Below, piece after piece: positions 1 through 64,000 of a DNA stretch of 64,000 nt. How positions within the stretch are numbered: position 1 is the first letter of the stretch; each line of letters opens with the position of its first letter. The position numbers and the translations under genes were made by a program. Origin of the DNA: Nitrospira sp. (lineage in GTDB: Bacteria > Nitrospirota > Nitrospiria > Nitrospirales > Nitrospiraceae); assembly GCA_024998595.1 (NCBI GenBank), contig JACOEK010000004.1, positions 434,001-498,000 on the forward strand, given 5' to 3'. Below the pieces are notes generated by a model. That model did not search any database. It saw only the letters and a list, made by a program, of their open reading frames with translations, and had not been told where the DNA came from.

Positions 1-2
1 TT

Positions 3-1139
3 GCCACACTTTTTAAGACCTGGAACATTGAGCATGTGGAGGGTACGGGTGAACTAGTGGATGCCCGGACCATTCGCGTAACGAAACCGGATGGGACCAT
101 CATGCAGGTGGAGGCCGAGGGGGTCATCATCGCTACCGGCTCATCCTGGCCGAACCTGCCGTTGTTTCCAATCGACGGAACTCAGATCATTACCAGCAAA
201 CAGGCTCTGGATCTCGCGCGAGTCCCCGCCAGCCTCCTGATCATCGGCGGCGGCGTGGAGGGTTGTGAGTTTGCTTCCCTCTATAGCGGGCTAGGGACCC
301 AAGTGACGCTGGTCGAACTGGTTCCGCGCATCCTGCCGCTGGAGGATGAAGAGATCAGCCAGATGATGGAGCGGGAGCTGAAGAAGCGGGGCGTGGAGAT
401 TCGGACCGGCGTCACGGTCGACCAGATCGTCCGGCAGCCCGACGTGGTGACGGCACATTTTCGCGACGGCCTCTCGTTGAACGTAGAACAGGTGCTGGTC
501 TCGGTGGGGCGAGGGTTCAATTCGCGCGGAATCGGGTTGGAGAAAGCGGGGGTGCAGATCGGCACTCGCGGTGAGATTGTCGTCAATGAACGCATGGAAA
601 CGAATATCCCCGGGGTCTACGCGATCGGCGATGTCGTCGGCAAGGCGATGTTGGCGCATGTCGCTTCGCAGCAAGGCAAAGTGGCGGTGGAGAATTTTAT
701 GGGCCACCCGCGCGCGATCGATTACGATGTCATCCCGACGGGCATCTTTACGTTACCTGAAATCGGACGCGTTGGACTGACAGAGCAACAGGCCCGAGAA
801 CGCTCCGTCGGAGCGGGGAAGGATCCTCAGCAGGCCGTGAGAGTTGGGCGTTTTCGCTACGGTGGATTGGGGAAAGCGCAGGCGACGGGGGACATTCAGG
901 GACTGGTGAAGGTGGTGGTGGATGCGGCGAGTGACCGGATTCTCGGAGTCCATATTCTCGGGGCCCATGCGACCGATCTGGTTCACGAAGCCGCCCTGGC
1001 GATGCATCTTGGCGCGACGGTCTCGCGCGCGGCCGAGATGATTCATGCGCATCCGACCCTGGCGGAGGGACTCATGGAAGCCATGGAAGATGTGCATGGC
1101 CATGCGATCCATCTCGCGCGAAAGCCGGCGACGTCATGA
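3..1139 (+). CDS. lpdA: Dihydrolipoyl dehydrogenase (E3), 5'-truncated by the window edge
   Basis: Flavoprotein disulfide reductase that reoxidises dihydrolipoyl groups of 2-oxoacid dehydrogenase or glycine cleavage complexes, using FAD and NAD. The reading frame is open from the first bases, so the N-terminus (first FAD-binding loop and redox-active CxxxxC) lies outside the window. Visible are an ATG-type FAD motif (VIIATGSSWP), the NAD-binding GGGVEGCEFA near nt 248, the second FAD motif (YAIGDVVGKAMLAH) near nt 618, and the C-terminal catalytic His-Glu pair in HAHPTLAEG near nt 1045. Its stop overlaps the next start (ATGA), suggesting coupled translation. Related reductases such as mercuric reductase share the fold, but HAHPTLAE fits E3 best. 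Confidence 0.9.
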   Translation, partial: ATLFKTWNIEHVEGTGELVDARTIRVTKPDGTIMQVEAEGVIIATGSSWPNLPLFPIDGTQIITSKQALDLARVPASLLIIGGGVEGCEFASLYSGLGTQVTLVELVPRILPLEDEEISQMMERELKKRGVEIRTGVTVDQIVRQPDVVTAHFRDGLSLNVEQVLVSVGRGFNSRGIGLEKAGVQIGTRGEIVVNERMETNIPGVYAIGDVVGKAMLAHVASQQGKVAVENFMGHPRAIDYDVIPTGIFTLPEIGRVGLTEQQARERSVGAGKDPQQAVRVGRFRYGGLGKAQATGDIQGLVKVVVDAASDRILGVHILGAHATDLVHEAALAMHLGATVSRAAEMIHAHPTLAEGLMEAMEDVHGHAIHLARKPATS

Positions 1140-1678
1140 TGCAATCGCTGTTGATCAAAGTCGCGATGCTGGCCGTGACGCTGGGATCGCTCATCTGGAT
1201 CGCGTCGGTCACCCCCGTGACGAAAGTCATGCCGGGGCAACCGCAACTGATCGCAAAACGTCCTGTCGCATCGGTTTCTTCGTCGCAATCGGTGGATGTA
1301 CCCACGACGAGGCCTGCCTTGGCGAATGCAAGCCATGCGGGTATGGTACCGAATCAACCGGTGGTGATGCCGATTGAAGAGTCTCAGCCTGAACGGTCAT
1401 CGCAGAAGGCTCCGCTCGACTCTCCTCCTGCAAGGCACGCGGGTGCCCGGCAGGTCGATCTAAATCAGGCCACCCTGTCAGATTTGGAGGCGTTACCCGG
1501 CATCGGCCCTAAGTTGGCGCAGCGGGTGATCGAACATCGCGGCGAGAAGGGGCCATTCCGTTCCGTGGACGACTTGCGACAGGTGAGAGGCATCGGCCGA
1601 AAGAAATTCGACCGGTTGCGCCCCCACGTCCTTGTCACCAATACCAAATCGCTGGCACGACACAAAGGAGCCCTGTGA
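1136..1678 (+). CDS. ComEA-like helix-hairpin-helix protein with N-terminal membrane anchor
   Basis: 180-residue protein with a hydrophobic N-terminal segment (about residues 4-24), a Pro/Ser-rich linker to about residue 100, and a tandem helix-hairpin-helix domain near residues 105-168. The HhH motifs read [20 protein letters not shown] and [16 protein letters not shown]. This is the arrangement of ComEA, a periplasmic double-stranded DNA-binding protein of natural transformation, although many Gram-negative bacteria carry such proteins without a complete competence system. No other competence gene is in view. The start overlaps the lpdA stop, and its own stop overlaps the tyrS GTG, so the three genes look like one transcription unit. 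Confidence 0.75.
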
Positions 1679-2892
1679 CATCATTAGGGCAACAGTTGGA
1701 TCTCATACTTCGAGGGATTGTTGAAGTTATTCAGCAAAGCGAGCTGGAGTCAAAGCTGGCCCGCTCGATCAAGGAAAACCGTCCCCTTCGCGTCAAGGCC
1801 GGGTTCGATCCCACGGCGCCGGATCTCCACCTGGGTCATACGGTCTTAATTCATAAGCTCAAGCATTTCCAGGATCTCGGGCATCAGGTGATTTTTCTCA
1901 TCGGCGATTTCACTGGCATGATCGGGGATCCAACCGGGCGCTCCGAGACCCGTGTCGCACTCTCGAAGGAAAAGGTGCTGGAGAATGCCAAGACCTATGA
2001 GCGACAGATCTTTAAAATTCTCGATCCCGCAAAGACGCAGGTGGAATTTAATAGCCGCTGGATGAGCGCGATGACAGCCGATGGCCTGATCGAGTTGAGT
2101 GCTCACTATACCGTGGCGCGGATGTTGGAACGGGAAGATTTTCATAAGCGGTACACGGAGGGGACGCCGATCAGCATCCATGAGTTCATGTATCCCTTGA
2201 TTCAAGGCTACGATTCCGTTGCATTGAAGGCCGATATCGAGCTAGGGGGAACAGACCAGAAATTCAATCTGTTGATGGGACGGGATCTGCAGAGGGACTA
2301 CGGGCAGGAGGCGCAGGCGGTTATTACGATGCCGCTGCTGGAGGGCACCGACGGCGTCCGGAAGATGAGTAAAAGTTTCGGCAACTATATCGCGCTGGAA
2401 GATCAGCCGGCCGACATGTTCGGCAAACTCATGTCGATCAGCGACACGCTCATGCACCGGTACTATGAGCTGTTAACCACGGAAGATTTAGCAGGTGTGA
2501 AGGCGGCGCATCCCATGGATGCGAAGCAGGGCTTGGCTGAGCAGATCGTCGCCCGATATCACGGGGCTGACGCCGGTCGTGAGGCCAGGGCCGCGTTCCA
2601 GCAGAAATTTCAAGCGCGGGAGTTTCCGGACCAGCCGGACGCACACGTTGTCCTGACGCCGTCCGATGTGAAAGATGCAAGCATGCCATCGATCGGGCTG
2701 GTCGATTTGATCGCCAAGACCGGACTGATTCCCAGCAAGAGCGAGGCTCGACGGTTGATTGTACAGGGCGGGGTCGAGCTCGATGAGCAGAAGATGACCG
2801 ACGCGAATGCCGCGGTCCACTTGGCCGCCGGCCAGGTGCTTCGCTTGCGTGTCGGTCGACGGAAGTTTGCGGTGGCTGAGTACAAGGAGTGA
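1675..2892 (+). CDS. tyrS: Tyrosyl-tRNA synthetase
   Basis: Class I aminoacyl-tRNA synthetase that activates tyrosine and charges tRNA-Tyr. The 405 residues are normal length. The HIGH-type motif appears as HLGHT near residue 52 inside [13 protein letters not shown], the KMSKS loop reads RKMSKSFGN near residue 229, and a C-terminal S4 RNA-binding domain covers about residues 335-400 ([17 protein letters not shown]). The GTG start overlaps the preceding stop (GTGA), and the N-terminus matches the usual beginning of the family, so this start is preferred. Confidence 0.97.
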
Positions 2893-2913
2893 GTCAGGTA
2901 GCTCTCGGTTGCC

Positions 2914-2942
2914 TTGACTTACCTTCGTCGCCAGCGTAGGAT
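2914..2942 (+). promoter_or_regulatory. Likely sigma-70 promoter of the tRNA-Gly gene
   Basis: TTGACT at 2914-2919 and TAGGAT at 2937-2942 are separated by exactly 17 bases. Transcription would begin near 2949, leaving a short 5' leader before the tRNA at 2964. Read from sequence only. Confidence 0.55.
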
Positions 2943-2963
2943 TCAGAAGCTTTTCAGCCAGGG

Positions 2964-3038
2964 GCGGGCGTAGCTCAGTGGTAGAGTCCTTGCTTCCCAA
3001 GCAAGTTGTCGTGGGTTCAAATCCCATCGCCCGCTCCA
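2964..3038 (+). tRNA. tRNA-Gly (CCC anticodon)
   Basis: A full cloverleaf can be drawn. The 7-bp acceptor stem pairs GCGGGCG with CGCCCGC (3028-3034). The D arm contains AGTGGTA. The anticodon stem CTTGC/GCAAG encloses the loop TTCCCAA, giving anticodon CCC. The T arm has GTGGG-TTCAAAT-CCCAT. The discriminator is T3035 and the CCA end is encoded at 3036-3038. CCC reads GGG glycine codons. Confidence 0.95.
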
Positions 3039-3352
3039 AATTCATCCCCTAGAGCAGATTTCGTTTCTAGCCCAGCTCCCTATTCCGACCAACGGAATTC
3101 ATTTCCTGAAGGCTTGTACTGCGTTCCTACCTATCGGAAGCCAGGTGAATTGTTTGGGGGATTAGCTATGCCCTGGCCACGTTCCTCGGCCTTGCCCATC
3201 TTTTTCTCGGGTAGTCGGAGCCTCTTCCTCTGTCGATCGGAAAGAATCCTGCACAAAAAAGCCGGACTATGGCAACGAGAGCCAAATTGCCGGATGCTCA
3301 GGTATTCACCAATGAAGACGAAGTGAATGTTCAGGAGGGCAGGACGGTCGCG
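3039..3352. other. Intergenic stretch between tRNA-Gly and the regulator gene
   Basis: About 310 bases with no convincing gene. Small open frames here have no recognisable protein and no good ribosome-binding site. No clear terminator with a T-run was found after the tRNA or after the convergent regulator gene. Confidence 0.5.
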
Positions 3353-4060
3353 TCACGCCATGGCAGGCGGCCTGGTCAGTCCATTCTGATGCGCTCGGAT
3401 GAGCAATTTCTGACGGTTCGAGACGCCGAGCTTGTCGAAAATGCTGGTGAGGTGATGCCGAACCGTAATGCTCGAAATGCACAGGCGGTTGGCGATGTCC
3501 TTATTGGAAAGACCTTCGCTGATTAAGCGAACGACCTCACGTTCGCGTTCGGTCAAGCCATCTGGCTGGTGAGCCTGGGTGGGAGTCATTGGCCTCAAAG
3601 CGGGGAGGTCGTTTTGAATAGTCGGCATGGGGCGAGACGGTTGTGCTCCCAACGTCAACACGACCTCCTTGCTCGATCGTGTCAAATGGGCGATTGTGGC
3701 AATGAGAACCGCCGAAGGCTGAACCTTCAAGACAATGCTGTCGACGCCGGACAGAAATGCTTGTCGCGTGCATTCCACATCGTCCAAACCGCTCAACAAA
3801 ATTGTCTTCACGCCGGGAGTTGCAGCTTTAAGCTTTTGGATGAGATCCGGCACGGAGGCACCATTTTCCGTGTCAATGATTGCGATGTCAGGCCGTTCGG
3901 TCGCCAGCATCTCGTCGAGGTGTATGCCATGAACGGTTTGGCCGACCAACCGAATCCATTTCTCGGCTTCGACAATCCTCTGCAAACCGAGGCAGAGGAG
4001 ATAATTGCTGCTGACGATCGCGACTACCGTCGTCGTTGTCGTTTCTTCGGTTCCGTTCAT
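3353..4060 (-). CDS. LuxR/NarL-type response regulator
   Basis: Two-domain transcription regulator of 235 residues. The N-terminal receiver-like domain has a likely phosphoacceptor Asp in IAIIDTENG and the conserved Lys in SIVLKVQP. The C-terminal LuxR HTH (last about 65 residues) reads LTEREREVVRLISEGLSNKD followed by IANRLCISSITVRHHL. The acidic pair normally found near the receiver N-terminus is missing: that segment reads VVAIVSSNYLL. Phosphorylation may therefore be atypical. The ATG at 4060 is chosen because AGGAGG lies five bases upstream; a GTG at 4078 lies upstream of that site and is less likely. It stands alone, divergent from the EPS locus, and may regulate it (inference). Confidence 0.85.
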   Translation of the reverse strand: MNGTEETTTTTVVAIVSSNYLLCLGLQRIVEAEKWIRLVGQTVHGIHLDEMLATERPDIAIIDTENGASVPDLIQKLKAATPGVKTILLSGLDDVECTRQAFLSGVDSIVLKVQPSAVLIATIAHLTRSSKEVVLTLGAQPSRPMPTIQNDLPALRPMTPTQAHQPDGLTEREREVVRLISEGLSNKDIANRLCISSITVRHHLTSIFDKLGVSNRQKLLIRAHQNGLTRPPAMA

Positions 4061-4591
4061 CAATCCTCCTGAAAGCACGTACTGCGCAGAGTCTCGTTCA
4101 GCCCGGGTAAAATATTATCTACGTAGTTAATGAAAAGACTACGCAATCAAATCTAGGTTAAACAGGTGATTCCTGAGACCTTCGAGGGCGCATATTCGCA
4201 TACCTGGAGCGCTTCCGGCAATCAGTAAATGTCAGGAGTGAATAGCCCCAAAGCCTTGCTGGTATTGGATTTCCCAAGATTGACGGTTCTACTTATACGA
4301 AAGATGCGAATGTTCAAAAATGTGCACTGGTTGATGTACGAGGTTTGTACCTCGTATTGCAAACAGGTTTGCATAGGCAAAACCTGGGCTTAAACCTGGA
4401 ATTCCTGAAATAAAAATGCTGGCTTATTTTTGTCTCGAATCTTCGAACAATAATGCACGAACAATCCGGCACAAATGTCCTAGTCGCGAGCGCTCTGGAC
4501 GCGCGATCATGGCGGCACCAATGTCCGATGTAAACCAACGAAAAAAACTTTAAAACAGCGTCCAAGTTCATGGGACTCAGAGGGCGAAGCT
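4061..4591. promoter_or_regulatory. 530-bp leader between divergent regulator and EPS antiterminator gene
   Basis: No gene is evident. The region is A/T-richer than its surroundings and structured. CGTAGT (4122-4127) and ACTACG (4138-4143) form an inverted repeat upstream of the LuxR-type gene. TACGAGG (4337-4343) pairs with CCTCGTA (4350-4356). It is followed at once by TGCAAAC (4358-4364) pairing with GTTTGCA (4367-4373). Two direct copies of AAACCTGG follow near 4380-4399. It probably holds the promoters of both divergent units and an RNA or operator signal for the EPS operon. I could not assign a confident -35/-10 pair. Confidence 0.5.
4337..4373. repeat. Two adjacent perfect inverted repeats in the EPS leader
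   Basis: Stem 1 is TACGAGG/CCTCGTA with a 6-base loop. Stem 2 is TGCAAAC/GTTTGCA with a 2-base gap, starting two bases after stem 1. They lie about 220 bases upstream of a NusG-like antiterminator gene. They could be a tandem operator or an RNA hairpin pair. Neither is followed by a T-run, so a simple terminator is unlikely. Confidence 0.5.
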
Positions 4592-5143
4592 ATGTTGAAG
4601 AGCACAGAGTGTGGTCCGGCAGTTCAGATTCCCGAGCATCGCGATCTGGCCGTTGAGCTGCGATGGTATGCGCTCAGCACGCGTTCTCGGCATGAAAAGC
4701 AGGTGCGGGATCGTTTGGCAGGCATCGGGGTCGAACCGTTTCTCCCGATGGCTCGCACACTCAGCCAATGGTCTGATCGGAAAGTTTGGACCGAGACACC
4801 GCTTTTTGCCGGGTATTGTTTCGCACGGTTCTCTCTTATGCACAGCCATCCGGTGCTTCAAACGCCAGGTATTGTCAGGATCGTGGGCTCGGTCATGCCC
4901 GAACCCATTCCGGACGAGGAAGTGGCCGCCATCAAAACCCTCGCCGCTAGCCGACGCCCGGTTGAGTCGCAAGAGTATCTGTGTGAAGGAGCATGGGTAG
5001 AGGTCGTACGTGGTCCACTCACAGGATTACGAGGACAACTCATCCGACGGTCAGGGCAAGACTGCATCGTCATTCGTGTACATCTGATTCAACAAGCGGT
5101 TACTGTGCATATCGACATGAACGAAGTGGTCTCAGTCCAGTAG
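4592..5143 (+). CDS. NusG/RfaH/UpxY-like transcription antiterminator
   Basis: 183-residue specialised NusG paralogue. The NGN domain starts at about residue 24 with RWYALSTRSRHEKQVRDRL and includes the typical PLFAGYCFARF turn. A KOW-type segment follows near residues 130-170 (GAWVEVVRGPLTGLRGQLIR). Such proteins (RfaH, UpxY, LoaP, TaA families) ride on RNA polymerase and prevent premature termination in long polysaccharide operons. Its position as first gene of a roughly 50-kb EPS locus fits that role. It is not the housekeeping nusG, which normally neighbours secE and rplK. Confidence 0.85.
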   Translation: MLKSTECGPAVQIPEHRDLAVELRWYALSTRSRHEKQVRDRLAGIGVEPFLPMARTLSQWSDRKVWTETPLFAGYCFARFSLMHSHPVLQTPGIVRIVGSVMPEPIPDEEVAAIKTLAASRRPVESQEYLCEGAWVEVVRGPLTGLRGQLIRRSGQDCIVIRVHLIQQAVTVHIDMNEVVSVQ

Positions 5144-5207
5144 CTCTTCATTCGTTTTCCCCACTGCAACGCCTCTAGCTGTGAACTAATTCCTATACCT
5201 GAAGGTC

Positions 5208-5486
5208 ATGCCCAAATCGCGTTTCTCCCATAACCAAATCATGGCCATCGTGCGTGAAATGGAACAGGTTCGTCCCTTGAAAGCCCTCGCGCAAAAGCAT
5301 GGGGTTTCCCCGGCGACACTGCACCGCTGGAAACTGCAGGTGGCCGGTGATCAAGAACCTGCTCGAGAACGCCTTCGCTCCTTAGAAGTTGAGCACCGAC
5401 GGCTGAAGAGCAAGTTTGCAGAGCTATCGTTGGACTACCTTTCGCTACGGGCGGCCCTCGTGGAAGACGTGAATAAAGAGTGCTAG
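5208..5486 (+). CDS. Orphan IS3-type OrfA-like HTH protein
   Basis: 92 residues with the shape of an IS3-family OrfA. An N-terminal helix-turn-helix (SRFSHNQIMAIVREMEQ through KHGVSPATLHRWK) is followed by a leucine-rich coiled coil (LEVEHRRLKSKFAELSLDYL). No OrfB (DDE integrase) follows and no terminal inverted repeats are evident, so this is not a complete insertion sequence. The frame is intact between the antiterminator and the export genes, so it may be a remnant or a DNA-binding protein put to regulatory use. Which one cannot be decided from sequence alone. Confidence 0.7.
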   Translation: MPKSRFSHNQIMAIVREMEQVRPLKALAQKHGVSPATLHRWKLQVAGDQEPARERLRSLEVEHRRLKSKFAELSLDYLSLRAALVEDVNKEC

Positions 5487-5545
5487 GTGCATCAGTCGGT
5501 CGGACATGGTCTTGCTGAAATTTTCAATAGTCTGGAGGGCGTACA

Positions 5546-6259
5546 ATGCGTGGGTTTATCGCCTTGGCAATCGGATTCGTGCTCGTAGGGAGCGTTGCTC
5601 CCGTATTCCTGCAGCCATCGGGTGCATTCGCACAGGTGAATTCTTCGGAAATCGCGGGAAAAGAGGGCGCCGCTGCCTTTACGACCGCTCCGGCGCATAC
5701 AGGCGGGCATGCACTCTCCAACATCGTCACAGAAGCGTATACGATCGGCGCGGAAGACGTGCTGGAAATCACGGTCTGGAGAAACGCGGATTTATCGAAG
5801 ACCGTTCAGGTTCGGCCGGACGGCAAATTTTCCTTGCCGGTTATTCGTGATGTCGTCGCCGTGGGGAAAACTCCATCCCAATTGGCGGATGAAATCACCC
5901 GTAAGCTGAAGGAATACGTTCAAAATCCCGTCGTGGCGATCAGCGTCCGTGAGGTCAATAGTTACAACATTTTCGTACTGGGCGAGGTCGTCAGGCCGGG
6001 AAAATACCCGCTCAAGAGCAAGACCACTCTCTTGCAGGGAATTACCATCGCCGGTGGATTCACGCCAGTTGCTGCGAGGAATCAGGTGGTCATCTTTCGA
6101 TTCACCGATAACGGTTCCACGATGCAGACCGTGACGTCGAGTTACGATGACATCGTCTTGCGCGGCGGCATCACAGGAAATCTGGAACTCCGGGCGGGAG
6201 ACACCATCGTTGTGCCGAGCGAATCTATGGTTGTGTTCCCAGGGCAGCAGCAACAATAG
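5546..6259 (+). CDS. Wza-type polysaccharide export protein (periplasmic/outer membrane)
   Basis: 237 residues with a signal peptide (about residues 1-30, ending AFAQ), a polysaccharide-export domain (AEDVLEITVWRNADLSKTVQ, about residues 65-150) and one SLBB-type domain (FVLGEVVRPGKYPLKS, about residues 145-220). In Wza-like proteins this part forms the periplasmic ring of the export channel. At this length it has one SLBB repeat and no obvious C-terminal membrane helix. No lipobox Cys is seen. GGAGGG precedes the ATG. It is paralogous to the next gene, which suggests duplication. Confidence 0.85.
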   Translation: MRGFIALAIGFVLVGSVAPVFLQPSGAFAQVNSSEIAGKEGAAAFTTAPAHTGGHALSNIVTEAYTIGAEDVLEITVWRNADLSKTVQVRPDGKFSLPVIRDVVAVGKTPSQLADEITRKLKEYVQNPVVAISVREVNSYNIFVLGEVVRPGKYPLKSKTTLLQGITIAGGFTPVAARNQVVIFRFTDNGSTMQTVTSSYDDIVLRGGITGNLELRAGDTIVVPSESMVVFPGQQQQ

Positions 6260-6287
6260 GAACCTCAATCAAGCAGGCAGAATTCAC

Positions 6288-6902
6288 ATGCAACTACAAC
6301 ACGTCATACAGGTTATCGGGCGGCTTTGCGCAATCGGTTTCATGAGCGTGGCTATGGCGGGCTGCGCAGCAACCATACAGGAGCGGGAATACGAGGCTCC
6401 GGGCGGATTCCTCTTGGGACCGGAGGATATCTTGGAAATCACGGTCTGGAAAAATGCCGATTTGTCGCGGATCACTCCCATCCGTCCGGATGGCCTCATT
6501 TCGATGCCACTCATCGGCGATGTGCAGGCATCCGGACTCACGGCGGATGGGTTGGCTCATCGAATTACCGAACGCCTCAAGCAGTTCGTGGCCGGAAGTC
6601 CGGCTGTGTCAGTAAGCGTCAAAGAGCTCAATAGTTATTCCATCTTTGTGTTGGGCGAAGTGACGAAGCCGGGCAAGTACCCGGCCAAATCATATGTCAC
6701 CCTGTTGCAGGCCATTTCGATGGGCGGCGGTTTTACCGAGTACGCAAAAAAGAACAAACTCCAGGTCGTGCGGAATCGGTTGAACGGCGACAACAAGATC
6801 CACGAAACCCGGATTCCCATTCGGTATGACGACCTCCTGGCCGGCCAGGGAGAACCGGGCAACATGATCCTGCTGTCGGGTGACACCGTTATCGTTCCAT
6901 AA
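6288..6902 (+). CDS. Wza-type polysaccharide export lipoprotein
   Basis: 204-residue paralogue of the preceding gene: EDILEITVWKNADLSRITPI here against EDVLEITVWRNADLSKTVQV there. The N-terminus is a lipoprotein signal with AMAGC giving a likely lipidated Cys at residue 26. The export domain covers about residues 40-130 and the SLBB domain about 125-200 (FVLGEVTKPGKYPAKS). The open frame extends upstream into the previous gene, but ATG 6288 is chosen because it gives the lipoprotein signal. With its neighbour it probably forms the outer part of the EPS export channel. Confidence 0.88.
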   Translation: MQLQHVIQVIGRLCAIGFMSVAMAGCAATIQEREYEAPGGFLLGPEDILEITVWKNADLSRITPIRPDGLISMPLIGDVQASGLTADGLAHRITERLKQFVAGSPAVSVSVKELNSYSIFVLGEVTKPGKYPAKSYVTLLQAISMGGGFTEYAKKNKLQVVRNRLNGDNKIHETRIPIRYDDLLAGQGEPGNMILLSGDTVIVP

Positions 6903-7035
6903 TAAATTTTCCTGCCTTAGCCAATGCCCAGGTAATTCCGGACTGGCGCATTTCTCACACGATCCGATCTCCGGAGATCTGTGCGACCGTCATTCGGGTA
7001 CGGCAACCGGGCGGCCACACGCAACACGTTTTCCG

Positions 7036-8328
7036 GTGATTGAATTGTGCTGTCATAGCAGGGCCAAAAAGAGACATGTCAGGTTGCGTCGGATTGTCCT
7101 AATTCTCATAGGGGTCTTTGGCGTCGTGATCAATTCCCTCGGTCCCACGCCGGCGCGAGCGGACACGAAAATAATCCCCACCGCAATATTGTCTGAGCGA
7201 TATGACACCAATGTTTTCTACGCTCCGCCGGCATTGCTGCCTCCTGGACAACGACGCAGCGATTTCGTCTCCACACTTGCCGGTGGTGTGCAATTGCTCC
7301 ATAAGTCGCGTGCTGTCGAGGCGAGCCTCACCGGGGGCGCAGACGCCAATGCGTACGCCTACAATACCGGCCTGAATTACCTGTCAACGACTGCGGATGC
7401 ATACGCCAGGTTGGATGGGTGGGTCGGGCAGTTTGCCGAAGGAGCGAAATTGCTGATAGCTGAACGGTTTCGCTACACACCAGAGCAACCAAGCTTTTTC
7501 ACAGGAACGAAAGCGCAAACCCTCGATGATCCATTTTTGCGAGGCATTCAAGGCTTCCGAGCCAATACGTTCTCCAACACCACATCCGCCACTGGTGAAC
7601 TGCCTATCTTTAGAGGGCTGGCCCTGCAGGGCAGCTATTCCTTTTCTACGTATCGGGTAGGTTCGATCGTGGCTCTGACATCAGCAGGCGCAGCCTTTTT
7701 CGATACCAATATTCATACATGGTCGGTAGGCCCCGGGTTCCGATTAAGTCCGGTGGATCATGTAGCGCTCACGTATCAACAAAGCCTGGTGAGTCAGAAA
7801 CTGACCAATAGTGGTCCTGGTATCGCACAGGACCTTGCATATAACGCCCAGGAAGTGTCGGCCAGGTATACCAGGATCATGCCTGATTGGACTGCAACCG
7901 TTCAGGGTGGTGCCACGCTGATCGAACCGGCCAGTCAGGCGTTCCCCAGTGCTACGTTGACAGTGACGACTAACCCCGAGCGTTCGACGTTGCTTCGTCT
8001 GGATCTTTCGCGAAGGGCTGCACCCTCATACTTCTTTGCAGCAGGATCCACCATCAGCAATGTGGCACAGGTGGCGGTGTCCCACCGACTTTCGAAGCGA
8101 TTCAGTCTGCGGGGGAGTTTCAGCTACGGGTATAACGAGATCGTGCCGGGGAAAACCATCAAGTTCGAGAACCTGAGTGCCTTGGCCGGTCTCAATTACA
8201 ATCTGACGAGAACGATGTCGATAGATCTTTCCTACAACTACAACAACTTTACAATCAAACAGCCTGGGACACCGTTCGAAGTGCAGCGGGATGTGGTCAT
8301 GCTCTCCCTGACGGCGCAATGGAAATAG
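7036..8328 (+). CDS. Outer-membrane beta-barrel protein of the EPS locus
   Basis: About 430 residues with a signal peptide (hydrophobic RIVLILIGVFGVVINSLG, then ARA cleavage) and a long run of alternating hydrophobic/polar strands ending VMLSLTAQWK, as in outer-membrane barrels. The opening IIPTAILSERYDTNVFYAPP resembles barrel proteins repeatedly found in exosortase-linked EPS loci (TIGR03016-like), so an export or surface role is likely. The start is uncertain. GTG 7036 and TTG 7084 both keep the signal peptide. GTG 6880 would overlap the preceding gene and give an odd leader. Confidence 0.7.
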   Translation: MIELCCHSRAKKRHVRLRRIVLILIGVFGVVINSLGPTPARADTKIIPTAILSERYDTNVFYAPPALLPPGQRRSDFVSTLAGGVQLLHKSRAVEASLTGGADANAYAYNTGLNYLSTTADAYARLDGWVGQFAEGAKLLIAERFRYTPEQPSFFTGTKAQTLDDPFLRGIQGFRANTFSNTTSATGELPIFRGLALQGSYSFSTYRVGSIVALTSAGAAFFDTNIHTWSVGPGFRLSPVDHVALTYQQSLVSQKLTNSGPGIAQDLAYNAQEVSARYTRIMPDWTATVQGGATLIEPASQAFPSATLTVTTNPERSTLLRLDLSRRAAPSYFFAAGSTISNVAQVAVSHRLSKRFSLRGSFSYGYNEIVPGKTIKFENLSALAGLNYNLTRTMSIDLSYNYNNFTIKQPGTPFEVQRDVVMLSLTAQWK

Positions 8329-8419
8329 CGGCTGTACGACCGATGATGCGACCACGTGGAAGGTCTTACTCCATAGGAACGGTTGTGACGATCAGCGGAA
8401 AAGGAATTGAGGTGAGGGT

Positions 8420-9289
8420 GTGGAGCAGATTGTAAAACTCGACACGATAGCAGGGACGGCAGTTGAGCAGGAGCCGCTGCTTGTACTCCGCCCCAGGACG
8501 GGGTGGCAACAGCTCGGCCTGAAGGATCTGTGGCAGTATCGCGAGTTGCTATATTTCCTTTGTTGGCGGGATATCAAGGTTCGTTACAAACAGACGGCTC
8601 TAGGCGTGGCATGGGCGATTGTTCAGCCGTTAATGACCATGGTGCTCTTCAGCCTATTTTTTGGCAGGCTCGCGAAGATGCCTTCGGATGGTGTTCCCTA
8701 TCCACTCTTTGTGTTCACAGCACTGGTCCCGTGGATGTTTTTCTCCAACGGCATCACGCAGTCAGCCGGCAGTTTGGTGGAAAATGCCAGCTTACTCAAA
8801 AAGGTCTACTTCCCACGTCTGGCTGTTCCCATAGCGAGCATCATTGCCGGCGTGGTGGATTTTTTCTGTTCGTTTGTCGTGCTGATAATGCTGATGCTGT
8901 ATTACGGCGTGGTTCCCTCACTCTCTATTCTCACATTGCCGTTGTTTCTCGGACTGGCGTGTACAGCTTCCCTGGGCATCGGACTCTGGCTCTCCGCCTT
9001 AAATGTGCAGTTTCGTGATGTGCGGTACGTCATTCCGTTTTTGACCCAGCTCTGGTTGTTTGCCACGCCCATCGCGTATCCCAGTAGCCTGCTGTCCGAA
9101 CCGTTACGGTCGCTGTATGGCCTGAATCCCATGGTAGGGGTAGTTGAGGGGTTTCGCTGGGCCTTGCTTGGGACAGAGACATCTTTCGGACCAATGTTGT
9201 TGGTGTCCTCTCTGGCAAGCATGGTCGTATTGATCACCGGCGCGTTTTACTTCCGACGAATGGAAGTCACCTTTTCCGATAGGGTATGA
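8420..9289 (+). CDS. wzm: ABC-2 type polysaccharide exporter permease (Wzm-like)
   Basis: 289-residue membrane protein with about six hydrophobic segments between residues 60 and 280. The amphipathic N-terminal stretch with WRDIKVRYKQTALGVAWAIV and the later NVQFRDVRYVIPFLTQLWLF are hallmarks of polysaccharide ABC-2 permeases. It moves a lipid-linked glycan across the inner membrane, powered by the ATPase encoded next, whose ATG overlaps this stop (ATGA). The GTG start follows a GAGG-type ribosome site. Confidence 0.92.
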   Translation: MEQIVKLDTIAGTAVEQEPLLVLRPRTGWQQLGLKDLWQYRELLYFLCWRDIKVRYKQTALGVAWAIVQPLMTMVLFSLFFGRLAKMPSDGVPYPLFVFTALVPWMFFSNGITQSAGSLVENASLLKKVYFPRLAVPIASIIAGVVDFFCSFVVLIMLMLYYGVVPSLSILTLPLFLGLACTASLGIGLWLSALNVQFRDVRYVIPFLTQLWLFATPIAYPSSLLSEPLRSLYGLNPMVGVVEGFRWALLGTETSFGPMLLVSSLASMVVLITGAFYFRRMEVTFSDRV

Positions 9290-10638
9290 AGCGTATGGCT
9301 GATCTTGCGGTGCGTGTTGAAAAATTGTGGAAGCAGTATCGTGTCGGTCGACAACCGGAACGATATTCCACGCTACGAGATAGCATTACCAACGCTTTCC
9401 GCTCACCAGTTGGTGTTTTGCAGAGTCTGCTTCGCGGGCAGGGGAACCGGCGTCCGGCGGGTGACGATCATTTCTGGGCGGTGAAGGATGTGTCCTTCGA
9501 TATCCGCCGCGGGGAGGTCGTTGGCATCATCGGGCGCAATGGTGCGGGGAAAAGTACATTACTCAAGATGCTCTCGCGAATCACCGAACCATCGCTGGGT
9601 CAGATTTCGCTCTACGGGCGCGTGGGATCGCTACTGGAGGTCGGTACGGGCTTTCACCCTGAGCTGACCGGGCGAGAAAACATTCAGCTCAATGCAGCGA
9701 TCCTGGGGATGAAGCGTGAAGAGCTCGCCGCGAAGTTCGACGAAATTGTCGCGTTTGCAGAAGTGGAAAAGTTCATCGATACGGCCGTCAAACACTACTC
9801 CAGCGGCATGTATCTCCGGTTGGCATTTTCGGTCGCCGCTCATCTGGAGCCGGAGGTTCTGATTGTGGACGAAGTGCTGGCCGTAGGCGATGCAGCATTT
9901 CAGAAAAAGTGCCTAGGTAAGATGGAAGGGGTCGCCAAAGAAGGGCGTACCGTCCTCTTTGTCAGCCATAACATGCAGGCGGTAACTCGCCTGTGTGAGC
10001 GCGTTATCCTTCTGGATAATGGCGGGGTAGTGGGCGATGGACCAGCTGGTCAGTTGGTGACTCGATATCTTTCATCCAGCGAGGGGAGCACCAAGCTTCG
10101 CGAATGGGACGATCCCGTGCGGGCGCCCGGCAGCGATGTCGTACGTCTTCGGGCAGTGCGGACACGGGCAGAAGACGGCCAGCCGACAGATTTGGTAGAT
10201 ATTCGAAAACCCGTCGGGGTCGAAATCGAATACGACGTCCTCAAGTCTGGAAATATTTTTCACCCTTGCTTCAGCGTACATAATAGTGAGGGCGTGCATC
10301 TTTTTTCTGCACAGGATACTGATCGCACATGGATGCGCCAGCCGCGACCTGCAGGCCGGTATACCAGCACCGGATGGATCCCCGGAGATTTATTGAACGA
10401 AGGCGCGATGTTTGTAGGCGTGGCGATCTGGACTCTGGCTCCGGATATTTGCCACTTCTATGAGAGGGATGCCGTCGCTTTTCATGTCGTCGACTCCTAT
10501 GAAGAAGGATCGTCACGAGGGGGCTGGTTGGGAAACGTACCTGGGGTCATTCGGCCCTTCTGCAAATGGGACACGCAAGTCGAACGGAACATGCCAGAAG
10601 CGCGCCATACCGTACCTCAAGAGCAGATCAAGGTATGA
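9286..10638 (+). CDS. wzt: Polysaccharide ABC exporter ATPase with C-terminal glycan-binding domain (Wzt-like)
   Basis: 450 residues. The ABC domain (about 1-260) has Walker A GRNGAGKST near residue 83, the family-variant signature YSSGMYLRLAFS near 170, and Walker B VLIVDEVLAVGD near 190. The extension from about residue 265 is a Wzt-type beta-sandwich. In O-antigen exporters this domain recognises the non-reducing end of the finished chain. Its presence suggests export of chains already polymerised in the cytoplasm. Confidence 0.93.
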   Translation: MKRMADLAVRVEKLWKQYRVGRQPERYSTLRDSITNAFRSPVGVLQSLLRGQGNRRPAGDDHFWAVKDVSFDIRRGEVVGIIGRNGAGKSTLLKMLSRITEPSLGQISLYGRVGSLLEVGTGFHPELTGRENIQLNAAILGMKREELAAKFDEIVAFAEVEKFIDTAVKHYSSGMYLRLAFSVAAHLEPEVLIVDEVLAVGDAAFQKKCLGKMEGVAKEGRTVLFVSHNMQAVTRLCERVILLDNGGVVGDGPAGQLVTRYLSSSEGSTKLREWDDPVRAPGSDVVRLRAVRTRAEDGQPTDLVDIRKPVGVEIEYDVLKSGNIFHPCFSVHNSEGVHLFSAQDTDRTWMRQPRPAGRYTSTGWIPGDLLNEGAMFVGVAIWTLAPDICHFYERDAVAFHVVDSYEEGSSRGGWLGNVPGVIRPFCKWDTQVERNMPEARHTVPQEQIKV

Positions 10639-10762
10639 GCCATGATCACGGAGAGTATTGGTCACGGCGAGACTCGTGTCCATACTTACTGTCTCGGTGA
10701 GCGGCGATTTTCTACCCATTCCGACTGAGTAGTTTTTCCACTCTTTAGATAGCTCTCTTCCG

Positions 10763-11473
10763 ATGCCGGTCTTCAGAAAATTCATGCTCGACTGCGCCCA
10801 CTTCTTCATGCTGTGGGCCTGGGTCTGGCCGATCGGGCGTGTCGCGACATGGTGCGCAACCTGGTTCGTGCCTCCGGATCGGGGGCGTTCTTGCCTGGCT
10901 TGGTTCAACCCGCGAGGGTATGTGTCACTCGAAGCCACGATTCACGGCGCAGATGTCAGGCTGGGGAACAATGTATTTGTCGGTGACCGGGTCGTGTTGT
11001 TCCAGGATCGTGACGGCGGCCGTATTGAAGTCGGCAATGGGGTGCACCTCTTCGGTGATACGCATATCCAAACAGCGCAGGGCGGCGCAATTTGCATCGG
11101 GGCGAACACCCATGTTCAACCTCGCTGTCAGTTTACGGCGTGTCTTGAGCCGATCGAGGTGGGGAGCGGCGCACATATCGCCTCGGGTTGTGCGTTGTAC
11201 TCGTACGATCACGGGATTTTGCCGAATATGCTCATCGGCAAACAGCCGTTGCAGAGCAAGGGAAGGATCCTGATTGACGATGATGCGTGGTTGGGATTCG
11301 GAGTGATTGTGTTATCGGGGGTGCGTATTGGAAAAGGCGCGGTTGTCGGCGCCGGTTCTGTCGTCACCCGGGATATTCCGGATGGGGCAATCGCAGTCGG
11401 CTCACCCGCCCGGGTCATCAAAATGAGAAGTGAACTGCAAGAATCAGTTTCTGTCGGAAAGCTTCATTCCTGA
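10763..11473 (+). CDS. Hexapeptide-repeat acyltransferase
   Basis: 236-residue left-handed beta-helix acyltransferase. A hydrophobic, Trp-rich N-terminal segment (about residues 8-38) precedes hexapeptide coils from about residue 55 to 215. The likely catalytic His is in YSYDHGILP. The C-terminus has the usual GAGSVVTRDIPDGAIAVGSPARV closing coils. It probably O- or N-acetylates a sugar or glycan with an acyl-CoA donor, as WcaB/WcaF-type enzymes do. The exact acceptor cannot be told. No strong ribosome site is seen. Confidence 0.85.
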   Translation: MPVFRKFMLDCAHFFMLWAWVWPIGRVATWCATWFVPPDRGRSCLAWFNPRGYVSLEATIHGADVRLGNNVFVGDRVVLFQDRDGGRIEVGNGVHLFGDTHIQTAQGGAICIGANTHVQPRCQFTACLEPIEVGSGAHIASGCALYSYDHGILPNMLIGKQPLQSKGRILIDDDAWLGFGVIVLSGVRIGKGAVVGAGSVVTRDIPDGAIAVGSPARVIKMRSELQESVSVGKLHS

Positions 11474-11506
11474 GCCACAGCCCTCTTGACGTGAGTGATT
11501 GAGCCG

Positions 11507-13039
11507 ATGTCTGAAAAGACGAATAGGTTTGCCGGTCAGTCACTTGGAATCCGTCTCTTGTTTATCGCTGTGCTTGGGTGTTGCATAAGCCTGTCTACCC
11601 TAGAAGCGGTGTCTTCAACAACACCTTTCCCGGCCAAAGGCCCTTTGAGGCTACTTGAGTCAAACCCGCGTTACTTCACAGATGGGACGGGGAAGGCCAT
11701 TTACCTGACGGGTTTGCACATCTGGAACAATCTTCAGGATTGGAACCACGAACCGAGTCTGGAATATACGGCTTATCTCCGGTTGCTCGAATCTTATAAC
11801 CACAATTTCTTCAGGATGTGGACATGGGAGCATGCCGCAGTTCCTCAGCCGCAGGGAAAATGGCCGAATGATCCCCTGCCATACGAACGAACGGGGCCTG
11901 GCCAGGATCTCTCAGGTCTCCCGAAATTCGATCTTACGAAACTGAATCAAGACTACTTTGATCGGTTGCGATCGCGAGTGCAGGAGGCTGGGGATCGAGG
12001 CATTTACGTTGCCGTGATGCTCTTTCAGGGGTTCAGTATTGAAGGAAAAGGGGATCGCCCGAATCCTTGGCCTGGGCACCCGTACAACCTCAACAATAAC
12101 GTGAACGCGCTCGATGGTGATCTCGATCACGACGGGGAAGGCAAGGAAGTACATACGCTCAAGAGTCCGGCCGTGACAAAGATTCAAGAAGCTTATGTGA
12201 GAAAAGTTGTCGACACGCTGAATGACCTCGACAATGTTCTGTATGAGATCAGCAACGAGAGCCATCGAGATTCACAGGACTGGCAATATCACATTATTCG
12301 ATATATCAAGCAGTATGAGGTCGGGAAGCCGAAGCAGCACCCCGTGGGGATGACTGTGGAATATCCCCATGGAGATAACGCGGATCTCTTTTCCAGTCCA
12401 GCTGATTGGATATCCCCGAACGAATGGGCCATACCGGGAAGGCAGGATCAGGAGTCCACTTACAAAGTCTCCCCTCCGCCCGCGGATGGCCGAAAAGTCA
12501 TACTGGCCGATACGGACCATTTCTGGGGACTCGGCGGCACTCCGGAGTGGGTCTGGAAAAGTTTTACGCGCGGGTATCAACCCATCTTCATGGATCTCGA
12601 TGAGCCCCGGTTTACCAAACATCTGAAGCCCGAGAATCGTGAGATCTGGGAGTCCACCCGGCGCGCGATGGGACAGGCCTCGGTACTTGCCCGGCGAGTG
12701 CCGCTGGAGACCATGCTTCCCGTCACAGAGATCGCTTCATCCGGCTACTGCCTGACGAATCGTACATCGGAATACGTTGTGTATCTGCCCGTGGACTACT
12801 ATGGATCGAGTCGAAGAACCTTAGCGGGGAAGACACTACGGTTTCTATTCCGTAAGGAAATGATCAAGAAAATGGTGACGGTGGACCTGTCAGCCGCAAC
12901 TAGTCGGCTTTCAGTGGAGTGGTTCAACGTCGGTACAGGTGAAGTCATTGCTGCCGGTACGACATCCGGGGGCAACATCCAGAACTTTGCGGTGCCATTT
13001 AATGGGGACGCCGTGCTTTTTCTGAGTACTGATAAATGA
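11507..13039 (+). CDS. Secreted glycoside-hydrolase-like TIM-barrel protein
   Basis: About 510 residues with an N-terminal signal sequence (LGIRLLFIAVLGCCISLSTL) and a cellulase-like fold. FFRMWTWEH, YVAVMLFQGF, VLYEISNES and KVILADTDHFWG sit where barrel strands and catalytic residues are expected in apiosidase/DUF4038-like clans. The Glu of ISNES is a candidate acid/base, and the C-terminal 100 residues look like a beta-sandwich. It may trim or turn over the EPS outside the cytoplasm. GTG 11495 is an alternative start. Its stop overlaps the next ATG. Confidence 0.65.
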   Translation: MSEKTNRFAGQSLGIRLLFIAVLGCCISLSTLEAVSSTTPFPAKGPLRLLESNPRYFTDGTGKAIYLTGLHIWNNLQDWNHEPSLEYTAYLRLLESYNHNFFRMWTWEHAAVPQPQGKWPNDPLPYERTGPGQDLSGLPKFDLTKLNQDYFDRLRSRVQEAGDRGIYVAVMLFQGFSIEGKGDRPNPWPGHPYNLNNNVNALDGDLDHDGEGKEVHTLKSPAVTKIQEAYVRKVVDTLNDLDNVLYEISNESHRDSQDWQYHIIRYIKQYEVGKPKQHPVGMTVEYPHGDNADLFSSPADWISPNEWAIPGRQDQESTYKVSPPPADGRKVILADTDHFWGLGGTPEWVWKSFTRGYQPIFMDLDEPRFTKHLKPENREIWESTRRAMGQASVLARRVPLETMLPVTEIASSGYCLTNRTSEYVVYLPVDYYGSSRRTLAGKTLRFLFRKEMIKKMVTVDLSAATSRLSVEWFNVGTGEVIAAGTTSGGNIQNFAVPFNGDAVLFLSTDK

Positions 13040-14043
13040 GGCCACCATCCATGCAACCAACTACTCAACCATTAGTAACTGTGCTCACACCCGTGTACAA
13101 CGGCGAAAAATACTTGGCGGAGTGCATCGAGAGTGTCTTGGCGCAGACGTATTCGAACTGGGAATATTGCATTATCAACAACCGAAGTACCGATCGTAGT
13201 TTGGAAATTGCCAACAGCTATGCGGCCAGAGATCCGCGCGTTCGTGTGATTACGAACGTCGAATTTGTCGGGATCATTGAAAACCATAATATTGCATTCC
13301 GGCAGGTCTCGACCGAGAGCAAATACTGCAAGGTGTTGCACGCTCCAGACTGGTTGTTTCCGGATTGCCTTACGAAGATGGTCGAACTGGCTGAAGCCAA
13401 TCCAAGCGTGGCGATCGTGGGAGCCTATAGCCTTAAAAATGACAAAGTCATTTGCGACGGCTTGCCTTATCCAAGCACGGTCAAAAGCGGGAAAGAAATT
13501 TGTCGGAATACTCTCTTGGGGGGGAGTTCAGTATTCGGTACGCCCACAACCATTCTCTTTGCCGCGGATGTGGTTCGCTGCCGCCCAGATTTCTACAATG
13601 AAGGCAACTTTCATGCGGATTTTGAGGCCTGCTTCGACGTGTTACGAGATCGAGATTTCGGGTTTGTTCACCAGGTATTGACCTATTCGCGTGTTTTCAA
13701 AGGTAACGCTAGTGAATTCGACAAGACGTGTCTGTTCCTTCCAGAAATCGAAACGCATTTGAAGTATGGTCCTGTCTATTTGACTGATGATGAGCATAAG
13801 AGAGAGATGGAGCGGATGTGGGCACATTACTACACGTTTTTGGGAACCAGTCTGTGTCGAAATCGAGAGAAGGAATTTTGGGTCTATCATCGAAAGGCTC
13901 TCAATCGATTAGGCTATTCTCTAAGGCATGAACGAGTCGCCAAAGCGGTTGTCATAAAAATTTTCGATCTCCTCCTGAATCCGCTCAATACCGCCCTAAG
14001 ACTCGCCGGAAGAATCGGGGGCCGGTTCACATACGCCAGGTAA
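13036..14043 (+). CDS. Family 2 glycosyltransferase
   Basis: 335 residues with a GT-A fold N-terminus: VTVLTPVYNGEKYLAECIES at about residue 13, a nucleotide-binding stretch (IINNRSTDRSLEIA), and a metal-site region HAPDWLFPDC near residue 110 in place of the usual DXD. It would transfer one sugar from a nucleotide donor to the growing lipid-linked glycan in the cytoplasm. ATGA overlap with the preceding gene indicates one operon. Donor and linkage are unknown. Confidence 0.85.
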   Translation: MRPPSMQPTTQPLVTVLTPVYNGEKYLAECIESVLAQTYSNWEYCIINNRSTDRSLEIANSYAARDPRVRVITNVEFVGIIENHNIAFRQVSTESKYCKVLHAPDWLFPDCLTKMVELAEANPSVAIVGAYSLKNDKVICDGLPYPSTVKSGKEICRNTLLGGSSVFGTPTTILFAADVVRCRPDFYNEGNFHADFEACFDVLRDRDFGFVHQVLTYSRVFKGNASEFDKTCLFLPEIETHLKYGPVYLTDDEHKREMERMWAHYYTFLGTSLCRNREKEFWVYHRKALNRLGYSLRHERVAKAVVIKIFDLLLNPLNTALRLAGRIGGRFTYAR

Positions 14044-14155
14044 TGCACGCTGGAGTCACGCGTGTACACGCATGACTGTGCCTGATGAGGCGTATGGTGG
14101 ATGCTGGCATCTTTTGATTTACAGATACATCGTAGAGAACATCGAATAGTCAGCT

Positions 14156-16039
14156 ATGTGTGGTCTCGCAGGGATGATAGGCCTGAATGGCCGAACTGTG
14201 GATGCGACGGCGTTGGAACGCATGGCATTCAGCCTTCAGCATCGGGGCCCCGATGACAAAGGCCTCTATGTCAACGGCGCTGTGGGGTTTGGATTCCGGC
14301 GCTTATCGATCCTTGATCTATCACCCGGCGGCCATCAGCCGAAGGTGAGTCGCGACGGGAAAGTCGTCATCGTCTTTAATGGAGAAATCTATAACTACAT
14401 CGAGTTGAGGGCTGAGCTCACGGCGCTCGGACATACGTTTGAGTCCAGCGGCGACACGGAAGTGTTGCTGGCCGCGTACCGGGAATGGGGGCCGGATTGC
14501 TTGCCCAAGCTGAACGGCATGTGGGCATTCCTGATTTATGATGTCGTGGAAAGGAAGGTCTTCGGTTCGCGAGACCGCTTCGGAGTGAAGCCCCTATATC
14601 GCTATGCAACCGGAGATATGGTGTTGTTCGGGTCTGAGATCAAGGCGATTCTGGAATCCGGATACTACCAAACCCGACTGAATTGGAACGTGGCAACCGC
14701 ATTCCTGCTACGAAGTCAGCTGGACGTGGATAGTCAGACGTTTTATGAGGGAATTGAACAGGTCCCCGCCGGGTCCGCATTCGAACTGTATCTGGATGGA
14801 CGATATCGGTCATGGTCATTCTGGTCTCTGGACGAGATCGAGCCGACGCAAGTACAGGAACCGATCGAGGCATTTAAACACCTGTTCGATGATGCGGTAC
14901 GGCTTCGGATGCGAAGTGATGTGCCAGTCGGAGTCTGTTTATCCGGCGGCCTGGACTCCACCTCCATTCTGTGCAGCATGGCCAAGCGGAAAACCGCACC
15001 CGGTCATCACCTCCAAGCGTTTTCCTTCATGAGTAAGGCGTACGACGAATCGCGGTACATTGCCGACACCATTCAGTGGACCGGGGCGGAGTTGAATCGC
15101 CTGGAAGTCGATCCGACGCTGCTGATCGGTAAGTTAGAGAAGGTGTTGTGGTACCACGACGGCCCCGTGCACAGCATGACCGCTCTTGTGGGATTTGAAC
15201 TGATGGGGCTGGCTGCTCGAACAGGCATTAAAGTGATTCTGAACGGGCAGGGAGCGGACGAGACTATCGCCGGATATCATTCGTACTTCGGCAGTCATTG
15301 GGCCGGGATGATTCGGAAGGGACAGTGGCTCAAAGCGTGGAAGGAAATCAAAGATCATTCCGCTGCATTGGGTTCGGACGCCTATCGGACATTCCTCAGT
15401 GCCGCCCTTCCCATGTTCACTGACGGAATTTCAGAGTTTTCAGTCTATCGACGACTTGCATTACGCAAGCAACAACGCAGTCTGAATCGAAACGGGTGGT
15501 TCACGCCTGAGTTCGTGGAACATCTTCAGCCAGAAAAGGCCGTCCGCAATCGGTTTCTCGAAGACGAGTTAAAAGCGTCAGTACGGCGAGACCCCTTACC
15601 TCTGTTTCTGCGGATTGAAGATCGAAACTCGATGGCCCATTCCGTGGAGGCGCGAGTGCCGTTTCTTGATTACCGGCTGGTGAGGTTTCTGTTCGGGTTA
15701 ACGGCCGAATGGAAAATGCATGGCCCGTGGAATAAGTATATCTTGCGTCAGGCGATGGCCGGCAGCATTCCGGAAAGTGTCAGGATGCGAGCTGACAAAA
15801 TGGGATTTCCTGTTCCGGGCAGACAATGGTTAGCCGCGGCCTTATATGAGCCGTTTCAGGATTTACTCGCCGGCCGGGAAATGAGAGAGTCCGGAATCTA
15901 CAACGTGTCCAAGATCAGCGAAGACTTGGACGCCAACCGGTCTGGAAGCAAAGACGAGTCCGTCGCCCTCTTCAATATTGCTCAGTTTCAAATGTGGTCA
16001 AGCCGGACTCATTCGGCAGTGACTCTGCCGGCGAGATAG
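14156..16039 (+). CDS. asnB: Glutamine-hydrolysing asparagine synthetase-like amidotransferase (copy 1)
   Basis: 627 residues. The N-terminal class II glutaminase starts MCGLAGMIG, with Cys2 as nucleophile, and covers about residues 1-200. The synthetase domain holds the ATP-pyrophosphatase loop VCLSGGLDSTS near residue 261. A conserved NGQGADE is near residue 364. In EPS loci these enzymes may amidate uronic-acid or amino-acid substituents rather than make free asparagine; exosortase-linked loci often carry them. A second, divergent copy lies at 18531. Confidence 0.85.
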   Translation: MCGLAGMIGLNGRTVDATALERMAFSLQHRGPDDKGLYVNGAVGFGFRRLSILDLSPGGHQPKVSRDGKVVIVFNGEIYNYIELRAELTALGHTFESSGDTEVLLAAYREWGPDCLPKLNGMWAFLIYDVVERKVFGSRDRFGVKPLYRYATGDMVLFGSEIKAILESGYYQTRLNWNVATAFLLRSQLDVDSQTFYEGIEQVPAGSAFELYLDGRYRSWSFWSLDEIEPTQVQEPIEAFKHLFDDAVRLRMRSDVPVGVCLSGGLDSTSILCSMAKRKTAPGHHLQAFSFMSKAYDESRYIADTIQWTGAELNRLEVDPTLLIGKLEKVLWYHDGPVHSMTALVGFELMGLAARTGIKVILNGQGADETIAGYHSYFGSHWAGMIRKGQWLKAWKEIKDHSAALGSDAYRTFLSAALPMFTDGISEFSVYRRLALRKQQRSLNRNGWFTPEFVEHLQPEKAVRNRFLEDELKASVRRDPLPLFLRIEDRNSMAHSVEARVPFLDYRLVRFLFGLTAEWKMHGPWNKYILRQAMAGSIPESVRMRADKMGFPVPGRQWLAAALYEPFQDLLAGREMRESGIYNVSKISEDLDANRSGSKDESVALFNIAQFQMWSSRTHSAVTLPAR

Positions 16040-16126
16040 TGTTCTGCGTGAGATGGCGCGACCTTCGACGGCGATTTCGTCATTCTTTCCGTATCAGCAT
16101 TCAAACAATCACGAAGCAGGTTCTCA

Positions 16127-17602
16127 GTGCACAGATCCGACTCACGAGTGGTCATGATTGCGTTTGGGTTTCCTCCTGAAGGAAACGCCGGTGCCTATCG
16201 CCCGTTGCGATTCGTCAGGCGTTTGGCGTCATTCGGATGGAACTCAACGGTTGTGACAGCCGCCCCCGGGCAATATGAGCGGTTCGATCCAACTCTGCTG
16301 GAACGGATTCCCCGGGAGACTGAGGTCATCCGGGTGAACAGCCAGGATCTCTGGCAACGGTTTCAGTCATGGCGTGCACGTGGGGGAGCGGGTGGTGCAT
16401 CGCAGAATCAGCCAATCAGTCACGGCCTTGGATCCACCGGGTCGCAGCCGACATTTCGAGGCACGTTGAGAGACCTGGTCCGTCAGGCTGAGGCCAGGTG
16501 GTATCACCCGGATATGGCAAGCCCCTGGATCAACCGTGCCGTCGATGCGGTGACCCGGGTCTGCCGACGAGAGCGAGTCTCCGTGATCTGGGCGACAGCA
16601 GGGCCCGTCAGTGCGTTCTACGTGGCGCAGCGAGCCTCCCGAAAGAATAACGTTCCTTATGTGTTGGACTTTCGCGATTCATGGACGATCACGCACAACG
16701 ATTTCGAGGCGAGACGTCCCGCCTGGGCGATCCGGCGTGACCGCAACAACATGTTTGACCTGCTGCACCAGGCCCAGGCTGTGATATTTCGTTATGACAG
16801 GGAAGCGGAGTGTTATTGGCAGGCATATCGTGGAGCTTTGGATGCCTCCAAAATATATATCGTCCCGAATGGATACGAAGCACCTATTGAAGCCGTTGCC
16901 GCTCCCAAAGGCGACCGATGTACGCTCCTCTATGCCGGTGTGGTGTCCGACTATCGATATGACACGTTTCTCGATGCGCTGGCTGGATTGAAGAGAGCCG
17001 ATCCTTCGCGCGCGCAGCAGTTGCGCGTGCTCTTTATCGGTGAAGGGATGAGCGCTCTGGCAAAGGCTGCGGAAAAAGTAGGCGTCTCGGAGATCGTTCA
17101 CATTGCCGGAGCAAAACGTTCGGATGAAGTCGCCACACTTCAACGCGACGCCCATGCGCTGTTGGTCTTTGGGCGCCCGGCCTCAAAGCCTGGCTATGAA
17201 CTGTTCGCCGGCGCCAAACTCTTTGGGTATCTCAAGACGGGGCGACCCATCATCGGCATCCTGCCTGACGACGAAACCCAACGAGTGCTTCGGCAGGTCG
17301 GCAGCCGCACCATTGCCGACGTGGAATCGGTTCCGGAAATTTGCGAGCTGCTGTGCTCGCTCATCGACCATTGGGCCGAGGGGACGTTGTCCTCACTTGC
17401 TCCGGACCGCAAAGCCTGTGAAGGCTATTCATCGGAGCGACAGACGGCAATTCTGGTTCGAGCGCTAGAAGGCGTGCCGGCAGAGCAACCGTTCATTCCC
17501 GGCGTGCAGTCGGTTCCGCCTAGCCTTCGCGGATTACTCGGCGATCAACGATGGCTCGAGGGAATTACCCCCCCCGCTGCCTATGCCTCCCAGGCAGAAT
17601 AG
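16127..17602 (+). CDS. Family 4 type glycosyltransferase
   Basis: 491 residues with a GT-B layout. The N-terminal motif IAFGFPPEGNAGAYRPLRFV binds the acceptor side. A donor domain from about residue 260 starts with CTLLYAGVVSDYRYDTF and continues through VLFIGEG and an ELFAGAKLFGYLKTG segment. It is longer than most GT4 enzymes because of an insert near residues 85-125 rich in Gly, Ser and Gln. The GTG start is not strongly supported, and ATG at 16154 is an alternative. The 3' end overlaps the next gene by 20 bases. Confidence 0.75.
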   Translation: MHRSDSRVVMIAFGFPPEGNAGAYRPLRFVRRLASFGWNSTVVTAAPGQYERFDPTLLERIPRETEVIRVNSQDLWQRFQSWRARGGAGGASQNQPISHGLGSTGSQPTFRGTLRDLVRQAEARWYHPDMASPWINRAVDAVTRVCRRERVSVIWATAGPVSAFYVAQRASRKNNVPYVLDFRDSWTITHNDFEARRPAWAIRRDRNNMFDLLHQAQAVIFRYDREAECYWQAYRGALDASKIYIVPNGYEAPIEAVAAPKGDRCTLLYAGVVSDYRYDTFLDALAGLKRADPSRAQQLRVLFIGEGMSALAKAAEKVGVSEIVHIAGAKRSDEVATLQRDAHALLVFGRPASKPGYELFAGAKLFGYLKTGRPIIGILPDDETQRVLRQVGSRTIADVESVPEICELLCSLIDHWAEGTLSSLAPDRKACEGYSSERQTAILVRALEGVPAEQPFIPGVQSVPPSLRGLLGDQRWLEGITPPAAYASQAE

Positions 17603-18461
17603 AGACAAACCCGTGTATTTTTGTATCCGTGACGATGACACCAGTTTTTTTACCTCGCCCGAAGAACTGGAAAAGGCCTACGGCAAGATCACGCAATGGG
17701 GTCCCGTCTCGCTGGCCATTATTCCCTTCTGTCAGGCCGGGAGAAGCAAAGGCGTTCCAAGTGCTCATCGAGACACCTGGTCTATCCATCCGCTCGAGAA
17801 AAATGAAGCCTTGGTGGAGTATCTGCGTCATGGCATTGCGAAGGGACGTTACGAAGCCATGTTGCATGGCTACAACCACGATCTCCCGGGCGTTCGCTGG
17901 GAATTCATGGATGGCGCCGAGTTGACTCGTAAAGTGCGGGAAGGCAAGCAGTACCTGGAGGAACTTCTCCATACGACTGTCCGGGTGTTCGTTCCACCCC
18001 ATAACGCGATCGGGAAGCGCGGGCTGGAGGCGATTTCCCAAGCGGGACTGCATCTGGGAGGGGTGGCAGGCATTCGTCGTGGCTGGTCATGGGCATCCTC
18101 GACCAGCGTAAAGACCTGGTGGTATCTCAGAAATCGGCGCGCCAGGGGATTGAGCGGCGTGCCCTGTGTGCTCGAGCTGGACGACCATAAAGAGCTTGCC
18201 GGCAACCCGATCACTCCACTGGCCAGGTTAGAGGAGAATTTGAAACGATTCGATGAAGCCTGCGCGGTGGGCGGTGCATTTTGTGCCGCGACGCACTATT
18301 GGGAATTTGATGAGGCGACCGGCGATCCTCACGCCCCGACCGTTGCAGACCACCTCCATAAACTCATCCAACGTGCCATGGCCGATTCAAGCGTCCGATG
18401 GGTGCAGGTTGGTACGGCGCTTCTCAATTCAGGTTCCGCGGCTTCGGTTCTCGCGCGATAA
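17583..18461 (+). CDS. NodB/DUF2334-like polysaccharide deacetylase
   Basis: 292 residues with the hallmarks of a CE4-like fold. FCIRDDDTSFF gives the catalytic and metal-binding Asp residues near residue 17. MLHGYNHDLPG gives the two His ligands near residue 98, and VFVPPHNAIG follows near residue 140. No signal peptide is visible, so it probably acts in the cytoplasm on a lipid-linked sugar or intermediate. It overlaps the upstream glycosyltransferase, so the two are co-translated. It is one of three such proteins in the locus. Confidence 0.75.
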   Translation: MPPRQNRDKPVYFCIRDDDTSFFTSPEELEKAYGKITQWGPVSLAIIPFCQAGRSKGVPSAHRDTWSIHPLEKNEALVEYLRHGIAKGRYEAMLHGYNHDLPGVRWEFMDGAELTRKVREGKQYLEELLHTTVRVFVPPHNAIGKRGLEAISQAGLHLGGVAGIRRGWSWASSTSVKTWWYLRNRRARGLSGVPCVLELDDHKELAGNPITPLARLEENLKRFDEACAVGGAFCAATHYWEFDEATGDPHAPTVADHLHKLIQRAMADSSVRWVQVGTALLNSGSAASVLAR

Positions 18462-18530
18462 GGTCAGCCCGCGCCATCCCATCAGCGTAGGACAGGATTC
18501 CCGCTTCAACAGCGATCGGACGAGGTACAT

Positions 18531-20384
18531 ATGTGCGGCATCGTTGCCGTGTTCCAAACAGATCCGGTCATCAACTGGGAAGCGGCTTGTCGAGCTGCCG
18601 ATGCCATTACCCATCGAGGACCTGATGAGAAGGGCGAGTGGCGGGATCGGCACGCCATGCTGTTTCATCGCCGCCTCTCAATCATCGATCTGGCCATGGG
18701 GCGGCAGCCGATGGTGAGCCAAGATGGCCGGCATGCGATGGTGTTCAACGGGGAGATCTACAACTTTACGGAACTTCGGGATGAACTCAAGCGGAGCGGG
18801 GTGACCTTCACCACACAATCCGACACGGAAGTATTGCTGGAAGGATTCCGACGGTGGGGAGTCGGCGTCGTCCAGCGGCTCAATGGCATGTTCGCTTTCG
18901 TGATCTGGGACCGGTTCGAATCGCGGGTATTCGGGGCACGTGACCGGCTGGGCATCAAGCCGTTTACCTGGGGCATGCACAAAGGGGCCCTCGTGATCGC
19001 ATCGACGGTGGAGCCCTTTACCGCTCTCGACGAGTTCCGGTCGATCGATCTCGTGGCCGTGCGCGATGTGCTGACCTTCGATTATATTCCGGCCCCGCGT
19101 ACCATCCTTCGAGATGTGCATAAATTGCCGCCCGGGTGCTGGCTTCAGTGGCGATTGGGCGATGCGTCACCGCAAATCGAGCACTACTGGCGACCACCGC
19201 TCGCAGACCAGGCAGCGACGACTCCCTGCGAAGCCGAAATCGAAGAGCTCCTTCAGCGGGCGGTGAAGCGACAATTGGTCAGTGACGTACCGGTCGGCGT
19301 ATTCTTGTCCGGAGGAATCGACTCTTCATTGATTGTTGCGCTCATGGCTCGGGAGAGTTCCCGTCCAGTCAAGTCCTTCTCCGTCGCGTTCGACGAGGAG
19401 GAATTCGACGAATCTCCGCTTGCGCAACTCGTCGCCAGTGAATTCGGTACCGATCACACGGTGCTTCGAGGGGATAGCCTCTCCGCGGAGGGCCTGTTGG
19501 ATCTCGTGGGTCGGCTCGACGAGCCGTTTGCCGATCCTGCGGTGATTCCCACCTACGCGCTCGCGCATCTCACCGCCGGACATGTGAAAGTCGCCCTGTC
19601 GGGAGACGGAGGCGATGAAGTCTTCGGCGGATATTCGAAGTACCTTGTTCGCCAGGAACCTCGGCCCATTCCGGGACATTTCATACTGGATGCGGCGTTA
19701 CGCGCAACGCCGTGGCGCCCGCGAGGAATGGGGAATATGTACCAGCGCACATTGTCGTCCCGCGATCAGCTTCGGTGGTCACGCGTGCGGTATGGAGATT
19801 TCCCCGTCTTCAGGAAAGATCTTCGCCAGGTGCTTTCCGTCCGGTACCACGATCAGGCGCAAATATCATCCTACTTTGAGCCGTGGAATCGAGTGGCCGT
19901 CCGATACGGAGACAATGTCACCATGGATAGCCTCATGCGGACCGATCTAGAAACCTATCTGAGCGAGAATTGCCTCGTGAAGACAGACAGGGCCAGCATG
20001 TTGGCGTCGCTCGAAGTTCGAGTGCCATATCTCGATGAACTCTTACTGGATCGGTTTCTCCCATTGCCCGCAGAGAAAAAGATCGTCGATGGAACCTTGA
20101 AAGCTCTGTTGAAGCCGCTTGCGAAACGTCTGTTGCCAAGGCAGGTCTGGGACCGCCCTAAGCACGGCTTTAATGCGCCCGTCAGCCGTCTCCTAGCCCG
20201 GCAGTGGCGACCGGCCATGGAGTCAGTCCTCGAGTGGGGACGGGGCAATGTCACGCTCTTCAATTATGACTATCTAAACCGTCTCCATGCGATCAATCGT
20301 GCGGAGGGCGGCATCGATCGAGAGTTATGGAATCCGTTCGTCACGCTGGCGTGGATGATGCGGCATTCCTTGCGAGTCTCATGA
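18531..20384 (+). CDS. asnB: Glutamine-hydrolysing asparagine synthetase-like amidotransferase (copy 2)
   Basis: 617 residues starting MCGIVAVFQTD, with Cys2 as glutaminase nucleophile. The ATP-binding loop VFLSGGIDSS is near residue 260 and ALSGDGGDEVFGGY near residue 353. It resembles the amidotransferase of exosortase (XrtA)-type EPS loci more than copy 1 does (inference from motif style). It probably amidates a carboxylated sugar or substituent of the glycan. ATGA overlap with the next glycosyltransferase gene. Confidence 0.88.
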   Translation: MCGIVAVFQTDPVINWEAACRAADAITHRGPDEKGEWRDRHAMLFHRRLSIIDLAMGRQPMVSQDGRHAMVFNGEIYNFTELRDELKRSGVTFTTQSDTEVLLEGFRRWGVGVVQRLNGMFAFVIWDRFESRVFGARDRLGIKPFTWGMHKGALVIASTVEPFTALDEFRSIDLVAVRDVLTFDYIPAPRTILRDVHKLPPGCWLQWRLGDASPQIEHYWRPPLADQAATTPCEAEIEELLQRAVKRQLVSDVPVGVFLSGGIDSSLIVALMARESSRPVKSFSVAFDEEEFDESPLAQLVASEFGTDHTVLRGDSLSAEGLLDLVGRLDEPFADPAVIPTYALAHLTAGHVKVALSGDGGDEVFGGYSKYLVRQEPRPIPGHFILDAALRATPWRPRGMGNMYQRTLSSRDQLRWSRVRYGDFPVFRKDLRQVLSVRYHDQAQISSYFEPWNRVAVRYGDNVTMDSLMRTDLETYLSENCLVKTDRASMLASLEVRVPYLDELLLDRFLPLPAEKKIVDGTLKALLKPLAKRLLPRQVWDRPKHGFNAPVSRLLARQWRPAMESVLEWGRGNVTLFNYDYLNRLHAINRAEGGIDRELWNPFVTLAWMMRHSLRVS

Positions 20385-21457
20385 AGATCATATTTTTTAA
20401 CGACATCATCTACGATTACGCGCTGAACGCGCCGGGCGCGACCGGTGGGGCGGAGCGATACGCCTGGCTCCTGCTTCGTGCGCTTGCCGCCGATGGCTGG
20501 TCCGTCACGGTCGGCGTGAGGAACGTTGTGCCACCGGGCGAGACCATCACGGTCGACGGCGTTCAGTTTCTCGGCCTGGATGGAGGCCACGTCTTGAGAG
20601 TCTGGTACAAGGTTCTGCGATCGGAACGTCCGGACTGGTGGCTCTGGCAATGTGCGGACCATTGGTGGGGGCCTGCCGTTGAAATCGCCAAACTGGTGGG
20701 CGTGCGGACGATCTTCTCTGCCATGCACGATATGGATTTTCGTTTGCGGCACGCGCTGTCACTGCATCCCAAGTTATGGCCGATGTATGCCTGGGGACTC
20801 ATGCGGACAGATAAGATTTTCGTACAGCATAGTCAGCAACTGGCTGAGCTCTCGCCGGGATGGCGTCGAAAAGCCACCGTATTGCCTGGTGTCGTCACAC
20901 CGGCGGAGGATGCGACGGCGCATTCCTGTCGGTCACCCTATGTGGCCTGGGTGGCGATGCTGCGAGAACACAAACGTCCGGATTTACTAGTCGAAGTCGC
21001 TAAACGATGTCCCCAGGTTCAATTCGTTGTGTGTGGCGGGGTGAGTCGGCATCGATCGCAGGCTGGGTATAGTGAACAGATGCTCTCTGCCCTGAGGGCG
21101 TTACCCAATGTCGATTATCGTGGGCTCGTGCCGCCTGAGCAATCGCTTGCCGTTATCGCTCGTGCCGCGGCACTTCTCTCAACGTCGGATTCCGAAGGAT
21201 TTCCCAGCACCTTCCTTGAAGCCTGGACGAGCGGAACTCCGGTCGTGAGTCTCACGGTTGATCCCGACCAGTTATTGAAAAATGAGGGCCTTGGCCTGCT
21301 GTCCGGCACGATCGATCAGGCTGCCGCCGACATTCAATGTCTGGTCGGTCAAGTCGCTCTCCGTGAAACATTTGGGCTTCGCGCGCGGGATTTTGTTATC
21401 AGACGACATTCGCCGAAAGCCGTGTCTAAACTTTTTCGCCAGTCCTTGCCGGCATAA
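20381..21457 (+). CDS. Family 4 glycosyltransferase
   Basis: 358 residues with a GT-B fold. The N-terminal GATGGAERYAWLLLRALAAD loop is typical for GT4 acceptor domains. The donor domain has PYVAWVAMLREHKRPDLLVE, and the E-x7-E type motif appears in DSEGFPSTFLEAWTSGTPVV near residue 268. ATG 20381 overlaps the amidotransferase stop and is the natural start, although the frame is open further upstream. Donor sugar unknown. Confidence 0.88.
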   Translation: MKIIFFNDIIYDYALNAPGATGGAERYAWLLLRALAADGWSVTVGVRNVVPPGETITVDGVQFLGLDGGHVLRVWYKVLRSERPDWWLWQCADHWWGPAVEIAKLVGVRTIFSAMHDMDFRLRHALSLHPKLWPMYAWGLMRTDKIFVQHSQQLAELSPGWRRKATVLPGVVTPAEDATAHSCRSPYVAWVAMLREHKRPDLLVEVAKRCPQVQFVVCGGVSRHRSQAGYSEQMLSALRALPNVDYRGLVPPEQSLAVIARAAALLSTSDSEGFPSTFLEAWTSGTPVVSLTVDPDQLLKNEGLGLLSGTIDQAAADIQCLVGQVALRETFGLRARDFVIRRHSPKAVSKLFRQSLPA

Positions 21458-21511
21458 CCTTTTCGAACGTCTGAAGCGTATAACTACCCGAACAGGTCGG
21501 CCGATTGCACA

Positions 21512-22720
21512 ATGATGAGTTTTAATGTTGCAGAGCAGCACCTGTACTCTCATGAGGAACAATCTCCTATTCTTACAGGACTGTCATTTACAGAGTTGGC
21601 GTACTTCTTTGTAATGTTCTATACGGTGCTGGGTTCGCCACTTGGGTTGACGGTGGGAAATGTGGGTGTCGGTATTCTCATGTTGTTTGTGTTTGGAGGT
21701 TGGCTGGCAGAAGCAGGAGGTAGTCTCTCTTCAGTTCTTAGACAGATCGGTTGGACTTTGGGCTGCGGGGTTAGCTATTTAGCCATTCAACTGCTGATCC
21801 ACGATGAGTCATCCTCTCAAATCTATGTGCGAAACTTTGGCATGTGGGTACCTTCACTGTTTGTGCTGCAGTGGTTAGTAAGCAGGCAATGGTTTCTGCA
21901 TAGGTTTGCATTTGTCACCATCGCGTTGGGATTCGCCATGATCCCTTACATGAACACGTATGGTGGGGGAGGATATCAACGCTTCGGTCTAGACAATAGC
22001 GTGGGTTTTGCAAATCCAAATGATCTGGGATGTTGGTATGGATTCTGCGCCCTGTATTTAACCCTTGCTGGATTCTCCGCGCGGGCTACGGGATCAAGGG
22101 TATTCTGTTGGATAGTTGGGCTGGTCTGTCTGTATCTGGTAACCCTGACACTCAGCCGTTCTCCGCTGATTGCTATGGCGGGAGCTGTTCTCGTGGCCTC
22201 CCGTCGCCTCTTTAGAGAAAGTTTCCCGCTACTTCTGCTGCTGGGAGGATTAGCCTATGGGGCGACGTTGCTCGGGGTTTTTGACACAGCATTAAAATCG
22301 TACGGTATTCGGGCCACTGAAGAGACTGGGCGGTTGGGAATCTGGCCGATACTGATCGAAAAATTTTTGAATGACCCATTATTAGGTATAGGAGCCTCGC
22401 ATGCTGGCGCGGTAAATTCTGGTGGTAGATTCATTACGCCGCATAACGGCTTTATGCTCATTGGCGTGTCCTCCGGAATTGTGCCACTCGCATTATTTGT
22501 GGGGCATTGGATCAAGGCTACGAAAGCTGCACTTCGTGCAACTGTCGACAATTGGCCAGGAAGCGAATTTCAATTGCCTCTGCTGGTCTATGCCTTACTA
22601 GTCACAAACTCCGGCAATCAATCATTTATGGCGCCTTGGGCGATGGTCTGCATGGCGCTGCCGCTTGGCCAATTTTATTTCGGCAAAGAGGATCAACCAA
22701 ACGGTCGCATTCCTTTCTAG
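21512..22720 (+). CDS. O-antigen polymerase/ligase-like membrane protein (Wzy/WaaL type)
   Basis: 402 residues with about ten hydrophobic segments. The signature FANPNDLGCWYGF near residue 165 and the Arg-containing TLTLSRSPLIAMAGAVLVA near residue 210 match O-antigen ligase/polymerase proteins. A large periplasmic loop with EETGRLGIWP and PHNGFMLIGVSSGIVPLALF lies around residues 270-330. It would polymerise repeat units or ligate glycan on the periplasmic side. Base composition is somewhat A/T-richer than its neighbours, as is common for wzy genes. Confidence 0.8.
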   Translation: MMSFNVAEQHLYSHEEQSPILTGLSFTELAYFFVMFYTVLGSPLGLTVGNVGVGILMLFVFGGWLAEAGGSLSSVLRQIGWTLGCGVSYLAIQLLIHDESSSQIYVRNFGMWVPSLFVLQWLVSRQWFLHRFAFVTIALGFAMIPYMNTYGGGGYQRFGLDNSVGFANPNDLGCWYGFCALYLTLAGFSARATGSRVFCWIVGLVCLYLVTLTLSRSPLIAMAGAVLVASRRLFRESFPLLLLLGGLAYGATLLGVFDTALKSYGIRATEETGRLGIWPILIEKFLNDPLLGIGASHAGAVNSGGRFITPHNGFMLIGVSSGIVPLALFVGHWIKATKAALRATVDNWPGSEFQLPLLVYALLVTNSGNQSFMAPWAMVCMALPLGQFYFGKEDQPNGRIPF

Positions 22721-22874
22721 TAGGATAATATGGCCGTCTTTATGATCTTTCGCACGTAACAAGTAAGTGTATGACGTACCAGTTCCAAGCTGCTCTCGCA
22801 TAACTGACGCCCCTCTTAGAACGCATCGCTGCCAACTGGCTTACACATCCCAATAATTTTCAGCGCGTCGTTTT

Positions 22875-24254
22875 ATGTATACCATTCCCATGCCCGTCGG
22901 CAGGCACCAGGCTCGAAGCACAGAAAGTGCTGGCTGGTTGCAGGAACATCCCGTACTGACGTCTTTGATCATTTTAGTGTGTGCGGTTTCCATGCGACTG
23001 TTTTTTACGTATCGCGCGGAGCCAAGCCACTTAGTGTTTCCGGATTCAGGAACCTATTTCGATACGGCCGTCAATCTGCAGGAGTCCGGAGCATTTGTGA
23101 ATCGATATCAGAAGCCTGAAATTACCCGCACTCCAGGATATCCATTCTTTCTCGCGATTCTCATGACAGGCGTTGGGAAAGATATTCGGATCCTGTTACT
23201 GGTACAGGCTGTCATTTTGTCGTTGAGCGTGGTTCTCCTTTATTGGTTGGCGAGATACATTCTTCCTCCTGTTATGGCTTTCACAGGCGCTCTATTGGCC
23301 GCCGTTTCTCCCTGGGGTGCAGCGAGGGCAGGATTTCTCCTTAGCGATGGTCTGTTTCTCATGGCCCTCGCGTTGCTGTTCGTCGTGATGTATGCCGTCA
23401 TTCGATTCGCGCGAACGTCAGCAACCGTACTGGTCGGCGGCGGTTTGGTCGGCCTTCTGACAAGCGCGGTGGTGTTTGTCAGGCCGGTCTTTCCATTAAT
23501 TGGCCTCGTCGCGCTGGCCTTGCTCACGCTCTATCCTGGAAAACGAGTTCGTGCCTGGTTGCTGGTAGCCGCTATGGTCCTGTGTGCCTTGGTGCCGTTG
23601 CAGCTATGGAAGATGCGCAATCTTCACGAAGCACAGTTTCACGGCTTCAGTGACGTATCTGGAAAAGCAGCCTGGCAATGGTTGGCTTCCAGCGTGAAGG
23701 GGCAGATCGCGGGCTCGGCCGGCGATCGTTGGGCCATGCTCAGAGCAGCAGAGGAGGCTGAAAATCAGTGGGCGTTTTCTCCCCAGGACGCTCATGACGA
23801 GCGGTGGAAGCTGGCAAATGAGGTGTTTCGCGCCCACCCGCTGTCAACGGTTTACGTGTTCGGTCTCAATGCTCTAGAGGCTCTCATCCATCCACAGCCC
23901 AGCATTCTGACTCCGGCAGGATTGAATTTCAGGGGTGATGCCGTCGCGCTTGGCGGCATCTGGACTGCGTTCATTCTGTGTGCGGTTATTGGAGTACGGC
24001 ACATCTTGGGCAGGGCTCAGGCCGACGGATGCATCGATCGAAATTGGCTTCTGACCATGCTGATCATTTGCTTGGCCATAACACTGACAGCCGGTGTGTC
24101 TTTCGGAGCAGGGGCGAGATATCGAATTGCGCTGGAGTTGATCGTGCCCTTGTTGGCCGGTGTCGGTCTCGTGCGAATTGTAACGGTCATTCGGGCCAAG
24201 TGCCGGTTGCTGTGGCTTGAAGAGAGCCCTTTGAAAGTGGATCACATCAGCTAA
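22875..24254 (+). CDS. GT-C type membrane glycosyltransferase (ArnT/PMT-like)
   Basis: 459 residues with ten or more transmembrane segments and a first periplasmic loop carrying the catalytic Asp region VFPDSGTYFDTAVNLQES near residue 56. EITRTPGYPFFLAILM follows, as in dolichyl-phosphate-mannose/undecaprenyl-phosphate-sugar transferases. It would use a lipid-phosphate sugar outside the cytoplasm to decorate a glycan or protein. The donor may be supplied by the DPM-like family 2 enzyme at 36859 (inference). Confidence 0.8.
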   Translation: MYTIPMPVGRHQARSTESAGWLQEHPVLTSLIILVCAVSMRLFFTYRAEPSHLVFPDSGTYFDTAVNLQESGAFVNRYQKPEITRTPGYPFFLAILMTGVGKDIRILLLVQAVILSLSVVLLYWLARYILPPVMAFTGALLAAVSPWGAARAGFLLSDGLFLMALALLFVVMYAVIRFARTSATVLVGGGLVGLLTSAVVFVRPVFPLIGLVALALLTLYPGKRVRAWLLVAAMVLCALVPLQLWKMRNLHEAQFHGFSDVSGKAAWQWLASSVKGQIAGSAGDRWAMLRAAEEAENQWAFSPQDAHDERWKLANEVFRAHPLSTVYVFGLNALEALIHPQPSILTPAGLNFRGDAVALGGIWTAFILCAVIGVRHILGRAQADGCIDRNWLLTMLIICLAITLTAGVSFGAGARYRIALELIVPLLAGVGLVRIVTVIRAKCRLLWLEESPLKVDHIS

Positions 24255-24296
24255 GCGCCTGCAGGTGGCTTCTTTGAAAAGGGTGACTGTTGATTC

Positions 24297-25499
24297 GTGA
24301 ATGTTCTGGTTGTCCAGTCGGAACTTGGCGTACTGCGCGGGGGAGGAGAAAACTTTACTCGAAACCTCTTCTCGGCTTTTGCTCAGCGAGGGCATCATGT
24401 TACTGCGACGTTTATTGCCGATTCGAAGGGCAAGTATCCGATCCCTATGCCCCCCGGGATTGTGCCTCTTCCTTTGGCAGGGTACTGGTCCAGAAAGCTA
24501 GGGCAGGATGTGTTGTCGAGCATCAGAGGCTGGATTCCAGAAAGAGTTCAACTAAAAGATACTTGGGATCGTTACCAGGAGGCCTTATGCTGGAGAACGG
24601 TCCGATGGCATGACCAGCGATTTGCGTCACGAGTCGACATAGAATTCCATGGCCGATGGCATGACTTCGATGCGATCTACGTCCACGGCAATTCGGTGCT
24701 CGCCGAAAGAATTGCGCGGGTGCGTCCTACAATTTTACGGTTGCCTGGTCCGGTCTCCTCGGAGTTGGCCCCCACTTTGAGACGAATCCATGCCGTTTGC
24801 GCCAATGGGGATGCGCTCCGCCACATCCGGGCGTTTCTAGGTGATCATGCGACGGAACTGCCGATTGGCCTAGACAGCAATCTGTTCCAGCCAGGCCCCT
24901 CTCAAGAACGACACCGTCTCGGATGGTCGGGTACGGAATGGGTGATCGGTTATGTAGGGAGGCTGGCCTATATCAAAGGCGTCGATCTTCTAGCCGATGC
25001 GTTTAAACAATTACGGGCCTGCATTCCTCAGGCGAGACTTCTCATGATCGGGGCGGGGGAAGAGCAAGGAAAGCTTCGAGAAGCATTGAAAGAGGAATTG
25101 GCGAGTGGCCTTGCTTGCATCGAGGCAGACGTTCCCCACGAACGATTGGCAGATTGGTATCGAGCAATGAATGTGTTCGTTATGCCGAGTCGGTACGAGA
25201 ATTATTCCAATGCCGTGCTTGAGGCATTGGCCTGCGGGGTGCCGTTTCTCGGATCCAATGCAGGAGGAAATCCTGGTTTAGTTGAGAGTCACGGAGGATG
25301 TTTGTTTGAGGTTGGATCGGTTGACGCGCTCTCCCAAGCACTTCGTTCGATGGCAGATGCCTTTCGGAGAAGTGAAGGACAAGAAACGGTTCGTTCGACG
25401 AAGCCACATCAGGTGGTCGGTTGGGATACAACCGCGGCGAGGTTGGAGAAAATCATTCAGGTGAATCTCAACATACAGCCGGATCTTTCTTCAATTTAA
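24297..25499 (+). CDS. Family 4 glycosyltransferase
   Basis: 400 residues, GT-B fold. The N-terminus is VLVVQSELGVLRGGGENFTR. The donor domain contains VIGYVGRLAYIKGVDLLADA near residue 215. The active-site helix RYENYSNAVLEALACGVPFL carries the two Glu residues. GTG 24297 is the start consistent with the usual beginning of the fold. It acts on the cytoplasmic side of the membrane in glycan assembly; specificity cannot be predicted. Confidence 0.87.
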   Translation: MNVLVVQSELGVLRGGGENFTRNLFSAFAQRGHHVTATFIADSKGKYPIPMPPGIVPLPLAGYWSRKLGQDVLSSIRGWIPERVQLKDTWDRYQEALCWRTVRWHDQRFASRVDIEFHGRWHDFDAIYVHGNSVLAERIARVRPTILRLPGPVSSELAPTLRRIHAVCANGDALRHIRAFLGDHATELPIGLDSNLFQPGPSQERHRLGWSGTEWVIGYVGRLAYIKGVDLLADAFKQLRACIPQARLLMIGAGEEQGKLREALKEELASGLACIEADVPHERLADWYRAMNVFVMPSRYENYSNAVLEALACGVPFLGSNAGGNPGLVESHGGCLFEVGSVDALSQALRSMADAFRRSEGQETVRSTKPHQVVGWDTTAARLEKIIQVNLNIQPDLSSI

Positions 25500-25524
25500 C
25501 GAATCGCGAGTCATGAACGAGTAG

Positions 25525-26739
25525 GTGAACCAAGTGTTTTACGCGCGTAAGAGCATGCCCGCAAAAGAAGGTTCTGTCCTCGCCGAGGACATGAGCATTG
25601 TTCCGCTACAGGGAACCAGGTGCCGTCTGCTTTACGTGATCGGCCAACTCGCACTCGGGGGAGCCGAACGCCAGTTGTACTATCTGCTTGCGACGCTTGA
25701 TCATGCTCGCTATCAACCGGCTCTCGTAGCCTGGAACTTCAATCCAAATGAAAAGTACTACCGTGATATTTTAGATTTGAATATTCCTATTTTTGGATTT
25801 CCATCTGAATGGTCACCATTTGCAAAGCTTCGGGCGTTTCGGAAATTGGCTCAACGAACTACCCCTGAAGTGATCCATTCCTACGGTTTTCATACAAATT
25901 TTGCGGCATATTATGCGGCCAAGGGCGTGGGGGCAGTGCCTATTGGGTCCCTCAGGAGTGATTTTTCTACAATAAGAAAAGTGGGAGGTGCTTTCCGTGG
26001 AGCACTCAATGCGCGATGGCCAAATCATCATATAGCGAATAGCACAGTGTGTGCAGAGGCTGCGCTTCAAAGCGGAGGTTTCTTTACTCCGAAAAGTTTT
26101 TCAGTGGTGCGAAATGGTTTGGATCTGAATTATTTTCATGTCTCGGATACGCCTCAGCAGTTAAGAACGTACGTTGCCGGCGTTGGATCGTTGTTGCCTG
26201 TCAAACGCTGGGATCGTTTGCTCAGAGTCGTTCAGATGATAAAAGGCTTGGTTGCCAACAATGTGCAATTTCGGATCGCAGGTGATGGACCGCTCCGCAC
26301 CAGCTTGGAATCTTTAGCGAAAGACCTTGGAATTCATCAAATCGTCCAGTTTGTTGGTGCACGGCAGGACATCCCCGCATTTCTTAATGGCGCACAATTC
26401 TTAATCCATACTTCGGAAAGTGAAGGATGCCCTAACGTGGTAATGGAGGCTATGGCGGCTGGAAGAGCGGTCGTGGCAACGGATGCAGGAGACATACCTT
26501 ATTTAGTGGAAAACGGTGAGACCGGGTTTGTGGTCCCTCGCGAGGACTACGATGCGCTTGCTAATCGTATAGTGACATTATTGGGGAATCCTGTACTTCG
26601 TGGTCAGATGGAAAGTAACGCTCGGACCAAGGCAGAACGAGATTTCAAATTGGGATCTCTCGTGACAGGAACATTGAACGCCTATCGCTCGGCGGGCTGG
26701 AAGGATCAAGTCCGATCAGCATCGCGGGGGATCCGATAA
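25525..26739 (+). CDS. Family 4 glycosyltransferase
   Basis: 404 residues. LYVIGQLALGGAERQLYYLL near residue 35 marks the GT4 acceptor domain. The donor domain has SEGCPNVVMEAMAAGRAVVA near residue 298, then TDAGDIPYLVENGETGF. The GTG start gives a 30-residue extra leader; an in-frame ATG at 25558 or 25591 may be the real start. The gene and the next three are slightly A/T-richer than the flanking ones, which could mark a module acquired separately. Confidence 0.87.
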   Translation: MNQVFYARKSMPAKEGSVLAEDMSIVPLQGTRCRLLYVIGQLALGGAERQLYYLLATLDHARYQPALVAWNFNPNEKYYRDILDLNIPIFGFPSEWSPFAKLRAFRKLAQRTTPEVIHSYGFHTNFAAYYAAKGVGAVPIGSLRSDFSTIRKVGGAFRGALNARWPNHHIANSTVCAEAALQSGGFFTPKSFSVVRNGLDLNYFHVSDTPQQLRTYVAGVGSLLPVKRWDRLLRVVQMIKGLVANNVQFRIAGDGPLRTSLESLAKDLGIHQIVQFVGARQDIPAFLNGAQFLIHTSESEGCPNVVMEAMAAGRAVVATDAGDIPYLVENGETGFVVPREDYDALANRIVTLLGNPVLRGQMESNARTKAERDFKLGSLVTGTLNAYRSAGWKDQVRSASRGIR

Positions 26740-26762
26740 TAAATACGAGAGCTATGTGAGAT

Positions 26763-27983
26763 ATGCCCGTCATGCAACTTGATATCGTGAACGCCCAAAC
26801 GATTGGGAGGTTTCTTCCCGTAGACCTTTCTGCCTTGCGCTTTCTGGACTTACCTCCAATAGGCCAGACGATGCGTTTGTGTGCCGTCGGGGATATAGGA
26901 CTATCGGGTCGTGTCGAACAGGCTCTAAAGAATACTGACGGTTCGGCCAAAATTTTTGCAGAAGTTGCCCCGCTATTACAGAGCGTTGATATAAGTTTTG
27001 GGAATCTCGAGTCTCCACTAGCCGGGGATATTGCTCCAGGAAAGTTATTCTCCGGCCCGGTGTCAGGAGCTGCTGTGCTCAAAGAAAGTGGATTCAGTTT
27101 AATCCACTTGGCTAACAACCACATCTATGACTACGGCCGGGAAGGCCTAGTGGCGACCATTGATGCGGTGCAGCATGCAAACCTCACTTCCCTCGGCGTA
27201 GGCAAGACGATATCTTCGGCAAAGCAAGTTGTCCGAACGGATGTCCGTGGGCTTCGTGTTGGATGGCTAGGGTGTGGGAGGACCTTGGTCTCTCAGGACG
27301 ATTCAGGCCCCAACTTTTGGGAGTTTGATGAGCACGAATTGCGCAACGCCGTTCAGCATCACCGCAGTGATGTGGATTTGTTGATTGTGTCAATACATAT
27401 CGGCCTGATGCATATGGATTATCCACGTCCTGAGCATAAAGCCATGGCTGAGAAGCTTCTAGATGCCGGCGCTCATCTCATTCTGATGCATCATGCGCAT
27501 GTACTACAGGGCGTTCAAGTAACATCTACAAGGTCTGTGTGTTGTTTCAACCTCGGTAATTTTGCGTTCGATTGGGAAGAAGGCAATGTAAAGATTCCGG
27601 TCCTAGTGCGGGAACAAAATGAAGGTGCGATTTTTCACTTTGTACTGGACCGGAACGGGATCGCTCAGGCTGCGGCTATTCCTGTATGGATCGACAGTGA
27701 CTGTGCTGTGCGTTGGGCGACAGGGGCGCGAGGCCTTGGAATCCTTACGAGGCTATCCCGTATCAGCCGGGACCTTGAGTGTGACTATGAAGCTGCATTC
27801 AAGCGTCAACGAGCTGAGCGGCATACATCCGGCATCCTCAAAGTGGTTTGGTTTCATCTGCGCCGCGGCAATTGGTCATTCGTTCTGGAATCGGCTAAGC
27901 AGATTCGCCTAGAGCACGTGGAAATGATCGTGCGTTGGCTCGGCGAGACAGTGAGGCGTATTGCTAAGGGCTCGGCGGTATGA
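26763..27983 (+). CDS. CapA-family metallophosphatase-like capsule protein
   Basis: 406 residues with the calcineurin-like CapA/PgsA domain. Visible are LCAVGDIGLS (metal Asp), FGNLESPL, LIHLANNHIYDYG, the His in VSIHIGLMH, and MHHAHVLQGV. CapA proteins take part in poly-gamma-glutamate or capsule synthesis and anchoring. No signal peptide or N-terminal anchor is evident here, unlike PgsA. A role in modifying the EPS precursor is suggested only by context. It overlaps the next gene by four bases. Confidence 0.85.
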   Translation: MPVMQLDIVNAQTIGRFLPVDLSALRFLDLPPIGQTMRLCAVGDIGLSGRVEQALKNTDGSAKIFAEVAPLLQSVDISFGNLESPLAGDIAPGKLFSGPVSGAAVLKESGFSLIHLANNHIYDYGREGLVATIDAVQHANLTSLGVGKTISSAKQVVRTDVRGLRVGWLGCGRTLVSQDDSGPNFWEFDEHELRNAVQHHRSDVDLLIVSIHIGLMHMDYPRPEHKAMAEKLLDAGAHLILMHHAHVLQGVQVTSTRSVCCFNLGNFAFDWEEGNVKIPVLVREQNEGAIFHFVLDRNGIAQAAAIPVWIDSDCAVRWATGARGLGILTRLSRISRDLECDYEAAFKRQRAERHTSGILKVVWFHLRRGNWSFVLESAKQIRLEHVEMIVRWLGETVRRIAKGSAV

Positions 27984-29026
27984 TGCGTTTGGCTTTTGTC
28001 GGTCCAATGGTTGGAGCTCGGGATGTCGCCTTGTCTACACAAGGCGACATTGTGGCGAAATTGTTTGCCAAAGAGGGATATCCGGTCGTGGCTGTCTCTG
28101 CCAGACCCAATCGGTACATTCGGATGCTGGATATCATGAGTACGCTTCTGAGGTATCGCAAGAATATCGATCTCCAGTGCGTGCAGGTCTACAGCGGTCC
28201 TAGTTTCATGCTTGCTGATTTGGCAACGTTATTAGGAAGACTATTCAATCATCGACTCATATTATTTCTCCATGGCGGTTCACTTCCTGAATTCTTGGTG
28301 CGATATCCTAATTGGAGTAGGCGTGTTTTTAAGCGAGCCGATAGGCTTGTTGCTCCATCGGATTTTTTGGCGAAGGCATTTATGCCTCATGGATACAGGG
28401 TCGAAGTTATTCCCAATGTCATTGATGTGGCGTTGTACCCATTTCGTCATCGAGTCCATCTTAGGCCGCGCCTGTTGTGGATGCGTTCTTTTCATCAGAT
28501 CTATAACCCGCTAATGGCAATTCACGTGCTAATGCGAGTGCGAACCGTGATTCCAACGGCTACATTAGTGATGGCTGGTTTGGACAAGGGAATGCAAGAA
28601 TCTGCGCGACTGCTCGCCTCGCAGGAAGGCCTTGGTAATTCGGTTCTGTTTCCAGGTTTTTTAGATAATGAGGGAAAAAGTCACGAAGGAAACCAAGCGG
28701 ATATTTTTCTTAACACGAGTCACGTGGACAATATGCCGGTGTCAGTAATAGAAGCCTGCGCCTTAGGCCTGCCGGTGGTGTCAACCGCTGTGGGAGGAGT
28801 TCCGGCATTACTTCGGGATGGTGAGACAGGTCTGCTCGTTCCTGACGATGACGCTCTGGCTATGTCCGATGCAATACTTCGTTTGTGTAGCGATTCGGAT
28901 TTGGCAGGGAGATTATCGGCGAACGGCAGGGTGCTCGCTGAGTCTTCATCTTGGGCTAATGTGCGTGCAAAATGGGAGCAGATGTTCTCTCAGATAAGCA
29001 TCTCTCCTCGCCCTCAGATCACTTAG
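27980..29026 (+). CDS. Family 4 glycosyltransferase
   Basis: 348 residues with the GT4 donor domain ending in MPVSVIEACALGLPVVSTAV, then GGVPALLRDGETGLLVPDDD. RPRLLWMRSFHQIYNPLMAI near residue 155 is a less common hinge sequence found in a subset of GT4 enzymes. The ATG overlaps the CapA-like stop. It would add one sugar in the cytoplasm. Confidence 0.87.
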   Translation: MMRLAFVGPMVGARDVALSTQGDIVAKLFAKEGYPVVAVSARPNRYIRMLDIMSTLLRYRKNIDLQCVQVYSGPSFMLADLATLLGRLFNHRLILFLHGGSLPEFLVRYPNWSRRVFKRADRLVAPSDFLAKAFMPHGYRVEVIPNVIDVALYPFRHRVHLRPRLLWMRSFHQIYNPLMAIHVLMRVRTVIPTATLVMAGLDKGMQESARLLASQEGLGNSVLFPGFLDNEGKSHEGNQADIFLNTSHVDNMPVSVIEACALGLPVVSTAVGGVPALLRDGETGLLVPDDDALAMSDAILRLCSDSDLAGRLSANGRVLAESSSWANVRAKWEQMFSQISISPRPQIT

Positions 29027-29102
29027 TCCAGGATTAGCTGCGCAATATTTTCTTTCCTGCACGTATCTCAGTTAGAGAACCTGAGAAGGATATTCTTTCA
29101 AA

Positions 29103-30521
29103 ATGAAAGACTGGGTTCTGAACCTCTATCACGCCCTGCCGACACCGACGCGTTCGGTTGTTGCCAGCCTACGTGGCTACTACTTACGGTCTTGGCGTTA
29201 TGACCGGAACACGGCCCAATATATCGAACAAGCACTTGAACGTGAACAGTGGAGCCTCGATCGCTGGGAGACTTGGCAAAGCGAACGATTGGGTTTTGTA
29301 TTACGTCGTGCTGCGACAAGGGTCCCGTACTATCGTGAGTATTGGGCTCAACGGCGGCGGGGTGGGGATTTAGCTTCCTGGGAATATCTGGAGAATTGGC
29401 CGATTCTCGAAAAGAATATTGTAAGGAGCAATCCGAAAGCGTTTGTAGCGGATGACTGCAATACCAAGAATATGTTCCATGAACATACGAGTGGCACTAC
29501 CGGAAAGCCGCTGAACCTCTGGTGGAGTAGGGATACGGTTCGCAGGTGGTATGCCTTAGTCGAGGCGCGGTGCCGTATGTGGAATGGCGTATCACGCCAT
29601 GATCGGTGGGCGATCATGGGTGGTCAGCTGATAACGCCTGTCACCCAACGTCAGCCTCCGTTTTGGGTATGGAACCAAGCCCTCAATCAGCTCTACATGT
29701 CCTCGTACCATCTGGCTCCTGACCTCATGGATGCGTATGTGGACGCGCTGATCCAGTATCGAGTGAAATATCTTCATGGATATACATCATCGCTCTATGA
29801 ATTGGCTCTAGCTGTCATCGCTTCCGGACGAAGAGATCTCAATATGGCGGTTGTACTCACGAATGCTGAGCCTGTGTACGATTACCAGCGTGCCGCCATT
29901 TCTCGAGCGTTTAACTGTCCGGTTCGTGAATCATACGGAATGGCCGAGATCGTTGCTACCGCTTGCGAGTGTGAGATGGGGCAAATGCACCTGTGGCCGG
30001 AAGTCGGCCGACTTGAGGTTCTAGAGGATGAACGGTCAATACCGGTTGGGGAGCACGGCTCTCTCGTATGCACGGGGCTTCTTAATGCAGATATGCCCCT
30101 GATACGTTACCGCACGGGCGACCGCGGTGCACTGTCCAGCAGGTCAGAATCGTGTCAATGCGGACGAGCTATGCCCTTGCTCGGACAGATAGAGGGTAGG
30201 GAGGACGATCTACTCTGGACAGCGGATGGTCGACGTATTGGGCGGTTAGATCCGCTCTTTAAGGACGATCTTCCAATTCAAGAGGCGCAGATCGTCCAAG
30301 AGGCACTCGACCGTGTCAGAGTGCGGTATGTTCCAACCTCTGCTTTCAGGCCATCCCACGAACACGACATCGTCCAAAGATTGCAGGCAAGGATGGGGCG
30401 AATAAATGTCGTTTTTGAGAAATTGGACGCAGTTCCTCGAGAGCACAACGGAAAGTTCCGAGCGGTTGTGAATGCCCTTCCTACGAAAACCCGAGAATCA
30501 TTATCGTTGGGAGCTCATTGA
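29103..30521 (+). CDS. CapK/PaaK-like adenylate-forming enzyme
   Basis: 472 residues of the phenylacetate-CoA ligase-like family found in capsule loci (CapK). The ATP-binding loop HEHTSGTTGKPLNLWWS is near residue 120, a second core motif ESYGMAEIVATACECEMG near 277, and the C-terminal hinge with RYRTGDRG near 335. The extra Cys residues (CECEMG, SCQCG) look like a small metal-binding cluster that occurs in PaaK-like proteins. It would activate a carboxylate, perhaps an acyl or amino-acid substituent for the glycan. It is convergent with, and overlaps by 7 bases, the next minus-strand gene. Confidence 0.82.
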   Translation: MKDWVLNLYHALPTPTRSVVASLRGYYLRSWRYDRNTAQYIEQALEREQWSLDRWETWQSERLGFVLRRAATRVPYYREYWAQRRRGGDLASWEYLENWPILEKNIVRSNPKAFVADDCNTKNMFHEHTSGTTGKPLNLWWSRDTVRRWYALVEARCRMWNGVSRHDRWAIMGGQLITPVTQRQPPFWVWNQALNQLYMSSYHLAPDLMDAYVDALIQYRVKYLHGYTSSLYELALAVIASGRRDLNMAVVLTNAEPVYDYQRAAISRAFNCPVRESYGMAEIVATACECEMGQMHLWPEVGRLEVLEDERSIPVGEHGSLVCTGLLNADMPLIRYRTGDRGALSSRSESCQCGRAMPLLGQIEGREDDLLWTADGRRIGRLDPLFKDDLPIQEAQIVQEALDRVRVRYVPTSAFRPSHEHDIVQRLQARMGRINVVFEKLDAVPREHNGKFRAVVNALPTKTRESLSLGAH

Positions 30522-31759
30522 AGTGCTACGTTCTTTGGTGGATTTGGGGGAGTTGTGTCACTGCTTCCACCGGTCTCATATGCGCCAATATCATAAGCCC
30601 CTCCTTGAGGGCGCGGTGTACTCTTAAAATCAACCTGAACCGCACTTAGTGTTACGCCGGCGTCAATAGCAGGACTTCCAGACTGAATATTGAAGTCGAA
30701 TGCAGTGGGATTGACGAATCGGGGATTTGTGGTGAGGTTATTAGCCATGACTGTGCCTACTCCCAATCCAAGGATCTGTGTCGTCGCATTGCCGTAGGCA
30801 ATGTTATTTCGCACGTCGGTACTGGTTGCCCCTGGTTCGACATAAACTCCAGTCTGCGCACCACCGTAAATAGTATTATTGTAGATTCGAGTGTTTGTCG
30901 CTTGGGCGCCAGCTAGAATCCCATGGCCTGTATTGCTGTAAAGAATGTTGTTGTAGGCCAACACACTGTCGCTCCTCGAGGCGATGATTGCAGCTCCTGA
31001 GTCATACAGCAGGCTGGTTTCATGCAACGTCAAATTGCGGTAAATATTTCGACTTGATGATGTGTAGCCACTGTAGTTATGTATTCCATAGTCATTCGTG
31101 TGATGAATGTTGGTGTTTTCAATAAGGTTGTCGCTGCCCTCAACATAAAACCCGTAATGTCGATTAGTCGGGCGCGGAAAGACCGTCACATTTCCGACAT
31201 GATGGACCTGTCCCCCGGTGAATATATTAAAGCCTCCGTGAAAGAACACACCAATGTGTCCAGCATTTTTTACTTCACAATTCTTGAAGCGAATGTGATG
31301 TGCTCCTGAGGAGCCAACTGATATCACGTTGTCGATCGTCGTCAGTCCATCTAGTACTAGGTTTTCAAAGCTTACATATTGAATGTATGCGTGGGGCAGG
31401 TTAATTAGCTCAGACCCACCTCCGACTGCCAATACAACTGTCTCCCCAGGATAGCCTGAGATAATGGGAGCATCCCCCCAAGATGTGCCCGTAGGAATTG
31501 TTTGGGAATTGCTATTAATTCTCTCGTTGTACGTGCCACCGCGAATATAAAGAGTGTCACCAGCAGCCATGATACTCAGGCCCTTTGCAATGCTACGGAA
31601 AGGCTGGGCTTGTGTGCCAGCACCTGTATCGCTACCTGAGGAAGCAACATAGTACGTCGCAGCTTCAGACACGACCGTTCCGGAAAATAGAGAGAGGATG
31701 CTCAGTCCCCATGCGAACAGGTGAGCATGGCTCTTATTGATACGCCGTTTCATTGCCAT
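30515..31759 (-). CDS. Secreted right-handed parallel beta-helix protein
   Basis: 414 residues. A signal peptide (SHAHLFAWGLSILSLFSG, cleaved after SEAA) is followed by a DUF1565-like start (TYYVASSGSDTGAGTQAQPF) and many short PbH1-type repeats such as GFYVEGSDNLIENTNIHHTN. The end holds a GAYDIGAYETG motif and a short Pro-rich tail. This fold occurs in pectate lyases, polysaccharide epimerases and lyases. AGGAGG seven bases before the ATG supports the start. It is the only minus-strand gene inside the EPS locus, so it has its own promoter. Confidence 0.8.
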   Translation of the reverse strand: MAMKRRINKSHAHLFAWGLSILSLFSGTVVSEAATYYVASSGSDTGAGTQAQPFRSIAKGLSIMAAGDTLYIRGGTYNERINSNSQTIPTGTSWGDAPIISGYPGETVVLAVGGGSELINLPHAYIQYVSFENLVLDGLTTIDNVISVGSSGAHHIRFKNCEVKNAGHIGVFFHGGFNIFTGGQVHHVGNVTVFPRPTNRHYGFYVEGSDNLIENTNIHHTNDYGIHNYSGYTSSSRNIYRNLTLHETSLLYDSGAAIIASRSDSVLAYNNILYSNTGHGILAGAQATNTRIYNNTIYGGAQTGVYVEPGATSTDVRNNIAYGNATTQILGLGVGTVMANNLTTNPRFVNPTAFDFNIQSGSPAIDAGVTLSAVQVDFKSTPRPQGGAYDIGAYETGGSSDTTPPNPPKNVALQ

Positions 31760-32071
31760 CTGGGCCTCCTCTTAAGATTCTGACGGCGAGGGGGGTGCTC
31801 TTGTGTTCTCTGGCTAGAGCAGAATACATGCCGCCTTCGTGATGTCTGGTAAATTCCTTCTTTTTCAATAGTTTGAAAGCAGGCGCTCTTAATAGCCCTG
31901 TTTACGGTTGTAGGTAAAAGCCTGCAGCGATCTACAGGAATCGTTGTGATTGTCGAAATATAGCCCAGGGTCCGGGTGCCTGCCTCAAGACGATAGGGCC
32001 AGGGAGACAGGTTGTGCAGCGGCGAGGGCTAACGGGCAAATCTGAGGAACGGGACAACTGAGAATTCGAGT
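31760..32071. other. Intergenic region between divergent genes
   Basis: About 310 bases separating the minus-strand beta-helix gene from the plus-strand glycosyltransferase, so promoters for both directions should be here. No convincing -35/-10 pair, terminator or small gene was identified. Confidence 0.45.
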
Positions 32072-33253
32072 GTGCCAGTTTTGAGAGACAAAAAGAAAGT
32101 CGAAAATACAAGTTTTTTTCAAAGGGCCTATCTCGTGCAAGTGAACTCTCCATCAATTAAGAAATCTTCCAACAATATTCTCCGTCTGCCGTTGTCGATG
32201 ACGGGCTGTATCGTGACGGCTATCGTGCCCTGTCGGAATGAGAAGGGCTCCATCGAAGCCTGCGTGCGATCGATTCTGGAACAGGAGAAGCCGGGAGGAA
32301 ACTTTGAACTGATTGTGGTCGATGGTCTTTCTAATGATGGGACGGGTGAGATTCTCTCGAGACTGTCCGGGGAATATCCCGCGCTGAAAGTCATTGAGAA
32401 CCACAAGCGAACGATGCCGAGCGGCGTCAATCTTGCGATCGCTGCTGCGCGTGGTCGCTATATCGCCATCATGGGTGCGCACAACCGTTATGCTCCGGAC
32501 TATCTTCTGCAGGCGGTGCACGTGCTGGAGGAAACCAAGGCAGACAATGCCGGCGGCAGTATGGTCTGTGAAGGCGAGTCCTATGTCCAGGAAGCGATTG
32601 CTCTGGCTCACCACAGCGGGTTCAGCGTTGGCGGGGCGCGTTGGCATGATCCGCAATACGATGGTCCGGCCGATACTGTGTTCGGTGGTGTCTATCGCCG
32701 AGAAGTGTTTGATCGGATCGGACTGTTTGACGAAGAATTGGTTCGCAATCAGGACGATGAGCTGAATCTTCGCCTCGTGCAGCAGGGCGGACGCATCTGG
32801 CACTCGCCGCGCATCAGAAGTTGGTACAAACCGCGGCGCAGTCTTCGATCTCTCCTCAGTCAATATGTGCAGTATGGGTATTGGCGGGTCCGGGTCGTGC
32901 AAAAACGAAAAGCTGCTGCTGCTGTGCGGCAGTACGTGCCCGGAGCCTTTGTCCTTTCGTTGATCGCATTGCCCGCCTTCGCTTTGCTGTGGTCGCTCGT
33001 CTGGTGGCTTTGGATCGGCGAGATCGCCGCGTATGTGTCTTGCACCCTCGGAATGTCGTTAGTGGTGGCGGCCCGCAACGGGTGGCGTTACTTCCCGATT
33101 CTCCCTCCCGTATTCGCTTGTTACCACTTAGGGTACGGCATCGGTTTTCTTCATGGCGTGATTGATTTCGTTCTGCTGCGTCGGCGGGCCAGAGACAACT
33201 ACAGCCAGCTGACTCGGCCGTCAGAGTCCCCTGAAACATCGGGTCTTTTGTAA
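32072..33253 (+). CDS. ExoA-like family 2 glycosyltransferase with C-terminal membrane segments
   Basis: 393 residues. The GT-A domain starts at about residue 46 (VTAIVPCRNEKGSIEACVRS) and has DGLSNDGTGEIL, the metal-site region MGAHNRYAPDYL and NQDDELNLRL near residue 230. Three or four membrane spans occupy about residues 290-370. This layout resembles ExoA of succinoglycan synthesis. The first 42 residues are unlike the family and the GTG start lacks a ribosome site; ATG 32198 is a plausible true start. Confidence 0.83.
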   Translation: MPVLRDKKKVENTSFFQRAYLVQVNSPSIKKSSNNILRLPLSMTGCIVTAIVPCRNEKGSIEACVRSILEQEKPGGNFELIVVDGLSNDGTGEILSRLSGEYPALKVIENHKRTMPSGVNLAIAAARGRYIAIMGAHNRYAPDYLLQAVHVLEETKADNAGGSMVCEGESYVQEAIALAHHSGFSVGGARWHDPQYDGPADTVFGGVYRREVFDRIGLFDEELVRNQDDELNLRLVQQGGRIWHSPRIRSWYKPRRSLRSLLSQYVQYGYWRVRVVQKRKAAAAVRQYVPGAFVLSLIALPAFALLWSLVWWLWIGEIAAYVSCTLGMSLVVAARNGWRYFPILPPVFACYHLGYGIGFLHGVIDFVLLRRRARDNYSQLTRPSESPETSGLL

Positions 33254-33268
33254 ATTCCACGGAGTGTC

Positions 33269-33985
33269 ATGGTTACTGATCAACAGACTGCCGAGTCCGC
33301 TGTGGCCGAAGAGGCCCGGATCAAGCAGGCGTACAAGAAGCAAAAACCTGCCGGCTACTATTCCTGGTTCGATCCCGGCAATCTGTTTCTGGTGCAGGAA
33401 CGAGAGAAACTTCTTCTGAAACGACTCAGGCAGGGTGGCCGAGCGCCTCTCGCCGGACAGCGCTTGCTTGAAGTTGGTTGTGGTTCAGGCCATTGGCTGC
33501 GGGAGTTTATCAAGTGGGGAATAAAGCCGACGGATATTACCGGCGTTGATCTTCGGCCTGATGTCTTGGCGAGCGCGGGTGAACTCTGTCCGCAGGGCGT
33601 GACGCTCCGATGTTCAAACGGAAGTGTCCTGGACTTTCCTGACGAGAGCTTCGATCTGGTGCTCCAATCCCTGGTCTTTACGTCCGTCCTCGATCACACC
33701 ATGAAAGAGGAGATGGCCCGTGAGATGATGCGAGTTCTCAAAAGAGACGGTCTCATCATCTGGTACGACTTTCATGTCGATAATCCCTGGAACCCGAATG
33801 TCCGCGGCGTCCGCAAGTCTGAAATCAGACGCCTGTTTCCAGGCTGTTCGATTGCGCTCGATCGAATTTCGCTGGCCTTACCGGTCGCCAAATGGATCGC
33901 CCCCTGGTCCTGGTTGCTCTGTTACTTTCTTGAGCGCCTCCGTTTATTGAATACCCACTATTTGGGTCTCATCCACAAGCATTGA
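33269..33985 (+). CDS. Class I SAM-dependent methyltransferase
   Basis: 238 residues. SAM-binding motif I is LLEVGCGSGHWLREF near residue 68, and the acidic loop GVDLRPDVLASAGEL follows. Motif LDFPDESFDLVLQSLVF near residue 120 closes the Rossmann core. It probably methylates a sugar hydroxyl or carboxyl of the glycan. It lies 15 bases after the glycosyltransferase and is probably co-transcribed. Confidence 0.82.
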   Translation: MVTDQQTAESAVAEEARIKQAYKKQKPAGYYSWFDPGNLFLVQEREKLLLKRLRQGGRAPLAGQRLLEVGCGSGHWLREFIKWGIKPTDITGVDLRPDVLASAGELCPQGVTLRCSNGSVLDFPDESFDLVLQSLVFTSVLDHTMKEEMAREMMRVLKRDGLIIWYDFHVDNPWNPNVRGVRKSEIRRLFPGCSIALDRISLALPVAKWIAPWSWLLCYFLERLRLLNTHYLGLIHKH

Positions 33986-34140
33986 CGCGCTCTTCCCTCG
34001 CGCTGAATCCGGTTCCTCTTATTCCGTGGCATCGCGGTGGCAGGAATCACGAGCTTCGCCCCACTTACATTCACCACGCGGTTGCCGTGAGGTCATCCTC
34101 GATGACGCGGGCATTCGCCATATAAGAAAGGCTAGGTACC

Positions 34141-35790
34141 ATGATGGCCATGCAGGGCAACACATCTGAGATCCGTCCGAACATTGCAGTCATCGGGTCC
34201 GGGTATTGGGGCAAGAACCTGGTGCGCAACTTTGCGGAACTGGGTGCGCTGGCCATGATTTGCGACACGAATGCAGAGACCAGGGAAGCCTTAGCCGCGC
34301 AATATCCCGGTTGCCGTGCGGTCGCCGACTTCGCCGATGTGCTGCGGGATGGCAGTATACAGGCCGTGTCGATTGCTACACCGGCCGAGACTCATGGAAC
34401 TCTAGTTCGGCAGGCCCTGTTGGCGGGCAAGGATGTGCTGGTGGAGAAGCCGCTGTGTCTGATCGAAGAAGAGGCCCGTTCCCTGGTTGCGCTGGCCAAA
34501 CAGCAAGGTCGTCTGCTCATGGTCGGACATTTGCTGTGGTACCACCCGGCGATTCTCAAGTTGAAAGAGTTGATCGACAATGGAGAGCTCGGGCGTATTC
34601 AATATGTGTACTCGAATCGTCTCAATCTCGGAAAGATTCGCCGCGAGGAAAACATTCTCTGGTCGTTCGCCCCGCATGATGTGTCCGTCATTCTGGGTTT
34701 GCTGGGTGAAATGCCGGATGCCGTCTCCGCGCAGGGCGGAAACTATCTGCATCAGCAGATTGCGGACATCACCGTGACGATGCTCTCTTTCCCGAGCGGC
34801 GTGAAATCCCACATTTTTGTGTCGTGGCTGCATCCGTTCAAGGAGCAGAAATTGATCGTTGTCGGTGATCGGAAGATGGCGGTCTTCGATGATATGGAGA
34901 AGAAGGACAAGTTGCTCCTGTATCCGCATTCCATCCACTGGAAAGGTCAGGTGCCGGTGGCAAACCGGGCGGACGCGCAACCGGTGGAGCTTGAAAAATC
35001 CGAACCGCTCCGCGATGAATGCGCCCACTTTATTGAGTGCTTGCGAACCCGCCGGCGTCCCCGGACAGATGGGGAGGAAGGCTTGCGGGTCCTGTCGGTG
35101 TTGCAGCGGTGCCAGGAAGCTCTGGAGCGAAAACCGGTTACCCCTGCACGGACGCCGGCGCTGCCGAAACGATCGTGGTTTGTCCATGAGTCGGCATTCA
35201 TCGACGACGATGTCGAAATCGGCGATGGGACGAGTATCTGGCATGTCTCGCATGTGCTGAAGGGCTCGAAAATCGGCCGTGCCTGCAAGATCGGTCAGAA
35301 TGTCGTGATCGGTCCGAACGCCGTCATTGGCAATGGCGTGAAGTTGCAAAACAATGTGTCGGTCTATGAAGGCGTCACGCTCGAAGACCATGTGTTCTGT
35401 GGTCCTTCGATGGTGTTCACGAACGTGTTCAATCCCCGCAGCGAAATTCCTCGCATGTCCGAACTCAAGCGGACCTTAGTGAAGCGCGGCGCCACACTTG
35501 GAGCGAATTGCACGATTGTGTGCGGTACGACCATCGGTCGGTATGCCTTCGTCGGCGCAGGGTCGGTCGTCACGAAGGATGTTCCGGACTATGCCTGTGT
35601 CATGGGGTCTCCGGCCAGGATATCCGGCTGGATGTGTGAGTGCGGCGCAAAACTCGCCTGGCAGGCCGAACAATCCCATTGCGCCTGCGGGGTCAAGTTT
35701 CGTCGGACGACGGCCGGCGTGTCCAGGATGGTAGAAGAGTCGGTCGCCGAAGAACAGCAGACGCTCGTCGCGCCAGCCCTGGAAGGCTAA
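34141..35790 (+). CDS. Fusion of WbpB-like sugar 3-dehydrogenase and WbpD-like N-acetyltransferase
   Basis: 549 residues with two enzymes in one chain. Residues 1-330 form a Gfo/Idh/MocA oxidoreductase: [20 protein letters not shown] binds NAD, and [16 protein letters not shown] holds the family Lys-Pro. From residue 345 a left-handed beta-helix acetyltransferase begins ([20 protein letters not shown]) and includes [20 protein letters not shown] and [17 protein letters not shown], nearly the WbpD consensus. Residues 498-520 carry four Cys in a zinc-ribbon-like tail. In Pseudomonas these steps, as separate proteins, make UDP-2,3-diacetamido-uronic acids. Confidence 0.87.
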
Positions 35791-35793
35791 GGT

Positions 35794-36720
35794 ATGGCTC
35801 TCGACATGGCGTCCGCCGAGACGCGTCCACCTGTGATCAGCCCGACCGGTACAGTTATGAAGGAATGTCCGCTCTGCGGCAGCAGCAATCTGCAAACGGT
35901 CTATCGATTTCAGCAGTTTGCCGTGTTGAAGTGTCAGGGCTGCGACGGATCCTGGCGCAGTAACATGTATTCCAGCGGTGACATCACCGCAATGTATACA
36001 GGCGATGAATACTCCCAAAACCCGTACTTCTCCTACAACGTCGAGGAATTTAAAGATGCGGCACAGGGGCGATATGCTAACTATATCGGCGCGCTGTCCG
36101 CCATCGCATCCAGGGTGAAAGTCGGGAAGCTCTTGGACGTGGGTTGCGGTTCCGGTGCGTTTATGAGTGTGGCTCAGCAGCGTGGATGGAACGTCACGGG
36201 CATTGAATTATCACCCGATCTCAGCCAGGTCTCCAGACGTGCGGTCAAGGCTGAGGTGATCAACGCGGCGTTCGAATCCGTCGCATTGCCGGACGAATCG
36301 TACGATGTCGTGACCATGTGGGACATTATCGAGCATGTGCTCGATCCGATGTTCTGCCTCAAAAAAGTCGAGCGATTGCTCAAGCCGGGGGGCGTGGCGC
36401 TGTTTTGTACTCCGGATGAAGATAGTCTGTTAGCTCGCGCAGGATTGCTTCTTTATCGGATGTCAGGGGGAGCCGTCTCTTACCCCGCGTTGGCGCTGCA
36501 TCCTACTTATCACACCTATTTCTTTTCCCGCAGCGGATTCAAGGCACTTATTGGCAAGAGCGGGATGCAAGTGGTGCGCTGTTATTCGCAAGAAGCCTTC
36601 TTCGAACACTCGCAATTGCCGAGCCCTGTGGCAAAGTGGGGCATATGGGCGATCGAAAAATTAAGCGCACTGGCTGATCGCCGGTACGAGATTGTTTGTC
36701 TGGCGCAGAAGCCGCGCTGA
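35794..36720 (+). CDS. Methyltransferase with N-terminal Cys-rich zinc-binding motif
   Basis: 308 residues. The start holds CPLCGSSNLQTVYRF and, further on, LKCQGCDGSW, a four-Cys zinc site at about residues 24-48. A class I SAM domain follows with KLLDVGCGSGAFMSVAQQRG near residue 110 and YDVVTMWDIIEHVLDP near 170. The architecture is that of Methyltransf_23 proteins in cell-surface glycan loci. It starts three bases after the preceding fusion gene, indicating an operon. Confidence 0.83.
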   Translation: MALDMASAETRPPVISPTGTVMKECPLCGSSNLQTVYRFQQFAVLKCQGCDGSWRSNMYSSGDITAMYTGDEYSQNPYFSYNVEEFKDAAQGRYANYIGALSAIASRVKVGKLLDVGCGSGAFMSVAQQRGWNVTGIELSPDLSQVSRRAVKAEVINAAFESVALPDESYDVVTMWDIIEHVLDPMFCLKKVERLLKPGGVALFCTPDEDSLLARAGLLLYRMSGGAVSYPALALHPTYHTYFFSRSGFKALIGKSGMQVVRCYSQEAFFEHSQLPSPVAKWGIWAIEKLSALADRRYEIVCLAQKPR

Positions 36721-36858
36721 GATCCTACGCGCCGCTCATGCTTCTCGGTCCCTGCTCCCTCAACTGACGTCAAGCGATTCGTCCTTCCCGCGTGTCTGCA
36801 TTTCAGGTCCTGTTTCCCTCGTCAACGGTTCTCACGCACCTCACACTTGGAGCAGCGT

Positions 36859-37992
36859 ATGCTCGTGACACCTTCGTCTGACACCGTTGTCTTGAATGTC
36901 AAGCCTGTATCTTCCGCGGCGAATGAGCCCATATTAGACCAGACGGCGGGCGATAGGCCCCTTGTCTCGGTGATTATTCCGGCTTTTAACGAAGGCGCCA
37001 TGCTGCCGTCTACCTTGTCGAGGGTGTGCGGATACATGGGAACGCTGGAGGCTCGCTATCGTTGGGAGATTGTCGTCGTCAACGACGGGAGCAGCGACCG
37101 TACCGCCGAAGTGGCAGAAGCATTTGCGAAGAATCGGCAGGAGATTCGCATCGTCCATCACCATCGAAATCGCGGGCTCGGGCAGGCGCTCCGCACCGGT
37201 TTCCAATCCAGCCTCGGGCGATATGTGGTCGTGCTGGATTGTGACCTCAGTTACGCTCCCGAGCATGTCGGACGATTACTCGATCAGATCCAACGGAGCC
37301 AGGCGACGATCGTCGTCGCGTCGCCGTATGCCGATGGCGGGTTGGTGAGTCATGTGCCCTGGCTCCGACGCGTGATGAGCCGGTGGGCCAATCGGTTCCT
37401 CGCCAGTTTTGCCCGCTGCAACCTGTCCACGTTAACCGGCATGGTCCGCGTGTATGACGGCCCGTTTATTCGAGCGGTCAGCCTGCGGGCTCGAGGACAG
37501 GAAATCAGTCCGGAGATTATCTACAAGGGCATGCTTCTTCGCGCCCAGATCGAGGAGATTCCCGGGCATCTCGATTGGAGACTGCAGCACGAGGCGGGGA
37601 GCGGCCGGCGGTCCAGCATGAAGATGCTGCCCCATGTTCTTTCCACGATTCTGTCCGGATTTATCTTCAGTCCGTTCATGTTCTTTCTCGTGCCCGGCTT
37701 GTTGCTCTCCGCGCTGGCCATCTACTGCGACGTGTGGATGGTGCTTCACTTTTTCGATGCGTATCAGAAATTCGCCGGAGAGAGTTGGTTTATGACGCGT
37801 TCGTCGCTGGCTGTTGCACAGGCGTATCAAGCCTTTCCTCATACCTTCATCATAGGAGGACTGTCATCGATGTTGAGCATTCAACTGATCGGTCTTGGCC
37901 TCTTGTCCATGCAAGGCAAACGGTACTTCGAAGAAATGTTTCATTTGGTCAGTTCCATGTATCGACATACTCGGGATGTCGAAGAAGGATAA
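36859..37992 (+). CDS. Dolichol-phosphate-mannose synthase-like family 2 glycosyltransferase
   Basis: 377 residues. The catalytic GT-A domain begins at about residue 33 with VSVIIPAFNEGAMLPSTLSR, has VVNDGSSDRTAEVAEAFA, and the metal-binding VVLDCDLSYAPEHVGRLL near residue 125. Two or three membrane spans follow residue 265. It probably loads a sugar onto undecaprenyl phosphate. The GT-C enzyme at 22875 needs such a donor, so the two may cooperate (inference). ATG 36859 has GGAG upstream; a TTG at 36847 is less likely. Confidence 0.85.
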   Translation: MLVTPSSDTVVLNVKPVSSAANEPILDQTAGDRPLVSVIIPAFNEGAMLPSTLSRVCGYMGTLEARYRWEIVVVNDGSSDRTAEVAEAFAKNRQEIRIVHHHRNRGLGQALRTGFQSSLGRYVVVLDCDLSYAPEHVGRLLDQIQRSQATIVVASPYADGGLVSHVPWLRRVMSRWANRFLASFARCNLSTLTGMVRVYDGPFIRAVSLRARGQEISPEIIYKGMLLRAQIEEIPGHLDWRLQHEAGSGRRSSMKMLPHVLSTILSGFIFSPFMFFLVPGLLLSALAIYCDVWMVLHFFDAYQKFAGESWFMTRSSLAVAQAYQAFPHTFIIGGLSSMLSIQLIGLGLLSMQGKRYFEEMFHLVSSMYRHTRDVEEG

Positions 37993-38082
37993 ATGGGTGG
38001 AGGAAGGATCGAGTGGAACGACGTTTCTTATGAGCAGTCGACAGGTTTTTCTCATGCATAACCATACACAAGCGGAGCATAT

Positions 38083-39132
38083 ATGTCGTCATCATCAGCC
38101 TTGTCTCGATACGTTCTGGTGACTGGAGTAGCCGGATTTCTGGGATCCCATCTCCTCGATCGGCTTCTGGCCGGCGGGCATCGGGTCATCGGGATCGATG
38201 ATCTGTCCAAGGGCTCGTTGTGCAACATCGCGGGGCAGATGGGAAACCCGGCGTTTCGGTTTCTCGAGCGCGACGTCACCGATCCGAACGTGTTCAGCGA
38301 CATCCTCGAAGACGTTGAGTACATCGTCCATCTGGCTTCCCACAAAATTCCTCGCTACGGAAACTCATTGGCGACGCTTCGGGTTAATACCAGAGGCTGT
38401 GAACACGCGCTGGAATTCGCGCGGAAAGTGGGTTGCAAAACGGTGATTGCCTCGACCTCCGATGTGTACGGACGAAATCCCAAGCTGCCGTTCGGGGAAG
38501 ATGACGACTCGGTCTTCGGTTCGTCGAAGGTGGCTCGCTGGGGGTATGCCGTGTCGAAACTGTTCACTGAGCATCTGGGGTTTGCCTATCAGGAAGCCTA
38601 TGGATTGCCGATTTCCATCCTTCGGTTTTTCGGATCGTATGGACCGAGAAACCATGTGAGCTGGTGGGGAGGGCCTCAGGCCGTGTTTATCGACGCCATT
38701 TTGAATGATCGAGAGATTACGATTCATGGCGACGGCCTGCAGACACGGAGCTTCACATACGTGAGCGACACCGTCGAGGGAATCTATGCCGCCATGGTGA
38801 CGCCCGCAGCATATGGGGAAATTCTTAATATCGGGACGACCCATGAGGTCACCATTGTCGAACTGGCTCGCACGATCCATCGTCTGGCCGGCACTCCCTG
38901 GCCTCTAAAATCCACTTTCGTGCCCTATCAAAGCTTTACCGGCGGCAAGTATGAGGATGTCCGGCGAAGAGTCCCTGATATCGAACGCTCACAACGAATT
39001 CTGGGGGTGACTGCTCGAGTCGGGTTAGAGGAAGGGCTGATACATACGATCAATTGGCAACGAGCTCTTTCTGCGCCGATTCCTGTTGCCAATGAGACAC
39101 CGCGCCTGGAGGAAGCAGCCGTCAGAGTGTGA
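38083..39132 (+). CDS. NAD-dependent sugar epimerase/dehydratase (extended SDR)
   Basis: 349 residues. The NAD-binding glycine motif is VTGVAGFLGSHLLDRLLAGG near residue 12, and the catalytic Tyr-x3-Lys is GYAVSKLFTEH near residue 155, preceded by STSDVYG. The fold is that of UDP-glucose 4-epimerases and dTDP-glucose 4,6-dehydratases; the exact substrate cannot be told. Its stop overlaps the GTG of the next gene. Confidence 0.88.
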   Translation: MSSSSALSRYVLVTGVAGFLGSHLLDRLLAGGHRVIGIDDLSKGSLCNIAGQMGNPAFRFLERDVTDPNVFSDILEDVEYIVHLASHKIPRYGNSLATLRVNTRGCEHALEFARKVGCKTVIASTSDVYGRNPKLPFGEDDDSVFGSSKVARWGYAVSKLFTEHLGFAYQEAYGLPISILRFFGSYGPRNHVSWWGGPQAVFIDAILNDREITIHGDGLQTRSFTYVSDTVEGIYAAMVTPAAYGEILNIGTTHEVTIVELARTIHRLAGTPWPLKSTFVPYQSFTGGKYEDVRRRVPDIERSQRILGVTARVGLEEGLIHTINWQRALSAPIPVANETPRLEEAAVRV

Positions 39133-40520
39133 CCGTTCTCATTTCGCCTAGGAAACCACGTATGCCGTTGCGCGTCGGAATCATCGGTGCCGGAATCATG
39201 GGGCTGTCGCTGGCTCAGCGCCTGTCGTCGAATGGCGCGCAGGTAACTTTGTTCGACCGTGAGCCCCAGGCTGGAGGGCTGACGACCTATCACGACTATG
39301 GAGACTTTTGGTGGGATCGTTTCTACCATGTGATTCTCTCTTCAGACAGACACCTCATCGGATATCTGCACGAGATCGGGTTGGGGGACCGGCTTCGTTG
39401 GAGCCCCGCCCGGTCCGGTCTCTATGCCAAGGGGCGGATGTATCCAGTCACCAGCCCGTGGGAGTTACTGCGTTTTCCCTTGGTGGGAATGATAGGGAAA
39501 GTACGATTGGCGCACACGATACTGGCCTGCAACCGCATTCGGGACTGGCGCGCGCTGGAGGCCGTCTCCGTGGAAGAGTGGTTGATCGGCCTCTGCGGAC
39601 GCCGGACCTACGAGGCGTTCTGGAAACCGCTGCTGCTGGCCAAGCTGGGAGAACAGTACAGGCGCGTGTCGGCGGTATTTATCTGGTCCTACATTACGCG
39701 CCTGTTTTCCACTCGTGATACCAGGGCGCAGCGGAACCAGCTTGGGTATGTGTCAGGCGGGTATCGCACGGTGATTCAGCGGCTCGAAACGCTGATCCAA
39801 GCGGCGGGCGGGACGATACGCTTAGGAACGGCCATCCAGGCAATCGAGTCTGCGCAAGGTGGTGGATTCTCGGTGAGAGGGAACGGAAGGGATGAGCATT
39901 TTGACAGAGTAATTTGGACCGGACCGATCGATGGCGGGAGTCCTTTGGCGACGAAAGGGCTGGTGTCGGTGGGAACATCATCAGGCCCTGTCGAATACCT
40001 TGGAGTCCTATGCCCTGTATTGGTCACCAGGCGACCGCTTGTGCCGTACTATACTCTGAATCTAGCCGCTCCGGAGATTCCTTTCACCGGTGTGATCGGG
40101 ATGAGCAGCATCGTTGCGGCGGAAGAAACGGCAGGGTTGTTCCTCACCTATTTCCCGAAATATTTGCCGTCCGACGATCCTCAACTGAAGCTTCCTGACG
40201 ACATTGTAAAGCCGCAGTTCGGTGAAGGGCTGCGGAAATTGTTCCCGGACTTGCAGGAGGCCGATATTGTCGGTCTCCATATCAACAGAGCGGCCAAGGT
40301 GCAGCCGCTTCAGGTGTTGCACTACTCGAAGCGGGTGCCAACAGTGACGACACGTCACAAAGATTTTTTTATCCTGAATACCTCGCAATTCGTCAATTCC
40401 ACGCTGAACAACAACGCGGTGATCGGGGCGGTCAACGAGTTTGTGCGAACGCATGGCCGCAGTTTCGAATCGACGCCCGATCGATCTCCGGCTGTATTGG
40501 AGACGGTTGAGGCTTCTTAG
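39129..40520 (+). CDS. FAD-dependent oxidoreductase of the amine oxidase/protoporphyrinogen-oxidase-like group
   Basis: 463 residues. The FAD-binding motif VGIIGAGIMGLSLAQRLSSN is near residue 15, with FDREPQAGGLTT as the second dinucleotide-binding part. A mid-protein LGYVSGGYRTVIQRLETLI fits the amine oxidase superfamily, which includes UDP-galactopyranose-mutase-like enzymes. In glycan loci such proteins appear beside glycosyltransferases and methyltransferases, but the reaction is unknown. Either the overlapping GTG or ATG 39162 could be the start. Confidence 0.75.
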   Translation: MTVLISPRKPRMPLRVGIIGAGIMGLSLAQRLSSNGAQVTLFDREPQAGGLTTYHDYGDFWWDRFYHVILSSDRHLIGYLHEIGLGDRLRWSPARSGLYAKGRMYPVTSPWELLRFPLVGMIGKVRLAHTILACNRIRDWRALEAVSVEEWLIGLCGRRTYEAFWKPLLLAKLGEQYRRVSAVFIWSYITRLFSTRDTRAQRNQLGYVSGGYRTVIQRLETLIQAAGGTIRLGTAIQAIESAQGGGFSVRGNGRDEHFDRVIWTGPIDGGSPLATKGLVSVGTSSGPVEYLGVLCPVLVTRRPLVPYYTLNLAAPEIPFTGVIGMSSIVAAEETAGLFLTYFPKYLPSDDPQLKLPDDIVKPQFGEGLRKLFPDLQEADIVGLHINRAAKVQPLQVLHYSKRVPTVTTRHKDFFILNTSQFVNSTLNNNAVIGAVNEFVRTHGRSFESTPDRSPAVLETVEAS

Positions 40521-40521
40521 T

Positions 40522-41196
40522 ATGGATTCCATGAACAGGCAAGCTTCCGATAGTCTGGTTCCGACACTCTTGCCTCCGACGGCGCTGGTGAAAACCAGTG
40601 ACGTCGACAAAGCCGAATGGAATTTCCGTCCGCTGCTAGGCCTGGTCCAGCGACTTCGATTCCGAATGATTCTGTCCCTGCTCCCGAAGCAGCCTGTCGG
40701 GCGTCTATTGGAAATCGGATACGGGAGCGGTGTGTTTTTGCCGGAGCTGGCCAAGCGTTGCCACGAACTGTACGGGATCGATCCTCACCAACGAGCCGCC
40801 GCTGTATCGCGCAACCTGATCTCGCATCGGGTGGACGCCAAGCTGTTCTCAGGCAGCGCCTTGGCCTTGCCGTTTCAGGATGAGTCGTTTGATTGCATTG
40901 TGGCCGTGAGTTGCCTGGAGTATATGGATCCATTCGAGCAGGCCGCTGCGGAAATCAGACGCATCATGAAGCCGGATGGTTCGCTGGTCTTTGTCACACC
41001 GGGTAATTCTCCCATTCTTGATTTGGCCCATTACCTCCTGACCGGGTGTCGAGCGCAAGAGCATTACGGTCAACGCCGGGCTTCCCTCATTCCCACCATA
41101 CTCCGAACGTTTGCTGTGCAACAGGAAGCACGGGCCCCGCAGGTCGGCAGCAGTGTGGTCACGCTGTATCGCGCGATGCGTGTGGGCGCCCGTTAA
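40522..41196 (+). CDS. Class I SAM-dependent methyltransferase
   Basis: 224 residues. Motif I is LLEIGYGSGVFLPELAKRC near residue 63, with GIDPHQRAAAVSRNL as the acidic loop and LPFQDESFDCIVAVSCLEYM near residue 120. The ATG one base after the preceding stop is the sensible start, although the frame is open further upstream. A third glycan-modifying methyltransferase candidate in this locus. Confidence 0.83.
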   Translation: MDSMNRQASDSLVPTLLPPTALVKTSDVDKAEWNFRPLLGLVQRLRFRMILSLLPKQPVGRLLEIGYGSGVFLPELAKRCHELYGIDPHQRAAAVSRNLISHRVDAKLFSGSALALPFQDESFDCIVAVSCLEYMDPFEQAAAEIRRIMKPDGSLVFVTPGNSPILDLAHYLLTGCRAQEHYGQRRASLIPTILRTFAVQQEARAPQVGSSVVTLYRAMRVGAR

Positions 41197-41225
41197 GACC
41201 GAATATTTGGAGCAGAAGGGTCACG

Positions 41226-42188
41226 ATGGAAAAGCCTCTTGCAAGTCTCTCCTGCGATTTGGATGACAAGTGGGCCTATATGAAAACCCACGGCAATCCA
41301 GCTTGGAAAGCACTTCCTTCCTACCTGGATCTGGTCGTGCCTCGAATTTTGTCCGGCTTGTTGCAGCATCAACTCAAGGCGACATTTTTTCTGGTCGGGC
41401 AGGACGCCGCATTGGAGAAGAATCTGGATCACTTCGCCGCGATCGCCGCGGCGGGTCATGAGATTGGAAACCACTCTTTCCATCACGACCCCTGGCTGCA
41501 TCGCTACGCAGAAGGCGCCATGGCCCGTGAACTGGCCATGGCGGAGGAATATATCGAGCAGGCGACCGGACAACGACCGATCGGGTTTCGAGGGCCCGGT
41601 TACAGCCTCTCGCAGACCACGGGGGCGGAGCTCAACCGCCGGGGATATCTCTACGATGCGTCCACCTTGCCGACCTTCATCGGGCCACTCGCGCGCGCCT
41701 ACTTCTTTATGTCCAGTGCGTTCACCAGGGAAGAGGCGGCCTATCGCAGCGCGATTTTTGGCGGAGTGCGAGACGGGTTCAGGAGCATTCAACCCTATCG
41801 ATGGGATGTCGGTGGGGAGGGGCTCATCGAAATCCCTGTGACGACGATGCCGTTTGTACGAATCCCGATTCACTTCAGTTATCTCCTGTACCTCAGTTTG
41901 TATTCGCGCACAGTGGCCCAAGGCTATTTCAGGACTGCCCTCGCTCTCTGCCGCACCTCGGGAGTTGAACCGTCCTTGCTGCTGCATCCCCTCGATTTTC
42001 TCGGCAATGACGAGGCTGACGGCGTCGCGTTTTTCCCGGGCATGCGGTTGCCGCTTAAGCACAAGTTGTCCATGATCGAGTGGGCACTGGAGGAGCTGAA
42101 GCAAACGTTTCAGGTCGTGACTATGCGTGAACATGCAACCAAAGTTGCTCGGCAGACTGCTGTGCCCGTTCTAAGTCCGACGATCTAA
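41226..42188 (+). CDS. NodB-type polysaccharide deacetylase
   Basis: 320 residues of the CE4 family. LSCDLDDKW gives the catalytic and metal-binding Asp residues near residue 12. EIGNHSFHHDPW is the classical N-H-S-x-x-H motif near residue 80, and FRGPGYSLS follows near residue 120. No signal peptide is evident. The family removes N-acetyl groups from chitin-like or EPS hexosamines. ATG 41226 is preferred to the longer upstream frame, which would run inside the previous gene. Confidence 0.87.
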   Translation: MEKPLASLSCDLDDKWAYMKTHGNPAWKALPSYLDLVVPRILSGLLQHQLKATFFLVGQDAALEKNLDHFAAIAAAGHEIGNHSFHHDPWLHRYAEGAMARELAMAEEYIEQATGQRPIGFRGPGYSLSQTTGAELNRRGYLYDASTLPTFIGPLARAYFFMSSAFTREEAAYRSAIFGGVRDGFRSIQPYRWDVGGEGLIEIPVTTMPFVRIPIHFSYLLYLSLYSRTVAQGYFRTALALCRTSGVEPSLLLHPLDFLGNDEADGVAFFPGMRLPLKHKLSMIEWALEELKQTFQVVTMREHATKVARQTAVPVLSPTI

Positions 42189-42245
42189 CCCTGGTGACGT
42201 CAATTCCGTCTCGAATCTCGCAAAGGATTTCGGAGACTTGTAATC

Positions 42246-43340
42246 ATGAAAGTCGTGTCGATCATCGGGGCCCGGCCGCAGTTCATCAAGTGCGCGCCGG
42301 TGTCCCGCGCCTTGCGGAAGGTCGCTCAGGAAGTGCTGGTTCATACCGGACAGCATTATGACGACAGTATGAGCGGCGTGTTTTTTCGTGAACTCGGCAT
42401 TGCCGATCCCGACTATCATCTCGGTATCGGCTCCGGACCCCATGGACACCAAACGGGCGACATGCTGAAGGGCGTGGAAGAGATTCTCCTGAAGGAAGCC
42501 CCTGAGATGGTCCTGGTCTATGGCGATACCAATTCCACGCTGGCCGGTGCACTGGCTGCGGTGAAGCTCCATGTGCCGGTGGTACACGTTGAGGCGGGAT
42601 TGCGAAGTTTCAATCGCAGAATGCCGGAGGAAATTAATCGAGTCGTCACCGATCAACTATCCACTCTTTTATTGTGCCCGACGGAGACAGCCGTGGAGAA
42701 TCTGCGGCGCGAGGGAGTGACGCAAGGGGTGTATGTTGTCGGAGATGTGATGTACGACGCCCTTATGGACAGTGTCGAAAGAGCCCAACAGACCTCCACC
42801 ATTCTTGAACGGTTGAGAATCACACCGCAGGGGTACTTGCTGGCTACGGTGCACCGTGCCGACAATACCGACCAGTCCATGCACCTGAACGGCATTCTGT
42901 CAGCGTTGAACCGGCTCTCCGGTCCCGACCGAATGATCGTGTTCCCCGTCCATCCGAGGACTAGAAAACAACTCGAGCAAATATCCTTTTCACCTTCTCC
43001 CTATCTGCTCCTGATCGACCCCGTGCCGTACCTGGACATGGTCTGTTTGGAAAGTAATGCGCACGTGATTGTCACCGACTCGGGCGGCATCCAAAAGGAA
43101 GCCTATTGGCTGGGCGTTCCCTGTATCACGCTTCGGGAAGAGACCGAATGGGTTGAGACGGTCGCGAGCGGGTGGAACTGTCTGGTCGGGACGGCGACGG
43201 ATCGAATTGTTTCTGCAGTCTGCGCGGCCAGCGCCGGGCGTATTGATGTGTGGCCCTATTCGCGCGGAGAGGCGTCCACGTCAGTCGCACAGAGGATTAC
43301 CGCGTACGCGTCGGAACAGATGACGGCCAGTCCCGTTTAA
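42246..43340 (+). CDS. wecB: UDP-N-acetylglucosamine 2-epimerase (WecB/WbpI type)
   Basis: 364 residues, non-hydrolysing family. The N-terminus MKVVSIIGARPQFIKCAPVS is diagnostic. HTGQHYDDSMSGVFFRELGI, VYGDTNSTLAG, VEAGLRSFNRRMPEEINR and VTDSGGIQKEAYWLGVPCIT are all conserved, including the catalytic acidic residues and the active-site Arg. It makes UDP-ManNAc or, in the WbpI role, the manno epimer of a 2,3-diacetamido-uronic sugar. The WbpB-WbpD fusion and WbpE-like aminotransferase in the same locus favour the latter (inference). Confidence 0.93.
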   Translation: MKVVSIIGARPQFIKCAPVSRALRKVAQEVLVHTGQHYDDSMSGVFFRELGIADPDYHLGIGSGPHGHQTGDMLKGVEEILLKEAPEMVLVYGDTNSTLAGALAAVKLHVPVVHVEAGLRSFNRRMPEEINRVVTDQLSTLLLCPTETAVENLRREGVTQGVYVVGDVMYDALMDSVERAQQTSTILERLRITPQGYLLATVHRADNTDQSMHLNGILSALNRLSGPDRMIVFPVHPRTRKQLEQISFSPSPYLLLIDPVPYLDMVCLESNAHVIVTDSGGIQKEAYWLGVPCITLREETEWVETVASGWNCLVGTATDRIVSAVCAASAGRIDVWPYSRGEASTSVAQRITAYASEQMTASPV

Positions 43341-43422
43341 GCCGGTAGCCTATTCATTCAACCACGATCTGTCCCACGCATTTGTCACGGATCGTCGGAA
43401 CCCATAAAGAGTACTCCCAGGT

Positions 43423-44361
43423 ATGCATCGTCCGATTCAATGGCCAGACGGTAAATCGTTTGCCTTTACCATTTTTGACGACCCTGACTATCAAGCCAGG
43501 GGGAGCGTTGGACCAGTCTATACGCTGCTTGCTGAATTGGGCCTGCTCAGCACGGTGTCGGTGTGGCCCCTACGGGGTGCAAGTCGTCCCCGAATCGGGG
43601 GAGTGACCTGCGAGGATTCTGCCTACTTGGAATGGGTTCTCGGTTTACAGCGCAAGGGGTTCGAAATCGGGCTGCACAATGTCACCTATCACACTTCCAA
43701 CAGGCAGGAGACCAACAACGGCCTGGAACGGTTTAAGGAGTTGTTCGGTCATTATCCGCATAGTATGGCAAATCATTCCGGCTGCAGGGAAGGGATGTAT
43801 TGGGGCCGCGATCGTCTGAGCGGCGCTCACCGTCTGGTGTACGACCTTCTTCACCTGCGCCAATCCCGTGGCGAATTCGAGGGACATGTGGAGCGAAGCC
43901 CGCTCTTCTGGGGTGATCTCTGCCGCGAGAAAGTTCGATACGTGAGGAACTTCACGTTTTCGGAAATCAATACGCTCAAGGTCTGCCCCTTGATGCCGTA
44001 TCACGATCCCGACCGTCCTTTCGTGAAGTCCTGGTTTGCCGGGGCGGAGGGACCTTGTGTCACCACCTTCACGAACATGTTGTGCGAGAAAAATCAGGAT
44101 CGGCTCGCCGAAGAAGGCGGCGCCTGCATCATGTATACGCATTTTGCGCAGGGCTTTGTCGAGAACGGCCGCGTTCACAAACGGTTCGAGACGTTGATGA
44201 GGCGTTTGAGCCGGTTGAACGGATGGTTCGTTCCGGTCCATACCCTCTTAGATTTCCTCGCTACCACACAACAAGGTCAACCAATTCCGGCGTCCGACCG
44301 GTCGCGAGTCGAGCGTCGCTGGTTGTTACAAAAGATATTCAAGACGAGGGGCCGGTCCTGA
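43423..44361 (+). CDS. NodB-like polysaccharide deacetylase family protein
   Basis: 312 residues. The opening FAFTIFDDPDYQ has the paired Asp of the CE4-like barrel, and EIGLHNVTYHTSNRQETN near residue 85 supplies two His where metal ligands are expected. A later MANHSGCREG is unusual. It is less canonical than the copy at 41226, so it might have another hydrolytic or binding role. No signal peptide is visible. Confidence 0.65.
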   Translation: MHRPIQWPDGKSFAFTIFDDPDYQARGSVGPVYTLLAELGLLSTVSVWPLRGASRPRIGGVTCEDSAYLEWVLGLQRKGFEIGLHNVTYHTSNRQETNNGLERFKELFGHYPHSMANHSGCREGMYWGRDRLSGAHRLVYDLLHLRQSRGEFEGHVERSPLFWGDLCREKVRYVRNFTFSEINTLKVCPLMPYHDPDRPFVKSWFAGAEGPCVTTFTNMLCEKNQDRLAEEGGACIMYTHFAQGFVENGRVHKRFETLMRRLSRLNGWFVPVHTLLDFLATTQQGQPIPASDRSRVERRWLLQKIFKTRGRS

Positions 44362-44448
44362 TTGGGCCACAGATTCGCGCCCCGGGTTGGCTCATTGTGG
44401 CTCTGATTTGTGTGTCTTTGTCGTAAGGAATGACCCGCATACATTCTT

Positions 44449-45486
44449 ATGTATCGATTTGAATTGCTGAATCCTGAAAACGATGGTCCCTGGAGCAGGG
44501 TGTATTCCTATGAAAGCAGCACTGTGTTTCAAACACGGGCGTGGATTGCCTTCCTTGTGGCTACCCAGCACGCTGTTCCGGTGATTGTGGGGATACGAGA
44601 TGGCGATCGCGCCGTGGGGTACTTCGTCGGCTTGATCGTGGAGCGCTTCGGGGTACGAATTCTGGGTAGTCCTTTTCCAGGCTGGACCACCGATTACATG
44701 GGATTCGTGTTGGAGCCCGGCAGCTGTCGTATCTCAGCCCTTCGCGGACTGTTTGACTTTGCTTTTGAACGTCTCGGTTGTGCGCATGTTGAAGTCATGG
44801 ATCGGCAGCTCACGACCCAAGATCTCAGCCACGTAAATGCCAACTATCGGCTCTACGAAGGATTTGCGGTCGACCTGTCGTTAGATGAGGCGACGCTCTT
44901 TGCAAACTTCACGAGCCCCTGCCGTCGTTGCATCCGGAAGGCAGACAAGGACGGCGTGCATGTCGAAGTCGCGCCGGCTGAGGGATTCGCTGAGGATTAT
45001 TATGAGCAACTCAAAGACGTCTTCGCGAAGCAGAGCCTCGTTCCAACGTATGGTCTCGATCGCGTGAGACAGTTAATCGCGCATCTGCACCCTGTCGGTT
45101 ACCTGCTTCTTCTACGAGCGCGCGATCGTAGCGGACGCTCTATCGCTACCGGCATTTTTCCGTTTCTTCACGGGGTGATGTATTTCTGGGGCGGCGCGAG
45201 CTGGCGGGAATTTCAAATCCTTCGTCCGAATCAGGCGTTGCACTGGTTTGCCATGAAACATGCGAAGGCTCATGGCGTTCATACGTATGATTTGGGCGGC
45301 GCGGGTGAGTACAAGCGCCAGTACGGCGGCCGTGAGATCCGGACTCCCTGGATCAGAAAATCCAAATATGCGTGGATGGAGCCTGCGCGTACCCTGGCAC
45401 AAGAGGCATTCAGGGTCCGTCAGCAGATGCAGGGACAATGGCGCCAGCTATTTGCAAAGACTCGAGCGGTATCTGTCAATACGTAG
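44449..45486 (+). CDS. FemAB/GNAT-like acyl- or aminoacyltransferase of the exosortase-EPS type
   Basis: 345 residues with a double GNAT fold. FQTRAWIAFLVATQHAVPVI near residue 25, SPCRRCIRKADKDGVHVE near 155, and YFWGGASWREFQILRPNQAL near 243 match the BioF2-like/FemAB-related group that recurs in PEP-CTERM/exosortase EPS loci (TIGR03019-like). Such proteins transfer amino-acid or acyl groups to a glycan or peptide; the donor here is unknown. Confidence 0.8.
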   Translation: MYRFELLNPENDGPWSRVYSYESSTVFQTRAWIAFLVATQHAVPVIVGIRDGDRAVGYFVGLIVERFGVRILGSPFPGWTTDYMGFVLEPGSCRISALRGLFDFAFERLGCAHVEVMDRQLTTQDLSHVNANYRLYEGFAVDLSLDEATLFANFTSPCRRCIRKADKDGVHVEVAPAEGFAEDYYEQLKDVFAKQSLVPTYGLDRVRQLIAHLHPVGYLLLLRARDRSGRSIATGIFPFLHGVMYFWGGASWREFQILRPNQALHWFAMKHAKAHGVHTYDLGGAGEYKRQYGGREIRTPWIRKSKYAWMEPARTLAQEAFRVRQQMQGQWRQLFAKTRAVSVNT

Positions 45487-45529
45487 CCAGCAACAACAAC
45501 CACGAACCAGTAACCTTACAGGTGCACCG

Positions 45530-46675
45530 ATGAATGTTCCACTTCTCGATCTGAAAGCACAGCACGAACCCCTTCGCAAAGATCTCCTTGTCGCCATGGA
45601 GCGTGTTCTGGATCAGAATAATTTCATCCTCGGCCGAGAGGTCAAGGAGTTGGAAACGCAGGTGGCCGCCTATTCCCAGACGCGCTTCGCCGTCGGTGTT
45701 TCCTCCGGTACCGATGCGTTGCTAGCTGCATTAATGGCCTTGGACATCAAGTCCGGGGACGAAGTCATCACCACGCCTTTGTCATTTTTTGCGACGGTGG
45801 GCGCCATCGTGCGGCTCGGCGCGACGCCGGTGTTCGTCGACATCGATCCCGTCACGTACAACATCGATCCGACACGCATTGAGGCGGCGGTGACGGCACG
45901 CACGAAGGCGATCATCCCGGTCCACCTTTACGGCCAGTGCGCAGATATGACCCCCATTCTCGAAATTGCGTCGAAACACGGGCTGGCAGTCGTGGAGGAC
46001 GCGGCACAAGCCATCGGATCTGAGTATCGTGGCGGTCGGCGCGCCGGAAGCATGGGCACGATGGGATGCTTCTCATTCTTTCCGAGCAAGAACCTCGGAG
46101 GACTAGGCGACGGTGGTATGGTCGTTACGAACGATGAACGACTGGCCGAACGGTTACAAGTCCTGCGGGTCCAGGGCGGCAAACCGAAATATTACCACCG
46201 CGTCATCGGCGGCAACTTCCGGCTCGACACACTGCAGGCGGCGGTCTTGAGCGTCAAACTACCATATCTGGATCGTTGGACAGCCTTACGGCAGCAACAT
46301 GCGGAACTGTATGAATCACTATTCCGGCAATCGGGGGTGGAATCTGCATACGGAGTGCGCCTGCCGCACGCGGTCTACAAGCAGGACGGTGTCGGCCACT
46401 ACCATATTTACAACCAGTTTGTGATGGCCGTCCCCAAGCGAGATGCGTTACGCGACTATCTCAAGGAGAAGGGTGTCGGCACGGAAATATACTATCCGGT
46501 GCCGCTGCATCTTCAGGAATGCCTTATGTCATTGGGGCATCGCGCCGGAGACTATCCTGAAGCGGAGCGAGCGTGCCGGGATTTGGTCGCCCTGCCGATC
46601 TACCCGGAACTGATTGCTGATCAACAGCACTATGTCGCACAGAGATTGTGTGAAGGGCTGGCGGCATTACAGTGA
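45530..46675 (+). CDS. DegT/DnrJ/EryC1 sugar aminotransferase (WbpE-like)
   Basis: 381 residues, PLP-dependent. The start VPLLDLKAQHEPLRKDL is typical of the WbpE/VioA branch. FFPSKNLGGLGDGGMVVTND carries the PLP-binding Lys near residue 188, and VVEDAAQAIGSEYRGG carries the cofactor Asp. In the diacetamido-uronic pathway WbpE aminates the 3-keto sugar made by WbpB; the WbpB-WbpD fusion in this locus would work before and after it. It is the last sugar-nucleotide gene before the transposase-like gene. Confidence 0.9.
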   Translation: MNVPLLDLKAQHEPLRKDLLVAMERVLDQNNFILGREVKELETQVAAYSQTRFAVGVSSGTDALLAALMALDIKSGDEVITTPLSFFATVGAIVRLGATPVFVDIDPVTYNIDPTRIEAAVTARTKAIIPVHLYGQCADMTPILEIASKHGLAVVEDAAQAIGSEYRGGRRAGSMGTMGCFSFFPSKNLGGLGDGGMVVTNDERLAERLQVLRVQGGKPKYYHRVIGGNFRLDTLQAAVLSVKLPYLDRWTALRQQHAELYESLFRQSGVESAYGVRLPHAVYKQDGVGHYHIYNQFVMAVPKRDALRDYLKEKGVGTEIYYPVPLHLQECLMSLGHRAGDYPEAERACRDLVALPIYPELIADQQHYVAQRLCEGLAALQ

Positions 46676-46939
46676 TGCTACGTAGATTAGGTTGATGATG
46701 TGGCATGGCGGAAGTTGGTCACGCCCGCGAATGGTCCAGCCATGTGTAATGTGTTTTGAACGCCTGTCTCTACGGCTTCAGTAGAAAAAGATTCTGGCCG
46801 TTGTTGTCCGAGCTCCTATCTTCACTCTACTTGGTGAGGGAACTGCGGACAGTTTCTCCGGCATTCATTGCAAAGCGAAAACCGGCGTCTCGCTAAAAAT
46901 GCCGGTAGCTCGTCTCCCTGCCACTACAAGGATGTATTC

Positions 46940-47446
46940 ATGACCAATCGAGAGCAGCTGATCAAGGCGAGGCTGGCCATACTCACGATGGCGGCGGAGC
47001 TCAACAATGTGGTCAAAGTCTGTAAACTGGCGGGGGTGAGCCGGTCTCATTTCTATGCCATGAAAAAAGCGTATGAGACTCAGGGAAAGGAAGGATTGGC
47101 TCCGCGAGTGCGTCGGAAGCCATTGATGCCTAATCGCACACCGGAGTGGCTCGAAGGGCATATCCTCGCTAAAACACAAGAGAATCCAACGGTGAGTTAC
47201 GTCCGGCTGGCCGGGCAGTTGCAGGGGAGCGGGGTCGCAGTCACTCCGGCCATGGTTCGATACGTCTGGCAACGGGAGGGGCTATCGACCCGTCATGCTC
47301 GTCTGCATTGGGTCAAGGTGAAGGTCCGTCAGGCTTGTGTTCAGCGGGAATTTGGGAGAGACGATGGCGACCACTCTGATAGCTCTTCGGCGGCACGTCA
47401 CTGTGCCGCCGGTGCGATCGGGCACGACGGTGCGTCCCCTTTATGA
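46940..47446 (+). pseudogene. Truncated IS481-like transposase HTH gene
   Basis: 168 residues. The first about 130 look like the N-terminal winged HTH pair of IS481-type transposases (EQLIKARLAILTMAAELNNV, VSRSHFYAMKKAYETQGKEG, MVRYVWQREGLSTRHARLHW). The DDE catalytic core is absent. The last 35 residues (rich in Asp, Ser and His) do not look like a protein domain, suggesting a frameshift or deletion junction. AAGGA precedes the ATG. It could be a remnant or a reused DNA-binding protein. No terminal repeats were found. Confidence 0.65.
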
Positions 47447-47516
47447 CTTCCTTGTGATACTAGATGTTGGTTCTTGTCCTGAGTGCTTTAACTAAGTAGT
47501 TGCACTCCCATTTTTC

Positions 47517-47545
47517 TTGACGTTCTCTCTCCAGAGCGGGACAAT
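47517..47545 (+). promoter_or_regulatory. Candidate sigma-70 promoter of the tiny PEP-CTERM-like gene
   Basis: TTGACG at 47517-47522 and GACAAT at 47540-47545, exactly 17 bases apart, lie about 130 bases before the small gene's ATG. The -10 box is only 4/6. It would give an independent transcript with a leader of about 125 bases. Confidence 0.35.
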
Positions 47546-47679
47546 GCGTGCCTACTACGATGTTGGAGTTTCGTGTGAGCGCCACGAACGCATAGGCGGA
47601 ATATCGGTCAGGTTTTAGCGGTTACGGCTGTTACGATTGTGAGTCCAAGCAGGGTGTTCTTTAACGAAGGGAGGCATGA

Positions 47680-47850
47680 ATGATAGCAGCACACATGGGC
47701 GACTGGCTTTCTACCATTATTGGGTTGATCAATGGGTATCCGCGAACTCCGGGAACGGGGGGAAGCGTTCCTGTTCCTGAAACCCTGCTGGTCTTTGCTC
47801 TGGGCTTTGCGGCGTTTGTCGTATGGCGGGCGAAGCGAGTGGAAGAGTAG
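47680..47850 (+). CDS. 56-residue protein with PEP-CTERM-like C-terminal sorting tail
   Basis: Small protein starting MIAAHMGDWLSTIIGLINGY, then a Pro/Gly/Thr linker (PRTPGTGGSVPVPET), a hydrophobic stretch (LLVFALGFAAFVVW) and a basic end (RAKRVEE). The tail has the three parts of an exosortase sorting signal: a Pro-Glu motif, one transmembrane segment and basic residues. The motif reads VPET instead of the common VPEP. There is no clear basic n-region of a Sec signal peptide. GGGAGG five bases before the ATG supports the start; a second ATG at 47676 sits too close to that site and opens a short unrelated frame. The exosortase gene begins 215 bases downstream, so this is probably a dedicated substrate. 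Confidence 0.72.
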   Translation: MIAAHMGDWLSTIIGLINGYPRTPGTGGSVPVPETLLVFALGFAAFVVWRAKRVEE

Positions 47851-47869
47851 CGCGCGCTCTGGTTAGCGA

Positions 47870-47899
47870 GCCACTCGCGCAGAGATTCGCGCGAGTGGC
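47870..47899 (+). terminator. Hairpin after the tiny gene
   Basis: A perfect 11-bp inverted repeat, GCCACTCGCGC (47870-47880) and GCGCGAGTGGC (47889-47899), with an 8-base loop lies 19 bases past the stop. It is followed by CACCTTCTCTCC, not a true T-run, so termination may be partial or the hairpin may protect the small mRNA's 3' end. Confidence 0.55.
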
Positions 47900-48064
47900 C
47901 ACCTTCTCTCCCGGTTTGAATTTAAAATATTCTTAGCATTCCCCCTATCTCTTACAAAGAGCTTCAAGTTTCTCAACTGAATTGGCCGAAGGCCGATACT
48001 GTCTTGTGCGAGGAGAACACGCAAACTGCGTTGCGACCTTGCGATACTTTATTGCCGTATCCCT

Positions 48065-49054
48065 ATGAAAACAGCCGACCGGATTTTAACCGGGCCTGCA
48101 TCGACCGCGCCTACTCTATGGTCAGACTTCCAGAAAGCTGGAATGATTCTCTGCGCAGCATCTCTCTGTGTCGCCACCCTCTTCTGGCCGACCATTCAAT
48201 CGATGGTTGACGTGTGGGGGAGCTCCCGGACCTTTGCGCATGGGTTTCTGGTTTTGCCGGTCGTGGGGTATCTCGTCTGGTCGTTCCGTCGCCCTCTGGA
48301 TTCCTTGTCGCCTGTTCCGAATGCCTGGGGAGTGGCAGCTCTCCTCGGCACCGGGTGTGCCTGGGCAGTAGGACAAGTCGCGGACCTCTTGTGGCTCCAA
48401 CAGGCGGCGGTGGTCGCATCTTTGCCTGGCCTGATCTGGACGATCTATGGCACCCAGATTGTCCGAACGCTTTCCTGGCCGCTCGGGTTTCTTCTATTTC
48501 TTCTTCCCGTCGGGACGTCCCTTGAACCCTGGCTTCAGGATATCACCGCCTGGCTCATTCTCCGCGGCCTCGATCTGTCGGGTATCACATATGCCTATCG
48601 AGGCTACGACATCATGGTTGGTCCGGCTGTCTGGGAAGTTGCCCCTGATTGCGGGGGGCTGCGGTATCTCCTACCTGGACTCTCGCTGGCCTATGCCTTT
48701 GTGGCGCTGACGTATCGGCAGCCGACCAGGCGAATTCTGTTTCTGATCCTCTGTGCCGTCGTCTTGATGATCGCCAACGGTATTCGCGCCTATGGGGTGA
48801 TCGTGGGGAATCATCTCGGCATTGCGGTCGATGCCGATCATCGCCTGTTCAGTTATACGATTTATGGGCTGACCATGCCCTGCCTATTTTGGTTAGGGCT
48901 TAAGTGGAAGCAACGGCCTACCGCCGACACGGGAATGCGCCCGGGAGTGGCTGAGCGTTTAGATGCCCGCAAAGCCATGTTCGCTTCCCTCATTGGAGTT
49001 GGTGGGTTATTCCTCGCGCGTCTTTCGGTGTGGTTTCTTTCCGCCTCGTTTTAA
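48065..49054 (+). CDS. Exosortase (membrane cysteine transpeptidase-like sorting enzyme)
   Basis: 329 residues with about eight transmembrane segments. The opening has the family motif FAHGFLVLPVVGYLVWSFRR. The catalytic triad is readable as Cys196 in VAPDCGGLRYLLPGL, Arg241 in IANGIRAYG and His259 in DADHRLFSYTIYG. Exosortases cleave proteins bearing PEP-CTERM-type tails and attach or release them in EPS-producing bacteria. It lacks a fused C-terminal EpsI domain; the end is a single extra membrane span. It lies between the tiny tailed protein and aminosugar genes. No strong ribosome site precedes the ATG. Confidence 0.92.
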   Translation: MKTADRILTGPASTAPTLWSDFQKAGMILCAASLCVATLFWPTIQSMVDVWGSSRTFAHGFLVLPVVGYLVWSFRRPLDSLSPVPNAWGVAALLGTGCAWAVGQVADLLWLQQAAVVASLPGLIWTIYGTQIVRTLSWPLGFLLFLLPVGTSLEPWLQDITAWLILRGLDLSGITYAYRGYDIMVGPAVWEVAPDCGGLRYLLPGLSLAYAFVALTYRQPTRRILFLILCAVVLMIANGIRAYGVIVGNHLGIAVDADHRLFSYTIYGLTMPCLFWLGLKWKQRPTADTGMRPGVAERLDARKAMFASLIGVGGLFLARLSVWFLSASF

Positions 49055-49181
49055 TTCATCACGTCATCGCATATGTGGCTTCTGCCGCCGGGTCGAGAGT
49101 TCCGCTCCGTCCCGCAGGTAGGCCCTCCGGATTTCGCATTCGTTTTTGATGGTTTTCACGCTGTCTGAGAGGAAATGTACT

Positions 49182-50339
49182 ATGGCTGCCTATCTTCCGT
49201 TCCATGTTCCGGAAATTGACGACGAGGATATCGAAGCAGTCGTGAGCGTGCTGCGTTCAGGGTGGCTGACCACCGGCAGCAAGGCCAGGCAATTCGAGCA
49301 GGAGTTTGCTGCCAAGGTAGGGGCACGATATGCGGTGGCCTTGAATTCATGTACGGCCGCCCTGCATTTGGCGCTGGAGGCGATCGGCCTTGGTGAGGGG
49401 GACGAAGTGCTCGTGCCTACCATGACGTTTGCGGCTACGGCGGAAGTCGTCACCTATTTCAAGGCCAAGCCTGTGCTCATCGATTGTCTTCCGGCGACCT
49501 TGAACATGAATCCCGATCATCTTGAACGGGCCATTACACCCCGGACCAAGGCGATCATTCCGGTTCATTTCGCCGGTCAGCCTTGCGACATGACCTCGAT
49601 CCTGGAGGTTGCGCGTCGCCACAATCTTCGAGTCATCGAAGATGCGGCCCACGCCTTTCCCGCTTCATACAAGGGCAAGGTGATCGGGAGCATTAGCGAC
49701 TGCACGTGCTTCTCGTTCTACGCCACGAAAAATATCACGACGGGTGAAGGAGGAATGGTTACGACCGACGACCCGGACTGGGCGGATCGCATACGCCGGA
49801 TGAGTTTGCATGGACTGAGTCGCGATGCCTGGAAACGCTATACCAATCAAGGTTCATGGTACTACGAGATTGTCGCCCCGGGATTCAAATATAACCTGAC
49901 CGACATGGCGGCGGCGTTGGGGCTGTCACAGTTGCATAAGGCCGATCGATTCTGGAAAACCCGGGAGCGCTATGCGGCGCTGTATGCGGAGGGGTTTCGA
50001 GATCTGCCCGAGATCACTCCATTGGTCATGCAGGACGATGTGCAACATGCCTGGCATTTATATGTGATTCAACTCGATCTGGACCGGTTACGCATTACGC
50101 GTGACGCGTTCATTGAACGGCTCCAACAACAACAGATCGGATGCAGTGTCCATTTCATCCCGCTCCACCTGCATCCGTATTACCGTAGCACGTGGGGATA
50201 TCGTCCCGAAGATTTTCCGGTAGCCAGCCGGGCCTTTAAGAGCATGGTGTCGCTCCCCCTCTACTCGAAAATGATGGAGTCGGACATTCACCGCACCATT
50301 GCCGCGGTCCGCGAGCTTGTGCTGGAGGCCAGGCAATGA
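49182..50339 (+). CDS. DegT/DnrJ/EryC1 sugar aminotransferase (PglE/ArnB-like)
   Basis: 385 residues, PLP-dependent. The start FHVPEIDDEDIEAVVSVLRS with GWLTTG is typical of the PglE/PseC/ArnB branch, which acts on 4-keto-6-deoxy sugars. SFYATKNITTGEGGMVTTDD carries the PLP Lys near residue 185, and VIEDAAHAFPASYKGK carries the cofactor Asp. The next gene, which overlaps it (ATGA), has the 4,6-dehydratase that would supply its substrate. AGAGGA eight bases upstream supports ATG 49182. Confidence 0.9.
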   Translation: MAAYLPFHVPEIDDEDIEAVVSVLRSGWLTTGSKARQFEQEFAAKVGARYAVALNSCTAALHLALEAIGLGEGDEVLVPTMTFAATAEVVTYFKAKPVLIDCLPATLNMNPDHLERAITPRTKAIIPVHFAGQPCDMTSILEVARRHNLRVIEDAAHAFPASYKGKVIGSISDCTCFSFYATKNITTGEGGMVTTDDPDWADRIRRMSLHGLSRDAWKRYTNQGSWYYEIVAPGFKYNLTDMAAALGLSQLHKADRFWKTRERYAALYAEGFRDLPEITPLVMQDDVQHAWHLYVIQLDLDRLRITRDAFIERLQQQQIGCSVHFIPLHLHPYYRSTWGYRPEDFPVASRAFKSMVSLPLYSKMMESDIHRTIAAVRELVLEARQ

Positions 50340-52900
50340 AACGCGCCGTGGATGTTATCGGAGCGCTGATCGGTCTGGTGGTGACCTGGCCCCTCTGGGT
50401 CCTGGCCGCAGTTGCCGTCAAGCTCGATTCCCCAGGGCCGGTCTTTTTCACGCAGACTCGCATGGGTCGCGATCGTCGGCCGTTTTCGATTTACAAGTTT
50501 CGCACCATGACGGCCGACGCACCGTCGAGAGGCGGGCAGTTGACGATCGGTCAGGATGCCCGCGTGACCGGGGTCGGCGTCGCATTGCGTAAATATAAGA
50601 TCGATGAATTGCCGCAACTCTGGAATATCCTGACGGGCGATATGAGCCTGGTCGGTCCGAGGCCGGAAGTGCCGCGGTATGTGAATATGTTTCCGGAAGC
50701 CTATGCGGACATCCTTACGGCTCGGCCCGGTCTGACCGACCTCGCCTCGCTGAAATATATCGATGAAGCGGCTGTCCTCGCTGCCTCTGCCAGTCCGGAG
50801 GAGGAATACGTCACGGTTGTGCTGCCTGAAAAAATCCGCTTGGCCAAATTTTATGTCCGGCATGCTTCGACGATTTTGGACCTTGCCATTGTCATTCAGA
50901 CCTTGCTGTGCTTGCTGAAAATCCCCGTGGTCGTCTGTGATTTGCCGGGTCTGCAGGTGGCGAGACCGTCACAATCGACTGACTTCGGTCCGCGGTGTCT
51001 GGCATTCATTCTCAAATGGCGCCGTCCGCTGATTGTGCTCCTCGATATGGGGTTGATGGGGCTGGCCAATTACCTCGCCTTCTGGCTGCGTTTCGACGGC
51101 CGGATTCCGGAGGCGGAATGGGACACGTTGCTCCTGGTATTGCCCTGGGTGCTGACGATCCGTACTGCCGCGTTCATGGTGTTTCGCTTGAATGAAGGCC
51201 TGTGGCGATACACCAGTCTTTGGGATTTGAGGAACATCGTTGTCGGAGTGGTCACCAGTACCCTCGTGTTGTACGCATGGACGCGATGGGGAATGGGCAT
51301 CAGGGAATATCCTCGGTCGATTTTTATCATCGATGCCATTCTCTTGATCGGGTTTTCCGCAGGGGTGCGACTTCCGCGACGCATATTGCGTGAGGCGGTC
51401 ATTTATCGCCCGAAGAAAAGCGTCCTCATCATCGGTGCAGGAGACAGGGGAGAACGGGTTGTACGAGAAATGAAGCTCAATTCCAATTCCCGGTACCAGC
51501 CGATCGGATTCATCGATGATCACACATCGCTTCGATTCAAGAGAATCCACGGAGTGAAGGTGCTTGGGGGTCGGGAAGATCTGTCCTACGTGCTCTCGAC
51601 GGAACGCCCGGACGAGGTGGTATTGGCGCTCCCGCAGGTGACTCCCGATGTCTTGCGTCAAATCATGGCCGACATCGGCCCGTTTAAAGTGTCGGTCAAA
51701 ATGTTGCCGAGTATGCAGGACTTGCTCGGGGACCGGAGCGCCGTCAGTCAGATCAGAAACGTGGCCGTTGAAGATCTGCTGGCGCGAGCGCCGGTTCACA
51801 TGAAGACCGATGCCATGGTGGAGATGGTGGCCGGACGCCGGGTGCTGATTACCGGTGCCGGCGGCTCGATCGGCTCGGAACTGTCGCGTCAGATCGCCTC
51901 TATGGGGCCGGAGTCCGTCGTGTTGTATGAGCGGCATGAAAACAGCCTCTACACTATCGCCAAAGAGTTGGACGACCGGGGGTTGTCCGCGATCGTCCAT
52001 CCTGTGCTGGGTGATGTGACGGATCGCCGTCGACTGATGGAAACGATGACCCGGTATCGGCCTGCCATTGTCTTTCATGCGGCCGCTCACAAACATGTTC
52101 CGCTGGTCGAACTCAATCCTGCGGAAGCGTTGAAAAATAACTGCATCGGAACCCGTATCACGGCGGAAACGGCGGATCGCTGTGGAGTGGAACGATTTGT
52201 CCTGATTTCCACCGACAAGGCGGTGAATCCGTCCAGCGTGATGGGAGCTACGAAACGCGTCGCCGAGTTGATCGTGCAGGACATGGCTGAGCGAAGCGCG
52301 ACACGATTTCTCACCGTGCGCTTCGGTAACGTTCTGGGCAGCAATGGCAGCGTGCTGCTTCGCTTTCAGGAGCAGATTCAAGCCGGGGGACCGGTCACGG
52401 TGACACACCCGGACATTCGGCGGTACTTCATGCTGATTCCGGAAGCCGTGCATCTCGTGCTGCAAGCCGCTACGCTGGGCGAGCAGGGGGCCACGTATGT
52501 GCTGGACATGGGGGAGCAAATCAAAGTCTTGGATCTCGCCAGGAATTTGATTCGCCTGTCGGGGTTCGTGCCGGGACGGGAGATCCCCATCCGTTTCGTC
52601 GGTCTTCGACCTGGTGAGAAATTGTATGAGGAACTGGTCGGCACGGATGAGAGCGCCGAGCGATCGGCGCTGAGCAAGATCTTGCGCATTCGCCGGTCAG
52701 GCATGACCGGCGTCGGTAAGGTCTCGGGCATGATGATGGCCATGGAGGCAGCCGCCTATCTCAACAACCCGGTCAAGGCGATCGAACGTCTGCGTGAACT
52801 GGTCACGGATTTCCGTCCGCCGGAAAATAATGACGACCCCGGCATATTGGGGACGGAATGGATCGAGGATGAGCCGGCCTATTCGGGGCCCGGCCGGTAG
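50336..52900 (+). CDS. Fusion of phosphoglycosyltransferase (PglC-like) and WbpM/PglF-like 4,6-dehydratase
   Basis: 854 residues. Residues 1-190 are a monotopic phosphoglycosyltransferase: membrane re-entrant [20 protein letters not shown], and [20 protein letters not shown] with the catalytic Asp-Glu pair. About residues 220-350 hold four membrane spans. A CoA-binding-like Rossmann fold follows ([20 protein letters not shown], residue 361). From residue 499 comes the dehydratase ([20 protein letters not shown]) with [21 protein letters not shown] Met sits in the usual SDR Tyr position of that motif, as in WbpM/PglF. One protein thus makes the 4-keto sugar and starts the lipid-linked chain. 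These enzymes are normally separate. Confidence 0.9.
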
Positions 52901-52978
52901 AGAAGACGATTCGTGTTTGTGTGATAGCCGACAGGACATGGGAATCGTACGATTCTTGTACACGACCGCCGTATCCGA

Positions 52979-55339
52979 ATGGCAGCAATGAGCAGGGCGA
53001 CCGTAACAGGCAGGGTGGAGACTATGGGGCAAACGAATGTCATGCCGCAAAACGGCAATACCGCAGCAAATCTGTTCAATGAATATTGGGGCATGGTCTT
53101 GCGCCGGAAATGGATTCTTCTGGGAGCGGTGCTCGTCTCCTTGGGAGCGGCCATGGTCTATTGCAAGGTGGCGACCAAGGTGTATCGCTCCGATACGTTG
53201 ATTCTCCTCGAGGATCAGAAGATTCCTGAGAATTATGTCCAAGCCAATGCGGAAGGGAACAGCAACTTCGATCGCCGGATTTTTGTGATCGAAACTCAGG
53301 TGCGCGATCGGCTGCGGCTCGACAAAATTCGCAAAGAGTTGAATCTCTATCCGGCGCAGGTGGAACAATCCGGCCCGGATTCAGCGGTGCTTGCCATGAA
53401 CGCGGCACTGGAAGTCACGACGGTGAGTAAAGGCGGTGTGCCCGGTCAGAATACGATCGGTGCCTTTACCATCTCCTTTGCGCATGAGGACCCGGCCACG
53501 GCCATGAATGTCATCGCTAAGATATCATCGATGCTGATCGAGGAGGATATGAAGGACCGCACGCAAGCGGCCGAAGGGACGACGGAGTTCCTCGATAATG
53601 AAGTAAATCGGACGCGGGCTCAGCTCGATAAAAAAGAGGAAGAGATCAGCCGCTTCAAGTCGCAACATGTCGGGCAATTACCGCAACAAATCGAGGCGAA
53701 TTTGCGCGCCCTGGATCGTTTGCATGACGATCTCAAAATCGTCAATGAGAGCATCCATCGTCAGAGTGACCGCCTGTCCTTGGTGGAAAATGCCATCCAG
53801 AAGTATCTGGAATTCGGTGTGACGATTCCCGCGTTGGTGAATGGGCCGGTTCAGCCGAATCCATCTTTCGCGCGTTTGAATGAACTGAAGAACAAGCTGA
53901 CGCAGTTGGAATCCGAATTCTGGGACGGCTATCCCGAGGTGGCGCTGACGAAGGAAGAGATCAAGCAAATCGAACAACGGATCCGGAAGCAGTATGGGCC
54001 TGAGTCCATGGGCTCTGACGCCGAAACCAAGGATCAATATTTTCAGGATCTGAAGAAGCAGAAAAGTGAGTTAAAGAGCGAACTTTCCCTTTTGAAGGAA
54101 CGGCGGAACACGCTCCGGGCTGAGAAGCAGGAGTATGACTCCCGGGTGGAAACCGCTCCGGCGATCGAGCAAAGTCTGCTCACCTTGATGCGGGATTATG
54201 AAAATCTCAAGGGCAGTTACCAGTCCTTGCTGGATAAGCGGTTGCACGCTTCGGTGGCCGAGAATCTTGAAAAGCGCCAAAAGGGCGCGCAGCTCAAAAT
54301 ACTGGAACGTCCCAAGTTTCCGCGGGTGCCTGAGAAACCGAATCAACCCCGCGTCATGATGCTCGGTTTGCTTCTCGGGTGCGCGCTCGGGGTAGGAATG
54401 GCGGTGTTACTTGAACAGTTGAATCCCCAATTCCGTCGTCCCGAGGATGTCGAGCTGATGTTCGGACCCCAACTCCTGGCTGCGATTCCCGATTTTTCGT
54501 TGGATTACGCGTATTCGAACTGGAGGCGGTTCCTTCCTGCCTACCACTTTAGGTTTGGTGGAAAATCAGCCCAACAGGCCGCCGGCTTGATTCCGATTCG
54601 GCCAGGGGAGACAGCCCTGAACGGAACGAACGGTCATACCTTCGATCGCAGTTTTGTCGTCAAATGGATGCCCAACGCGATTGTGTCCGAGCAGTATCGG
54701 GTCGCAGCGACACGACTGTTTTTGCTGGGAACGGAAACACAATCGACCGTCGTGGCGGTGAGCAGTGCCATCAAGGGTGAAGGAAAGACGACGACCGTCA
54801 TCAATCTCGGCTATACCCTGGCGCGCGACTTGGGCAAACGGGTCCTGTTACTGGATTGCGACATGAAATGCCCGGGATTGGATAAGTTCATGGAGAATAG
54901 TCCGGAGGGAGGATTGGCCGATTATCTCGTCGGTGCGTTGGATCTTGACGACTGCATCTCGAGCTTCGGTGATGTGCCGTGCTGGATTATGCCGGTTGGA
55001 AATTCAGTGGCCAATTCGACGGAAGTGCTCCGAACAGACCGCCTCACTCCGCTCTTTGATCGGCTACGGAAGCGATTTGACTATATCATCTTGAATACTC
55101 CTCCGATTCTTCCTCAGGCGACCATGAATGTCCTCGAAGGGCATGCCGATGTGCTCCTGCTGGTGGTACGTGCAAACTCCACCCCGCATGATGTCGTCAG
55201 GCGGGCAGTCGGATCATTGAGAAGTCGTAAAGCCCTTCACGTTGTGCTGAATGCGGTCGGCAGCCAGTCTCTTCCCTCGTATGTCTACGAATATGGGCAG
55301 CCTCAAACGAAGGTTCCTCGCGGGCAGCTGAAGGCATAA
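52979..55339 (+). CDS. Wzc/GumC-like chain-length determinant with tyrosine autokinase domain
   Basis: 786 residues. The first membrane span is near residue 45 (KWILLGAVLVSLGAAMVYCK), then a Wzz domain, a long coiled coil (about 190-400, rich in Glu/Lys/Gln) and a second span near 455 (LGLLLGCALGVGMAVLLEQL). The cytoplasmic BY-kinase has Walker A SSAIKGEGKTTTVINLG near residue 598 and Walker A' LLLDCDMKCPGLDK. The end carries a Tyr cluster (SYVYEYG), the usual autophosphorylation site. It controls chain length and export of EPS. ATG 53024 is an alternative start. Confidence 0.92.
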   Translation: MAAMSRATVTGRVETMGQTNVMPQNGNTAANLFNEYWGMVLRRKWILLGAVLVSLGAAMVYCKVATKVYRSDTLILLEDQKIPENYVQANAEGNSNFDRRIFVIETQVRDRLRLDKIRKELNLYPAQVEQSGPDSAVLAMNAALEVTTVSKGGVPGQNTIGAFTISFAHEDPATAMNVIAKISSMLIEEDMKDRTQAAEGTTEFLDNEVNRTRAQLDKKEEEISRFKSQHVGQLPQQIEANLRALDRLHDDLKIVNESIHRQSDRLSLVENAIQKYLEFGVTIPALVNGPVQPNPSFARLNELKNKLTQLESEFWDGYPEVALTKEEIKQIEQRIRKQYGPESMGSDAETKDQYFQDLKKQKSELKSELSLLKERRNTLRAEKQEYDSRVETAPAIEQSLLTLMRDYENLKGSYQSLLDKRLHASVAENLEKRQKGAQLKILERPKFPRVPEKPNQPRVMMLGLLLGCALGVGMAVLLEQLNPQFRRPEDVELMFGPQLLAAIPDFSLDYAYSNWRRFLPAYHFRFGGKSAQQAAGLIPIRPGETALNGTNGHTFDRSFVVKWMPNAIVSEQYRVAATRLFLLGTETQSTVVAVSSAIKGEGKTTTVINLGYTLARDLGKRVLLLDCDMKCPGLDKFMENSPEGGLADYLVGALDLDDCISSFGDVPCWIMPVGNSVANSTEVLRTDRLTPLFDRLRKRFDYIILNTPPILPQATMNVLEGHADVLLLVVRANSTPHDVVRRAVGSLRSRKALHVVLNAVGSQSLPSYVYEYGQPQTKVPRGQLKA

Positions 55340-55487
55340 CACGATCTGGTTTTACCGTGCTGTGTCGGCACGAGACGCAGAGCCCGCCATCTCTTTTCCC
55401 CCAACAAGGTCGCCAACCTTACCTCGGGCGGAACAGGCTCAGAGCATATGCAATCTATGGCAGCGCTTTGCTGCAGGAGGCTAAATC

Positions 55488-55760
55488 ATGGGGAGTGATC
55501 AGTGGATAGTCAGCAATCGCGCAGGAGAGCAATGGGGCCTCATCACCCGCTTGATCCTGGATACGGTCACGCGGCAGATCAATTACGCCGATGTGGTCGT
55601 GATTCAGACAGGTCACGTTGCGCGTATCCCCTGGGATGGATTTGAAATTCGTGACCAAGGAATTACGCTCGGCATGCCGGAAGCTCAGGTTGTGGTTGGT
55701 ACCGCAGCGGGGTCTGAAAGCAGAGTTGCGGACGGGGTGGCTATGGACGTCTGGCCGTGA
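55488..55760 (+). CDS. Small PRC-barrel-like protein
   Basis: 90 residues with beta-strands in the order of a PRC-barrel: VSNRAGEQWGLITRLILDTV, then NYADVVVIQTGHVARIPWDG and FEIRDQGITLGM. The function is not clear. PRC-barrel proteins in this size range bind RNA or small ligands or are of unknown role. GGAGG seven bases before the ATG gives good start support. It stands alone 150 bases after the EPS kinase gene. Confidence 0.55.
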   Translation: MGSDQWIVSNRAGEQWGLITRLILDTVTRQINYADVVVIQTGHVARIPWDGFEIRDQGITLGMPEAQVVVGTAAGSESRVADGVAMDVWP

Positions 55761-56039
55761 TCGGCCAACTGGCTTTACTCGTTCCTGATCCCTGACTGTA
55801 TCGTATACGAAGGCTCGGAGTTCTCCGTGGCTTCAGGCGACGTGCGAAACTCGCTGTTAGTGGGCTCTTGAGTTTACTTCCGACCCGCACCAAATCCGCT
55901 TCAGTTCTGCTCGAGGTTCTCCAGATGGTCCCGCCGGTCTGCTCTGAGATCTCTCTAAACATTTTGATTCAACACATCGCGTGACCCCGGCCATGTGGGC
56001 TTCGCGCCTGTCCGCAGGATGCTGTCCGGCACCCTGTTT

Positions 56040-56405
56040 CTAGGGTACCATTCCCGGAATACATTCGGTCGGCATGAGTTCGCCGCCGTGGAAATGGGAG
56101 ACTTGCTTCCATTTCTGTAGAACGGCGGTACTGTCGAACGTCAGCAGATATTCCTCACACCAGGTGCCGGGCGCGGTATACCGATTGCCGGCCTGTTGCT
56201 CGCGGATTTCATACACCCACACCGTCTCGCCCTCGTCGCTCTTGCGAACCGCTTTGGGAACGCCCAGCTCCTGCGTCACCTCGGTTTGTGTCGCCCTCCC
56301 TTTCACCGAATTCAGATAGGCCGCTTCTCTGTTTTGAAAATGACTGCATGCGGTGATCCCGATGGTTAAGGCCATCAGGCCGAGCGTCCAGGTGCGTTTC
56401 ATCAT
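56040..56405 (-). CDS. BamE/SmpA-like outer-membrane lipoprotein
   Basis: 121 residues. A lipoprotein signal (KRTWTLGLMALTIGITAC) puts the lipidated Cys near residue 20. The mature part contains the SmpA/OmlA-like stretch GRATQTEVTQELGVPKAV and WVYEIREQQ. BamE-type proteins help assemble outer-membrane barrels, but many paralogues have no known role. GGGAGG five bases before ATG 56405 supports this start, although the frame is open upstream. It stands on the minus strand, pointing toward the PRC-barrel gene. Confidence 0.75.
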   Translation of the reverse strand: MMKRTWTLGLMALTIGITACSHFQNREAAYLNSVKGRATQTEVTQELGVPKAVRKSDEGETVWVYEIREQQAGNRYTAPGTWCEEYLLTFDSTAVLQKWKQVSHFHGGELMPTECIPGMVP

Positions 56406-56696
56406 CGTGCCTCCCGATTCGACGGTGATTCGATCTGTGCGGTCTACGGTGCCATGCGGGATTGTACACGCATAACATGGTTCCGTCTCCTCCATGCGCA
56501 TTCTGCTCGCGCCGATATGGAGCCGGTCGAGCATGCGGGATGACGCGCGAAGAGGCGAGACCGTCGTCTGGAATGCCTTCGCGCAGCGCAAGGTCTCGGT
56601 CGGTTGAGGAAAGTAAAGCGAACTGCCCGAGCAGGCGCACCCCGGGTGCGAAATCAGATCATGTGACTGAGTGATGGAGGGGAGGCGCGGGGGAGA

Positions 56697-56888
56697 TCAG
56701 ACCGCTTTTTTTACGAGACCCGACCGCAGGCAGCGCGTGCACACGCGAATACGCAAGGCCGACCCGTTCACGAGTGCTTTCACGCGTTGCAGGTTGGGAT
56801 TGAAGACGCGCTTGGTCTTGTTGTTCGCGTGGCTGACGTTGTTACCGGTCTGATGCTTTTTCCCACAGAGATCACAGGCAAATGCCAC
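56697..56888 (-). CDS. rpmB: Ribosomal protein L28
   Basis: 63 residues of the large-subunit protein L28 in the zinc-binding form: [20 protein letters not shown], then [10 protein letters not shown], giving a CxxC...CxxC set. [14 protein letters not shown] is also typical. GTG start with AAAGGAG about eight bases upstream. It is transcribed alone on the minus strand, as often seen for rpmB. Confidence 0.95.
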
Positions 56889-57043
56889 GGCCCTACTCCT
56901 TTGTTGCGGCGTCTTTCAACGACTAGTCCTTGAATGGGAAGGGATGCTACCATAGCGCCAGGGGACAAGACAAGCTGCCGGGGTGAATTCTCCTTTCAGG
57001 ACACCCTCTTCCGCTCGCGTCGCACGTCATTCCATCTGAGGTC

Positions 57044-57307
57044 ATGTCTATGGATCAGGTCACGCTTATCGGATTGCTCGCGGGAACGCTGACGACGATT
57101 GCTTTCATCCCCCAACTCCAGCAGACCTGGCGCACGCGTTCCGCGCAAGATGTATCGCTCGGGATGTTGTTGACCTTTACCATCGGCGTCTTTCTCTGGT
57201 TGGTCTACGGGCTGCTGCTCGGCGCACTTCCGATCATCCTCGCGAATCTGGTGACCTTGGTCCTGACGCTGGCCATTCTCATTCTGAAGTTACGGTATCG
57301 CGCTTAG
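57044..57307 (+). CDS. SemiSWEET (MtN3/PQ-loop) sugar transporter
   Basis: 87 residues with three transmembrane segments forming a single MtN3 unit. The PQ-loop motif is IAFIPQLQQTWRTRSAQDVS near residue 24, and the third helix follows NLVTLVLTLAIL. Two copies dimerise to give a sugar uniporter. ATG 57050, two codons downstream, is an alternative start. Confidence 0.88.
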   Translation: MSMDQVTLIGLLAGTLTTIAFIPQLQQTWRTRSAQDVSLGMLLTFTIGVFLWLVYGLLLGALPIILANLVTLVLTLAILILKLRYRA

Positions 57308-57394
57308 CGCCCCGCTGATAGGCCAGGGCCGAGCAGGGTGGGTCAAGTTTCACCTTGACAAAATTGACCTGGCTCTCCTACAGTTTGCTTCGTT

Positions 57395-57615
57395 TTCAGA
57401 CACCTTGGGTCAAGGGAAGAGGGTGCAAAACCCTCGCGGTCCCGCCGCTGTAAATGGGGACGAAACCCGCAAGCGCCACTGTCTGGGGAGGCCGTCAGTT
57501 ATCGGCAGTCAGCATTCAGTCAAAACCTGATCGCTGAAAGCTGGGAGCTGATCGCTCCGAAGATGGGAAGGCGCGGGGAGTAGGATGAACCATGAGCCAG
57601 AAGACCTGCCCAGGG
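57395..57615 (+). promoter_or_regulatory. Cobalamin riboswitch upstream of btuFCD
   Basis: Conserved parts in order are: GGGTGCAAAACCCTCGCGGT with CCGCCGCTGTAA (57421-57452), CAAGCGCCACTGTCTGGGGA (57470-57489), GGGAAGGCGCGG (57565-57576) and the 3' box AGCCAGAAGACCTGCC (57595-57610). An insert of about 70 bases (57490-57560) forms a variable arm. It binds adenosylcobalamin or a related form and lowers expression of the downstream uptake genes. Confidence 0.92.
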
Positions 57616-57673
57616 AGAGACCCTTTATTCCCTCGTGGGCTGGGGAATAGGCGAGGATGATTGTGCGGGTGCA

Positions 57674-57711
57674 ATCCTCAGGGTTCCATGTTGGCCCTGG
57701 GGATTTTTTTA
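57674..57711 (+). terminator. Intrinsic terminator of the btuF riboswitch
   Basis: The 10-bp stem ATCCTCAGGG (57674-57683) pairs fully with CCCTGGGGAT (57695-57704), allowing one G-T pair, and is followed by TTTTTTT. It lies between the riboswitch and the btuF signal peptide, so the switch probably acts by transcription termination. Confidence 0.85.
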
Positions 57712-57712
57712 T

Positions 57713-58735
57713 TTGCGCGCCGTTCGACTCAATTCTTTTAGTCGGTTCCTCGTCGGATGTATCGGAGTCGTCTGGTATGTCTTCCTGCCCTGCCTCGCGC
57801 TCGCATTGGGAGATCCCCCTGGAGAGGACACGGTGATGAAACGCCGTCAGCAGGGCATTCTGACCGGCATGCCGTTCATGGCCAATATCACCCCGCGCAC
57901 GTTCATCGACGATGCGGGACGAAAGCTCTATGTCGCCAAGGCTCCGACGCGCGTCGTCTCGCTCGCGCCGAGCATTACCGAGATGTTGTTTGCGCTCGGG
58001 TTGGATGAACAGGTCGTCGGGGTCACGGATTTTTGCAATTTTCCGCAGGCCGCTGTCGCCAAACCCAAAGTCGGATATAGCAATCCCAACCTGGAGTCTC
58101 TGATCGCCCTACGGCCCGAATTGATCGTTGCGCCGCTCGAGTTTCATCGCGCTAACGTGCTGGCCAAGCTGGAGGAGCTGAAGATTCCGGTCCTCCTGCT
58201 TGAAGCCACGTCGCTGGAACAGGTGTTTGCGCACATTCATACCTTGGGACGAATCTTTGATCGGTCGACGGCCGCCCATGCAATGACCGCGGAGATGCGA
58301 CAGCAGATGGGCGAGATCAGTCGTCGAACCGAAGGCCTGACGCGTACCCGGGTGTTGTATGTCATCAACAGCCAGCCGCTCATCACGGTGGGACCCGGTA
58401 GTTACATCCATCAGATGATCGGTTTGGCCGGGGGAATCAATATCGCCTCTCAAGCGGCCACGGCCTATCCGAGGCTGACCATGGAAACGGTGTTGAAAGA
58501 AGATCCTGAAATTCTGATCTTTCCGAGAGGGTCGGTGGAGACGGTGCCGCGAAGCGAGCAGGAAGCCTGGCGACGCTGGACCACGCTGACGGCCGTGCAG
58601 CACAACCGCCTTCGCGAAGTGTCGGCAGATGCGCTCAATCGTCCCGGCCCGCGCGTCATGCAAGGCTTGGAAGCGTTGGCTAGGGTCATCCATCCCGAAG
58701 CGTTCGTGTCTGAATCGACGACGGCCCAACCATGA
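57713..58735 (+). CDS. btuF: Periplasmic cobalamin-binding protein
   Basis: About 340 residues. A signal peptide-like stretch (FSRFLVGCIGVVWYVFLPCL) is followed by the helical-backbone binding fold: RVVSLAPSITEMLFALGLDE with GVTDFCNFP, LIALRPELIVAP, and PEILIFPRGSVETVP. It delivers B12 to BtuCD. The start is uncertain. GTG 57635 would lie upstream of the terminator and is unlikely. TTG 57713 keeps the signal peptide. ATG 57836 has a better ribosome site (GGAGAGG) but loses the signal. It overlaps btuC by four bases. Confidence 0.85.
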   Translation: MRAVRLNSFSRFLVGCIGVVWYVFLPCLALALGDPPGEDTVMKRRQQGILTGMPFMANITPRTFIDDAGRKLYVAKAPTRVVSLAPSITEMLFALGLDEQVVGVTDFCNFPQAAVAKPKVGYSNPNLESLIALRPELIVAPLEFHRANVLAKLEELKIPVLLLEATSLEQVFAHIHTLGRIFDRSTAAHAMTAEMRQQMGEISRRTEGLTRTRVLYVINSQPLITVGPGSYIHQMIGLAGGINIASQAATAYPRLTMETVLKEDPEILIFPRGSVETVPRSEQEAWRRWTTLTAVQHNRLREVSADALNRPGPRVMQGLEALARVIHPEAFVSESTTAQP

Positions 58736-59898
58736 TGCCATCTGCCGGCCACCCCACGTCGCCTTCCCCTGCGCTGACATCGCCATCGCCGACTCTCTCG
58801 CCGAATCTCATGGGATCCGGTGTTCAGACTGCCGCGGCCGATCGGCCGTTTCATGGTGCAATCCTGACGCGCTCGCGCTGGTTCGCCGTCATGAGTGCGC
58901 TGGCGCTGCTTTCCCTTGTCCTCGTCATGCTGTGTTTGCAGCTTGGCACGCAATACATCGGCCTGGGAAACATCTTCGGGCTGTTATGGTCTGCGCTCTT
59001 CGGGACGACGGGCGAACCAGATACGGTCCGGACGACGGGAGTCATTCTGCTGCAGGTCCGGTTGCCGCGCGTGTTCCTAGGGTTTCTGGTGGGCAGTTGC
59101 CTTGCAGCCGTCGGCGTCGCGCTGCAGGCGTTGCTGAGAAATCCGTTGGCCGATCCCTATGTGCTGGGAGTGTCGAGCGGGGCGGCGCTGGGAGTGGCCA
59201 TTGCCGTCCTGTTTGGGATCGGCACCACGGTCCTCGCGCTGTCGCTGTTGCCTGTCTGCGGGTTTGCGGGTAGCCTGATTGCGCTGATGGTCATCTACCG
59301 CATGGCGGCGTCCTATGATCGACTCCCGATCCATTCCGTGCTGCTGGCAGGGGTCATCCTCAATGCGATCTTCTCCGCCTTGATCATGTTCATCACCTCC
59401 ATCATGGAGCCGAACCGGTCGTTCGGGATGATGGCCTGGCTCATGGGATCGCTGACGGCGCCTGCCTATCCGGTGCTGAGCGCCCTCACGGCCTACTTGC
59501 TCGTCGGCCTCATCCTGCTTTTGAAGCAGGTCCGGGTGCTCAACATTCTCGCCCTAGGTGAAGAGCCGGCCCGGTCGCTGGGCATCAATACGGAACGGAC
59601 GAAACGCGTCATCTTCCTGCTGTCGGCGCTGATGACCGGGGCTGTCGTGTCCTTCAGCGGCATGATCGGATTTATCGGCATGATCATTCCGCACGCGGTG
59701 CGTCTGGTGGTGGGCGCCGATCACCGATTGCTCCTGCCGGCCTCTGCCTTGGTCGGGGGAATGTTCCTGATGGTGGCCGACACCATGGCCCGCACTTTGT
59801 TCGTCCCGTCCGAGGTCCCGGTCGGCGTGATCACGGCGTTGGCCGGCGGTCCATTCTTTGTCTACCTGCTGGTCTGGCGAAAGGATCGACTGGCATGA
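58732..59898 (+). CDS. btuC: Vitamin B12 ABC transporter permease
   Basis: 388 residues of the FecCD/BtuC family with about ten membrane spans after a 60-residue Pro/Ser-rich N-terminal stretch. Family motifs include VRLPRVFLGFLVGSCLAAVG, ALLRNPLADPYVLGVSSGAA and SGMIGFIGMIIPHAVRLVVG. The GEEPARSLGIN segment before the last helices contacts the ATPase. It overlaps btuF and btuD, so the three are translated together. Confidence 0.93.
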   Translation: MMPSAGHPTSPSPALTSPSPTLSPNLMGSGVQTAAADRPFHGAILTRSRWFAVMSALALLSLVLVMLCLQLGTQYIGLGNIFGLLWSALFGTTGEPDTVRTTGVILLQVRLPRVFLGFLVGSCLAAVGVALQALLRNPLADPYVLGVSSGAALGVAIAVLFGIGTTVLALSLLPVCGFAGSLIALMVIYRMAASYDRLPIHSVLLAGVILNAIFSALIMFITSIMEPNRSFGMMAWLMGSLTAPAYPVLSALTAYLLVGLILLLKQVRVLNILALGEEPARSLGINTERTKRVIFLLSALMTGAVVSFSGMIGFIGMIIPHAVRLVVGADHRLLLPASALVGGMFLMVADTMARTLFVPSEVPVGVITALAGGPFFVYLLVWRKDRLA

Positions 59899-60791
59899 TC
59901 AGCGAGCGCGGAGAGCATGCCCTTGCCGAGACCGGAGGAGGTGTCGACCTGCGCGCCGCCTATGCCTATGATCTGGGCGGGGTGCATTTCTGTTACGGCA
60001 GCACCCGCGGGCCGGATGTCAGATGGGTGCTCCGGGATGTGACATTGCAAGTCCGGCCGGGTGAGATCCTCGGGATCGTCGGTCCCAACGGATCGGGCAA
60101 AACCTCTTTGCTGAAACTGTTGGCGAAGCTCGCCGCGCCTCAAACAGGGAACATCACGTTGTTCGGCTGCAGCCTGGCCGGTCTCTCTCAGGAGGATACG
60201 GCTCAAACCGTCGCTTTTGTGCCGCAGGAAAGTGCGCAGCTGTTTCCTTTCACGGTGGCGGAGACCGTGTTGATGGGACGTTTTCCGCATCGGCAACGAT
60301 CGCGCTGGAGTCTGGGTTTCGGGTGGGAGGATCAGGAGGACTGCCAGGCGGCCGCGCAGTCCATGGCGACGATGGATATTGCACATCTCGCCGCGCGTCC
60401 GGTGACCGATCTCTCAGGCGGTGAGCGCCAGCGAACCATGATTGCGCGCGCCCTGGCCCAAATGCCTCGCGTGTTGCTGCTGGATGAGCCCACGGCGTTC
60501 CTCGATCTTCAGCATCAGCTCGACATTTGCGCGGTATTGCGTCGTCTGCGTGATGAACGGAGGTTGACGGTGGTGATCGTCTCGCATGATTTGAATCTAG
60601 CCAGCCAATATTGCGACCGCGTTGCGATGTTGAAGGACGGCAGGGTGACCGCTGTGGGCAGTCCGTCGGAAGTCATGTCAGTCGAGATTCTACGTGACGT
60701 GTACGGCTGCCACGTGCTGATCGATCCGCATCCCGAATCGGGGCTGCCCCGCATCACGCTACCCGGTCCGGCTTTACGGAGTCACCATTAG
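59895..60791 (+). CDS. btuD: Vitamin B12 ABC transporter ATPase
   Basis: 298 residues. Walker A is GPNGSGKTSLLK near residue 63, the Q-loop is FVPQESAQLFPFTVAETVLM, the signature is DLSGGERQRTMIARALAQM near residue 172, Walker B is RVLLLDEPTAFLD, and the switch His is in VIVSHDLNLAS. It powers cobalamin import through BtuC. The iron-siderophore ATPases are close relatives, but the upstream cobalamin riboswitch fixes the substrate. Confidence 0.93.
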   Translation: MISERGEHALAETGGGVDLRAAYAYDLGGVHFCYGSTRGPDVRWVLRDVTLQVRPGEILGIVGPNGSGKTSLLKLLAKLAAPQTGNITLFGCSLAGLSQEDTAQTVAFVPQESAQLFPFTVAETVLMGRFPHRQRSRWSLGFGWEDQEDCQAAAQSMATMDIAHLAARPVTDLSGGERQRTMIARALAQMPRVLLLDEPTAFLDLQHQLDICAVLRRLRDERRLTVVIVSHDLNLASQYCDRVAMLKDGRVTAVGSPSEVMSVEILRDVYGCHVLIDPHPESGLPRITLPGPALRSHH

Positions 60792-60867
60792 AAACGGAAT
60801 GTTGCGGGAGGGGTTCGTGCCCGGCTCCCCCGTCTATTGAAAAGGGCACGCCATCATTGTGGAGAGA

Positions 60868-61024
60868 AGTGTCAGGAAGACGCCGTCAGCGTCGGGGAAG
60901 ATGGTGCAAATCCATCACGGTGCCGCCACTGTAAGCGGGGAGTGACCCTGCCATGCTGCCACTGTGTGTTTAACACATGGGAAGGCGCAGGGAAGCTAGG
61001 ATCCGTAAGTCAGGAGACCCAACT
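60868..61024 (+). promoter_or_regulatory. Cobalamin riboswitch upstream of btuB-cbiA
   Basis: The core reads GATGGTGCAAATCCATCACG with GTGCCGCCACTGTAAGCGGG (60899-60940), then ATGCTGCCACTGTGTG (60953-60968), GGGAAGGCGCAGGG (60979-60992) and AAGTCAGGAGACCC (61007-61020). It is shorter than the first switch. Ligand binding should reduce BtuB synthesis. Confidence 0.92.
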
Positions 61025-61042
61025 GACGGTTGTTTCAACTGA

Positions 61043-61065
61043 TCCCTTCGAGCGAAAGGGAGAGG
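61043..61065 (+). promoter_or_regulatory. Hairpin covering the btuB ribosome-binding site
   Basis: TCCCTT (61043-61048) can pair with AAGGGA (61056-61061), which is part of the ribosome site GGGAGAGG (61058-61065) just before ATG 61070. No T-run follows, so this switch probably controls translation, unlike the one before btuF. Confidence 0.5.
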
Positions 61066-61069
61066 CAGC

Positions 61070-63100
61070 ATGTTGTCTATTGTTAGGGACTGGTCCGTCC
61101 GTGTGATCCTTGTATGTCTGATCAGCGCTTCGCCGGTGTGGATGGTGCCGGCATCGGCTGATGAACCGGTCAAGGCTGATCCCGCGAAGTCCGATCCAGC
61201 CGAGTCCGATCCGACTGCACAAACCGACGAAGTAGTCCAGACGGAAGAAGTCGTGGTGTCGGCTACCAAAACGCCTGTGCCGGTCAGTCAGGTGACGAGT
61301 GCGGTAGAAGTCATCACGGCGCAAGACATGAAAAAGCAAAATATCCGGCATGTGGCCGATGCCCTACGGTTGGCCCAGGGACTGGCTGTTTTTTCGAGCG
61401 GAGGACCGGGGACCGAGGTCAACGCACGAATTCGGGGAGGTAGTTCAAGCCAGACGCTGGTACTCATCGACGGTGCGATCGTCAACAGCGGCACGCTCGG
61501 CAGTTATGATTTTTCCAACCTGACCACCGACAACATCGAGCGGGTTGAGATCCTGCGCGGCGCGCAAAGCATGTTGTGGGGATCGGATGCGATGGGCGGC
61601 GTCATCAATATCGTCACGAAGAGAGGCCAGGGTCCGCTCTCTGCGACCGGTTTTCTGGAATATGGATCGTTTGCTTCGCTTCGAGAGGGCGGCACGGTCT
61701 CTGGGAAAACAGGCATTGTCGACTACAGCCTCTCGCTCTCCCGCTGGGATACGTCCAGTTTTTCGGCAGTGAATTACCGTCGTGGCGCGACGGAGCGGGA
61801 TTCCTTCCGCAACTGGCAGGGATCGGGCCGAATCGGCGTGGACCTGCCGCATGACGGCCGTCTCGACTTCAACATGCGATGGATGAATTCCGATACGCAA
61901 CTCGACAGCGTCTCGGCGACCTTTCCGGCTGACGTGTACGGGTCGAAGATGCGCAGCCAGCAGTATGTGTTCAGCGGGAGTTACGAGCAGCCGATTACCG
62001 GGTGGTGGTCGCAGAAGCTGACGCTCGCGCGTTCGCAGGAAGCCTCGCTGTTTCTGCCGGGGACCTTGCAGCGGAGTCTCGTCGATGGATTGTTCAGCAC
62101 GCCGTTCGGGTCTCCGAATGAAACCCGCGTGCTTTCCAATCGCCTGGAATGGCAGCATAACTTCCAGATCACGAAGCTGCTGTTGCTCAGCGCCGGGTAT
62201 CAATTTCGGGAACAGCAGGGGGAAAACGACACGGGACTGATCAATCGCGTCCTGAGTTCTCACGCAGGATTCGCGCAGGCGCAATTCAATCTGTGGGATC
62301 GAGTCTTCGCGACGGCCGGTGTGCGGCATGACAGTTACAACGTCTTTGGCGATGCCACTACCTACCGTCTCACCGGCGGGTATTACCACAAGGAAACCGA
62401 TACGAAACTTCGAGCCAGCTATTCCACCGGCTTCCGCGCTCCCAGCATGAACGAATTGTATTTCCCGAATTTCGGCAATCCCAATCTCGGGTCGGAAAAA
62501 AGCCAAAGTATGGATGTCGGTATCGATCAATATTTTCTCTCCAAACAACTAAAACTCACCGGAGGGTTTTTCTGGAACCACTACCGGAACCTGATCATCA
62601 CGACGTTTGATCCGGCGTTTTGCGCGCCGTTCAGTACCTTTGGCTTCTGTCCGCAGCAACTGGGAGAGGCATCCACGAAGGGATGGGAAGCTGGCCTGTC
62701 CTACACCTATTCCAGCGACCGGCCGTTTCTAAAAGGTGTGGTGGTGCAGGCGCAGTATACGAATACGATCACGCGTGATCTGGAGACCCAGACTCGTTTG
62801 CCACGCTGGCCGACCGATCAGTGGAGCGCCTCGGTGAGTTATCAACCGATCGACCCCTTGTGGATCACGGTGATCGGCCGGTACGTCGGGTCGCGTTTCA
62901 ATACCACCGGAGATCGGCAGCAGCTCCCGGCCTTCGATGTCTGGTCCCTCGCGGTCACCTACGATGTCACCAAGCAGATGCAGGCTTATCTGCGGGCCGA
63001 GAACCTGTTCAACGAAAAGTATGAAGAAATCTCCAGCGCCGGCACGCCGATCCGATCGATTTTCGGCGGCGTCCGGGTCACGTTCGGCGGGAAGTCGTAA
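61070..63100 (+). CDS. btuB: TonB-dependent vitamin B12 outer-membrane receptor
   Basis: 676 residues. The signal peptide ends near residue 27 (PASA). A TonB-box-like TEEVVVSATKTPVPVS is near residue 60. The plug domain runs to about 190 (INAR-type VNARIRGGSSSQTLVLIDGA, VEILRGAQSMLWGSDAMGGV) and the 22-strand barrel follows to RVTFGGKS. It takes up cobalamin across the outer membrane. The linker between signal and TonB box is rich in Asp and Pro. Riboswitch control fits this substrate. Confidence 0.93.
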   Translation: MLSIVRDWSVRVILVCLISASPVWMVPASADEPVKADPAKSDPAESDPTAQTDEVVQTEEVVVSATKTPVPVSQVTSAVEVITAQDMKKQNIRHVADALRLAQGLAVFSSGGPGTEVNARIRGGSSSQTLVLIDGAIVNSGTLGSYDFSNLTTDNIERVEILRGAQSMLWGSDAMGGVINIVTKRGQGPLSATGFLEYGSFASLREGGTVSGKTGIVDYSLSLSRWDTSSFSAVNYRRGATERDSFRNWQGSGRIGVDLPHDGRLDFNMRWMNSDTQLDSVSATFPADVYGSKMRSQQYVFSGSYEQPITGWWSQKLTLARSQEASLFLPGTLQRSLVDGLFSTPFGSPNETRVLSNRLEWQHNFQITKLLLLSAGYQFREQQGENDTGLINRVLSSHAGFAQAQFNLWDRVFATAGVRHDSYNVFGDATTYRLTGGYYHKETDTKLRASYSTGFRAPSMNELYFPNFGNPNLGSEKSQSMDVGIDQYFLSKQLKLTGGFFWNHYRNLIITTFDPAFCAPFSTFGFCPQQLGEASTKGWEAGLSYTYSSDRPFLKGVVVQAQYTNTITRDLETQTRLPRWPTDQWSASVSYQPIDPLWITVIGRYVGSRFNTTGDRQQLPAFDVWSLAVTYDVTKQMQAYLRAENLFNEKYEEISSAGTPIRSIFGGVRVTFGGKS

Positions 63101-63123
63101 TAGACCATGGCCATTGCATTGTG

Positions 63124-64000
63124 ATGCATCGTCCACGACTCGTCATCGCCGGCACCCACAGCGGGGTCGGCAAAACCACCGTCACCCTGGCGCTGATGGC
63201 CGCTCTGAAGGCCAGGGGGCTGGTGGTGCAACCCTTCAAGGTCGGGCCTGATTTTATCGATCCCGGTCATCATCAACTGGTGACCGGGCGCCCCTCGCGT
63301 AATCTGGACGGGTGGATGTTGAGCGAGGCGGTGAATCGGTCGATCTTTTCAGGGGCGTCGGCCGATGCCGATCTCTCCATCATCGAGGGTATGATGGGCC
63401 TCTTTGACGGGAGTTCCCCGACACAGGAACAGGGCAGTACGGCCGAAATGGCCAAACAGCTCCAAGCCCCGGTGTTGCTGGTGATCGACGGCAGCGCCAT
63501 GGCGCGCTCGGCAGCGGCTATGGCGTCGGGATATGCGAGATTCGACCCCGCACTTCCTGTCCAAGGAGTCCTGTTTAATCGCGTGCGGAGTGAAGGGCAT
63601 TACCGCTTACTGCAGGAAGCGGTGGAGTCAGAGACAGGGCTTTCCGTGGTTGGGTACCTGCGGCCCGATCCGACGCTCACCATTCCGGATCGGCATCTCG
63701 GTCTCCGGACCGCCATAGAAACGGGGCACTGTGATCTGTACGAGCGGCTCGGGCAATCAGCCGCCGAGACGATCGATCTGGCCCGGGTGGAAGCGCTCGC
63801 CCGCTCCGCCGGAGGATCATTCGCAAAAGATCTTCCGGTCACCGCAGGCCGGCAGGAACCGGTCCGCATCGGCCTGGCCTATGATGCCGCCTTTTGTTTC
63901 TACTATCAGGACAGCCTGGAATTACTCGAAGCATTCGGAGCGGAGATCGTGAAGTTTTCCCCCTTGCACGATGCCTGTCTGCCGGAAGTGGATGCGTTGT
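63124..64000 (+). CDS. cbiA: Cobyrinic acid a,c-diamide synthase, 3'-truncated by the window edge
   Basis: At least 292 residues, open to the end of the window. The P-loop GTHSGVGKTTVTLALMAALK (residues 9-28) and FKVGPDFIDPGHHQLVTGRP are diagnostic of CbiA/CobB, as is IIEGMMGLFDG. The C-terminal glutaminase domain begins at the window edge. It amidates the a- and c-carboxylates of cobyrinate with glutamine and ATP. Both GTG 63121 and ATG 63124 could be the start. It lies 23 bases after btuB, probably in the same riboswitch-controlled transcript. Confidence 0.92.
   Translation, partial: MHRPRLVIAGTHSGVGKTTVTLALMAALKARGLVVQPFKVGPDFIDPGHHQLVTGRPSRNLDGWMLSEAVNRSIFSGASADADLSIIEGMMGLFDGSSPTQEQGSTAEMAKQLQAPVLLVIDGSAMARSAAAMASGYARFDPALPVQGVLFNRVRSEGHYRLLQEAVESETGLSVVGYLRPDPTLTIPDRHLGLRTAIETGHCDLYERLGQSAAETIDLARVEALARSAGGSFAKDLPVTAGRQEPVRIGLAYDAAFCFYYQDSLELLEAFGAEIVKFSPLHDACLPEVDAL

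Follow-up and report, generated by a model that had tools for sequence, protein, structure and literature searches.

Exosortases that serve a single target, among them XrtE with its VPEID-CTERM protein, have a short target that adjoins the enzyme. To our knowledge, both the site at which exosortases cleave and the acceptor of the product are still open. The Pf3 coat protein reaches the membrane in the absence of a signal peptide, and we know of no exosortase motif in it. In the available portions of their texts, the paper that set out the 2006 exosortase model leaves the cleavage site unspecified and gives a signal peptide for 97% of PEP-CTERM proteins (PMC1569441), while another account states that these proteins ‘always’ have one (PMC3237569). 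Open-access papers on exosortases or PEP-CTERM proteins in Nitrospira yielded, in the text available from them, nothing on the pair described here, and no open-access paper on VPEID-CTERM was found. Judged from these searches of the open-access literature, with most subscription journals outside, a dedicated XrtA cassette with a micro-substrate that lacks a recognisable signal peptide is apparently undescribed. The candidate lies in a 64,000-nucleotide stretch of Nitrospira sp. DNA, the window, from a genome assembly (G000) of 4.23 Mb in 15 contigs.

A micro-substrate gene paired with an XrtA-class exosortase

The original prediction described a tiny gene with promoter-like boxes, a ribosome site, a 3′ hairpin and a Pro-Glu tail, directly upstream of a complete exosortase; each of these features is present, and in its place. 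The small gene (47680..47850, + strand) encodes the 56-aa protein MIAAHMGDWLSTIIGLINGYPRTPGTGGSVPVPETLLVFALGFAAFVVWRAKRVEE, in which 32 residues precede PET, followed by a single hydrophobic span and RAKR near the end. Its ATG, at 47680, stands immediately 3′ of an in-frame TGA, and the gene ends 214 nt upstream of the exosortase gene. The tail scores 24.8 bits with the PEP-CTERM model PF07589 (cut-off 20.7) and falls narrowly below the cut-off of TIGR02595 (15.2 vs 16), with which the relative from G025 scores 18.2; its motif is VPVPET, and not the literal Pro-Glu-Pro.

The exosortase (329 aa; 48065..49054, + strand) exceeds the cut-offs of both the XrtA model TIGR03109 (221.4 vs 208) and PF09721 (171.8 vs 25.7), and an alignment of 12 sequences shows no change at the predicted catalytic residues C196, R241 and H259. 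Among relatives, the TIGR03109 scan covered the window protein and the G045 exosortase only, the latter scoring 223.4. A search by sequence for a PDB relative returned none, the single match being at chance level (E 0.97). Downstream (49146..55339, + strand), profile matches identify a DegT-type aminotransferase, a bacterial sugar transferase fused to a Polysacc_synt_2 domain, and a chain-length determinant fused to a tyrosine kinase. These neighbours place the enzyme in the polysaccharide (EPS) locus characteristic of XrtA, though the equivalog models of the XrtA system score below their cut-offs (TIGR03007, 209.9 vs 278.85; TIGR03018, 121.9 vs 230.65). Upstream, a FemAB-like protein (44449..45486, + strand) weakly matches the XrtA-associated model TIGR03019 (30.9 bits vs 260.35).

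The small gene is real and constantly paired with this enzyme. A small-gene profile at E <= 1e-28 gave eight matches in seven of 175 family genomes, all adjoining this exosortase: the frame precedes the same enzyme in the window and at seven further loci in six genomes (G008, G024, G025, G027, G028 and, twice, G088), and thus at all eight loci found for the window's lineage. Pooled over the 28 pairs that these loci form, pN/pS is 0.36 (0.18 in the tail, 0.48 in the N-part), indicating purifying selection, with synonymous sites near saturation in several pairs. Conservation of the frame as protein, a check named beforehand, is therefore found in relatives, and rules out a spurious open reading frame. 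Conservation of the N-part is moderate, and the N-part of G024 differs strongly. The G025 locus was considered as a decayed pair and rejected, as its PGT motif is the usual state among sister substrates and its exosortase stops seven residues early, beyond the catalytic residues. G088 carries the HTH gene discussed below, the small gene and the exosortase in two closely similar sets (L086, L087), which may be a duplication or, in this draft genome of 88% completeness and 6% contamination, may come from two strains. Elsewhere, at G022:C37:82224-82963, an exosortase match falls in two pieces, the larger with two internal TGA stops, and is possibly a broken gene.

Short neighbouring substrates extend beyond this lineage. 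An XrtA-type profile built from 12 sequences, three of them only 38-41% identical to the window exosortase, matched 16 loci at E <= 1e-40, in 15 of the 175 family genomes and five of 22 genera. At 14 of these 16 loci, a short substrate whose tail has the form P-[EGAS]-T adjoins the exosortase or sits no more than 3 kb away; it is 53-135 aa long, with the start unsure in G165 (90 or 145 aa). A TPR gene separates substrate and exosortase in G034. Of the two remaining loci, the G017 exosortase starts at a contig edge, in a genome that has no strong tail (best 1.4e-4), and the G121 enzyme is distant (237 bits), with a 226-aa neighbour bearing a different type of tail. Across the phylum, sampled as 395 evenly drawn genomes, 14 match at E <= 1e-45, three of them outside the family, in long open frames.

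The predicted Pro-Glu motif stands for the window's own protein, but its Glu is not essential to the family: at that position it is absent from G025 (PGT) and from all eight aligned sister substrates, which have PGT (six), PST (one) or PAT (one). Four of the five sister substrates tested miss the PF07589 cut-off, and such cassettes may therefore be under-annotated, as profiles keyed to PEP overlook them. G010 and G034 each have two neighbouring substrates, the second in G034 being 241 aa long. The two in G010 (L076, 3214-3444 and 3851-4117) are tiny, bear signal-peptide-like N-termini and precede one XrtA-type exosortase, and one of them is rich in Asn, Gly and aromatic residues (NTNYGNFWNFWNNGNFGNWGSYGNG). 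Tryptophan makes up 33 of 524 residues in the exported parts, which are related sequences (G088b left out), against 1.9% in 17 window genes; the window's own substrate has one in 32, and those of G024, G010a and G165 have none. No weight is placed on this enrichment.

The same comparisons bear on a different role for the small protein: as a small membrane subunit or decoy, it would help to regulate or assemble the exosortase and would itself go uncut. In favour of such a partner, the eight lineage loci hardly differ in the hydrophobic span and the residues that close the protein (GFAAFV.WRA[KR]R), beyond the apparent need of a mere anchor, adjacency is strict within the lineage, and the protein has no recognisable signal peptide. 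Yet the tail has the substrate architecture of motif, span and basic end, and scores above the PEP-CTERM cut-off; proteins with like tails at sister loci have a signal-peptide-like N-terminus and mostly a longer exported part, as secreted cargo would; and two such proteins occur in each of G010 and G034. We regard an uncut partner as unlikely.

Targets of the three exosortases

The window's genome encodes three exosortases: the XrtA-class enzyme described above, an XrtW (545 vs 425) and an XrtD (538.6 vs 400), the latter two in cassettes on contigs C9 and C15 (L080, L079). PF07589 finds four tails in this genome, the small gene and three beside XrtW on another contig. By reading, the XrtW region also holds a fourth SAPEP tail, and one of its SAPEP-tailed neighbours is 1034 aa long; one neighbour of XrtD has a VPLPA-like tail, scoring 21.4 against a model cut-off of 25.35. 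With these XrtW/SAPEP and XrtD/VPLPA-like cassettes, each of the three exosortases adjoins its own candidate targets.

A profile built from 15 tails was searched against 18 genomes. In the window's genome it found the small gene at E = 2.4e-17, followed by matches at 4.2e-8, 3.9e-4 and 0.078, all three beside XrtW. G012, with one exosortase match, has one such tail (2.8e-15; next 0.26), and in G001, G004, G020 and G021, which have no XrtA-type match, the best hit was 3.4e-8. The scan for other tails, likewise proposed in advance, thus returned no large canonical target set for XrtA, and the PF07589 and tail-profile searches rule out such a set in this genome.

The three XrtW-linked tails raise the question of whether XrtA is private at all, or whether it also processes the SAPEP-tailed proteins, with the small gene as one of several targets. 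The tails are similar enough, at the best cross-match of E 4.2e-8, for cross-processing to be possible; however, the SAPEP targets lie next to an XrtW of their own, on a different contig, and G012 couples one exosortase with one such tail. Sharing of targets is unlikely, and XrtA appears, from the distribution of tails, to have the adjacent 56-residue protein as its main target. The idea of a single enzyme matched to a single small target beside it, as originally put forward, hence survives for this genome, where the frame is conserved, the one target adjoins the enzyme and no large target set exists, but not as a rule for the family, given the two substrates in G010 and in G034.

Promoter, hairpin and a candidate regulator

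Upstream of the small gene, a sigma-70-type promoter (47517..47545, + strand) consists of TTGACG (47517-47522), a 17-nt spacer and GACAAT (47540-47545). Both the -35 hexamer and the spacer length are kept in all eight lineage loci, and the -10 hexamer is GACAAT in five, CACAAT in one and GAAAAT in two. The ribosome site GGGAGG (47669..47674, + strand) corresponds to a purine-rich site in 8/8 loci, with the variants GAAGGGAGG, GAAAGGAGG or GAAAGGGGG. Behind the gene, a hairpin (47869..47900, + strand; arms GCCACTCGCG and CGCGAGTGGC) is present in all eight loci, and covaries: among seven distinct sequences, 90.5% of cells are paired and four of 12 pairs are changed on both sides. Slid versions of the hairpin were only 25-50% paired. 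In 500 shuffles, neither the share of paired cells nor the score for covariation was ever equalled; as many pairs with changes on both sides arose in 10 of them, and as many pair types in 75, so that the latter is not a distinctive measure. No clear U-run was seen by eye 3′ of the hairpin.

Further upstream lies a candidate private regulator, a helix-turn-helix (HTH) protein of 168 aa (46940..47446, + strand) that scores above the cut-offs of HTH_28 and HTH_29. It has no catalytic domain, its likeness to IS481/IS630-type transposases is confined to their N-terminal part, and it matches the IS481 model with 64.9 bits (cut-off 224) over residues 11-123 only; it is predicted, with fair probability, to be a domesticated regulator of transposase descent. 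The gene precedes the small gene in all eight lineage loci, and in G045 and G034, from two other genera, it stands before the substrate, giving a total of ten loci in four genera (g1, g4, g14 and g15). Among these copies are those in L110 (9306-9827, - strand) and L088 (7565-8125, + strand). No second copy was found in the window's genome at E <= 0.01, and tblastn with three HTH proteins found none in the stretches of G010, G012, G018 and G165, of 5.6-17 kb each.

The candidate operator is a box, AACTAAGTAGTTG (47490..47502, + strand), just 5′ of the -35 hexamer. The form AACTAAGTANTTG is kept in 8/8 lineage loci, AACTAAGTA is exact in those eight and in G045, and the box pattern with TTGAC has a single occurrence in the window's genome. 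Where the HTH gene was not found (G010, G012, G018 and G165), the best box match has two or three mismatches of nine, which is chance level. In G034, where the HTH gene is present, the best match also lies at chance level, with two mismatches in nine. The box thus accompanies the HTH gene in nine of ten loci, with G034 arguing against a fixed operator, and it is reasonable, from this co-occurrence, to treat the two as a putative private regulator-operator pair.

Entry into the envelope and relation to described systems

The presence of a signal peptide was judged from hydropathy, from charge and from stop codons ahead of the ATG, a weak test by which the small protein has no recognisable one. 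In the eight lineage proteins, the motif follows a nearly uncharged stretch of 29-36 residues, and the N-part has a best 10-residue hydropathy of 1.2-2.0, with a charge of -1 to 0 over the first ten residues. By comparison, seven short substrates at six sister loci (G010, G012, G018, G034, G045 and G165; the 241-aa protein of G034 lies outside this set) have signal-peptide-like N-termini, ending in AQA, AEA, GEA, AMA or AFA where the ends were picked by eye. Their best 10-residue hydropathy is 1.8-3.6, the two G010 proteins (1.76, 1.95) overlapping the lineage range, and the net charge of their first ten residues is 0 to +2. That the annotated start is wrong and a signal peptide is encoded upstream would suit the near-universality of signal peptides in PEP-CTERM proteins, as reported in the available part of PMC1569441, but is most improbable, and a hidden upstream signal peptide is ruled out by the stops before the ATG, which directly precede it in the window, in G008 and at both G088 loci, while the frames of G024, G025, G027 and G028 gain just 5-8 codons, over the ribosome site.

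In the exosortase tree, the eight loci with no recognisable signal peptide fall on one side of a single branch, with support of 90/99, below the tool's mark of 95/80. The trait needs one change, and 0/500 shuffles were as low (G017 unlabelled), which fits one loss of the signal peptide, or one replacement of the N-terminus. An XrtA micro-substrate with no recognisable signal peptide is, at the level of its sequence, a departure from the published PEP-CTERM rule.

The reading that we favour, and consider moderately likely, is a dedicated exosortase cassette, in which a private promoter, N-out insertion independent of a signal peptide and a cut by XrtA would bring a peptide of approximately 30 residues to an envelope acceptor. 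The promoter would drive a 56-aa protein, perhaps an abundant one, that would insert through its single hydrophobic span with the N-terminus out, the C-terminus in and the positive end inside; this orientation is predicted by the positive-inside rule from the short, nearly uncharged N-tail and the basic C-end. Insertion would plausibly proceed via YidC, by analogy with the Pf3 coat protein, which YidC inserts with an 18-residue N-terminal region; the available part of the source describes YidC as accepting small domains only, the longest of 29 residues (PMC3602594). Seven of the eight lineage N-tails (30-36 residues) are longer than this quoted maximum, and with tails at or slightly above the limit, the protein could have come to do without a signal peptide after the cargo had shrunk. 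Such insertion would place VPVPET on the outer side of the inner membrane; there, the neighbouring XrtA exosortase would cut at this motif with Cys196, and the peptide would be released, or transferred to the acceptor. That acceptor would most likely be the polysaccharide whose synthesis is encoded around the cassette, the one pointer to it being those neighbouring genes themselves. Studies of cyanoexosortase B and of floc formers, in the portion available, tie exosortases to the retention of polysaccharide on the cell surface (PMC12188702).

A bolder extension, which we put forward tentatively and think unlikely to hold, is that of a self-contained peptide-tailoring cassette, with a transposase-derived HTH switch, entry by YidC only and a private exosortase, yielding EPS decorated with a ribosomally encoded peptide; YidC alone would suffice in such a cassette, as only about 30 residues must cross. 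For the dedicated cassette that we prefer, a natural pair with one target, of 53-60 residues, would narrow the exosortase problem down to a single enzyme and a single peptide that can be synthesized. XrtA and its micro-substrate would therefore provide an unusually small test system for exosortase action, and the related loci present both states, with a signal-peptide-like N-terminus either present or absent.

The locus shares some of its properties with each of several described systems. With the Pf3 coat protein it has in common a short single-span protein, here with a predicted N-out topology (PMC3602594, in the part available), although Pf3 is a phage coat protein and the likeness is one of architecture only. 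As in the dedicated rhombosortase/GlyGly-CTERM systems, in the available description of these (PMC3237569), a single target lies beside the enzyme; unlike in those systems, whose enzyme is unrelated, the pairing here holds even alongside other exosortases in the genome. With XrtE/VPEID-CTERM it shares the short target beside an exosortase, albeit one of a different subfamily, and neither the XrtE nor the VPEID-CTERM name is among the matches listed for the two window proteins. Finally, the enzyme over its cut-off, the motif-span-basic tail and the setting among polysaccharide genes are those of PEP-CTERM/XrtA (TIGR03109), and the small gene follows a long intergenic stretch, as most PEP-CTERM genes do according to the accessible text of PMC1569441. 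The locus differs from that system in having one small neighbouring target with no recognisable signal peptide, a VxxP[EGAS]T motif instead of the literal PEP, and a sigma-70-like promoter, whereas the same text describes mostly a sigma-54 motif in Proteobacteria (PMC1569441).
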